Source: an uncultured bacterium (lineage in GTDB: Bacteria; Bacillota; Clostridia; Lachnospirales; Lachnospiraceae). Taken from it: a stretch of 35,414 nt of DNA. The notes beneath the pieces are model-generated. The model made no database searches and was not told the origin of the DNA. It worked only from the letters and a program-made list of their open reading frames with translations. Position 1 is the first letter of the stretch. Each line of letters begins with the position of its first letter. Made by a program: the position numbers and the translations under genes. Shown one piece after another: positions 1 to 35,414 of this stretch. The stretch lies in NCBI GenBank assembly GCA_945828315.1, contig CALZQA010000021.1, positions 1 through 35,414 on the forward strand. Reading direction: 5' to 3'.

Positions 1-10
1 GGCAAGCCTA

Positions 11-34
11 ACCTCCAAGAAACTTTATGGAGGT
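11..34 (+). promoter_or_regulatory. Hairpin hiding the ribosome binding site of the first gene
   Basis: ACCTCCA (11-17) is perfectly complementary to TGGAGGT (28-34), which contains the GGAGG Shine-Dalgarno of the gene starting at 41. The loop is 10 nt. Folding would sequester the ribosome binding site, so translation of this element gene may be held down until the hairpin is opened. The pairing is visible in the sequence; the regulatory role is inferred. Confidence 0.5.
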
Positions 35-40
35 GCGAAC

Positions 41-604
41 ATGTGCATTACAGAAGAAAAACTGGTGGAAGCCTACGGTAATTCAAATCCGCATGAACGC
101 TTCCTGCTGATTTACAAGAACTACAGCGTATTTCCCCAGTTGGTAGACTGCTATGAAACAGGGCTCTTTAATCGGATCCTTTTCGAAGTGGAATACAACA
201 GGCGGAAGAAGAATGACGACGATCTGGGCGTTAGAGTTCAGACAAGTCATCGCAGCGATCCTACAGCTGCAAAGGCCATCGAGCATATCATGATCCGGGA
301 TGCCATCGAGGAATGTAACTTCTCCGGGAACATCCTGAAGGAAACGGATACTCCGGAAAAGCACAAACATGATATTCTCACGATCCATATGATGAGACGG
401 GAATTTGAAGTCTTTGACTCAGCTCTCAAGGCTCTTCCGACGAAGGAGCATGACATCGTATTTACCTTTATCAATAAGGAACGCAAGATGCTGGAGATTG
501 CGGAGGACAGAGACCTGGCTTATCAGACAGTGAAGAATCTGATCGGTGATATCAAGAAGTTATTGGAAAGCAGAACAGTCCCTTATTTCAGGGAAACATT
601 ATAA
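41..604 (+). CDS. Sigma-70 region-4-like protein of the mobile element
   Basis: A 187-residue soluble protein that I cannot assign to a named family. Residues about 125-175 (ALKALPTKEHD, then IAEDRDLAYQTVKNLI) follow the pattern of a sigma-70 region 4 helix-turn-helix: a leading 'aLp.ke.di' helix, then an 'IAe...yqTVknlI' recognition helix. The N-terminal part is charged, with a basic run NRRKK near residue 53. Similar short sigma-like or ArpU-like activators occur just upstream of excisionase/integrase modules in Firmicutes elements, so it may switch on element genes. The start at 41 has GGAGG at 29-33, within a hairpin. The next gene follows after a 13-base gap. Function is inferred from pattern and position only. 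Confidence 0.6.
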   Translation: MCITEEKLVEAYGNSNPHERFLLIYKNYSVFPQLVDCYETGLFNRILFEVEYNRRKKNDDDLGVRVQTSHRSDPTAAKAIEHIMIRDAIEECNFSGNILKETDTPEKHKHDILTIHMMRREFEVFDSALKALPTKEHDIVFTFINKERKMLEIAEDRDLAYQTVKNLIGDIKKLLESRTVPYFRETL

Positions 605-617
605 GGAGTGAATGACT

Positions 618-839
618 ATGGGATACAAGAGAAAAGAAACGGATAATATGGAGAACCTTCTTACGAACGGAAAGAAGAAGTTCGTAAAGTATGATGAAGG
701 AGCAGCGATGTTCTCCATGGGGATTCATTCCTTCATGGATCTGGCTAAGGAGGCAAAGGCAGTTTACCGCATCAGACGGATCGTCTTGGTAAATACCGAG
801 ATCATCGAAGAGTATCTTGAAAACTTCAGAGATATGTAA
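618..839 (+). CDS. Excisionase-like small DNA-binding protein
   Basis: A 73-residue protein. After a basic N-terminus comes KYDEGAAMFSMGIHSFMDLAKEAKAVYRIRRIVLVNTEIIEEYLENF. This matches the layout of Tn916-type Xis and related winged-helix excisionases: a helix entering with 'y.eaa..f.mg...f..lak.a.a', then a basic 'yri...v.vn...ieeyl' wing. Such proteins bend the element ends and bias the integrase towards excision. An in-frame ATG at 612 is only 3 bases from AAGGAG (603-608), while 618 is 9 bases away, so 618 is preferred. It lies in the same direction as the integrase, 312 bases upstream. Family assignment is by residue pattern, not search. Confidence 0.65.
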   Translation: MGYKRKETDNMENLLTNGKKKFVKYDEGAAMFSMGIHSFMDLAKEAKAVYRIRRIVLVNTEIIEEYLENFRDM

Positions 840-943
840 CGAAGAAGGACGTAACGAAAATTAAAGGAATGACTCTCAAAAAAACATTGAATTTATGTGG
901 GACACAAACTATAATGTGTATATAGGTTTTGAAAGGAGCAGTT

Positions 944-1114
944 ATGGCGAAAGTAGGACGTCCCCCGGTAGAGAATAAGAAGTATATTAAGGTAGGCTTC
1001 CGAGTTACCGAGGCAGAACGTGATAGACTTCTCGCGTACTGCAAGAAGATGAATCTTACCCAAGCAGAGGTCTTTCAGCAGGCACTTGAGCTGCTGTACA
1101 AGACCAAGCCATAA
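944..1114 (+). CDS. Small ribbon-helix-helix (CopG/Arc-like) protein
   Basis: A 56-residue protein that opens MAKVGRPPVENKKYIKVGFRVTEAERDRL and continues with two short helices (LLAYCKKMNLTQAEVFQQALELLY). The pattern 'K.i.vgfRvtea E...l..yc...n.t.aev...al..ly' is typical of ribbon-helix-helix dimers, in which the beta strand KVGFRV contacts DNA. The GRPP start resembles small regulators found beside integrases. AAAGGAG lies 7 bases before the ATG; an in-frame start at 929 is upstream of this site and less likely. It sits 37 bases before the integrase and probably controls element transcription or copy state. The target is unknown. Confidence 0.65.
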   Translation: MAKVGRPPVENKKYIKVGFRVTEAERDRLLAYCKKMNLTQAEVFQQALELLYKTKP

Positions 1115-1151
1115 GAGAGTTGTTCCTTCTTTAATGTAAGGAGGAACGCAG

Positions 1152-2381
1152 ATGGCACAAAGCAGAAAGGACTCCCGTGGCTATGCGCTCAGGACGGGAG
1201 AGAGCCAAAGAGCAGACGGAAGATATTCATACTCTTATACGGATCACAATAGTAAGAGGCACACCGTCTATGGCAAGGATCTGGTCGAACTGAGGAAGAA
1301 GGAGCAGAAGATCAGACGCGATCTGGAGGATGGACTGGATCCCCAGAGAGCAGAGCGTATTACAGTCAACGATGTATTTGATTCGTACATCAAACAGAAA
1401 TACGACCTGAAACCGACGACCAGGGTGAATTACATTTACACCTATGATCACTTCATCAGGGAGACCTTCGGGAAAAGGAAACTGTCAAAGGTTCGTTATA
1501 CGGATGTGAAGGAATTTTACTATTCCCTTATCGTTGAGCAGGGATTATCTCCCGCCACAGTTGATAACGTACATACACAGCTTCATCCGGTATTTACGAT
1601 GGCAGTTCGTAACGGACTCATTCGTACCAATCCGGCATCCGGGGTTCTCGGTGAGATCAAGAAGAGTCATGTGTGGGTAAAGACCAAGCGTAAAGCTTTG
1701 ACGGTACCGGAGCAGAAGGCATTCATGAATTATCTGTATGCCAATCATCAGTACCAGGGCTGGAAGCCTATCATCACAGTCTTGATCGGAACGGGAATGA
1801 GAATCGGTGAATGTCTGGGCCTGAGATGGCAGGATCTCGACTTTGAGAATCGTATCATTGACATCAATCACAATCTGGTGCACCGTAGAGTAGATGAGGA
1901 AGGTGGAAACCTTCATATCAATACTCCGAAGACAGAAGCCGGTTGTAGGAAGATCCCGATGATCAGTGAGGTATACGAGGCATTTCTCGAAGAATATCAG
2001 CTCCAGCAGATCACGGGTTTCTGCACGCAGGAGATTGATGGATATTCAGGATTCGTATTTACAAGCTCGGGAGGAACGGTTACTATACCTTCTGAAGTGA
2101 ATCGTGCGATTCATAACATCACGGCAGAGTATAACGAAGAAGAAACTGCCAGAGCGAAGAAAGAAAAGAGAGAGCCTTTTCTCCTTCCGGACTTCTCCGC
2201 TCACCATCTTGGACATACTTTCTGTACCAGACTTTGTGAGAACGAAACGAATCTCAAGGTCATTCAGACGGTGATGGGACACAAGGACATCCAGACGACG
2301 ATGGATATCTATGCAGACTGCACCGAGGAGAAGAAGCAGGAAGTGATCAAGAAGATGGAAGATAAGATTTTTGTGATTTAA
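1152..2381 (+). CDS. int: Tn916-type tyrosine integrase with altered active site
   Basis: A 409-residue site-specific recombinase that would integrate and excise the element. Residues 1-65 form the arm-binding domain (GYALRTGESQRADGRYSYSYTD), 70-165 the core-binding SAM-like domain, and 180-400 the catalytic domain. Visible catalytic positions are R217 (GTGMRIGE), K260 (TPKTEAG), H351, H377 (MGHKD) and Y387 (TMDIYAD). The second arginine of the HxxR box is absent: the protein reads HHLGHTFCTR, with G354 (codon GGA, 2211-2213) where the family has arginine. The rest of the gene is intact and full length. AGGAGG (1139-1144) supports the start. The missing arginine could mean an inactive integrase, a tolerated variant or a sequencing error. 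Confidence 0.93.
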   Translation: MAQSRKDSRGYALRTGESQRADGRYSYSYTDHNSKRHTVYGKDLVELRKKEQKIRRDLEDGLDPQRAERITVNDVFDSYIKQKYDLKPTTRVNYIYTYDHFIRETFGKRKLSKVRYTDVKEFYYSLIVEQGLSPATVDNVHTQLHPVFTMAVRNGLIRTNPASGVLGEIKKSHVWVKTKRKALTVPEQKAFMNYLYANHQYQGWKPIITVLIGTGMRIGECLGLRWQDLDFENRIIDINHNLVHRRVDEEGGNLHINTPKTEAGCRKIPMISEVYEAFLEEYQLQQITGFCTQEIDGYSGFVFTSSGGTVTIPSEVNRAIHNITAEYNEEETARAKKEKREPFLLPDFSAHHLGHTFCTRLCENETNLKVIQTVMGHKDIQTTMDIYADCTEEKKQEVIKKMEDKIFVI

Positions 2382-2755
2382 AAGTGCCTGTTAAAGCAGT
2401 GCCTTTTCTCACAAATTAAACTTTACGTCTTAATCCAACGACTGACCGAAAAATGAAAAGTGATGTATCCAGTACCACACGCTAAGACATTAGCACGGAA
2501 CAGGACGGCAATCCTCAAAGACCCTGAAATGCATTTGGACGGAGCCAAGGGGACAAAGACGGAATAGGACGTAAAAACTGACCAATCCAATCCCGACGAT
2601 GAAGAGTTTGGATAAATAAATCCAGTATTTATGCGGGTTTGCGTGGCATGATAAAATTAAGTTGCCGAAAGGAGTAGGTCCTTTCCCATCTCTTGACGGA
2701 CACCCCCACTAAGGAGCGGTATGGCGGTGCTCTGGCCCAGATTTTTTGAACACAA
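2382..2755. other. Gene-free region next to the integrase; possible attachment region
   Basis: No coding frame or RNA gene is recognisable in this part of the 599-base gap between the integrase and the amidotransferase gene. It contains GGACG pentamers at 2503, 2537 and 2567 (others at 2808 and 2921), and the 10-mer CATTTGGACG at 2532-2541, repeated at 2803-2812. A perfect 7-bp hairpin, GAAAGGA/TCCTTTC, lies at 2667-2685. In Tn916-like elements the attachment site and integrase arm sites lie just outside int, so this is where attR/attL would be expected. No second att copy is available in the window to prove it. Confidence 0.4.
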
Positions 2756-2812
2756 TGGCCGTGAAGTGATTCACGGTCATTATTATTTTAGGGGTTCCTT
2801 TTCATTTGGACG
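2532..2812 (+). repeat. 10-bp direct repeat CATTTGGACG flanking 261 bases
   Basis: Identical 10-mers at 2532-2541 and 2803-2812, in the same orientation, lie between the integrase gene and the first chromosomal-type gene. Three further GGACG pentamers on the same strand fall within 430 bases. They could be integrase arm-binding direct repeats or the scar of an insertion. This is a sequence observation; the role is unproven. Confidence 0.4.
2756..2791 (+). terminator. Rho-independent terminator downstream of the integrase region
   Basis: A 10-bp stem (arms 2756-2765 and 2770-2779, one G-T wobble) with a GTGA loop is followed by TTATTATTTTA. It would stop transcription from the element before the amidotransferase promoter at 2884. 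Confidence 0.7.
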
Positions 2813-2883
2813 TTGAAAGGAGCAATTGATATATTTATGCAATGCTTTGCAACATTATTCAAAAAAATTGTATATTCTACCAG

Positions 2884-2912
2884 TTGCAACAAAAGTAAGA
2901 ATCAAGTATAAT
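2884..2912 (+). promoter_or_regulatory. Sigma-A promoter of the amidotransferase/amino-acid transporter operon
   Basis: TTGCAA (2884-2889), a 17-base spacer and a perfect TATAAT (2907-2912). Transcription would begin near 2919, a few bases before the leader hairpin at 2925-2952. It is the only clear promoter upstream of 2981 and probably also serves 3732-6676, because gaps between those genes are short. Confidence 0.75.
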
Positions 2913-2924
2913 GTTGTACTGGAC

Positions 2925-2961
2925 GAGGTTGTCTGTGAAGGCGGGCAACCTCTTTATTTTA
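2925..2961 (+). promoter_or_regulatory. Terminator-like 5' leader hairpin
   Basis: GAGGTTG (2925-2931) pairs with CAACCTC (2946-2952), followed by TTTATTTTA. The loop contains GTGAAGGCG. The hairpin lies right at the predicted transcript start and ahead of the ribosome binding site AGAGGTGAG, so it could act as an attenuator or as a 5' stabilising structure. The same arrangement precedes oppA (12472-12524) and a decayed gene on the minus strand (8919-8959). Confidence 0.55.
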
Positions 2962-2980
2962 CTTTCAGAGGTGAGAATGT

Positions 2981-3682
2981 ATGCGACCTGTCATAGGTTT
3001 GATCCCTTTATTTGATGAAGACAAAGAAAGCTATTGGATGCTTCCCGGATATATGAAGGTTTTGGAAGCGTGTGGCGCACTTCCGATCATGCTCCCACTT
3101 ACAGATGATGAAGAGGAGCTGACTCAGAGTGTGGAAATGTGTGACGGACTGCTCCTGACAGGAGGACATGATGTGGATCCGATGCTGTATCACGAACAGC
3201 CGAAAGATACCTGTGGTGTCCCGTGCAGGGAACGCGACCGTATGGAGAGCCGGCTGCTGGGGATGGCACTGAAAAAAGATCTGCCTGTGTTAGGCATCTG
3301 CAGGGGGATCCAATTTATGAACGCATATCTTGGCGGAAGCCTGTATCAGGATCTGCCCACGGAGCATGGAGATCGGGTAGAGCATCATATGTCACCGCCG
3401 TACGACAGAGAAGCGCATAAAGTAACGGTACTTGCAAATACCGTATTAGCTGGTATACTGGGAGAAGGAGAACTGCCGGTGAACAGTTATCATCATCAGG
3501 CAGTAAAGAAAACAGCCCCGGGAGTAACCACAATGGCTGTATCGGAAGATGGTCTTGTGGAGGCAATTTCCGTAGACGGGCAGAAATTTGCAGTAGGGAT
3601 CCAGTGGCATCCGGAGTTCTCTTATGAGAGCGATGCCGCCAGTTTAAAATTGGTTCAGGCTTTTGTGGACGCTTGCAGATAG
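2981..3682 (+). CDS. Class I glutamine amidotransferase, peptidase C26 (gamma-glutamyl-GABA hydrolase-like)
   Basis: A 233-residue cytoplasmic hydrolase of the PuuD-like C26 family, which cleaves gamma-glutamyl amide bonds such as that of gamma-glutamyl-GABA and releases glutamate. The oxyanion/glycine strand is LLLTGGHDVDP (58-67). The nucleophile elbow is GICRGIQ with C107, and the catalytic H210-E212 pair sits in QWHPEFS. Full length for the family, with no synthase domain. The start follows AGAGGTGAG after a promoter and leader hairpin. It lies 49 bases upstream of the amino-acid-binding lipoprotein gene, suggesting joint expression and a role in using imported gamma-glutamyl compounds or glutamine. 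Substrate specificity cannot be read from sequence. Confidence 0.9.
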   Translation: MRPVIGLIPLFDEDKESYWMLPGYMKVLEACGALPIMLPLTDDEEELTQSVEMCDGLLLTGGHDVDPMLYHEQPKDTCGVPCRERDRMESRLLGMALKKDLPVLGICRGIQFMNAYLGGSLYQDLPTEHGDRVEHHMSPPYDREAHKVTVLANTVLAGILGEGELPVNSYHHQAVKKTAPGVTTMAVSEDGLVEAISVDGQKFAVGIQWHPEFSYESDAASLKLVQAFVDACR

Positions 3683-3731
3683 CAACAAGTGGAAACAGAG
3701 ATGACAAATAAACTTTTAGGAGGAATAAAAG

Positions 3732-4574
3732 ATGAATAAGAAAATGATGATGACGCTGCTTGCAGCAACAATGGTGCTTGGTCTTGTAGGATGCGGAAGC
3801 AAGGCAGAAGAGCCTGCAGCACCTGCAGAGGAGACAGCAGATACGACAGAGGAAGCAGCAGATACTGCAGAGGAGGCAGATACTTCTGACGCAGGAAAGA
3901 AGTGGATCATCGCAACAGATACCGCATTCAAGCCTTTCGAGTACAAGGATGACAGCGGAGAGTATGTTGGTATCGATGTGGATATTCTTGCTGCGATCGC
4001 AGAGGATCAGGGATTTGATTATGACCTTCAGGCACTGGGATGGGATGCATCTATCGCTGCTTGCCAGGCAGGACAGGCAGACGGTATGATCGCAGGCGCA
4101 TCTATTACCGAAGAGCGTAAGGAAAGCGGCTGGATCTTCTCTGACGGATATTATGATGCAAACCAGAGCATGGCAGTAGCAGAGTCTTCTTCCATCACAG
4201 GTTTCTCTGATCTGGATGGCAAGACCGTTGCTGTAAAGACCGGTAGTATGAGTGCAGATTATGCTGAGAGCCTGAAGGATGAGTATGGCTTCACCATTAC
4301 TTACTTCGAGGATTCACCTACCATGTATCAGGCTGTTGTAGGTGGTCAGGCAGACGCTGTATTTGATGATACGCCGATCATGGCAAGCAACATCAAGGAT
4401 ACCGGACTTGCAATGAAACTGGTAGACGGTACCGGAAATGATCCTGCATCTTACGGATTTGCAATCTTTAATGCAGACAACCAGGAGCTGGTAGATATGT
4501 TTAACGCCGGTCTGGCTAATATCAAGGCAAACGGAACTTACGATGAGATTATCGCAAAATATCTTGGCGAATAA
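3732..4574 (+). CDS. Amino-acid ABC transporter substrate-binding lipoprotein
   Basis: A 280-residue periplasmic-binding-type protein (SBP_bac_3) anchored to the outer face of the membrane. Its lipoprotein signal peptide ends in LVGC with lipidated Cys21 (MNKKMMMTLLAATMVLGLVGCGS). An acidic Ala/Glu/Thr-rich linker (24-53) precedes the two-lobed domain. Family hallmarks are ATDTAFKPFEYKDDSGEYVGIDVDI (substrate lobe 1), AGQADGMIAG, and AVKTGSMSADY plus GQADAVFDD (lobe 2). The D and R positions suit a polar amino acid such as glutamine, glutamate or histidine, but the ligand is not certain. AGGAGG lies 8 bases before the ATG. A stem-loop separates it from the permease gene, a common way to keep the binding protein in excess. 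Confidence 0.93.
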   Translation: MNKKMMMTLLAATMVLGLVGCGSKAEEPAAPAEETADTTEEAADTAEEADTSDAGKKWIIATDTAFKPFEYKDDSGEYVGIDVDILAAIAEDQGFDYDLQALGWDASIAACQAGQADGMIAGASITEERKESGWIFSDGYYDANQSMAVAESSSITGFSDLDGKTVAVKTGSMSADYAESLKDEYGFTITYFEDSPTMYQAVVGGQADAVFDDTPIMASNIKDTGLAMKLVDGTGNDPASYGFAIFNADNQELVDMFNAGLANIKANGTYDEIIAKYLGE

Positions 4575-4600
4575 TTTTTGAAGTAACGACAACAGGCAGG

Positions 4601-4643
4601 CAGGACGGAGCAGCTGACATGCTCTGCCCTGTCTTACCTATTT
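4601..4643 (+). promoter_or_regulatory. Stem-loop between binding-protein and permease genes
   Basis: Arms at 4601-4612 and 4620-4631 pair over 12 positions with one mismatch and one G-T wobble, with a 7-nt loop; a T-rich stretch follows. It may partly terminate transcription or protect the 3' end of the binding-protein mRNA, giving more lipoprotein than permease. The role is inferred from position. Confidence 0.5.
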
Positions 4644-4665
4644 TGCGGGGATAAGGGGAATCAAT

Positions 4666-5337
4666 ATGGTAAAAATAATCACTGTTTATGGGAATATGCT
4701 CCTTCAGGCCATGGGCAAGACCTTGCTTCTGGCATTGTGCGGTCTGTTTTTTGCATGTATCCTGGGACTGATCTTTGGTCTGATGAGTGTTGTAAAAAAC
4801 AGAGTATGCAACATCATAGCACAGATTTTTGTTGACGTGATCCGAGGCGTGCCGATGATCGTGCTGGCATTTTTTGTTTACTTCGGAGTTCCGTATTTAT
4901 TAAATAATATGATGGGATTGAACACGCCGGTAATGACTGCGTTGCAGGCGGGTACGATCTGTCTGGCATTAAACTGTGGCGCGTATATGTCTGAGATCAT
5001 TCGTGCCGGTATTGAATCTGTAGACAAAGGACAGATGGAAGCAGCGAGATCACTGGGACTTTCCTATTTTGTATCCATGAAGCGGATCGTGCTGCCGCAG
5101 GCGATCCGAACGATGATTCCCAGTATCATTAACCAGTTCATCATCACGTTGAAAGATACATCGATCCTTTCTGTTATCGGTTTCCCGGAACTGGTAAATA
5201 CTGCAAAAAATGTACAGGCAGCGACTTTCAAGTCGTTCCAGACCTGGTTTATTGTAGGTATCATGTACCTGATCGTTATCACAATCCTTTCCAGATGTGC
5301 AAAGGTTGTAGAAAGGAGATTGAATCGTGGCCGCTGA
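4666..5337 (+). CDS. Amino-acid ABC transporter permease (HisM/GlnP type)
   Basis: A 223-residue integral membrane subunit with several hydrophobic spans (about 10-35, 50-75, 85-105, 150-175, 190-215). It carries the EAA loop that docks to the ATPase: [25 protein letters not shown] (about 125-149). The conserved [18 protein letters not shown] segment of the HEAA family is also present. One gene encodes the pore, so it probably works as a homodimer with the ATPase at 5327 and the lipoprotein at 3732. AAGGGG precedes the ATG. Its 3' end overlaps the ATPase gene by 11 bases, indicating translational coupling. Confidence 0.93.
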
Positions 5338-6067
5338 AGAAATTAAAATTCATGTAGAACATCTCAAGAAGAACTTTGGGAAAATAGAAGTCTTAAAGGA
5401 TATATCCATTGATATCATGCAGGGAGAGGTTGTGGTCGTGATCGGTCCTTCCGGATCTGGAAAATCAACCTTTTTGCGGTGTCTGAACCGCTTGGAAGAA
5501 TCCACCGGCGGAACGATCGTGGTGGATGGCGTAGATATCACCCAGAAAAAAGTGGATATTAACAAGGTGCGTGAAAATGTAGGAATGGTATTCCAGCACT
5601 TCAATCTGTTCAACAACCTCAATGTCTTAAACAACATGACACTGGCACCGCTGGAGCTGAAAAAAGCCACTTCGGAACAGGCGAAAGAGAAGGCGATGCA
5701 GATGCTGGAGCGCGTTGGACTGGCAGAGAAAGCAGAAGCTTATCCGTCCCAGCTTTCCGGCGGACAGAAGCAGCGTGTGGCGATCGCGCGGGCGCTGTGC
5801 ATGAATCCGGATATCATGCTTTTTGATGAGCCCACATCCGCATTGGATCCGGAGATGGTAGGCGAGGTACTTCAGGTTATGAAAGATCTCGCGGCATCCG
5901 GAATGACCATGGTCATTGTTACCCATGAGATGGGATTTGCCCGAGAAGTGGCAGACAGAGTCATTTTTATGGATGGTGGATATATTGTGGAGGAAGGCAC
6001 ACCGGAGGAGGTGCTGCTGAATCCGAAAGAGAGCAGGACCATCGACTTTTTGAATAAAGTATTGTAG
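5327..6067 (+). CDS. Amino-acid ABC transporter ATP-binding protein (GlnQ/HisP type)
   Basis: A 246-residue ABC ATPase that drives import through the permease encoded just upstream. Walker A is GPSGSGKST (40-48), the Q-loop is MVFQHFNLF, the signature is LSGGQKQR, Walker B plus D-loop is [11 protein letters not shown], and the switch His is in IVTHEMGFA. Length and the [16 protein letters not shown] segment are typical of the polar-amino-acid subfamily. The start is GTG at 5327, preceded by AAGGAGAT (5313-5320) and lying inside the permease gene. Twenty-one bases separate it from the kinase-like gene that follows. Confidence 0.94.
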
Positions 6068-6088
6068 CATCTGTCGGGAGGTGTTAAG

Positions 6089-6676
6089 GTGAAAAAAATA
6101 ATTACCATCAGTCGCGAGTTTGGTGCGGGAGGCGGTCAGATCGGCCGTGCGGTAGCGGACAGACTCGGTTATTATTACATGGATAAAGATATGATCATAC
6201 GTGCAGCCATGGAGTCTCCGAACCTGACGCCGGCGGATTTCCGTAAATGGGATGAGCGCGTGCCTTTGAACCTGGGATTCGGTCAGAGCCTGTTTGACTT
6301 TTACAATAAGCCGTTAAATGAGAAACTCTTTGAAGCCCAGCGGGAAGCGATCCGTAAGATCGGGGAAAAAGGGAACTGTGTGATCGTAGGACGTAATGCG
6401 AATGTGGTACTTCAGGAATTTGAGAAGTGTCTTCATGTATTTGTTTCTGCAACTCCTTATTTCCGGGTACAGAACTTAAAGAAGCAGATGCCTGACGTTT
6501 CAGAGGAAAAGATCCTGAATCAGATGAAGGCAGTTGATAAGACAAGAGCAAAATATTGTTCTTATTACACCAATACAGAATTCGGGAAAGCGGAATATTA
6601 TGATCTGTGTCTGAAGAGCTCAACCCTCGGGATCGACGGATGTATCGATGTCATCTGTGAGCTGGCAAAGAAATAG
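6089..6676 (+). CDS. Cytidylate kinase-like family protein
   Basis: A 195-residue P-loop protein of the cytidylate-kinase-like (Cytidylate_kin2) family. It starts KKIITISREFGAGGGQIGRAVADRLGYYYMDKDMI, in which the ISREFGAGGG loop replaces the classical GxxGxGK P-loop. A lid-like region with basic residues (NLKKQMPDVSEEKI, KAVDKTRAKYCSYYT) and the NCVIVGRNAN strand follow. Members are common in Firmicutes beside transporters and are annotated as nucleotide kinases, although substrates are largely untested. The start is GTG at 6089 with GGGAGG upstream. It ends 6 bases from the convergent Lrp gene, with no obvious terminator between them. Confidence 0.8.
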   Translation: MKKIITISREFGAGGGQIGRAVADRLGYYYMDKDMIIRAAMESPNLTPADFRKWDERVPLNLGFGQSLFDFYNKPLNEKLFEAQREAIRKIGEKGNCVIVGRNANVVLQEFEKCLHVFVSATPYFRVQNLKKQMPDVSEEKILNQMKAVDKTRAKYCSYYTNTEFGKAEYYDLCLKSSTLGIDGCIDVICELAKK

Positions 6677-6682
6677 TTTGAT

Positions 6683-7153
6683 CTAAGAATCTTTCCAAAA
6701 CAGATTTCGGTGTTCTACAGAGGTGGAAAACGCGATCAAGGTCTTTGTTTTTCCAAAACGTTGTAATTCACCGATAAATTGATCCAGTGCCATTGTATGT
6801 TTAAAGACCACTTCAATGAGCATGGAATATTCTCCGGTGACACAGTTACACGCCACCACGTTTTTACATTTTTGAATGTAGGGATAGAACTCCTTTTTCT
6901 GATCGGGTTCTACCTCAAGATTAATAAAGGCTTTTGTATAATAGCCGAGAGCGATCGGGTTGATCTGGACATGAAAACCTTCGATCACTCCGGCTTTTTT
7001 CAGTCTCTCGATGCGGGAGGAAACGGCAGTCGATGATAAATATACCTTTGCGGCCATGTCCTTTAAAGACATACGGGCATCCTTTTCCAGCAGCTCTAAT
7101 ATCTTTCGGTCTACCTCGTCGAGAGAATACATCGGTTCTTCTATTTCCTTCAT
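6683..7153 (-). CDS. Lrp/AsnC family transcriptional regulator
   Basis: A 156-residue regulator. Residues 10-60 form the winged HTH (LDEVDRKILELLEKDARMSLKDMAAKVYLSSTAVSSRIERLKKAGVIEGF). Residues 70-150 form the RAM/AsnC ligand domain, with VVACNCVTGEYSMLIEVVFKHTMALDQFI containing the conserved 'G.yd.ll.v' turn. Feast/famine regulators bind an amino acid and control its transport or catabolism. The gene follows glutamate dehydrogenase by 24 bases on the same strand, so the two are probably one transcript and the dehydrogenase a likely target. The neighbouring amino-acid transporter points the same way. Ligand unknown. Confidence 0.93.
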   Translation of the reverse strand: MKEIEEPMYSLDEVDRKILELLEKDARMSLKDMAAKVYLSSTAVSSRIERLKKAGVIEGFHVQINPIALGYYTKAFINLEVEPDQKKEFYPYIQKCKNVVACNCVTGEYSMLIEVVFKHTMALDQFIGELQRFGKTKTLIAFSTSVEHRNLFWKDS

Positions 7154-7177
7154 ACAAAAGCCTCCATCTCTTATACT

Positions 7178-8434
7178 TTAAGGGAAAATACCCTTAATTT
7201 CTTCTGTGTGGATCAAACGCTTTAATGCGATAATATATGCCGCCATGCGGAGTGTGCAGTCGCTTCTTTTACTTTCTTCGATGATCTCCTTAAATGCTTT
7301 TGTAAGGATGGTCTCCAGCATTTCATTAACCTGAGGTTTTTCCCAGGCAATTTCCTGTATATTTTGTACCCACTCAAAGTAGGAGACGATCACACCGCCG
7401 CTGTTGGCAAAAATATCCGGAACGAGCTTGATGCCTCTCTCCTGTAAGATCTTGTCTGCATCTACTGTAGTAGGACCATTTGCGCCCTCGACGATATAGC
7501 TGCATTTTACCTGTTTGGCAATATCCGCTGTAATCTGATTTTCCAATGCTGCCGGGATCAGAACATCGCAGTCGCATAGAAGCAGTTCTTCGTTTGTCAT
7601 ATGAATGACACCCTCGGCATTGTAATCGGTAAGTTTTCCGCCATTTTCCACATAAGCTGTTACCTGATCCGCATTCAGACCTGATTCACAGTAGATCGCA
7701 CCGTATACATCGCTGATCGCGACGACGATGGCCCCTCTGTGTGCCAGGATCCGGGCTGTGTTTCCGCCGACATTACCGCATCCTTGAATAGCAACCCTCG
7801 TGTCCTTTAATTCTTTTCCGTCTTCGGCCAGCAGCAGCTTGGTGCTGATAACGATACCCCGGCCGGTAGCGGAAGGTCTTCCCTTGGAACCACCCAGTTC
7901 CAGGGGTTTTCCTGTAACGACACCCGGACACGGCTTTCCGTGCAGCTGGCTATAGGTATCTAAAAGCCAGGTCATGATCTGGGCATTCGTATTGACATCC
8001 GGTGCCGGAATGTCTCTGTCTGCACCGATAATGGGCTCTATTGCATAGGTGTATCTTCTGGTCAATGCGCATAACTCTCTTTTTGATAGTGTAGACGGGT
8101 CAACCTTGATGCCGCCTTTAGCGCCGCCGAATGGAATATTCACGACTGCGCATTTCAAAGACATCCATGTGGCTAAAGCCTTTACTTCATTCAATGTTAC
8201 ATTCTGATGATACCGGATACCGCCCTTGAAGGGTCCTCGAATATTGGAATGCTGGACCCTGTAGCCTTCAAATACTTTTACGCTGCCATCATCCATTTCC
8301 ACCGGCAGATAAACCTTTATTTCACGCTGAGGGTTTTTGATGATCTCAAACATGTGCTTATCAATCTTCCCGATCTCCATTGCTTCTTCCATCGCATCAA
8401 CTACATTTTTGTACGGATTGTACTCGCTGCTCAT
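7178..8434 (-). CDS. gdhA: Glutamate dehydrogenase (Glu/Leu/Phe/Val dehydrogenase family)
   Basis: A 418-residue cytoplasmic enzyme that interconverts glutamate with 2-oxoglutarate and ammonia using NAD(P). The substrate domain holds GPFKGGIRYHQNV, K94 (MSLKCAVVNIPFGG) and catalytic K106 in PFGGAKGGI. The Rossmann domain carries GCGNVGG and ends with VEGANGPTT and FANSGGVIVSYFEW. The length is that of the small hexameric class, common for catabolic NAD enzymes, though the cofactor is not proven here. The start at 8434 follows AAAGGAGC. The upstream region has a TATAAT at 8552-8557 overlapped by a 7-bp inverted repeat. It is co-oriented with the Lrp gene. Confidence 0.95.
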   Translation of the reverse strand: MSSEYNPYKNVVDAMEEAMEIGKIDKHMFEIIKNPQREIKVYLPVEMDDGSVKVFEGYRVQHSNIRGPFKGGIRYHQNVTLNEVKALATWMSLKCAVVNIPFGGAKGGIKVDPSTLSKRELCALTRRYTYAIEPIIGADRDIPAPDVNTNAQIMTWLLDTYSQLHGKPCPGVVTGKPLELGGSKGRPSATGRGIVISTKLLLAEDGKELKDTRVAIQGCGNVGGNTARILAHRGAIVVAISDVYGAIYCESGLNADQVTAYVENGGKLTDYNAEGVIHMTNEELLLCDCDVLIPAALENQITADIAKQVKCSYIVEGANGPTTVDADKILQERGIKLVPDIFANSGGVIVSYFEWVQNIQEIAWEKPQVNEMLETILTKAFKEIIEESKRSDCTLRMAAYIIALKRLIHTEEIKGIFP

Positions 8435-8551
8435 CTTATTAGCTCCTTTGTCTGTTACTGGTCAATCATCATCCGGATCTTGTCGACAAAGGCAATTCTA
8501 ATGACTTCTGTTGGGAACGTCAATAAGCCAATTGAAAAACATATTTATTTG

Positions 8552-8576
8552 ATTATATCAAGCGGTTCTGCTTGAT
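8552..8576 (-). promoter_or_regulatory. gdhA promoter -10 with overlapping palindromic operator
   Basis: On the minus strand a perfect TATAAT (plus 8552-8557) is overlapped by the inverted repeat ATCAAGC-N6-GCTTGAT (8557-8576), which fills the spacer region. No good -35 box is present at 17 bases; the nearest TTGCGA lies 21 bases away. A weak -35 with a palindrome in the spacer suggests regulated transcription, perhaps by the Lrp protein encoded downstream. The binding protein is not identified. Confidence 0.5.
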
Positions 8577-8630
8577 TTTCGCAAGTGATTTTCGGATTTG
8601 GTTGATAATATAAAGTGAGAGACGATTAAA

Positions 8631-8664
8631 AACCCCATGCTCTCCATAGTGAAAGCATGGGGTT
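8631..8664 (-). terminator. Terminator of the decayed minus-strand gene
   Basis: A perfect 11-bp stem (8631-8641 with 8654-8664) and 12-nt loop, followed on the minus strand by TTTTTAAT. It lies directly after the stop of the frame ending EEPSSEKNE, as expected for a once-functional minus-strand gene. Confidence 0.75.
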
Positions 8665-8667
8665 GAG

Positions 8668-8880
8668 ATTACTCGTTTTTTTCTGAGGAAGGTTCTTCGT
8701 TGTCAACAACCTTGATGACACCTTTCGTGTGTAGCTGAGTGCCTCGGAAATACCTACCGGGATATAGATCATTAAAATACTGATGGTGGACAGGTTGATC
8801 ACTTCGCCGAACGAAGGGATGCTGTGATAATAGGCCAGCACGATAAAGGGAAGGACTGGAGATGATGTCTTGCATTGTAT
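8668..8880 (-). pseudogene. Decayed membrane-protein fragment
   Basis: On the minus strand, one frame reads LPFIVLAYYHSIPSFGEVINLSTISILMIYIPVGISEAL, a plausible membrane-protein stretch. The adjacent frame continues HTKGVIKVVDNEEPSSEKNE and then stops just before a terminator. Neither frame alone makes a convincing protein, so this looks like the C-terminal remnant of a membrane protein with at least one frameshift. A strong promoter (8971-8999) and a leader hairpin (8919-8959) remain upstream. I do not recognise the family. It could instead be a short protein starting near 8875 (MQDIISS), but the hydrophobic part is then out of frame. Confidence 0.45.
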
Positions 8881-8918
8881 AGCAATAACTGTTACCTCTC
8901 TTTTCTTAATTGTAAGAT

Positions 8919-8959
8919 TATAAAAAGGAAAGGCGCCTTTCACTCCGAAAAGCACCTTT
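8919..8959 (-). promoter_or_regulatory. Terminator-like 5' leader hairpin on the minus strand
   Basis: Read on the minus strand, AAAGGTGC (plus 8952-8959) pairs with GCGCCTTT (plus 8929-8936) with one G-U wobble, followed by CCTTTTTATA. The loop holds GAGTGAAAG. It starts within about 10 bases of the predicted transcript start, like the leaders at 2925 and 12472. Confidence 0.5.
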
Positions 8960-8970
8960 ACCTGTTGAAA

Positions 8971-8999
8971 ATCATAGCATCCCGTGAAATATTTGTCAA
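8971..8999 (-). promoter_or_regulatory. Strong promoter for the decayed minus-strand gene
   Basis: On the minus strand there is a perfect TTGACA (plus 8994-8999), a 17-base spacer and TATGAT (plus 8971-8976). It drives transcription through the leader hairpin into the pseudogene. It is arranged back to back with the promoter at 9021-9049. Confidence 0.7.
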
Positions 9000-9020
9000 T
9001 GTTTATGCAGAAATTTAAGA

Positions 9021-9049
9021 TTGCTAAAAATGGCATATGCGTCTACAAT
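9021..9049 (+). promoter_or_regulatory. Promoter of the acetyltransferase gene
   Basis: TTGCTA (9021-9026), a 17-base spacer and TACAAT (9044-9049) lie 70 bases before the acetyltransferase start and divergent from the promoter at 8971-8999. Confidence 0.6.
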
Positions 9050-9118
9050 AGAAAAAGAATGTTGCAAAAGAAAAAGAGCGATACAGTGTTACATAAATAA
9101 GGAGGAATGAGAAGAAAC

Positions 9119-9649
9119 ATGAATATACATCAGGAGTTTTATGAAAAATATGAATTCCGAACCATTCATCCGGATGAGGCGGAAACAGCCACGCAGATCG
9201 AGGCAGCCTGTTTCCCTCCGAATGAGGCGTGTGTGCTGCCGATCATGAAGGAGCGCGTGCGGCTTGCGCCGGATCTTTTCTTAGTCGCAGTAGATAAAAA
9301 GACCGGACAGATGGTGGGATTTATCAACAGTATCGCCACGGATGAAAGGACCCTGCGGGATGAGTTCTTTACGGAGCCGACGCTTCATGATCCGTATGGG
9401 AAAAATGTGATGATCTTAAGCGTTGCGGTCCTTCCGGAGTACAGAAATCAGGGACTTGCCAGGGAAATGATGCAGATCTATCTGAGCAGAGAAGCCGACA
9501 GAAAACGGCAGCTGATCGTCCTGACCTGTCTGGAGGGGAAAGTGAAGATGTATGAAAAATTCGGTTTTCGGGATTGCGGGGAATCCGGCTCTGAATGGGG
9601 CGGTGAACAGTGGCATGAGATGGTGTGTGAGCTGAATGAAAAAAATTAA
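9119..9649 (+). CDS. GNAT family N-acetyltransferase
   Basis: A 176-residue acetyl-CoA-dependent N-acetyltransferase. The GNAT core shows ACFPPNEACVLPIMKERVRLAPDLFLVA (beta2 region), then motif A: VMILSVAVLPEYRNQGLAREMMQIYL, with the acetyl-CoA-binding pyrophosphate loop EYRNQGLA. Motif B is KVKMYEKFGFRDCG. The 'ACFPPNEA' segment and the layout resemble arylalkylamine-type members, so a small amine is a possible acceptor, but it is not known. GGAGG is at 9101-9105. The ATG at 9107 is too close to it, so 9119 is preferred although 13 bases away. The next gene follows after 12 bases. Confidence 0.85.
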   Translation: MNIHQEFYEKYEFRTIHPDEAETATQIEAACFPPNEACVLPIMKERVRLAPDLFLVAVDKKTGQMVGFINSIATDERTLRDEFFTEPTLHDPYGKNVMILSVAVLPEYRNQGLAREMMQIYLSREADRKRQLIVLTCLEGKVKMYEKFGFRDCGESGSEWGGEQWHEMVCELNEKN

Positions 9650-9661
9650 AGGAGAAAAAGA

Positions 9662-10516
9662 ATGAAACGGATTGCAGTAACTTATGATAACGGACAGGTG
9701 TTCCAGCATTTTGGACACACGGAGATGTTTAAGATCTACGAGGTTGAAGAGGGCAAGGTAATAAACAGTGAGGTGATCCAGGCAAACGGCGTTGGACACG
9801 GAGCACTGGCAGGACTTTTATCAGACAACACGATCGATGTACTGATCTGCGGAGGCATCGGCGGAGGAGCCATGGCTGCATTAGAGGAGGCTGGTATTGA
9901 GGTGTGCGCCGGGGCAGAAGGTGATACCGATGCAGTGGTAGAAGCATATTTGAAAGGGGAACTGACATCGACCGGAGTAAATTGTGACCACCACGGAGAG
10001 GGACATACTTGCGGAGATCATGGCGAAGGTCATTCCTGCGGTGGGGGCGGATGTCATGGCGGATGTGGTTCCTCGAAACCTGCGTTTGAAGGGCGCAATG
10101 TGGGAAAAACAGTACGAGCACATTACAGAGGCACATTTAATGACGGCGAGCAGTTTGACTCTTCCTATGACCGTGGTGAACCGCTGGAATTTGTTTGCGG
10201 AGCCGGAATGATGATCCTGGGCTTTGACAAGGCTGTTGCAGATATGGAAGTAGGGCAGATCGTAGATGTGCATCTGATGCCGGAGGAGGCATACGGACAG
10301 CCGAACCCGGAAGCGATCATTTCTGCACCGATTGCAGAGGTGCCGGGTGCAGAGGATCTGAGTGTAGGGCAGCAGGTTTACCTGACCAGCGACTACGGAC
10401 AGCCGATCCCTGTGAAGGTGACTGCAAAGGATGATACCATGATCACCTTTGATGCAAACCACGAGATGGCCGGCAAGGAGTTAAACTTCCGGATCGAGCT
10501 GGTGGAAGTGCTGTAA
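9662..10516 (+). CDS. NifX-like domain / Cys-His linker / SlyD-type FKBP prolyl isomerase fusion
   Basis: A 284-residue cytoplasmic protein in three parts. Residues 1-103 form a dinitrogenase iron-molybdenum cofactor domain (IAVTYDNGQVFQHFGHTEMFKIYEV ... ICGGIGGGAMAALEEAGIEV), which in relatives binds Fe-Mo or Fe-S clusters. Residues 108-135 form a metal-binding linker rich in His and Cys (C108, C117, C126, C131, C135; six His). Residues 147-284 form an FKBP domain of SlyD type: the FDSSYDRGEPLEF loop, the AYGQPNPEA flap insert, and FDANHEMAGKELNF. SlyD of E. coli also joins prolyl isomerase activity with a Cys/His metal tail used in nickel delivery, so this looks like a metal or cluster chaperone. 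GGAG precedes the start. Confidence 0.88.
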   Translation: MKRIAVTYDNGQVFQHFGHTEMFKIYEVEEGKVINSEVIQANGVGHGALAGLLSDNTIDVLICGGIGGGAMAALEEAGIEVCAGAEGDTDAVVEAYLKGELTSTGVNCDHHGEGHTCGDHGEGHSCGGGGCHGGCGSSKPAFEGRNVGKTVRAHYRGTFNDGEQFDSSYDRGEPLEFVCGAGMMILGFDKAVADMEVGQIVDVHLMPEEAYGQPNPEAIISAPIAEVPGAEDLSVGQQVYLTSDYGQPIPVKVTAKDDTMITFDANHEMAGKELNFRIELVEVL

Positions 10517-10517
10517 G

Positions 10518-10574
10518 ATGAAGATTATTTTATCACCGGCAAAGAAAATGAATACGGATACAGAGGAGGAATGA
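10518..10574 (+). pseudogene. yaaA: Remnant of the 5' end of yaaA (peroxide stress protein)
   Basis: An 18-codon frame reads MKIILSPAKKMNTDTEEE and then stops. MKI-I-SPAKKM..DT is the N-terminus of the YaaA family of peroxide-stress DNA-binding proteins, which are normally about 250 residues. The rest of the gene is absent, so it looks like a deletion that joined the first 15 or so codons to the next gene. The stop TGA overlaps the ATG at 10571, so it could still couple translation to the small gene that follows. Identification rests on this short N-terminal match. Confidence 0.55.
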
Positions 10575-10579
10575 CATTC

Positions 10580-10756
10580 ATGGAAACATGGTATTATGAG
10601 GTGGCCAGTATCGATGGCGACTATGCGCATCTGCGGCGGACGGACATGGAGACGGACGACTTAAAGCTTGTGGCGCGGGCGTTGCTTCCGCCGGAGATCA
10701 TGGAGGGGAGTAAACTGAAATATGAGCTGATGCAATATGAATTATTAAACGAGTAG
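10580..10756 (+). CDS. Small conserved-looking protein of unknown function
   Basis: A 58-residue acidic protein (METWYYEVASIDGDYAHLRRTDMETDDLKLVARALLPPEIMEGSKLKYELMQYELL). No signal peptide, membrane span or cysteine is present. The alternation of beta-like (WYYEVASIDGDYAHLRRT) and closing strands (GSKLKYELMQYELL) suggests a compact beta-barrel resembling small DUFs of Lachnospiraceae. I do not recognise a function. GGAGGA (10565-10570) suits the ATG at 10580; the in-frame ATG at 10571 abuts that site but overlaps the stop of the yaaA remnant, so coupling from there is possible. The dipeptidase gene begins 97 bases downstream. Confidence 0.7.
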   Translation: METWYYEVASIDGDYAHLRRTDMETDDLKLVARALLPPEIMEGSKLKYELMQYELLNE

Positions 10757-10853
10757 TGTAATATGATGATGTAAGTGCTACACTGTGCCTATCCCGTTTG
10801 AGAAAGCGAACGGCGGGTTGCATAGACAGAAAATGACGAAGGAGATGTTTAAA

Positions 10854-12338
10854 ATGGCTTGTACTACAATACTTGTTGGAAAAAAAGCAACCTATGATGG
10901 CTCTACGATGATCGCCAGAAATGACGATTCGGGTGCCGGACATTTTACACCGAAGAAATTCGTTGTTATTCATCCGCAGGAGCAGAAGAAGGTCTATAAG
11001 ACCGTACTCTCGCATCTGGAGATCACACTGCCGGATGACCCGATGCGCTATACCGCGATGCCGAATGCAGTGGAAGGAAAGGGCATCTGGGCGGCCAGTG
11101 GTGTGAATGAGGCACAGGTGGCGATGACAGCGACAGAGACACTTACCTCCAATCCCCGGGTGCTGGGTGCGGATCCGCTTGTGGAATATCAGCCGGCAGA
11201 GGATGGCAGAGAAGAGATCCCCGGGGGAATCGGGGAAGAGGATATCGTATATCTGGTCCTGCCCTATATTCACAGCGCGCGTGAAGGCGTAATGCGTCTG
11301 GGAAGTCTGCTGGAACAGTACGGAACCTATGAGATGAACGGAATCGCTTTCCAGGATGCGGATGAGATCTGGTGGCTGGAGACGATCGGAGGACACCATT
11401 GGATCGCCAGACGCGTGCCGGATGATGTGTATGTGGTCATGCCAAATCAGCTTGGGCTGGACCGGTTTGATCTGGAGGATGCACTTCATGGTCAGAAGGA
11501 GTACATGTGCTCACCGGATATGCGGGAATTTATCGAAAAAAATCACCTGGATCTGTCGCTGGATGGCAGATTGAATCCCCGCGACGCCTTTGGAAGTCAT
11601 GATGACGCGGATCATGTATACAATACGCCCCGGGCGTGGTTTATCGAGCGTAGTCTGAATCCCCATACAAAGGTATGGGATGGCCCGAATGCCGATTACC
11701 GTCCGGAGGCAGATGACATTCCCTGGTGCATGGTGCCGGAGAAGAAGATCACGGTGGAGGACGTCAAGTATGCGCTGTCCACACACTATCAGGGAACGCC
11801 CTACGATCCCTATGGCAGTTACGGAGATACTTCCCTGCGTGGTACATATCGTCCGGTGGGGATCAACCGGAATGATTTTGTTGCAGTGATCCAGATGCGT
11901 CCGGGTTATGCGCAGGACAATGCGATCATCGAGTGGATTGCCTATGGTTCCAATGTATTTAACGCACTGGTGCCCTTTTATGCAGATATCGATGAAACAC
12001 CGGAATACCTTTCCAATACCACCGGAGAGGTTTCCACGGATAATTTTTACTGGTCAAGCCGGCTGATCGGGGCGATGGCAGATGCATCCTACCGCAGTTC
12101 CATCTTTCACATCGAGCGCTATCAGGAGCATGTCATGTCCAAGGGTTATGCGCTGATCGCGCGCTATGATGAACTTCTTGAGAAAGAACCGGAAGAAGAA
12201 AAACGGAGGGCATTGCGAGAGGAAGCGAACCGGGAGATTGCGAAAATGCTCAAAAAAGAGACGCAGTCGACGCTGGATCTGGTACTGTTCGAGTTGAGCA
12301 GCCGAATGAAGAACGCGTTTGCGAGATCTGATGCATAG
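10854..12338 (+). CDS. pepD: Dipeptidase, peptidase family C69 (PepD type)
   Basis: A 494-residue N-terminal-nucleophile hydrolase that cleaves dipeptides in the cytoplasm. The chain begins MACTTILVGKKATYDGSTMIARNDDSG, in which Cys3 is the expected nucleophile exposed after processing; the NDDSG loop and GVNEAQVAMTATET are family motifs. The active-site strand DEIWWLETIGGHHWIARRVPDD is intact, and the C-terminal helix bundle is complete. AGGAG (10840-10844) lies 9 bases before the ATG; the longer frame from 10785 bypasses it and is not favoured. It sits 200 bases upstream of the oppABCDF operon, which would feed it peptides. No signal peptide is seen, consistent with intracellular action. Confidence 0.93.
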   Translation: MACTTILVGKKATYDGSTMIARNDDSGAGHFTPKKFVVIHPQEQKKVYKTVLSHLEITLPDDPMRYTAMPNAVEGKGIWAASGVNEAQVAMTATETLTSNPRVLGADPLVEYQPAEDGREEIPGGIGEEDIVYLVLPYIHSAREGVMRLGSLLEQYGTYEMNGIAFQDADEIWWLETIGGHHWIARRVPDDVYVVMPNQLGLDRFDLEDALHGQKEYMCSPDMREFIEKNHLDLSLDGRLNPRDAFGSHDDADHVYNTPRAWFIERSLNPHTKVWDGPNADYRPEADDIPWCMVPEKKITVEDVKYALSTHYQGTPYDPYGSYGDTSLRGTYRPVGINRNDFVAVIQMRPGYAQDNAIIEWIAYGSNVFNALVPFYADIDETPEYLSNTTGEVSTDNFYWSSRLIGAMADASYRSSIFHIERYQEHVMSKGYALIARYDELLEKEPEEEKRRALREEANREIAKMLKKETQSTLDLVLFELSSRMKNAFARSDA

Positions 12339-12435
12339 ACATGACAATCTTAGACAGAAATCATGCGAAGTTGTTATGGATATGTTCCAAAATGCTTAAT
12401 TTTTTTAGGAATTTGTAAAAAAACAGTAGTTACTC

Positions 12436-12464
12436 TTGAAATTCAAAATACAGAGTGCTATATT
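12436..12464 (+). promoter_or_regulatory. Promoter of the oppABCDF operon
   Basis: TTGAAA (12436-12441), a 17-base spacer and TATATT (12459-12464). The predicted start, near 12471, coincides with the first base pairs of the leader hairpin. Confidence 0.65.
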
Positions 12465-12471
12465 GATGACC

Positions 12472-12524
12472 AACGCGAGGGGGCGTTCCATAGAGTGGAG
12501 CGCCTCTTCGCGTTAGTTTTTTTT
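12472..12524 (+). promoter_or_regulatory. oppA leader: strong terminator-like hairpin before the first gene
   Basis: A 14-bp stem (12472-12485 with 12501-12514, two G-U wobbles), a 15-nt loop containing AGAGTGGAG, and eight T residues (12517-12524). By form it is an intrinsic terminator, yet it lies between the promoter and the ribosome binding site AGGAGG of oppA. Either it attenuates the operon, or it caps and protects the 5' end of the mRNA. No competing antiterminator arm is obvious upstream. Confidence 0.65.
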
Positions 12525-12538
12525 AGGAGGCAAATATT

Positions 12539-14239
12539 ATGAAAAGAAAGAAAATGACATTGGCAATCCTCCTGGCCTGTTCCATGATGGCAGGTCTTGT
12601 GGGATGTGGCGGTTCTGATACGGCAGAAGCGCCCGCAGACGCATCCGGTACGGAAGAAGCATCTGCGGAAGGAGCAGAAGGCGTAAGCGGAGAGGACTTA
12701 AAGGTGATGATCGAGACACCGGTAGAATCCATTGATCCGCAGATCGGACAGGATGGTACCTCTTTTGAGGTGATCGCGGACTTTACAGATGGTCTGATGC
12801 AGATGGATGCAGACGGACAGGCTGTTCCGGCGATCGCAGAGTCTTATGAAGTATCAGACGATGGTCTTACTTATACATTCCATCTTCGCGAGGACGCAAA
12901 GTGGAGCAACGGAACACAGGTTACTGCCGCAGACTTCGTGTTTGGCTGGCAGAGAGCTGTTGACCCGAATAATGCAAGTGAGTATTCTTACATGCTCAGT
13001 GATATCGGTCAGGTAAAAAATGCTGCTGAGATCATTGCAGGTGAGAAAGATAAGAGTGAACTTGGCGTGACAGCAGTCGATGACACGACACTTCAGGTTG
13101 AATTGAATGTTCCTGTCAGCTATTTCCTCTCACTGATGTATTTCCCGACCTATTATCCGGTCAACGAAGAGTTTTATAACAGCTGTGGCGATACATTTGC
13201 AACCAGCCCGGAGACGACGCTTGCCAACGGTGCGTTTGTATTAGACAGCTATGAGCCGGCAGCAACCTCAATTCATCTGAGCAAAAACCCGGATTACTAC
13301 GATGCGGACAAGGTTCAGCTCGCAGGTCTGAGCTATCAGGTGATTCAGGATTCACAGCAGGCGCTGATGAGCTATCAGGCCGGTGATCTTGATACGACCC
13401 TCATTAATGGTGAGCAGGTAGATCAGGTAAAGGATGATCCTGAATTCTTATCCATCGGTGCAGGTTATATGTGGTATTTATCTCCCAATGTACGCGACGT
13501 ACCGGAGCTTGCCAACTTAAATATCCGCAAGGCAATGACAATGGCGATCGATCGTGAGGCGATCACAAACGATGTCTTAAAGGATGGTTCTACACCTACC
13601 TATACAGCAGTTCCGCCGCAGTTTGCAGCCGGCCCTGACGGATCTGATTTCTCTGAGGATCAGACAAAATTCTCCGATGTATGTACCTATGACACAGCAA
13701 AGGCTGTAGAGTACTGGGAGAAGGGCTTAGAGGAGCTTGGAGTTTCCGAGATTACACTGGACATGGTTTTGGATGCGGATGATGCACCGCAGAAGGTTGC
13801 ACAGGTATTGAAGGAGCAGTGGGAGACCACCCTTCCGGGACTGACATTAAACCTTGTTGTCGAGCCGAAGAAGCAGAGATTACAGGATATGCAGGAAGGC
13901 AACTTCCAGATCGGTCTGACCCGTTGGGGACCTGACTACGCAGATCCCATGACATACCTTGGTATGTGGGTAACCGATAACTCTAACAACTATGGTTTCT
14001 GGAGCAATGCTGATTACGATGCGATCATCGCAGAGTGCACTACCGGTGATCTGTGTACCGATCCGGAAGGACGCTGGGCAAAACTGTATGAGGCTGAGCA
14101 GATCGTGATGGATGAGGCAGTCATCTTCCCGCTGTACACACAGTGCAACGCAGAGATGCTTTCCTCAAAGGTAACAGGTGTTGAGTATCATCCGGTTGCC
14201 TTGAACCGAGTTTATAAAAATGCTGTAAAAGCTGAGTAA
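12539..14239 (+). CDS. oppA: Oligopeptide ABC transporter substrate-binding lipoprotein
   Basis: A 566-residue family 5 binding protein (SBP_bac_5) attached to the outer membrane face by lipidated Cys23 (signal MKRKKMTLAILLACSMMAGLVGCGG). After an acidic linker (24-50) come the typical segments: ETPVESIDPQIGQDGTSFEV, LTYTFHLREDAKWSNGTQVTAADFVFGWQRAVDP, NLNIRKAMTMAIDREAI and the C-terminal FPLYTQCNAEML. The KWSNGTQVTAADFVF motif is the family signature. It captures short peptides for OppBCDF. It is preceded by its own promoter and hairpin leader, with AGGAGG 7 bases before the ATG. A hairpin at 14249-14287 separates it from oppB and probably favours higher lipoprotein output. Confidence 0.95.
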   Translation: MKRKKMTLAILLACSMMAGLVGCGGSDTAEAPADASGTEEASAEGAEGVSGEDLKVMIETPVESIDPQIGQDGTSFEVIADFTDGLMQMDADGQAVPAIAESYEVSDDGLTYTFHLREDAKWSNGTQVTAADFVFGWQRAVDPNNASEYSYMLSDIGQVKNAAEIIAGEKDKSELGVTAVDDTTLQVELNVPVSYFLSLMYFPTYYPVNEEFYNSCGDTFATSPETTLANGAFVLDSYEPAATSIHLSKNPDYYDADKVQLAGLSYQVIQDSQQALMSYQAGDLDTTLINGEQVDQVKDDPEFLSIGAGYMWYLSPNVRDVPELANLNIRKAMTMAIDREAITNDVLKDGSTPTYTAVPPQFAAGPDGSDFSEDQTKFSDVCTYDTAKAVEYWEKGLEELGVSEITLDMVLDADDAPQKVAQVLKEQWETTLPGLTLNLVVEPKKQRLQDMQEGNFQIGLTRWGPDYADPMTYLGMWVTDNSNNYGFWSNADYDAIIAECTTGDLCTDPEGRWAKLYEAEQIVMDEAVIFPLYTQCNAEMLSSKVTGVEYHPVALNRVYKNAVKAE

Positions 14240-14248
14240 TTTTGGTGG

Positions 14249-14287
14249 AAAAGCCGCACTGAAGGGACTTGCTTTGGTGCGGCTTTT
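14249..14287 (+). promoter_or_regulatory. Stem-loop between oppA and oppB
   Basis: A perfect 11-bp stem (14249-14259 with 14277-14287) and 17-nt loop; the 3' arm ends in TTTT, followed by GAAATTG. It probably acts as a partial terminator or mRNA stabiliser that sets the oppA:oppB ratio. Confidence 0.6.
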
Positions 14288-14311
14288 GAAATTGACGCAG
14301 GAGGGGAAAAG

Positions 14312-15247
14312 GTGAAAAAATATACATTAAAAAGAATAGGAACCTCGCTGTTCACATTGCTGGCTATTTTACTTGTTTTATTTATACTGATGCATTTGAT
14401 GCCGGGTTCTCCTTTTAATGATGAAAAATTGAATGATGACCAAAGAACAGTACTTTATGAGAAGTATGGTCTGGACCAGCCGGTTCCCGTGCAGTTTGTA
14501 AAATATGTGGGAAACATGCTGCGCGGTGATATGGGAGTCAGCTATAACATTTCCAAGAACACGCCTATTTTACAGCTGATCGAGAGCAGATTGCCGATCT
14601 CTATCCGGATCGGTGGATGTGCGGTTCTGATCGGAGCAGTCGCGGGTCTGCTGCTTGGACTATTGGCAGCGTTAAAACATGATACGATATGGGATTCGCT
14701 GGCGACAGTGATCTCTGTCATCGGTGTTTCTGTCCCGTCTTATGTTTTTGCGCTGGCACTGAGTTATTATTTTGGATTTAAGCTCCGATGGTTTCCTATG
14801 CTGTTTTCGGCAGATACACTTTTTAAATCAAGTGTACTTCCCAGCGTGTCACTTTCCATGTTTACAATGGCGTCCATTGCGCGTTTTACAAGAAGCGAGA
14901 TGCTGGAGGTTCTTGGAAGCGATTACATGCTGCTGGCAGAGAGCAAGGGTGTATCCGGACCGGCACTGATCTTCCGGCATGCGCTTCGAAATGCGTTGAT
15001 ACCGATCATCACCGTTCTGGCACCACTCATCGTAGACCTTATGACGGGATCGCTCGTGGTGGAAAAGATCTTTTCGATTCCGGGTGTTGGAAGCCTGCTT
15101 GTCAATGCAATACAGTCCAATGACTATAACGTGGTGATCGCACTGAGTTTTATTTATTCAGCGATGTACATCGGTATTATGCTTGTAGTGGATATTTTGT
15201 ATGGCATTATTGACCCGAGAATCCGACTGGCAAAGAAGGGGGACTGA
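14312..15247 (+). CDS. oppB: Oligopeptide ABC transporter permease OppB
   Basis: A 311-residue membrane subunit of the peptide importer. The N-terminal span (KRIGTSLFTLLAILLVLFILMHLMPGSPF) carries the 'MPGsPF' segment usual for OppB, followed by the extracellular region DQPVPVQFVKYVGNMLRGDMGVSYN and five further spans. The coupling loop that contacts the ATPases is MLEVLGSDYMLLAESKGVSGPALIFRHALRNALIPI (about 193-228). The start is GTG at 14312, preceded by AGGAGGGG. The gene ends 4 bases before oppC, so the two are translationally linked. It pairs with OppC as a heterodimer. Confidence 0.95.
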   Translation: MKKYTLKRIGTSLFTLLAILLVLFILMHLMPGSPFNDEKLNDDQRTVLYEKYGLDQPVPVQFVKYVGNMLRGDMGVSYNISKNTPILQLIESRLPISIRIGGCAVLIGAVAGLLLGLLAALKHDTIWDSLATVISVIGVSVPSYVFALALSYYFGFKLRWFPMLFSADTLFKSSVLPSVSLSMFTMASIARFTRSEMLEVLGSDYMLLAESKGVSGPALIFRHALRNALIPIITVLAPLIVDLMTGSLVVEKIFSIPGVGSLLVNAIQSNDYNVVIALSFIYSAMYIGIMLVVDILYGIIDPRIRLAKKGD

Positions 15248-15251
15248 CAGG

Positions 15252-16316
15252 ATGAAAAAGAAAGTTGCTGTCGCAGCAGAAGCAACTGCTGCCTATATAC
15301 CCGTCGATACGGACTTTAAATGGAAAGAAAATGCCGGGGATATCTCTATTGATGAGAACTTCGTGGCGCAGAACTTCTGGCATGATGTGTTTGTGCGATT
15401 TTTCCGAAAAACCAGTGCAGTGATCGGACTGCTCCTGATCATTCTCATTACTGTTTTTGCGATCATAGGACCGGGAATGAACGATTTCGGCTACTCCGAT
15501 CAGTATTTAAGTCAGAAAAACTTTGCACCCCGCGTAAAAGCGCTGGAAAAATTCGGTATTTTTGACGGGACTGAAACCATGAAGACCACCACCGGAAAAA
15601 CGCAGGTCAATTACTATCAGGAAAAAGATATGAATGATCTGTATTACTGGTTTGGAAGTGATAATTTCGGACGCGATATCTGGACACGTACCTGGTCCGG
15701 CGCGCGTGTTTCTTTGATCATCGCAGTGGCTGCGGCGCTGATCGATATGATCATCGGCATGAGCTACGGATTGATCTCCGGATATTTCGGTGGAAAAACA
15801 GATATGCTCATGCAGCGTTTTCTGGAAGTTGCAAACGGTATACCGAGACTGGTCATTGTCACGTTGCTGCTGCTGGTTTTAAAACCCGGCATGCTGACGA
15901 TCATCTTTGCGCTGATGCTGACGGAATGGGTCGGCATGAGCCGTATTGCCCGTGCTGAGATGCTGAAGCTGAAGGAGCAGGAATTTGTGTTGGCATCCCG
16001 GACGCTGGGAGCCAATTCCTTCTTTATTATATTTAAAGAAGTTTTACCAAACATTATCGGACCCATCATCACACAGGTGATGTTCTCCATTCCGACAGCT
16101 ATTTTTACAGAGGCGTTCTTAAGTTTTGTCGGACTTGGAATTCCGGTGCCGCAGTGTTCACTGGGATCTTTGATTTCGGATGGATTTAACAGCTTTACGA
16201 CACACTCTTATCAGATCATTCCGCCGATCATAGTTATGGCCCTTTTGATGCTGAGCTTCAATCTTGTTGCGGACGGTCTGAGGGAGGCACTGGACCCGAA
16301 ATTAAAAGAAATGTAA
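15252..16316 (+). CDS. oppC: Oligopeptide ABC transporter permease OppC
   Basis: A 354-residue membrane subunit, partner of OppB. It has a cytoplasmic N-terminal extension (about 1-55, the OppC_N region ending near FFRKTSAVIGLLLIILITVFAIIGPGMND). A loop WFGSDNFGRDIWTRTWSGARVSLIIAV, the hallmark 'GtDnfGRDi.sr...GaR.SL', and four to five spans follow. The coupling loop is SRIARAEMLKLKEQEFVLASRTLGANSFFIIFKEVLPNI. A frame opening at 15201 overlaps oppB and lacks a good ribosome binding site, so the ATG at 15252 is chosen. oppD begins 13 bases later. Confidence 0.94.
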   Translation: MKKKVAVAAEATAAYIPVDTDFKWKENAGDISIDENFVAQNFWHDVFVRFFRKTSAVIGLLLIILITVFAIIGPGMNDFGYSDQYLSQKNFAPRVKALEKFGIFDGTETMKTTTGKTQVNYYQEKDMNDLYYWFGSDNFGRDIWTRTWSGARVSLIIAVAAALIDMIIGMSYGLISGYFGGKTDMLMQRFLEVANGIPRLVIVTLLLLVLKPGMLTIIFALMLTEWVGMSRIARAEMLKLKEQEFVLASRTLGANSFFIIFKEVLPNIIGPIITQVMFSIPTAIFTEAFLSFVGLGIPVPQCSLGSLISDGFNSFTTHSYQIIPPIIVMALLMLSFNLVADGLREALDPKLKEM

Positions 16317-16329
16317 AGGGGATTTTTGT

Positions 16330-17424
16330 ATGTCAGAAGAGAGAGAACAAATTCTTAAAATACAGGATCTGGATATTTCCTTTCAAACGACAGCGGGAAC
16401 TGTTCATGCGATCCGTGGCGTGAATATTGATCTATACAAAGGCGAGACAGTGGCGATCGTAGGAGAATCCGGTTCTGGAAAATCGGTGACCATGAAGGCG
16501 GTCATGGGAATCCTCGCATCCAATGCGACGGTGACAAACGGAACGGTGGAGTTTTCGTATCATCATGCTGACGGTTCACCGGAAACAGTGAATATACTGG
16601 AAAAGGATAAAAAGTGGATCCGTAGACACATTAACGGAAAGCGGATCGCCATGGTTTTTCAGGATCCGATGACCAGTCTTGACCCGACGATGACCATCGG
16701 CAAGCAGATCATGGAAGGCATGATCTGGCATTTTAAGACACCGAAGAAAGAAGCCTGGGATAAAGCCGTCCAGCTTTTGAAGGAAGTGGGGATCGAAGAT
16801 GCGGAAAAGCGAATGAAAAATTATCCGCATCAGTTGTCTGGCGGTATGCGCCAGCGTGTGGTCATCGCGATCGCGCTCTCATGCAATCCGGATCTTTTGA
16901 TCTGTGATGAGCCGACAACTGCCCTCGATGTGACGATCCAGGCAAAGATCATCGAGCTGATCAAGCGCGTACAGAAAGAACGTGGGATTTCCGTGATCTA
17001 CATTACCCATGATCTCGGAGTTGTGGCAAAGGTAGCAGATTATGTAAATGTTATGTACGCAGGAAAAATTGTTGAAAAAGGCAAGATCAATGAGATCTTT
17101 TATGAGCCGAAACACCCGTATACGTGGGGCCTGCTCTCTGCAATGCCGAATCTGGATACGGATGATGAGCGACTCTACACGATCCCGGGCTCACCTCCGA
17201 ACCTGCTGAACGAGAAGCCGGGAGATGCATTTGCACCGCGTAACAAGTATGCATTGGAGATTGATGAAAAGGCAGACCCGCCGATGTTTCAGATTTCCGA
17301 TACTCATTATGCAGCCACCTGGCTGTTAGATCCTCGTGCACCGAAGGCAGAAATGCCGGCGGAATTAAAGACGAGGATCGAGAAAATGAAAAAGGAGGCG
17401 AATGAGCATGGCAGTAGATTATAG
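16330..17424 (+). CDS. oppD: Oligopeptide ABC transporter ATP-binding protein OppD
   Basis: A 364-residue ABC ATPase, one of two that power peptide import. Walker A is GESGSGKSV, the Q-loop is MVFQDPMTSLDP, the signature is LSGGMRQR, Walker B is LLICDEPTTALDVT, and the switch His is in YITHDLGVVA. The C-terminal oligopeptide extension reads HPYTWGLLSAMPNLD...TIPGSPPNLLNEKPGDAFAPRNKYA. In many OppD proteins this region binds an iron-sulfur cluster through three or four cysteines; I see no such cysteines here. GGGG lies 8-11 bases before the ATG. The end overlaps oppF by 17 bases. Confidence 0.95.
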   Translation: MSEEREQILKIQDLDISFQTTAGTVHAIRGVNIDLYKGETVAIVGESGSGKSVTMKAVMGILASNATVTNGTVEFSYHHADGSPETVNILEKDKKWIRRHINGKRIAMVFQDPMTSLDPTMTIGKQIMEGMIWHFKTPKKEAWDKAVQLLKEVGIEDAEKRMKNYPHQLSGGMRQRVVIAIALSCNPDLLICDEPTTALDVTIQAKIIELIKRVQKERGISVIYITHDLGVVAKVADYVNVMYAGKIVEKGKINEIFYEPKHPYTWGLLSAMPNLDTDDERLYTIPGSPPNLLNEKPGDAFAPRNKYALEIDEKADPPMFQISDTHYAATWLLDPRAPKAEMPAELKTRIEKMKKEANEHGSRL

Positions 17425-18352
17425 TGCAAAACCGCTTCTGACAGTAGATGGTCTGAAACAGTATTTTAAGGTGAGTAAAAGCTTTACCGTGCATGCAGTG
17501 GAAAATGTCAGCTTCAAGATCTATCCGGGAGAGACCTATGGCCTGGTGGGCGAGTCCGGTTCCGGAAAGTCCACGATCGGAAGAAGTATCATTCGCCTTT
17601 ACGATCCGACAGCAGGAAAGATCCAGTTTGACGGAACTGAGATCAGCGGAAAGCTCAGCACGCATGACAATCATATTTTGCGTACCCAGATGCAGATGAT
17701 CTTTCAGGATCCGATGGCATCATTAAATCCCAGAAAAAAGATCGGTGACATCATCGGCGAGGGTCTGGATATTCACCATGCATACATGAACCGCGCGGAA
17801 CGTGCAGAAAAAATACAGGATATTCTGGCAAAGGTAGGACTGGCACCGGAGCATGCCAGCCGTTATCCGCATCAGTTTTCCGGTGGACAAAGACAGCGTG
17901 TGGGCATTGCCCGAGCCCTGATCATGAATCCGAAACTCATCATCGCAGACGAGTGTATTTCCGCACTGGATGTGTCCATTCAGGCACAGGTGGTGAACCT
18001 GATGAAGGATATTCAGCAGGAAACCGGAACGGCATATCTGTTTATTGCCCATGATCTTTCGATGGTCAAATATATTTCCGACCGTATTGGCGTGCTCCAT
18101 CTGGGGCATCTGTTGGAGACAGGTACAACAGAAGAGATCTTCAGCAATCCGATCCATCCGTATACGAGAAGTCTCCTCTCAGCGATCCCGGCGCCGAATC
18201 CCATCGTGGAGAAACAGCGTGTGGCAGAGAGCTATGATTACAAGACTTCCGGCATTGATTACAATCAGGGAACGGATCATCTCGTTTCCGGCAGTCATTA
18301 TGTGAAATGTACGGATGAAGAATTCGCCAAATGGACAAAGCGTGTCATCTAG
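17408..18352 (+). CDS. oppF: Oligopeptide ABC transporter ATP-binding protein OppF
   Basis: A 314-residue ABC ATPase forming a heterodimer with OppD. Walker A is GESGSGKST, the Q-loop is MIFQDPMASLNPR, the signature is FSGGQRQR, Walker B is LIIADECISALDVS, and the switch His is in FIAHDLSMV. The oligopeptide tail HPYTRSLLSAIPAPNP is present. The usual 'DEP' after Walker B reads DEC, which leaves the catalytic Glu intact. ATGs occur at 17402 and 17408; AGGAGG (17393-17398) is 3 and 9 bases away respectively, so 17408 is preferred. It is the last gene of the operon; a terminator follows at 18403. Confidence 0.95.
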   Translation: MAVDYSAKPLLTVDGLKQYFKVSKSFTVHAVENVSFKIYPGETYGLVGESGSGKSTIGRSIIRLYDPTAGKIQFDGTEISGKLSTHDNHILRTQMQMIFQDPMASLNPRKKIGDIIGEGLDIHHAYMNRAERAEKIQDILAKVGLAPEHASRYPHQFSGGQRQRVGIARALIMNPKLIIADECISALDVSIQAQVVNLMKDIQQETGTAYLFIAHDLSMVKYISDRIGVLHLGHLLETGTTEEIFSNPIHPYTRSLLSAIPAPNPIVEKQRVAESYDYKTSGIDYNQGTDHLVSGSHYVKCTDEEFAKWTKRVI

Positions 18353-18402
18353 TGAATTGTTACAATTTTAGCACCTCCCTAAATAATATAAAAAAGAAAA
18401 AG

Positions 18403-18429
18403 CAGCTTGCTTTCAGCAGGCTGTTTTTT
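18403..18429 (+). terminator. Terminator of the oppABCDF operon
   Basis: An 8-bp stem (18403-18410 with 18416-18423, one G-T wobble), a TTTCA loop and six T residues (18424-18429). Confidence 0.85.
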
Positions 18430-18451
18430 CGTGTTTTAAACCACAGCGTCA

Positions 18452-18480
18452 ATGACAAACAGATTTAGGTGTGCTATAAT
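18452..18480 (+). promoter_or_regulatory. Promoter of the XRE regulator gene at 18557
   Basis: ATGACA (18452-18457, five of six consensus bases), a 17-base spacer and a perfect TATAAT (18475-18480) with an extended TGC in front. Confidence 0.7.
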
Positions 18481-18556
18481 CTATCAAAAGCCAGTGATCC
18501 GAGAATAGATATTTTATGTAGTGTTTGTGTATCGGGTAAAAGGAGTTCTGTAGACA

Positions 18557-18910
18557 TTGAGACAAAGACGTGAATATGATGCCGGGCTTGTGGGCAGAAA
18601 TTTAAAAAGATTGCGTGAAAAAAAGAGATTGTCCGTAGAGGATGTGCGTGAATATCTCTGCCTTGGTTCCGTACAGGCGATCTATAAATATGAAGCCGGG
18701 CGGAATTATCCGCAGGCAGATGTGTTGTTTGCACTTATGGAACTCTATGAAGCAGATTTTAGAGAACTTCTTTGGGAACAGCTGACGCATTGCAGATTCT
18801 CCAAAGACGGGTGCTGGGTAATTTCTGCAATAATGAGAGATTGGCCGGAGCTTTTGTTAGAAGTTGCGTTGGAGCCGAATGCCGGGAAAAACAAAACGCA
18901 GGAAAAGTGA
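18557..18910 (+). CDS. XRE-family helix-turn-helix regulator
   Basis: A 117-residue probable repressor. The HTH runs over residues 11-65: VGRNLKRLREKKRLSVEDVREYLCLGSVQAIYKYEAGRNYPQADVLFALMELYEADFREL, with the Cro/CI pattern 'lk.lRe.k.lsvedv...l......iykyE.G...p....l..l..ly'. The C-terminal 45 residues have no recognised domain. The start is probably TTG at 18557 behind AGGAG; no ATG is in frame near it. It has its own promoter and ends base to base with the convergent regulator gene at 18911. Targets are unknown. Confidence 0.8.
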   Translation: MRQRREYDAGLVGRNLKRLREKKRLSVEDVREYLCLGSVQAIYKYEAGRNYPQADVLFALMELYEADFRELLWEQLTHCRFSKDGCWVISAIMRDWPELLLEVALEPNAGKNKTQEK

Positions 18911-19147
18911 TCAGTCAGCATAGTCACTGCTCTTGTAAGTCAGTAATTCCTCCAGCGGACAGTTGAAAAAGTATAATAATTTACATAAAAAAGTCGCATC
19001 AATCCGCTCAAATTCGTTCCTGCAATAGCGATTCAGATTGGATCTTGGGATATCCAATGTTTTGCATAGCGTATTTTTACTGATTCCCCGCTCTTTTAAC
19101 AGTTTTTCAATATTCATTTCCAGACAGCCATATTCATTGTTTGTCAT
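18911..19147 (-). CDS. Small XRE/Cro-type regulator
   Basis: A 78-residue protein that is almost entirely one HTH domain: NIEKLLKERGISKNTLCKTLDIPRSNLNRYCRNEFERIDATFLCKLLYFFNCPLEELLTYK, the 'HTH_26' form common in small Firmicutes and phage-like regulators. The start at 19147 follows GAGAGGTGA; an internal Met (MNIEKLL, start 19117) is a weaker alternative. An inverted repeat ATATTG-N7-CAATAT (19187-19205) lies 40 bases upstream and may be its own operator. It is convergent with the gene ending at 18910, with no terminator between. Confidence 0.8.
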   Translation of the reverse strand: MTNNEYGCLEMNIEKLLKERGISKNTLCKTLDIPRSNLNRYCRNEFERIDATFLCKLLYFFNCPLEELLTYKSSDYAD

Positions 19148-19186
19148 GATCTCACCTCTCTTGATAAGTATAGATTTTTGACAAAT

Positions 19187-19205
19187 ATATTGTAATTCTC
19201 AATAT
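19187..19205. promoter_or_regulatory. Inverted repeat upstream of the small XRE gene
   Basis: ATATTG (19187-19192) and CAATAT (19200-19205) are separated by 7 bases, 40 bases before the gene starting at 19147. The size suits an XRE dimer operator, but the sequence is AT-rich and could arise by chance. Confidence 0.3.
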
Positions 19206-19327
19206 TGTGAGGCATGATATAGTCATTCCCCAAAAGAGGATGTCAGATACCTGAAAAGAGGACAAATGATGAATATGCCATGAATGGTGTGGATAACTGT
19301 GCCGTGATGGAAGATTCATGGTGATCA

Positions 19328-20203
19328 TCAGGGCATACATTTCTTTGCTTCTTCTAAAAATGAGCGGATCAGATGATTCTTGGAGGCGGTTTTATAGAAT
19401 ACGCCATAGGACATTGGGTTGATGCTTGAAATAGGAATATATGAGATCTGAAAATCGGAGTTGATATTGCGTGGGAGGATGGATACTCCGTATCCGGCTT
19501 TCACAAGGGTAAGGGATACCAGCGCATTTTCGCAATAATTGATCGCTTCCGGGGAGACCTGTCGCCCGATCTTGTGCTGGATCGTTGCTACTTCGGAGGG
19601 AATCTCATAGGAATTGCAGATAATGATATGCTCACTGAGGAGCTCAGGTTCCGTCAGGCTGTCTTTACAGGCAAAGGGATGATCGGCGGGGACTGCGCAG
19701 CAGATGGGAATATCTGCCAGCTTCTCATAATGGATCCCGTCTCTGTGGGGAACATCATTTTCAAACCCGAACAGGATATCCATTTCTCCGTTAAAAAACA
19801 GGTTCAGGATCGAACGGGAGGGAATGACACGCAAAAGCGGATGCACCTGTGGTGCAGTCTTCCGGTAACCGGAGAGAATTTTTGATAAAAGATTTAAATA
19901 GGTATCGTTGATGCAGCCGATGGAAAGAATGTCGATATTGGCCGATGTATGCTTTTCAATCTTTAGTGCAGCCATCTGCAGCTTTGCAAGAATATCCTTT
20001 GCATCATCCAAAAAGCTCATTCCGGCGGGAGTCAGCGCCACGGTGCGGGTGGAGCGGATAAAAAGCTTGGTACCCAGCTCTTCCTCCAGCGAATGGATCT
20101 GGCGTGAGACGGCGGACTGGGTGATGTTTAATACTTCCGCTGCCCGGGCAAAATTCAGATTTTCCGCCACCTGTATGAAGCTCTCTAACTGTTGTGTATT
20201 CAT
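19328..20203 (-). CDS. LysR-family transcriptional regulator
   Basis: A 291-residue regulator. The N-terminal winged HTH (1-60) reads MNTQQLESFIQVAENLNFARAAEVLNITQSAVSRQIHSLEEELGTKLFIRSTRTVALTPAG, a textbook LysR domain. Residues 90-290 form the periplasmic-binding-like effector domain (LSIGCINDTYLNLLSKILSGYRK ... YGVSILPRNI). The effector is unknown. The start follows GAGGTGAGC. A promoter of form TTGAAT-N17-TATTAT lies at 20236-20264 on the same strand. It is divergent from groES, but groES is heat-shock controlled, so the LysR target is more likely elsewhere. Confidence 0.94.
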   Translation of the reverse strand: MNTQQLESFIQVAENLNFARAAEVLNITQSAVSRQIHSLEEELGTKLFIRSTRTVALTPAGMSFLDDAKDILAKLQMAALKIEKHTSANIDILSIGCINDTYLNLLSKILSGYRKTAPQVHPLLRVIPSRSILNLFFNGEMDILFGFENDVPHRDGIHYEKLADIPICCAVPADHPFACKDSLTEPELLSEHIIICNSYEIPSEVATIQHKIGRQVSPEAINYCENALVSLTLVKAGYGVSILPRNINSDFQISYIPISSINPMSYGVFYKTASKNHLIRSFLEEAKKCMP

Positions 20204-20235
20204 ATGCTCACCTCATTATTGCGATTTTGTCATTA

Positions 20236-20264
20236 ATAATACCATTATTTCACTTCACATTCAA
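20236..20264 (-). promoter_or_regulatory. Promoter of the LysR gene
   Basis: On the minus strand TTGAAT (plus 20259-20264), a 17-base spacer and TATTAT (plus 20236-20241), 32 bases before the LysR start codon. Confidence 0.55.
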
Positions 20265-20332
20265 CGATTTTTGTGCTTTAATATCTTCTGATGAGAAAAC
20301 AACAAGCGTTTTCTTTATTTTTTAAACTTGGT

Positions 20333-20359
20333 CTGGCACTCGATGAAATAGAGTGCTAA
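20333..20359 (+). promoter_or_regulatory. CIRCE operator of groES-groEL (HrcA binding site)
   Basis: The right arm GAGTGCTAA (20351-20359) matches the CIRCE consensus exactly. The 9-base spacer (20342-20350) is standard. The left arm CTGGCACTC (20333-20341) differs from TTAGCACTC at the first and third bases. HrcA repression of the chaperonin operon is established for this element; no hrcA gene is in the window. I could not assign a clear sigma-A promoter next to it. Confidence 0.9.
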
Positions 20360-20385
20360 CAAAAGCAGAAAGGCAGGTAACAGAT

Positions 20386-20670
20386 ATGAAGCTAAGACCG
20401 TTGGGAGACAAAGTCGTATTAAAGTATCAGGAGGCAGAAGAAAAGACACAGTCCGGTATCATTTTGCCGGATAGCGCGAAGGAGAAGCCCCAGGAGGCTA
20501 TCGTGGTCGCAGTCGGTGCCGGTGAGGATGCCGATGGAAAGAAGACCGGGATGTATGTCAAAGAAGGAGACAAGGTGATCTTCTCAAAATACGCCGGAAC
20601 AGAAGTCAAGCTGGAGGACGAGGAATATACGATCGTGTCCCAGAAAGATATTATTGCAGTTGTTGAGTAG
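20386..20670 (+). CDS. groES: Co-chaperonin GroES
   Basis: A 94-residue co-chaperonin forming the heptameric lid of GroEL. MKLRPLGDKVVLKYQEAEEKTQSGIILPDSAKEKPQEAIVVAVGAG shows the beta-barrel start and the mobile loop (about 17-32, EEKTQSGIILPD) with the GIIL contact to GroEL. The C-terminal strand DEEYTIVSQKDIIAVVE is typical. A frame opening at 20353 lies inside the CIRCE element, so the ATG at 20386 is the start, with AAAGGCAGG in front. Expression is expected to rise on heat stress when HrcA releases CIRCE. groEL begins 21 bases later. Confidence 0.97.
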   Translation: MKLRPLGDKVVLKYQEAEEKTQSGIILPDSAKEKPQEAIVVAVGAGEDADGKKTGMYVKEGDKVIFSKYAGTEVKLEDEEYTIVSQKDIIAVVE

Positions 20671-20688
20671 AAGAGAAAGAAGGAATGA

Positions 20689-22311
<1,623 letters not shown>

Positions 22312-22331
22312 AAAATAAATCATCTGATCTG

Positions 22332-22368
22332 AAATGGCATTCCCCTATTGTGAGGAATGCCATTTTTT
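22332..22368 (+). terminator. Terminator of groES-groEL
   Basis: A perfect 12-bp stem (22332-22343 with 22354-22365) and 10-nt loop; six T residues run from 22363 to 22368. Confidence 0.9.
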
Positions 22369-22390
22369 AAGCGTACTTGCGGTGTATATT

Positions 22391-22418
22391 TTGATTTTTC
22401 AGACAGATATGGTATACT
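22391..22418 (+). promoter_or_regulatory. Promoter of the glycolipid gene cluster
   Basis: TTGATT (22391-22396), a 16-base spacer and TATACT (22413-22418), 39 bases before the glycosyltransferase start. Confidence 0.65.
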
Positions 22419-22456
22419 AAGACACATATTCCAGAGACAGGAGGCCAAAAATAAAC

Positions 22457-23821
22457 ATGACACCGATGGTAAGTATGATCGTACCGGTCTACAATTCGGA
22501 AAAAACGCTCAGCAGATGCATTGACAGTATCCTGAATCAGACATACAGAGATTTTGAGCTGATCCTGCTGAACGACGGGAGTACGGACACTTCGGGAGAA
22601 ATCTGCGATGCGTACGCAAAAAAGGACTCGCGTGTGCGAGTTGTTCACAAGGAAAATACCGGGGTGTCAGACACGCGCAATCGGGGGATCGATCTGGCGC
22701 GGGGAGAATACCTGCAGTTTTTGGACAGTGATGACTGGATCACACCGGATGCGACGGCACTTTTTGTGCGGACTGCAACCGAACAGCAGTGTGATATGGT
22801 GATCTCGCAGTTTTACCGGGTGATCGGTGAGCATGTGTCGCAAAAGGGTGCCATCGATGAGGACGGTCTCATGGACAGGAGTACCTATGCAAATCATATG
22901 ATGCAAAAGCCGGCCGATTTTTATTATGGTGTGTTGTGGAATAAATTTTACAAGCGTTCGATCATTACAGAGCATCGGCTAAGAATGGATCAATCCATCA
23001 GCTGGTGTGAGGACTTCATGTTTAATCTGGAATATGTCCGCCATACGCAGACCATTTATGCCATGAAGGTGCCGGTCTATTATTATGTAAAGACAAAGGG
23101 TTCTCTGGTTTCACAGGGAATGAGCATGAAAAAAATGATCCGGATGAAACGCACAGTGTTTGCGTGTTACAATGATTTTTATAAAGATGTATTTGATGAA
23201 GCGGAATATGAAAAGCGGAGGATCCAGATCTACCGTTTTTTGATCGAGGCCGCCGGTGACGGCGAAGTGGCACCGCTGATCCTGCCGGGCAGTTACAGAC
23301 TGGGAGCGGAGCGGACGAGTGTCAGTACAGCGGTTCAGGAGGGGGAAGGCTTCTTTTTTGATATCTATCGGGAGCGCAAGCTTCAAGAGCGTCTGTTCGA
23401 TGCGATCGCTCTGAAAAATGAGCTTCAGGTGGCGGATATCAAGTTGCTGTATTATCTGAGTCAGCCCCATGAAAACTGTACCTTTCAGGAAATGGCCAGC
23501 ATGTTGAATATTCCCAGACGGGAGTTGTCTCAGGCGATCCAGAGACTGCTTGCCAAAGAGATGATCGAAGTCCGCTCGAGAGTAAAAAACAGAGGAAAAG
23601 AGCGAACGAAAAATACGGAGAAGCCGCAGGAAGAAAGAAAACGGACCCGGTTGCGGGAGTACGTCGTAACGGCGGAGGCGGATGCGCTTTTATCGGAGAT
23701 ATTGTCCGCAATAAATGATTTTGAACAGCTCCAGTACGAGGGATTTTCCCAGGAGGAGATCCGGATGTATGAGATGCTGAATGAAAAGCGCAATCAAAAT
23801 ATCAAAAATGCAATTCGATAG
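22457..23821 (+). CDS. GT2 glycosyltransferase fused to a MarR-like winged-helix domain
   Basis: A 454-residue two-part protein. Residues 1-230 are a family 2 GT-A transferase: MVSMIVPVYNSEKTLSRCIDSILNQTYRDFELILLNDGSTD, the DSDDW metal/nucleotide site (90-94) and ENTGVSDTRNRGIDLARGEYLQFLD. Residues about 315-454 look like a MarR-type winged helix: VADIKLLYYLSQPHENCTFQEMASMLNIPRRELSQAIQRLLAKEMIEV, a basic wing (RSRVKNRGKERTKN), RLREYVVTAEADALLSEI, then a dimerisation-like helix. A GT2 enzyme with a DNA-binding domain is unusual; the C-terminal part could instead be a structural module. AGGAGG lies 12 bases before the ATG. PlsY-like and GT28 genes follow, suggesting glycolipid synthesis. The sugar and acceptor are unknown. 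Confidence 0.85.
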   Translation: MTPMVSMIVPVYNSEKTLSRCIDSILNQTYRDFELILLNDGSTDTSGEICDAYAKKDSRVRVVHKENTGVSDTRNRGIDLARGEYLQFLDSDDWITPDATALFVRTATEQQCDMVISQFYRVIGEHVSQKGAIDEDGLMDRSTYANHMMQKPADFYYGVLWNKFYKRSIITEHRLRMDQSISWCEDFMFNLEYVRHTQTIYAMKVPVYYYVKTKGSLVSQGMSMKKMIRMKRTVFACYNDFYKDVFDEAEYEKRRIQIYRFLIEAAGDGEVAPLILPGSYRLGAERTSVSTAVQEGEGFFFDIYRERKLQERLFDAIALKNELQVADIKLLYYLSQPHENCTFQEMASMLNIPRRELSQAIQRLLAKEMIEVRSRVKNRGKERTKNTEKPQEERKRTRLREYVVTAEADALLSEILSAINDFEQLQYEGFSQEEIRMYEMLNEKRNQNIKNAIR

Positions 23822-23863
23822 TGGCAGAAGTGCACGTTTTGTAGAAGAAAAGGAGTTGTTTTC

Positions 23864-24478
23864 ATGCAGATCGCAGGATTTATCTTGTTGGGTTATCTTT
23901 CGGGCAGCGTGTTGTATGCCCGTGTGTTTGCCCGGCTGTTCGGAAAAGAAGAAATGATCGAAAATAGCAGGGATCGAAATCCCGGTACTGCCAACGCGTT
24001 TATGTACGGTGGTTTTTGGTGTGGTCTGCTGACGCTCATCTGTGATATCGGAAAGGCTTTTATTCCGGTTTTTCTATTCATGCGCGCGGTGGAGCAGTTG
24101 CGTCCTGGTGTGATCGCCACATCACTGGTGCTGGCAGCACCGGTGGTCGGACATGTATTTCCTGTGTTTTACAGGTTGAAAGGCGGCAAAGGGATCGCCG
24201 CGACATTCGGATCGCTGCTTGGATTGTTTCCGGCATTGAAGCCGGCGGCTATACTGGCGGTGTTTTTCATTTTTTTCTCTGTTGTCCTGCGTGTCAGCCC
24301 GCACTTTTACCGCACGCTGACGGCATATCTCTGCGCGTTGTTTTGCATGGCCTTCAGCATTGACCGGAGGTCGGTGATCCTCGGATTTGCCATCATCACA
24401 GTGGCGGTCTGCATCCGCATGTTTGCAAGTCCGGAGGAAAAAGAAAAAATAAAGGTGAAATTATTATGGATGCATTGA
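23864..24478 (+). CDS. PlsY-like glycerol-3-phosphate acyltransferase
   Basis: A 204-residue integral membrane protein with at least five spans, related to PlsY, which acylates glycerol-3-phosphate from acyl-phosphate to start phospholipid synthesis. Motif 3 is well kept (VVGHVFPVFYRLKGGKGIAATFG). Motif 1 is SGSVLYARVFARLFG in place of SGSIPFGY, and motif 2 reads RNPGTANAF in place of GSGNIGATN, so it is a divergent member and perhaps a second copy with another acceptor. GGAG precedes the start. It overlaps the next gene by 13 bases, and its position between two glycosyltransferases supports a role in making a glycolipid or its lipid base. Confidence 0.8.
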   Translation: MQIAGFILLGYLSGSVLYARVFARLFGKEEMIENSRDRNPGTANAFMYGGFWCGLLTLICDIGKAFIPVFLFMRAVEQLRPGVIATSLVLAAPVVGHVFPVFYRLKGGKGIAATFGSLLGLFPALKPAAILAVFFIFFSVVLRVSPHFYRTLTAYLCALFCMAFSIDRRSVILGFAIITVAVCIRMFASPEEKEKIKVKLLWMH

Positions 24479-25581
24479 TCTTATCCTGCGGAACCGGCGG
24501 CGGTCATAATTCTGCCGGAAAAGCAGTCCTGGAGGAACTGGAAAGACGGGGACATCATGTCACGATGCTGAACCCTTATACATTGAAGAGCGAAAAGCTT
24601 TCCAGCGGAATCGATCAGACTTACATTTCAACGGTTCAGCATGCGCCGGATGCCTTTGGCGCGGTTTACAAGATCGGAGATCTGTATCGGCGGCTGCCTT
24701 TTCGTTCGCCGGTCTATTTTGTTAATCATGCGATGGATTCCGTAATGCAGGAGTATTTTGCAGAACATCATACAGATATTGTGCTGATGCCGCATTTGTT
24801 TCCGGCGGAGATCATGACAAACATGAAGCTGCATGGAATGCAGATTCCGAAAACGATGTTCATTGCAACGGATTATGTGTGCATTCCATTTACAGAGGAG
24901 ACGGAGTGTGACGCCTATGTGATCCCGGCAGAGGATCTGAAGCCGAAATTTGTCCGTAAAGGGATTCCGGAAGAAAAACTTTACCCCTTCGGGATTCCCA
25001 CCAGCGCGGGTTTTGCAGATGAAGAACCGCGTGCGCTGGCAAAACAGCGCCTGGGACTGGACCCGGATAAAAACTATATTCTGGTGGCCGGCGGCAGCAT
25101 GGGTGGTGGAAAGATTGAAGGGAGGATCACCGCACTGCGCGATCATTTTTCCAGGCGGAAGGATACGGAACTGATCGTGATCTGCGGCAGCAACCGGGGA
25201 TTATTCCAAAGATTGAGTGAGCATGCGACTCCGGGACTGATACTTATTGATCAAACGGACCGGATGGCTGATTATATGAGGGCGAGCCGGATGTTTATCA
25301 CCAAGCCGGGTGGATTGTCATCCACGGAAGCGGCGGTACGAAATGTGCCCATCGTGCATACGGCGGTGATCCCGGGATGTGAGAGCTATAATGCGGAGTA
25401 TTTTTCCGGCCACGGCATGAGTGTCTGGCCGAGAACGACGGATGAGATGATCCGTCTGGCGGAAGAATTGCTGGAACATGATGAGGAGGAAAAAAAGATG
25501 CTTGAATGTCAGCGGCACTGGATCAATCCGCGCGCCGCTACAGACATCTGTGATCTCGCTGAGCAGCTTGCAACGCAATAA
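24466..25581 (+). CDS. GT28 glycosyltransferase, diacylglycerol glycosyltransferase-like (UgtP/MGDG synthase type)
   Basis: A 371-residue peripheral membrane GT-B enzyme. The N-terminal lipid-acceptor domain opens ALILSCGTGGGHNSAGKAVLEELERRGHHV, the MGDG synthase pattern. The GT28 C-terminal domain carries ILVAGGSMGGGKIEGR and TKPGGLSSTEAAVRNVPIVHTAVIPGCESYNAEYF, the UDP-sugar-binding 'KpGGlt..Ea' motif. Such enzymes transfer glucose or galactose from UDP-sugar to diacylglycerol. It starts inside the PlsY-like gene, which points to coupled translation and a shared pathway; the order acyltransferase then glycosyltransferase fits diglucosyl-diacylglycerol-type lipids. It ends 3 bases before the bidirectional terminator at 25584. 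Confidence 0.85.
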   Translation: MDALILSCGTGGGHNSAGKAVLEELERRGHHVTMLNPYTLKSEKLSSGIDQTYISTVQHAPDAFGAVYKIGDLYRRLPFRSPVYFVNHAMDSVMQEYFAEHHTDIVLMPHLFPAEIMTNMKLHGMQIPKTMFIATDYVCIPFTEETECDAYVIPAEDLKPKFVRKGIPEEKLYPFGIPTSAGFADEEPRALAKQRLGLDPDKNYILVAGGSMGGGKIEGRITALRDHFSRRKDTELIVICGSNRGLFQRLSEHATPGLILIDQTDRMADYMRASRMFITKPGGLSSTEAAVRNVPIVHTAVIPGCESYNAEYFSGHGMSVWPRTTDEMIRLAEELLEHDEEEKKMLECQRHWINPRAATDICDLAEQLATQ

Positions 25582-25583
25582 AT

Positions 25584-25618
25584 AAAGAAGGAGAAGCATA
25601 CCCTGCTTCTCCTTCTTT
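25584..25618. terminator. Bidirectional terminator between the GT28 gene and prs
   Basis: A perfect 15-bp stem (25584-25598 with 25604-25618) and TACCC loop, flanked by A-rich sequence on the left and T-rich on the right. It serves both the plus-strand glycolipid cluster and the minus-strand prs gene. Confidence 0.9.
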
Positions 25619-25621
25619 TAT

Positions 25622-26809
25622 TTAATGATGCTCCAGCTCTCCGTTCGTGTAAGCTGCGACGATCTTCTTGATCTTGTCGTAAGGGTTCAACAGCTCGCTT
25701 AAGGAGGTGTTGTGGTTTAAGGTATCGATGATGTAAGCGATATATTTACTCATATCACAGCTGATATAGTAGTCACGGCTCAGCATCTCCTCAGACTGAT
25801 AGATCAGATTTGTGGTGAGTACGCGGTAGATGATGCCCTTCTCAACTGCCTCGTCAAATTTTGCAAAACCGTTTGTAAACAGACCAAAGGTAGAAATGAC
25901 AAAAATACGTTTTGCCTTTCTCTTCTTCAGTTCAGTTGCAACATCGATCATACTCTCGCCGGAGGAGATCATGTCATCGATGATAAACACGTCCTTGCCT
26001 TCCACGGAGGAACCCAGGAATTCATGGGCGATGATCGGATTGCGTCCGTCCACGATACGGCTGTAGTCGCGGCGCTTGTAGAACATACCAACGTTGATGC
26101 CCAGCACGTTTGCCAGATAAACCGCACGATCGGTACCACCCTCATCCGGGCTGATGATCATCATATGATCGTTGTCAAATACCAGATCATCTACATGATG
26201 GCATAATGCCTTGACAAACTGGTATGCACAGGTGACAGATTCAAAACCATGCAGGGGGATCGCATTTTGTACACGGGGATCATGGGCGTCAAAGGTGATG
26301 ATGTTCTCTACACCCATATCTACCAGCTCCTGCAATGCCAGTGCGCAGTCCAGAGACTCTCTGGAGGAGCGTCTGTGCTGACGGCTTTCGTAAAGGAAGG
26401 GCATGATCACGTTGATACGCTTTGCCTTTCCGCTGGCAGCAGCGATAATGCGCTTCAGATCCTGATAGTGATCATCGGGAGACATGTGGTTGATCTCGCC
26501 ACACATCTTGTAAGTCAGGCTGTGGTTGGTGATATCAAGCATAATATATAGATCATCTCCACGGACAGATTCTTTGATCGTTCCCTTTGCTTCGCCATTT
26601 CCGAAACGGGGGAGTGCGTGGTCGATCAGGTAGCTGTCACGCTGGTAACCCTTGAATGCGATATCGTTTGGATGAAGCTGCTGTCTGGTAGAACGCCATT
26701 TAACAAGGTATGCGTCTACTTTCTGACCAAGTGATTCGCTGCTCTTTAAGGTGATAAGCCCCAGCTTACCATGAGGGATAGACTCTAATTGAATTTCTTC
26801 ATTCGGCAT
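25622..26809 (-). CDS. prs: Ribose-phosphate pyrophosphokinase (PRPP synthetase)
   Basis: A 395-residue cytoplasmic enzyme making PRPP from ribose-5-phosphate and ATP for nucleotide, histidine and tryptophan synthesis. The ATP-side segment INVIMPFLYESRQHRRSSRESLDCALALQELVDMGVENIITFDAHDPRVQ contains the flexible loop and D-x-H. MMIISPDEGGTDRA is the ribose-binding strand and VFIIDDMISSGESMIDVATEL is the PRPP-binding loop. It is longer than the common form of about 315 residues, with an extra N-terminal part (about 1-60, IPHGKLGLITLKSSESLG) seen in clostridial relatives. It is third in the dnaD-helicase loader-prs group, 27 bases after the loader. The terminator at 25584 ends the unit. Confidence 0.94.
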   Translation of the reverse strand: MPNEEIQLESIPHGKLGLITLKSSESLGQKVDAYLVKWRSTRQQLHPNDIAFKGYQRDSYLIDHALPRFGNGEAKGTIKESVRGDDLYIMLDITNHSLTYKMCGEINHMSPDDHYQDLKRIIAAASGKAKRINVIMPFLYESRQHRRSSRESLDCALALQELVDMGVENIITFDAHDPRVQNAIPLHGFESVTCAYQFVKALCHHVDDLVFDNDHMMIISPDEGGTDRAVYLANVLGINVGMFYKRRDYSRIVDGRNPIIAHEFLGSSVEGKDVFIIDDMISSGESMIDVATELKKRKAKRIFVISTFGLFTNGFAKFDEAVEKGIIYRVLTTNLIYQSEEMLSRDYYISCDMSKYIAYIIDTLNHNTSLSELLNPYDKIKKIVAAYTNGELEHH

Positions 26810-26836
26810 GAATAATTTCCTCCATATGATGTGTTT

Positions 26837-27817
26837 TTATTTTGTCCTCTTTTGCAGGCGAATATCCGCGCCTGTGAGCTTTAACAGCGTATAATTGCTG
26901 ATAATGCGTGAAAAATTGCGCTCTGAATAGGTATCAAAGAGCTTGTCCAGATCCAGATTGCTGGAAATGATCGTTGATCTTTTCCGAAGCAGACGCTCGT
27001 TCAGGCACAAAAACAGTTGCGAGACAGAAAAACTGTTCGTAAGCTCTGTACCCAGATCATCGATGATCAGCAGATCGCAGGTGAACAGATCGTTTTCCTG
27101 CTGCTTTGCATCCGCGTCCTGATGAAATTTGCTCTTCTCTAATATATTAAATAACTGGAAAGATGTAAAGTATAAAACAGAATGACCGCTGTCCATCAAC
27201 GCCTTTGCCACGCAATTAGACAAAAATGTCTTGCCGACACCAGTGGAGCCGTAAAAGAACAGGTTGTCAAATGAGTGGTCAAACTGCTCGACGAAGGAAT
27301 GACAGGCGTTTACCGCCAATTTTGCATTGTCGAGCGGACTGCGTCCGGTAGATGGATCTATGGGTGTTTCAGAATAATAATCAAAAGTCAATGTATCAAA
27401 ATTTTCGGATTCCAAGATCAATTTGATGTTGGATTGCGTATAAATTAAGTCAATGGCTGCCTGCCGGAAGCAGTGGCAGCGCCGGTTCTCAATGTAACCG
27501 GTATCCTGACAGTCGGGACATTCGTAGACCGGCATCAGATCATCAGGGGAAAATCCTGCCTGAGCTAAAAGTGTGGTACGTTTTTTGCGCGCCTTGGCAA
27601 GCTGGTCTTTCAGTGTATTCAGAGCATTTTCATCGCCCTCCAGAAGCAGGCGTGCCTGTCGGACGCTAAAGGAAGCAATCTGATCCTCCAGCTCCTTTAA
27701 GCCGGGAACTGCAGCATAAATATCTGCTTTTTTCTTTTCCAGATGTAGTCTGGCGTTTCGCTGTTTTGTCTCGTAAGACCGCATGATCTGGTCATACTGA
27801 CTGTTAGTTAGTGCCAT
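26837..27817 (-). CDS. dnaI: DnaC/DnaI-type replicative helicase loader
   Basis: A 326-residue AAA+ ATPase that loads DnaB helicase at origins and restart forks. The N-terminal half has a coiled region and a zinc-binding motif (YECPDCQDTGYIENRRCHCF, Cys residues in C-x2-C and C-x-C order, about 106-125), typical of DnaI-like loaders. The AAA+ core has Walker A YGSTGVGKTFLSNCVA, Walker B LLIIDDLGTE and sensor/arginine region NERLLRKRSTIISSNLDLDKL...SERNFSRI. The start ATG (27815-27817) overlaps the end of dnaD by 14 bases, so the two are made together. The symbol dnaI is chosen by analogy with Bacillus; dnaC is the alternative name. Confidence 0.9.
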   Translation of the reverse strand: MALTNSQYDQIMRSYETKQRNARLHLEKKKADIYAAVPGLKELEDQIASFSVRQARLLLEGDENALNTLKDQLAKARKKRTTLLAQAGFSPDDLMPVYECPDCQDTGYIENRRCHCFRQAAIDLIYTQSNIKLILESENFDTLTFDYYSETPIDPSTGRSPLDNAKLAVNACHSFVEQFDHSFDNLFFYGSTGVGKTFLSNCVAKALMDSGHSVLYFTSFQLFNILEKSKFHQDADAKQQENDLFTCDLLIIDDLGTELTNSFSVSQLFLCLNERLLRKRSTIISSNLDLDKLFDTYSERNFSRIISNYTLLKLTGADIRLQKRTK

Positions 27818-28850
27818 ATTTTAACAATTCCTTTTCTAATTGGCTTGTATCGTAGGAACGCTGGGGAAAATCATTAAAGCGATTTTTCTTTGTATTTGCG
27901 TCGGAGCGTTTTGACGCGGTGGCTGCTTTTTCCTGGTGCAGAGCATCCAGTGCCTGAATATCCTGAAGGGAAGATACTTTGTTCTTCTTCCAGTTCTTTA
28001 AGATCGAGTCCGCATACTCAAAGCTGACCTGATGGATGGAACGGATCGTGCGCTCGCAGGCGGCTGAGATGATCTCTGTGCCAAAGCCGTATTCCTTCTG
28101 CCAGGTATTTATGTATTCCTTTTCATAAGGAACAAAGTCCCGTCCCTGAATGCCAAAAGCTTTTTTGATCGCTGTGTGCAGCTCGCTGTGGCGGCTGGCT
28201 TCCTCCTTGGCGGCAGACACGGTCGAGATGCCTGCCTTTGCCCAGGAAAGAGCGACCTTTTCCATATAATGTACACTCTTGTGTCCCTTTGCCACACATG
28301 ATTCTATCAGATAGTCGATCAGATCGCCAGAAAAATTTAAAGATTCCTTCCAATAAAGGATTGCATTCATCTCCGTGGCGTTCAGCGGATGTCCCAGATA
28401 GTGCTCCGCAACAAACAGAAGCTCTTTGATATCCGCATCCTCCTTCAGACGGCGCAGTTCTGCAGCACTGTAGTTTTCCCGGGGCGGAACATCGGCGGCG
28501 GCAGCCTTTTTCGTCTGCATGGACACTGCAGGGATCTGCGGGCTGGGTGCGCTTGCCACATCCAGAAAACAGATGCCGGTCAGCTCTTTGTTCTCATCAA
28601 ACTCCAGACGCAGTAAATGCATTTTTTCCCAATATTTTAGTGCTCGGATAATATCTTTTTCCGTGTGGTCGAACTTGTCCGCAACGTCAGAAATCGAAAA
28701 AGACATGGTGGGGTCGTTCATGCACCGGAGCAGATAAAGATATACCTTCACGTATTCTCCGTTGGCATGCACCATATATGCATCAATAAAATAGTTGGGT
28801 ACTACGGTTCTTTGAACTTCGCTGTCTCTATGTAAAGTAATATCTGCCAT
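27804..28850 (-). CDS. dnaD: DnaD-family primosome protein
   Basis: A 348-residue replication initiation/restart protein that remodels DNA and recruits the helicase loader. The N-terminal winged-helix part (FIDAYMVHANGEYVKVYLYLLRCMNDPTMSFSISDVADKFDHTEKDIIRALKYWEKMHLLRLEFDE) is followed by the C-terminal DnaB_2/DDBH2 repeats (LLFVAEHYLGHPLNATEMNAILYWKESLNFSGDLIDYLIESCVAKGHKSVHYMEKVALSWAKAGI, and a second copy near 225-300). A longer frame to 28985 crosses the predicted promoter, so the ATG at 28850 behind AGAGGAG is chosen. It is first in the dnaD-dnaI-prs unit; five DnaA boxes lie upstream. Confidence 0.88.
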   Translation of the reverse strand: MADITLHRDSEVQRTVVPNYFIDAYMVHANGEYVKVYLYLLRCMNDPTMSFSISDVADKFDHTEKDIIRALKYWEKMHLLRLEFDENKELTGICFLDVASAPSPQIPAVSMQTKKAAAADVPPRENYSAAELRRLKEDADIKELLFVAEHYLGHPLNATEMNAILYWKESLNFSGDLIDYLIESCVAKGHKSVHYMEKVALSWAKAGISTVSAAKEEASRHSELHTAIKKAFGIQGRDFVPYEKEYINTWQKEYGFGTEIISAACERTIRSIHQVSFEYADSILKNWKKNKVSSLQDIQALDALHQEKAATASKRSDANTKKNRFNDFPQRSYDTSQLEKELLKYGTN

Positions 28851-28904
28851 AAACCTATCGTCTCCTCTTGCGAAAAGCATGAACTGCTTTTCCGCTGTTC
28901 GCAC

Positions 28905-28933
28905 ATTATAGCACATAAAATTGAAAAAGAGAA
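28905..28933 (-). promoter_or_regulatory. Extended -10 promoter of dnaD
   Basis: On the minus strand TGCTATAAT (TATAAT at plus 28905-28910). The -35 position (plus 28928-28933) is weak and borders the repeated AAGCCTTGA sequences at 28932-28971, so activation or repression by a bound protein is plausible. Confidence 0.6.
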
Positions 28934-28975
28934 GCCTTGATTTTTGCGCAAAGCCTTGAAAATCAAGGCTTTGCG
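28932..28975. repeat. Large palindrome with an extra half-site near the dnaD promoter
   Basis: Arms of 13 bp (28947-28959 and 28963-28975) are separated by AAA and pair perfectly. A third copy of the half-site AAGCCTTGA lies at 28932-28940, so two alternative hairpins can form. On the minus strand it could terminate murC transcription, although no T-run follows; as DNA it is an operator candidate beside the dnaD promoter. Confidence 0.6.
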
Positions 28976-28990
28976 GGTTTGACAAAAAAA

Positions 28991-29151
28991 TGTGGATAAG
29001 TGGATAATTTTTTATGTAAACTTTAGGCCCGGTGTCATAAACCCCATACTTTCAGCATATTCTTTGAAAGAGAAGGACATGTTATGTAAATAAAATATCC
29101 ACAACGGGAGGGGATAACTTTTCAACCTCTCATTGTGGATAATGTGGATAA
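28991..29151. promoter_or_regulatory. Cluster of DnaA boxes
   Basis: Perfect DnaA boxes (TGTGGATAA, reverse of TTATCCACA) lie at 28991-28999, 29134-29142 and 29143-29151, the last two directly abutting. One-mismatch boxes lie at 28999-29007 (AGTGGATAA) and 29095-29103 (ATATCCACA, opposite orientation). AT-rich stretches separate them. The cluster fills the gap between murC and dnaD. DnaA probably binds here, to regulate the primosome genes or titrate DnaA; dnaA-dnaN are not adjacent, so this is unlikely to be the main origin. Confidence 0.75.
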
Positions 29152-29152
29152 C

Positions 29153-30589
29153 TTATTGCCCGAGAAGATGTTCGCCCACTTCCAGAATGTTTCCGGCGCC
29201 CATAGTTATTAACAGGTCACCGTCGATACAATTTTTTAATAAAAATTTTTCGATGCCGTCAAATGTTTCGGCAGTAGGGATGTAGTAGGCATCTGTGCCT
29301 CTGGCTTTCAGGCGGTCTAAAATGTCTTTTGCGCTGATGCCCAGGTCATCTGTCTCGCGGGCGGCATAGATATCTGCCAGCACGACCATGTCCGCAAGGG
29401 ATAAAGCATCTGCGAAGTCATCCAGAAACGCTTTGGTGCGGGAGTAGGTGTGGGACTGGAACACGCAGACGATACGGGAGTGCGGATAGTTTTTTGCCGC
29501 AGTCAGCGTCGCGCGGATTTCTGTCGGGTGATGCGCGTAATCGTCCACGATGGTGATGCCTTTTGCTTCCTGAAGGGAACTGTCAGCAGCATCCGTGTGA
29601 GGATGAAGCGTCCCTTTGTACTGGAAGCGGCGGTCTGTTCCGGTGAAAGCGGACAGTCCCTCCGCGATGGCCTCCGGAGCAATTCCCATCTGCGCAGCAA
29701 CCGCGTAGGCTGCCAGTGCATTGGAAATGTTATGTTTTCCGGGGACAAGCAGTTTGACGGGTGTCTGCTCTTTGTCAGCGCCATGCACGATAAAAGATGC
29801 GCAGCCAAAATCATTGTAGCTGATATCAGAGGCATAGACATCAAAGGCCTCCTCAAAGCCGTAGGTAATAACTTTAGCGGAAAGCCCTTCTGTCAGCTGC
29901 GCCCGGTCAGGAATCTCGCCGTTTAAGATAATGGCACCATCGTCTGCTGTATTGGCGAGAAAACGGTGGAAGGAATGGCGGATGTCGTCATAATCCTTGA
30001 AAAAGTCCAGATGTTCCGCCTCCACATTCAGGACAACGCTGTATTTCGGATAAAAGTGTAAAAAGCTGTTGGTGTATTCACATGCTTCGGTCACGAAACA
30101 GTCGGAGGAACCGACACGGATGTTGCCGTCGATCGCCTTTAAGATGCCTCCCACAGAGATCGTGGGATCTGCGTGAGCCGCCAGAAGGATGTGGGTGATC
30201 ATGGAGGTTGTGGTAGTCTTTCCGTGGGTGCCGGCGACAGCCACAGAACGGGCATAATTGTTCATCAGCTGTCCCAGAAACTCCGCGCGGGAAAGCAGCG
30301 GCTTGCCGGATGCTTTTGCAGCCACAAACTCGGGGTTGTCCTCGTGGATCGCTGCAGTATAGACGATCACATCGATATCGGGAGTGATATTTTCCGCCTG
30401 CTGGGGATAGGTGACCCTGGCACCAAGAGCAGAAAGCTGCCTGGTGAGGGCGGATTCCCTTGCATCTGATCCGGATACCGTAAAGCCTTCCTTTAATATG
30501 ATCTGCGCAAGACCACTCATGCTGATGCCGCCGATGCCGATAAAGTGCACATGGCAGGGCTGTGAAAAATTAACTGTATACTCATTCAT
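29153..30589 (-). CDS. murC: UDP-N-acetylmuramate--L-alanine ligase
   Basis: A 478-residue Mur ligase adding L-alanine to UDP-MurNAc in cytoplasmic peptidoglycan precursor synthesis. The N-terminal UDP-binding domain has HFIGIGGISMSGLAQIIL. The ATP-binding loop AVAGTHGKTTTTSMI (about 115-129), VTEACEYTNSFLHF and NVEAEHLDFFKD of the central domain, and VDDYAHHPTEIRATL with FQSHTYSRTKAFLDDFA of the C-terminal domain are all present. Length is normal. The promoter is probably the extended -10 TGGTATACT (plus 30634-30642). It is divergent from glgC. The DnaA-box cluster begins at its stop codon. Confidence 0.97.
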   Translation of the reverse strand: MNEYTVNFSQPCHVHFIGIGGISMSGLAQIILKEGFTVSGSDARESALTRQLSALGARVTYPQQAENITPDIDVIVYTAAIHEDNPEFVAAKASGKPLLSRAEFLGQLMNNYARSVAVAGTHGKTTTTSMITHILLAAHADPTISVGGILKAIDGNIRVGSSDCFVTEACEYTNSFLHFYPKYSVVLNVEAEHLDFFKDYDDIRHSFHRFLANTADDGAIILNGEIPDRAQLTEGLSAKVITYGFEEAFDVYASDISYNDFGCASFIVHGADKEQTPVKLLVPGKHNISNALAAYAVAAQMGIAPEAIAEGLSAFTGTDRRFQYKGTLHPHTDAADSSLQEAKGITIVDDYAHHPTEIRATLTAAKNYPHSRIVCVFQSHTYSRTKAFLDDFADALSLADMVVLADIYAARETDDLGISAKDILDRLKARGTDAYYIPTAETFDGIEKFLLKNCIDGDLLITMGAGNILEVGEHLLGQ

Positions 30590-30633
30590 GCTGTTTTACC
30601 TTCACTTTTCGATGGATTTTTTAATTCATATGT

Positions 30634-30642
30634 AGTATACCA
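30634..30642 (-). promoter_or_regulatory. Extended -10 element of the murC promoter
   Basis: On the minus strand TGGTATACT (plus 30634-30642), 45 bases before the murC start. No good -35 box is seen at 17 bases, which is common for extended -10 promoters. Confidence 0.45.
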
Positions 30643-30716
30643 CTTTTTTGACGGAGCGGGGATGTGTCTTTGCGCGAAATTTCAGGATAACCATAATTTG
30701 TAAAAAGTTACAAAAA

Positions 30717-30730
30717 TGAAAACGTTTTAG
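30717..30730 (+). promoter_or_regulatory. cre-like site upstream of glgC
   Basis: TGAAAACGTTTTAG matches 12 of 14 positions of the CcpA operator consensus TGWNANCGNTNWCA (the last two differ). It lies about 22 bases before the -35 box of glgC, where CcpA could link glycogen synthesis to sugar supply. The near-palindrome GAAAACGTTTT could also be a chance AT-rich match. Confidence 0.4.
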
Positions 30731-30751
30731 CAAAATTTTTGTATATTATGA

Positions 30752-30780
30752 TGTACAAATGAGAAATGAAGTGGTATAAT
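30752..30780 (+). promoter_or_regulatory. Promoter of glgC-glgD
   Basis: TGTACA (30752-30757), a 17-base spacer and a perfect TATAAT (30775-30780) with extended TGG. Confidence 0.7.
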
Positions 30781-30846
30781 ATTTTCAACCATATGTAATA
30801 TCACACTAGTTGATGAGCTAAAAAATATGAGCAAGAGGTGAGCGAT

Positions 30847-32121
30847 ATGATTCGTAAGGAAATGATTGCCATGTTGCTTGCAGGTGGCCAGGGAAGTCGT
30901 CTTGGCGTGCTGACAGCGGATGTGGCAAAGCCTGCAGTAGCTTTTGGTGGAAAGTATCGTATTATTGATTTTCCGCTGAGCAACTGTATCAATTCAGGTA
31001 TTGACACCGTTGGTGTCTTGACACAGTACCAGCCCCTGCGGCTGAACACCCACATCGGAATCGGTATTCCGTGGGATCTGGATCGCAATACGGGAGGTGT
31101 TACCGTCCTGCCGCCCTATGAAAAGAGTACAAACAGTGAATGGTACACCGGCACGGCGAATGCGATCTACCAGAACTTAAATTATATGGAGAACTACAAT
31201 CCGGAGTATGTGTTGATCCTTTCCGGAGATCACATTTATAAAATGGATTACGAGGTCATGCTGGATTTCCATAAGGCAAACAATGCGGATGTGACGATCG
31301 CAGTAATGCCGGTTCCCATGGAAGAGGCAAGCCGCTTCGGTGTAGTGATCACAGATGAGGAGCGTCGGATCAGTGAATTTGAGGAGAAACCGGAGCATCC
31401 CAGAAGCAATCTTGCATCCATGGGTATCTACATCTTCAGCTGGAAGGTGCTGCGTGAGGCGCTGGTGGCGCTGAAGGACCAGAACAGCTGTGATTTCGGC
31501 AAGCATGTGATCCCGTATCTGCATGAAAGAGACAGCCGGATGTTTGCTTATGAGTTTAACGGTTACTGGAAGGATGTAGGAACCTTAAGTTCTTACTGGG
31601 AAGCAAACATGGAGCTGATCGATCTGATCCCGGAGTTCAATCTGTATGAGAAATACTGGAAGGTCTACACAAACACGGGAGCGATCCAGCCGCAGTACAT
31701 ATCCCCTGATTCAAGGATCGTCAAGAGTATCATCGGCGAGGGCAGTGAAATATATGGCGAAGTATACAGCTCAGTGATCGGTGCGAATGTGGTGATCGGA
31801 AAGGGCAGTGTCGTTCGTGATTCCATTGTCATGCAGGGAACGGTGATCGGCGAGAATGTAGTTTTGGACAAGGCCATTGTGGCAGAGGATTGCCGGATCG
31901 GTAACAATGTAAAAGTAGGTGTCGGTCAGTTTGCGCCCAGCAAGTTCAACCCGAAGGTATACTGCAGTGATCTGGCTGTGATCGGCGAGAAATCTGTTGT
32001 GCCGGACAATGTTTCCATCGGAAGAAATACAGCGATTTCAGGAGCGACCGAAGCAGCTGATTACACAGACAGCTTCCTGGAAAGCGGAGATTCTATTATA
32101 AAGGCAGGTGTGAAGGCATGA
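30847..32121 (+). CDS. glgC: Glucose-1-phosphate adenylyltransferase, catalytic subunit
   Basis: A 424-residue enzyme that makes ADP-glucose from ATP and glucose-1-phosphate, the committed step of glycogen synthesis. The nucleotidyltransferase core has [73 protein letters not shown] and [20 protein letters not shown]. The C-terminal left-handed beta-helix (about 300-400, with I-I-GEGSEI and V-I-GKGSVV hexapeptides) follows. The ATG at 30847 is 6 bases after AGAGGTG; a GTG at 30838 overlaps that site and is rejected. It overlaps glgD by four bases (ATGA). In Firmicutes GlgC works as a GlgC-GlgD heterotetramer. Confidence 0.97.
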
Positions 32122-33236
32122 AAGCATTAGGAATTATTTTAGCCGGTGGTAACAACCAGAGAATGGATGCGTTATCACGTAAAAGAGCGATCGCTGCAAT
32201 GCCTGTAGCAGGAAGCTTCCGTTGCATCGATTTTGCGCTGAGTAATATGTCAAACTCCCACATACAGAAGGTGGCAGTGCTGTCACAGTACAATGCACGT
32301 TCTTTAAATGAGCATCTGAGTTCATCAAAATGGTGGGATTTCGGTAGAAAACAGGGCGGACTGTTCGTATTTACACCGACGGTCACTGCTGATAACAGCT
32401 GGTGGTACCGCGGTACAGCGGATGCCATGTATCAGAATATCGAGTGGTTAAAGCGATGTCATGAACCGTATGTGATCATCTCCAGCGGCGATTGTGTATA
32501 TAAAATGGATTACAATGAGCTGCTTGATTATCATATTGAGAAAAAAGCGGATATCACCATCGCAGTGAAGGACATGCCACAGGGTGTGGATGTGAGCCGT
32601 TTCGGTGTCGTTCGCATGAATGAAGATTCACGGATCACTTACTTTGAGGAGAAGCCCATGGTGGCACAGTCCAATACGATCTCTACCGGTGTGTATGTCA
32701 TCAGGCGCAGACAGCTGATCGAATTGTTGGAGCAGTGCGCAGCGGAGGATCGCTGGAACTTTGTAACAGACATTCTGATCCGTTATAAAGACCTGAAGCG
32801 TATTTATGGCTATAAGATGAAGGGTTACTGGAACAATATCTCCACCGTGGATTCTTACTATCAGACAAACATGGATTTCCTGAAGCCGGAGGTTCGACAG
32901 TACTTCTTCAAGGAAGCGCCGCGTATCTATTCCAAGGTGGATGATCTTCCGCCGGCCAAGTATAATGAGGGCTCTGATGTCCGCAATTCGCTGGTGGCAA
33001 GCGGCTCGATCATCAATGGAAAGGTGGAAAATTCCATCCTCTTCAAGGAAGCGTTTATCGGCAAGAACTGTATTATCAAGAACTCGATCATTTTGAACGA
33101 GGTGTATATCGGAGATAACACGCATATTGAAAACTGTATCGTGGAGAGTCGCGGTACATTAAAGCCGAATATGTATTACTTTGGGGATGGCGAGATACAG
33201 ATCGTTGTTGGCGAGAACAACCGGTATGGTATCTGA
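32118..33236 (+). CDS. glgD: Glucose-1-phosphate adenylyltransferase, GlgD subunit
   Basis: A 372-residue partner of GlgC. The fold is the same ([43 protein letters not shown] ... [13 protein letters not shown] ... [18 protein letters not shown]), but the phosphate-binding loop reads [15 protein letters not shown] rather than GGxGxRL...KPA, and the metal Asp region is SGDCVY. These changes are typical of GlgD, which is poorly catalytic itself and raises GlgC activity. The C-terminal beta-helix is shorter than in GlgC. The start overlaps the glgC stop. spoVG follows after 49 bases. Confidence 0.96.
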
Positions 33237-33285
33237 ATGACAGTTTCGCAATGCGGACTGTAATGCAAAAAGGGGGTTAGAACAA

Positions 33286-33558
33286 ATGGAGATTACGGAT
33301 ATCAGGATCCGTAGACTGGAAGGCAACAATAAGATGAAGGCGATCGTCTCTATCACGATTGATGATGAGTTTGTTCTGCATGATATCAAGGTCGTGGATG
33401 GAGAAAAAGGCCTGTTCATTGCGATGCCAAGCAAAAAGACCGCGGATGGCGAGTACCGCGATATTGCACATCCGATCAAGACGGAGACCAGAAACCGCAT
33501 TCAGAAGATGATCCTGGAGCGTTATGCGCAGGAAGAAGAATTGGCGGGAGAAGGGTAA
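33286..33558 (+). CDS. spoVG: SpoVG, RNA/DNA-binding regulator
   Basis: A 90-residue protein of the SpoVG family, global regulators that bind RNA and DNA and act on septation and sporulation in Bacillus. [64 protein letters not shown] is almost a family consensus; the C-terminal helix [15 protein letters not shown] holds the nucleic-acid-binding basic residues. GGGGG lies 11-15 bases before the ATG. A terminator follows at 33576. Its presence fits a Firmicute and does not by itself prove sporulation. Confidence 0.97.
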
Positions 33559-33575
33559 CATACATAAAAAGATTT

Positions 33576-33609
33576 TTCAAGGGTTGTCGGACGGCAGCCC
33601 TTGAATTTT
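33576..33609 (+). terminator. Terminator of spoVG
   Basis: An 11-bp stem (33576-33586 with 33595-33605, one G-U wobble), an 8-nt loop and TTTT at 33606-33609. The 3' arm overlaps the -35 box of the next promoter. Confidence 0.8.
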
Positions 33610-33629
33610 GCGAAAAATTAGGCTACACT
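33601..33629 (+). promoter_or_regulatory. Promoter of the glmU-pth-mfd group
   Basis: TTGAAT (33601-33606), a 17-base spacer and TACACT (33624-33629). The -35 lies in the 3' arm of the spoVG terminator. Confidence 0.6.
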
Positions 33630-33665
33630 AGACAGAACAGTTACGAAAAGGGAGGATTCCTATCT

Positions 33666-34400
33666 ATGAGTAAACGGAAAGCCGTTATTCTGGCGGCAGG
33701 AAAAGGAACACGCATGAAGTCAGATCTTCCAAAGGTCGTGCATCGGATTGAAGGAAAGTGCCTGGTTGATTATGTGATAGAAGCGGCGCGTGGCGCAGAT
33801 GTATCGGAGATCTGTCTGGTGGTCGGATATAAGCACGAGATCGTGGAAAGAGAGATCGCAAGCCGTGATGTTGTTTTCACGCTGCAGCCCGAGCAGTTGG
33901 GGACCGGTCATGCAGTGAAATGCGCTCGGGAATTTCTGGGAGATGAAGGGCAGACATTGATCCTGTTCGGAGACACACCGCTGATCACAGCACAGACACT
34001 GCGCCGGCTCAGTGAGTATCATGAAGCTCACGGAAACACAGTGACGGTGCTCTCGGCAAAGGTCGATGATCCCACCGGATACGGTCGTATCATCCGCGAT
34101 GGGCAGGGATGCTTTGTAAAGAGCGTGGAGCATAAGGATGCCAATGAGGAAGAACTTGCGTCTCACGAGATCAATTCCGGCATGTATATCTTTGACACTG
34201 CCGAGCTGAAAGCAGCGCTTGATCTCATTCGCCCCAACAATGCGCAGGGTGAATATTATCTGCCCGACACGCTCACGATAATAAAAGAAAAAGGATTAAA
34301 GGTGGATGCATATGCGCTGGAGGATGCGACAGACATTACAGGCGTTAACGACCAGATACAGCTCGCAGAAGCGGCAAAAATCATTAGAGAAAGAAGCTAA
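33666..34400 (+). CDS. glmU: GlmU-type uridylyltransferase, single domain (no acetyltransferase domain)
   Basis: A 244-residue nucleotidyltransferase equal to the N-terminal half of GlmU, which makes UDP-GlcNAc from GlcNAc-1-phosphate and UTP. AVILAAGKGTRMKSDLPKVVHRIEGKCLVDYVI is the G-x-G-T-R-M-K signature loop; LQPEQLGTGHAVKCA, FGDTPLI and SGMYIFDTAEL complete the fold. Normal GlmU is about 450 residues, with a beta-helix acetyltransferase domain; here a stop comes at 34398 and pth starts 4 bases later, so that domain is absent rather than frameshifted. The GlcN-1-P acetyltransferase step must be supplied elsewhere, or the substrate differs. GGGAGG lies 9 bases before the ATG. Confidence 0.88.
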   Translation: MSKRKAVILAAGKGTRMKSDLPKVVHRIEGKCLVDYVIEAARGADVSEICLVVGYKHEIVEREIASRDVVFTLQPEQLGTGHAVKCAREFLGDEGQTLILFGDTPLITAQTLRRLSEYHEAHGNTVTVLSAKVDDPTGYGRIIRDGQGCFVKSVEHKDANEEELASHEINSGMYIFDTAELKAALDLIRPNNAQGEYYLPDTLTIIKEKGLKVDAYALEDATDITGVNDQIQLAEAAKIIRERS

Positions 34401-34404
34401 AATT

Positions 34405-34974
34405 ATGTATGTAATAGCCGGACTTGGTAACCCGGACAAAAAGTATGAAAAAACGAGACACAATGTCGGGTTTGATGTCATAGACGCGATGGCAAAAAAA
34501 TATAATGTAGAATTAACAGAGAAAAAACATAAGGCGATCTGCGGCAGTGGCTATATTGCCGGGCAGAAGGTGTTGCTTGTAAAACCTCAGACTTATATGA
34601 ATCTGAGCGGTGAGAGCATCCAGGCGATCCTGAACTTTTACAAGCTGGACGCGGAGAGTGAGCTGCTGGTGATCTATGATGATATCAGTCTTGCGCCGGG
34701 GCGTATCCGTGTGCGTGCAAAAGGAAGTGCCGGCGGACATAACGGTATCAAGAATATCATAGCCATGACCGGTACGCAGGGGTTTGCGCGGATCAGGATC
34801 GGTGTCGGTGAAAAACCGCAAGGGTGGGATCTGGCAGATTACGTTCTGGGGCGTTTTTCCAAAGAGGAGCGTGCATTGGTGGAGGATGCCTTTGCAGATG
34901 CGATGGAGGCGGCGGAGATGATCCTGATGGATGATCTGCCCGGTGCGATGAATAAATTTAACGGCAAAAAGTGA
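34405..34974 (+). CDS. pth: Peptidyl-tRNA hydrolase
   Basis: A 189-residue enzyme that frees tRNA from prematurely released peptidyl-tRNA. MYVIAGLGNPDKKYEKTRHNVGFDVID contains the catalytic His (RHNVGF). KPQTYMNLSGESI, VIYDDISLAPGRIRVRAKGSAGGHNGIKNI (catalytic Asp and the GGHNG motif) and RIRIGVGEKP are the other family motifs. The start at 34405 follows the glmU stop by 4 bases; a longer frame starting at 34306 lies inside glmU and is rejected. mfd starts 14 bases downstream. The order glmU-pth-mfd resembles that found widely in Firmicutes. Confidence 0.97.
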   Translation: MYVIAGLGNPDKKYEKTRHNVGFDVIDAMAKKYNVELTEKKHKAICGSGYIAGQKVLLVKPQTYMNLSGESIQAILNFYKLDAESELLVIYDDISLAPGRIRVRAKGSAGGHNGIKNIIAMTGTQGFARIRIGVGEKPQGWDLADYVLGRFSKEERALVEDAFADAMEAAEMILMDDLPGAMNKFNGKK

Positions 34975-34988
34975 TTGAAGGATGAACA

Positions 34989-35368
34989 ATGGAGGCATTT
35001 TTGCAGCCACTCAGAGAGTGGAAGGACTATGAGACAGTTGAGAGGAAGCTGCCTGATCTGAAAGGCACGATCGAGATATCCGGGTGCATGGATGCGCAGA
35101 AGGCTCACTTGATCTATGGGCTGGGTGCGCGTGACTGCAGCCGGCTTATTGTCACGTTTCAGGAGCAGAAGGCGAAGGAACTCTATGAGGATTATCGCTT
35201 TTTTGACGAGGATGTGCTGTACTTCCCGGCGAAGGACGTGCTGTTTTATCAATCCGATCTGCGGGGTAATGCGCTCACGCGGGAGCGGCTGAGTGTTTTG
35301 CAGGCATTGCTGGAATCACAGCCGGTGACGGTGATCACCACTTTTGATGCGCTTATGAACCGCATGAG
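34989..35368 (+). CDS. mfd: Transcription-repair coupling factor Mfd, N-terminal part (cut by contig end)
   Basis: The first 126 residues of Mfd, an ATP-dependent translocase that removes stalled RNA polymerase and recruits UvrA; the whole protein is about 1100-1200 residues. The visible part, with VTFQEQKAKELYEDYRFF and LYFPAKDVLFYQSDLRGNALTRERLSVLQALL, matches the UvrB-homology domain 1 of Mfd. GAAGGA (34978-34983) lies 5 bases before the ATG. The frame runs on past 35368, but what follows is adapter, not genome: the apparent tail CLLYTSPSPRDATLS is an artefact. Position after pth supports the call. Confidence 0.92.
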
Positions 35369-35414
35369 CTGTCTCTTATACACATCTCCGAGCCCACGGG
35401 ACGCTACGCTATCT
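35369..35414. other. Nextera sequencing adapter at the contig end (artefact)
   Basis: CTGTCTCTTATACACATCT (35369-35387) is the Tn5 mosaic end used in Nextera libraries. CCGAGCCCACGGGAC (35388-35402) is the rest of the Read 2 adapter with one change (G for A at 35399). GCTACGCT (35403-35410) matches i7 index N709 as I recall it, and ATCT (35411-35414) begins the P7 side. These 46 bases should be trimmed. Confidence 0.97.

Follow-up and report, generated by a model that had tools for sequence, protein, structure and literature searches.

A cluster of DnaA boxes between murC and dnaD

The window analysed here is a stretch of 35,414 nucleotides (positions 1–35,414 of contig CALZQA010000021.1, assembly GCA_945828315.1) from an uncultured member of the Lachnospiraceae. 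On its minus strand, murC (29153–30589; Pfam Mur ligase domains) is the upstream, co-directional neighbour of a dnaD-like gene (27804–28850; DnaB_2/PF07261, Pfam E 2.4e-40), which encodes 348 aa from an ATG start backed by relatives. The end of dnaD is overlapped by a gene for a dnaI/dnaC-type helicase loader, identified by Pfam as an AAA+, IstB/DnaA-like ATPase (26837–27817). Pfam thus bears out the gene calls of the first-pass annotation, which had also described five DnaA boxes in the murC–dnaD gap. All five are present between positions 28991 and 29151, three of them perfect copies of TTATCCACA and two with one mismatch.

Four of the boxes lie on the minus strand. The distal pair begins 2 nt past the murC stop codon with a perfect box at 29143–29151 that is conserved in Lachnospiraceae; it abuts a second perfect box at 29134–29142, which at the same time supplies the 5′ arm of the terminator of murC. 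The promoter-proximal pair consists of TTATCCACT at 28999–29007, with one mismatch, and a perfect box at 28991–28999 that ends 80 bp before the −10 hexamer of dnaD. Abutting boxes had been noted at the outset; this holds for the distal pair, while the two proximal boxes share one base. The remaining one-mismatch sequence, ATATCCACA, is on the plus strand (29095–29103); its most plausible role is to form the 3′ arm of the terminator, which leaves four working boxes, arranged as two pairs. In the reading direction, the murC stop codon is followed by GTTATCCACATTATCCACA, the hairpin, TTTTATTT, about 80 bp, TTATCCACTTATCCACA, an inverted repeat, the promoter (TTCTCT-17-TATAAT, with TGC ahead of the −10) and finally dnaD.

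The cluster is far beyond chance. Counting boxes with up to one mismatch, the window holds 19, compared with 9.3 +/- 2.7 in shuffled sequences, none of 100 shuffles reaching 19; five of the 19 fall within the 161 bases of the cluster. The draft genome (2.6 Mb) contains 55 perfect boxes, as against 10 copies of the reversed word, and the murC–dnaD gap is the sole place in it with more than two perfect boxes within 1 kb. The expectation given earlier for such a 9-mer, once per 130 kb per strand, needs amending: the figure is about 262 kb per strand, or 131 kb for both strands together.

Conservation in Lachnospiraceae

The dnaD loci compared were sampled from 26 named contigs and from genomes of the same family drawn one per genus. 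The gene order murC–gap–dnaD is kept in 158 of 159 Lachnospiraceae loci, a count of 158 that takes in the copy in the window itself and a locus that was retrieved two times, leaving about 156 distinct relatives. One locus with the site comes from Eubacterium plexicaudatum ASF492 (L014), a laboratory strain that can be cultivated. Together the gaps amount to 47.8 kb and contain 383 perfect boxes, against a mean of 0.75 (maximum 14) for permuted words and six in an equal amount of adjacent murC coding sequence. Nearly all of these boxes (368/383, 96%) read towards dnaD. At least one abutting pair occurs in 132 of the 158 loci and two or more in 86; accordingly, the commonest offset between same-strand neighbours in the gaps is 9 bp (246 cases), followed by 12 bp (40), 8 bp (12) and 11 bp (5). 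A perfect box is absent from the gap in 17/158 loci, several of which have a very short gap. Searching 79 genomes with the 18-mer double box returned at least 150 matches, versus two for control words; among the 150 matches listed, 80 lie just upstream of dnaD and 70 elsewhere.

Outside the family the arrangement was not found. In the 26 best-matching loci from other members of the class Clostridia, murC was in no case the neighbour of dnaD, and these 26 loci have one perfect box in total. The site thus appears, by sequence comparison, to belong to the Lachnospiraceae. The first-pass annotation had named conservation among relatives as a check on the cluster; it is passed very strongly, given the 383 perfect boxes over some 157 murC–gap–dnaD loci of the family.

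Overlap with the murC terminator

The distal pair runs into the intrinsic terminator hairpin of murC (29096–29141, minus strand; −20.4 kcal/mol, z −4.9), followed by a T-rich tract at 29095–29088. Its 5′ arm is formed by the box at 29134–29142 and its 3′ arm by the opposite-strand sequence at 29095–29103. A murC terminator of the same hairpin type is found in 98 of 157 loci. In the part of the stem beyond the box all pair types occur, and 6.39 of 8 positions are paired, as opposed to 3.50 when the arms are swapped between species. Stem, T tract and covariation together mark this element as an intrinsic terminator. One DnaA box doubling as a terminator arm would make it a putative dual-use element, acting in DNA and in RNA. 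Where the gap is short, relatives are without the terminator and retain the boxes.

Helical phasing between the boxes and the dnaD promoter

The predicted promoter of dnaD-dnaI, which the first-pass annotation had missed, spans 28905–28933 on the minus strand, with a weak −35 (28933–28928), a 17 bp spacer and an extended −10 element, TGCTATAAT, at 28913–28905. An aligned logo of 137 relatives shows that the extended −10 (TGnTATAAT) and the weak −35, at 17 bp spacing, are kept ahead of dnaD. In most relatives the boxes end 49–94 bp upstream of the −10, and the −35 and −10 are seldom touched. Consensus DnaA boxes near a promoter, conserved together with promoter and gene, are the sequence hallmarks of a DnaA regulon member, and all are found here.

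Distances between the last box and the −10 do not vary continuously. In the 75 loci with a proximal abutting pair they are mostly 48–49, 58–60, 66–71 or 77–80 bp, with almost no loci between these classes. The Rayleigh R is 0.78 at a period of 10–10.25 bp and 0.57 at 9 bp, while box-to-ATG distances of the same 75 loci give R of 0.07–0.18 and no such period. The MurC tree yielded 62 independent pairs, 32 of which differ by more than 2 bp in box-to-(−10) distance; in 24 of the 32 the change comes to a multiple of 10, give or take 2 bp (p about 0.001), with the caveat that the distance changes by 9 bp whenever a terminal box is gained or lost and some 9-bp steps may be of this kind. Under a strict filter against gain or loss of whole boxes, the loci still fall at 58, 67–69 and 78–80 bp, in a small set of 19 whose sister pairs show no changes. 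Distances from pair to pair cluster too, less cleanly than those from box to promoter. Transcriptional control exerted from one face of the helix is the best explanation for this phasing. Since the spacing is phased to the promoter and not to the ATG, it points to such control rather than to plain titration of DnaA or a second origin.

Several other elements were noticed in this interval. A perfect inverted repeat with 13-bp arms, GCAAAGCCTTGA...TCAAGGCTTTGC, lies between the proximal pair and the promoter (28947–28975, minus strand; fold z −6.0). Its core, CTTGATTTT, is present in 27 of 158 relatives, and its loop appears inverted in one relative (L145). A dispersed repeat was discarded as the source of this element, the core having only two copies in the genome. 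Two copies of TTTACATAA on the minus strand, at about 29081–29091 (past the terminator) and about 29011–29021 (before the proximal pair), are kept in close relatives. A candidate antisense promoter over the boxes (28979–29008) was set aside, a similar site occurring in only 5 of 138 relatives. A scan of the region with Rfam gave sub-threshold chance matches only.

DnaA as the probable binder

TTATCCACA matches the DnaA-box consensus at all nine positions. The DnaA proteins of these genomes retain the recognition segment (PRQ and RDH/KDH, as RDHTT/KDHST). Of ten genomes scanned for PF08299 (DnaA domain IV), nine have DnaA as its sole carrier, and no other domain-IV protein that could serve as binder was found in the ten. 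From the consensus match, the intact recognition helix and the lack of another domain-IV protein, we infer that the boxes are bound by DnaA.

The window's own draft genome (98% complete, 113 contigs) lacks dnaA, and hence oriC. True loss of dnaA in the lineage was rejected: the gene is present in five of nine congeners and absent in four. Because five congeners carry it, the missing gene most likely reflects an assembly or binning gap at oriC. Around dnaA elsewhere in the family there are fewer perfect boxes, in mixed orientations, with close same-strand offsets of 10–12 bp; the 9-bp offset, corresponding to a gap of 0 bp, never occurs among close same-strand boxes around dnaA in Lachnospiraceae. 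Offsets of 9 and 12 bp are 1.5 bp short or long of a helical turn, respectively, and both would place neighbouring boxes on roughly the same face. Our interpretation is softest at the gap of 0 bp, which is unusual for DnaA and could mean crowding or another binder.

Double boxes at other loci

A second recurrent cluster of double boxes in Lachnospiraceae lies upstream of hpf/raiA, the gene for a ribosome hibernation factor, beside secA or an NlpC/P60 gene (L072, L073, L074, L078, L082–L084 and L086–L088, around position 3000). Often a pair is accompanied by a lone box 53 bp away, or two pairs stand 97 bp apart; hpf of the window's genome is without a double box. In L090 and L091 (near 3001–3071), a pair plus a single box lie between an NlpC/P60 gene and a small gene, upstream of the latter, which we take to be DUF1858-like. 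A further locus, L085 (G105:C133), has 23 perfect DnaA boxes in about 2 kb (1225–3247), possibly the oriC of that genome. Double boxes away from dnaD suggest that the DnaA regulon of the family extends to further genes.

Comparison with known DnaA sites

DnaA of E. coli has a preference for boxes in pairs and regulates replication genes (PMC11317965). The double boxes described there (nrdA, polA, purH, datA, DARS) are likewise same-strand pairs upstream of replication-related genes with DnaA as regulator. However, they are separated by 2–3 bp, compared with 0 or −1 bp at murC–dnaD, and usually join one strong and one weak box, whereas the pairs described here consist of two near-perfect ones; nor is a helicase-loader operon among the 16 DnaA-bound regions of E. 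coli (PMC11317965). It is the 10–12 bp offsets at the oriC of the Lachnospiraceae that resemble the 2–3 bp gaps preferred in E. coli (PMC11317965).

Bacillus subtilis also has clusters away from oriC (sda, ywlC, ywcI, yydA, trmE, gcp), at different genes; they are bound by DnaA, some regulate transcription, and jointly they affect the timing of initiation (PMC4447404, PMC13220808). The top-ranked sites that PMC4447404 names include neither dnaD nor the dnaB-dnaI operon. A parallel to the phasing is the incC loop of B. subtilis oriC, where distal and proximal boxes are helically phased (PMC6669920), but its output is unwinding beside DnaA-trios, while the boxes at murC–dnaD face a promoter and have no trios next to them. 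Caulobacter, as cited in PMC8203912, has a DnaA regulon (dnaB helicase, dnaQ) with predicted boxes upstream of the helicase gene and expression affected by dnaA; there the target is the helicase itself and not DnaD or a loader, in an unrelated lineage and with an unrelated architecture. In the literature searched, which included few subscription papers, no description of DnaA boxes at dnaD/murC in Lachnospiraceae was found. DnaA regulons and box clusters are thus known as such; the conserved site, the abutting geometry and the terminator overlap were not encountered in that literature.

A proposed model for control of dnaD-dnaI

The murC–dnaD site is real and conserved, and probably functional. 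We consider it likely, on comparative grounds, that it is a DnaA-responsive control region of the dnaD-dnaI operon throughout the Lachnospiraceae, most likely an activating one. DnaA would bind two head-to-tail double boxes reading towards dnaD, the distal one directly past murC and partly inside its terminator, the proximal one about 50–90 bp upstream of the dnaD −10 (80 bp in the window). Bound DnaA would then activate the dnaD promoter, either by itself or through an oligomer or loop that connects the two pairs, and the amount of helicase loader available would track how much free DnaA there is, or how active it is. Activation is preferred because the proximal pair keeps to one helix face and spares the −35 and −10; if DnaA does control the operon, we give activation a little better than an even chance and repression an appreciably smaller one. 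Regulation of the loader genes by DnaA, one of the options put forward in the first-pass annotation, is the one that conservation, fixed orientation and phasing to the dnaD promoter best support.

Taken as a whole, the opposite sign of control is an unlikely but serious contender: DnaA would bind and repress the loader operon, the two pairs forming a promoter-blocking loop or filament, as for the repressed dnaA and other operons of B. subtilis. Most of the direct B. subtilis targets listed in PMC4447404 are indeed repressed, helically phased looping by DnaA has been proposed at incC (PMC6669920), and the clustering of pair-to-pair distances would suit a loop. The boxes, however, occupy an activator-like position relative to the −10 and rarely touch the promoter elements.

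That the cluster is a titration or reset site, akin to datA or to the B. subtilis DnaA-box clusters, rather than a promoter switch, seems to us decidedly improbable. It is a cluster outside oriC, and in eight relatives it shares a contig with dnaA at a distance of 100–670 kb, which makes it oriC-proximal; moreover, deletion of six clusters in B. subtilis advances initiation (PMC13220808). Yet it holds only 3 of the 55 perfect boxes in the genome, and titration needs neither a fixed gene neighbour nor the fixed orientation and helical phasing, which it leaves unexplained. Titration, also raised at the outset, may be a side effect of DnaA binding here.

A different protein could recognise the abutting direct repeat TTATCCACA-TTATCCACA, the likeness to a DnaA box reflecting that other factor. 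Such a binder would fit the absence of the 0 bp gap around dnaA in the same family and the presence of the same double box elsewhere, for instance ahead of hpf. We regard it as highly doubtful in view of the exact 9/9 consensus and the failure to find another protein with the DnaA DNA-binding domain in ten genomes.

A secondary replication origin was thought less likely from the start, and the comparison lends it no support. Perfect boxes are dense and helicase loader genes adjoin them, but DnaA-trio-like runs in the gaps are at shuffle level, with none in the window's own gap, and the box geometry is unlike that of the family's oriC. In addition, relatives have dnaA, with flanking boxes of its own, elsewhere: in the eight with long assemblies it shares a contig with dnaD but is about 100–670 kb away. 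This reading is very improbable indeed. Finally, chance or a by-product of the murC terminator can be dismissed: one distal box does form the terminator stem, but three of the five sites (box 1 and both proximal boxes) lie outside it and are left unexplained, short-gap relatives keep their boxes without a terminator, and conservation in the family rules it out.

Returning to DnaA as activator of dnaD-dnaI, we tentatively postulate, at somewhat less than even confidence, a family-wide feedback in which DnaA, bound to an abutting double box that lies partly on a terminator, sets the supply of DnaD-DnaI from phased upstream sites, the same box at hpf and the DUF1858-like gene representing an undescribed regulon and binding mode. 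With regard to the tie between initiation and DnaA activity in clostridia, a 2020 paper states that how C. difficile regulates DnaA activity is unknown (PMC7561715). A DnaA site kept at the loader operon by almost all sampled genera of a major gut family would offer a concrete, testable link from the initiator to the step of initiation that comes next. If true, it would also add to the known box geometries and provide a case of a DnaA box serving at the same time as one arm of a terminator.
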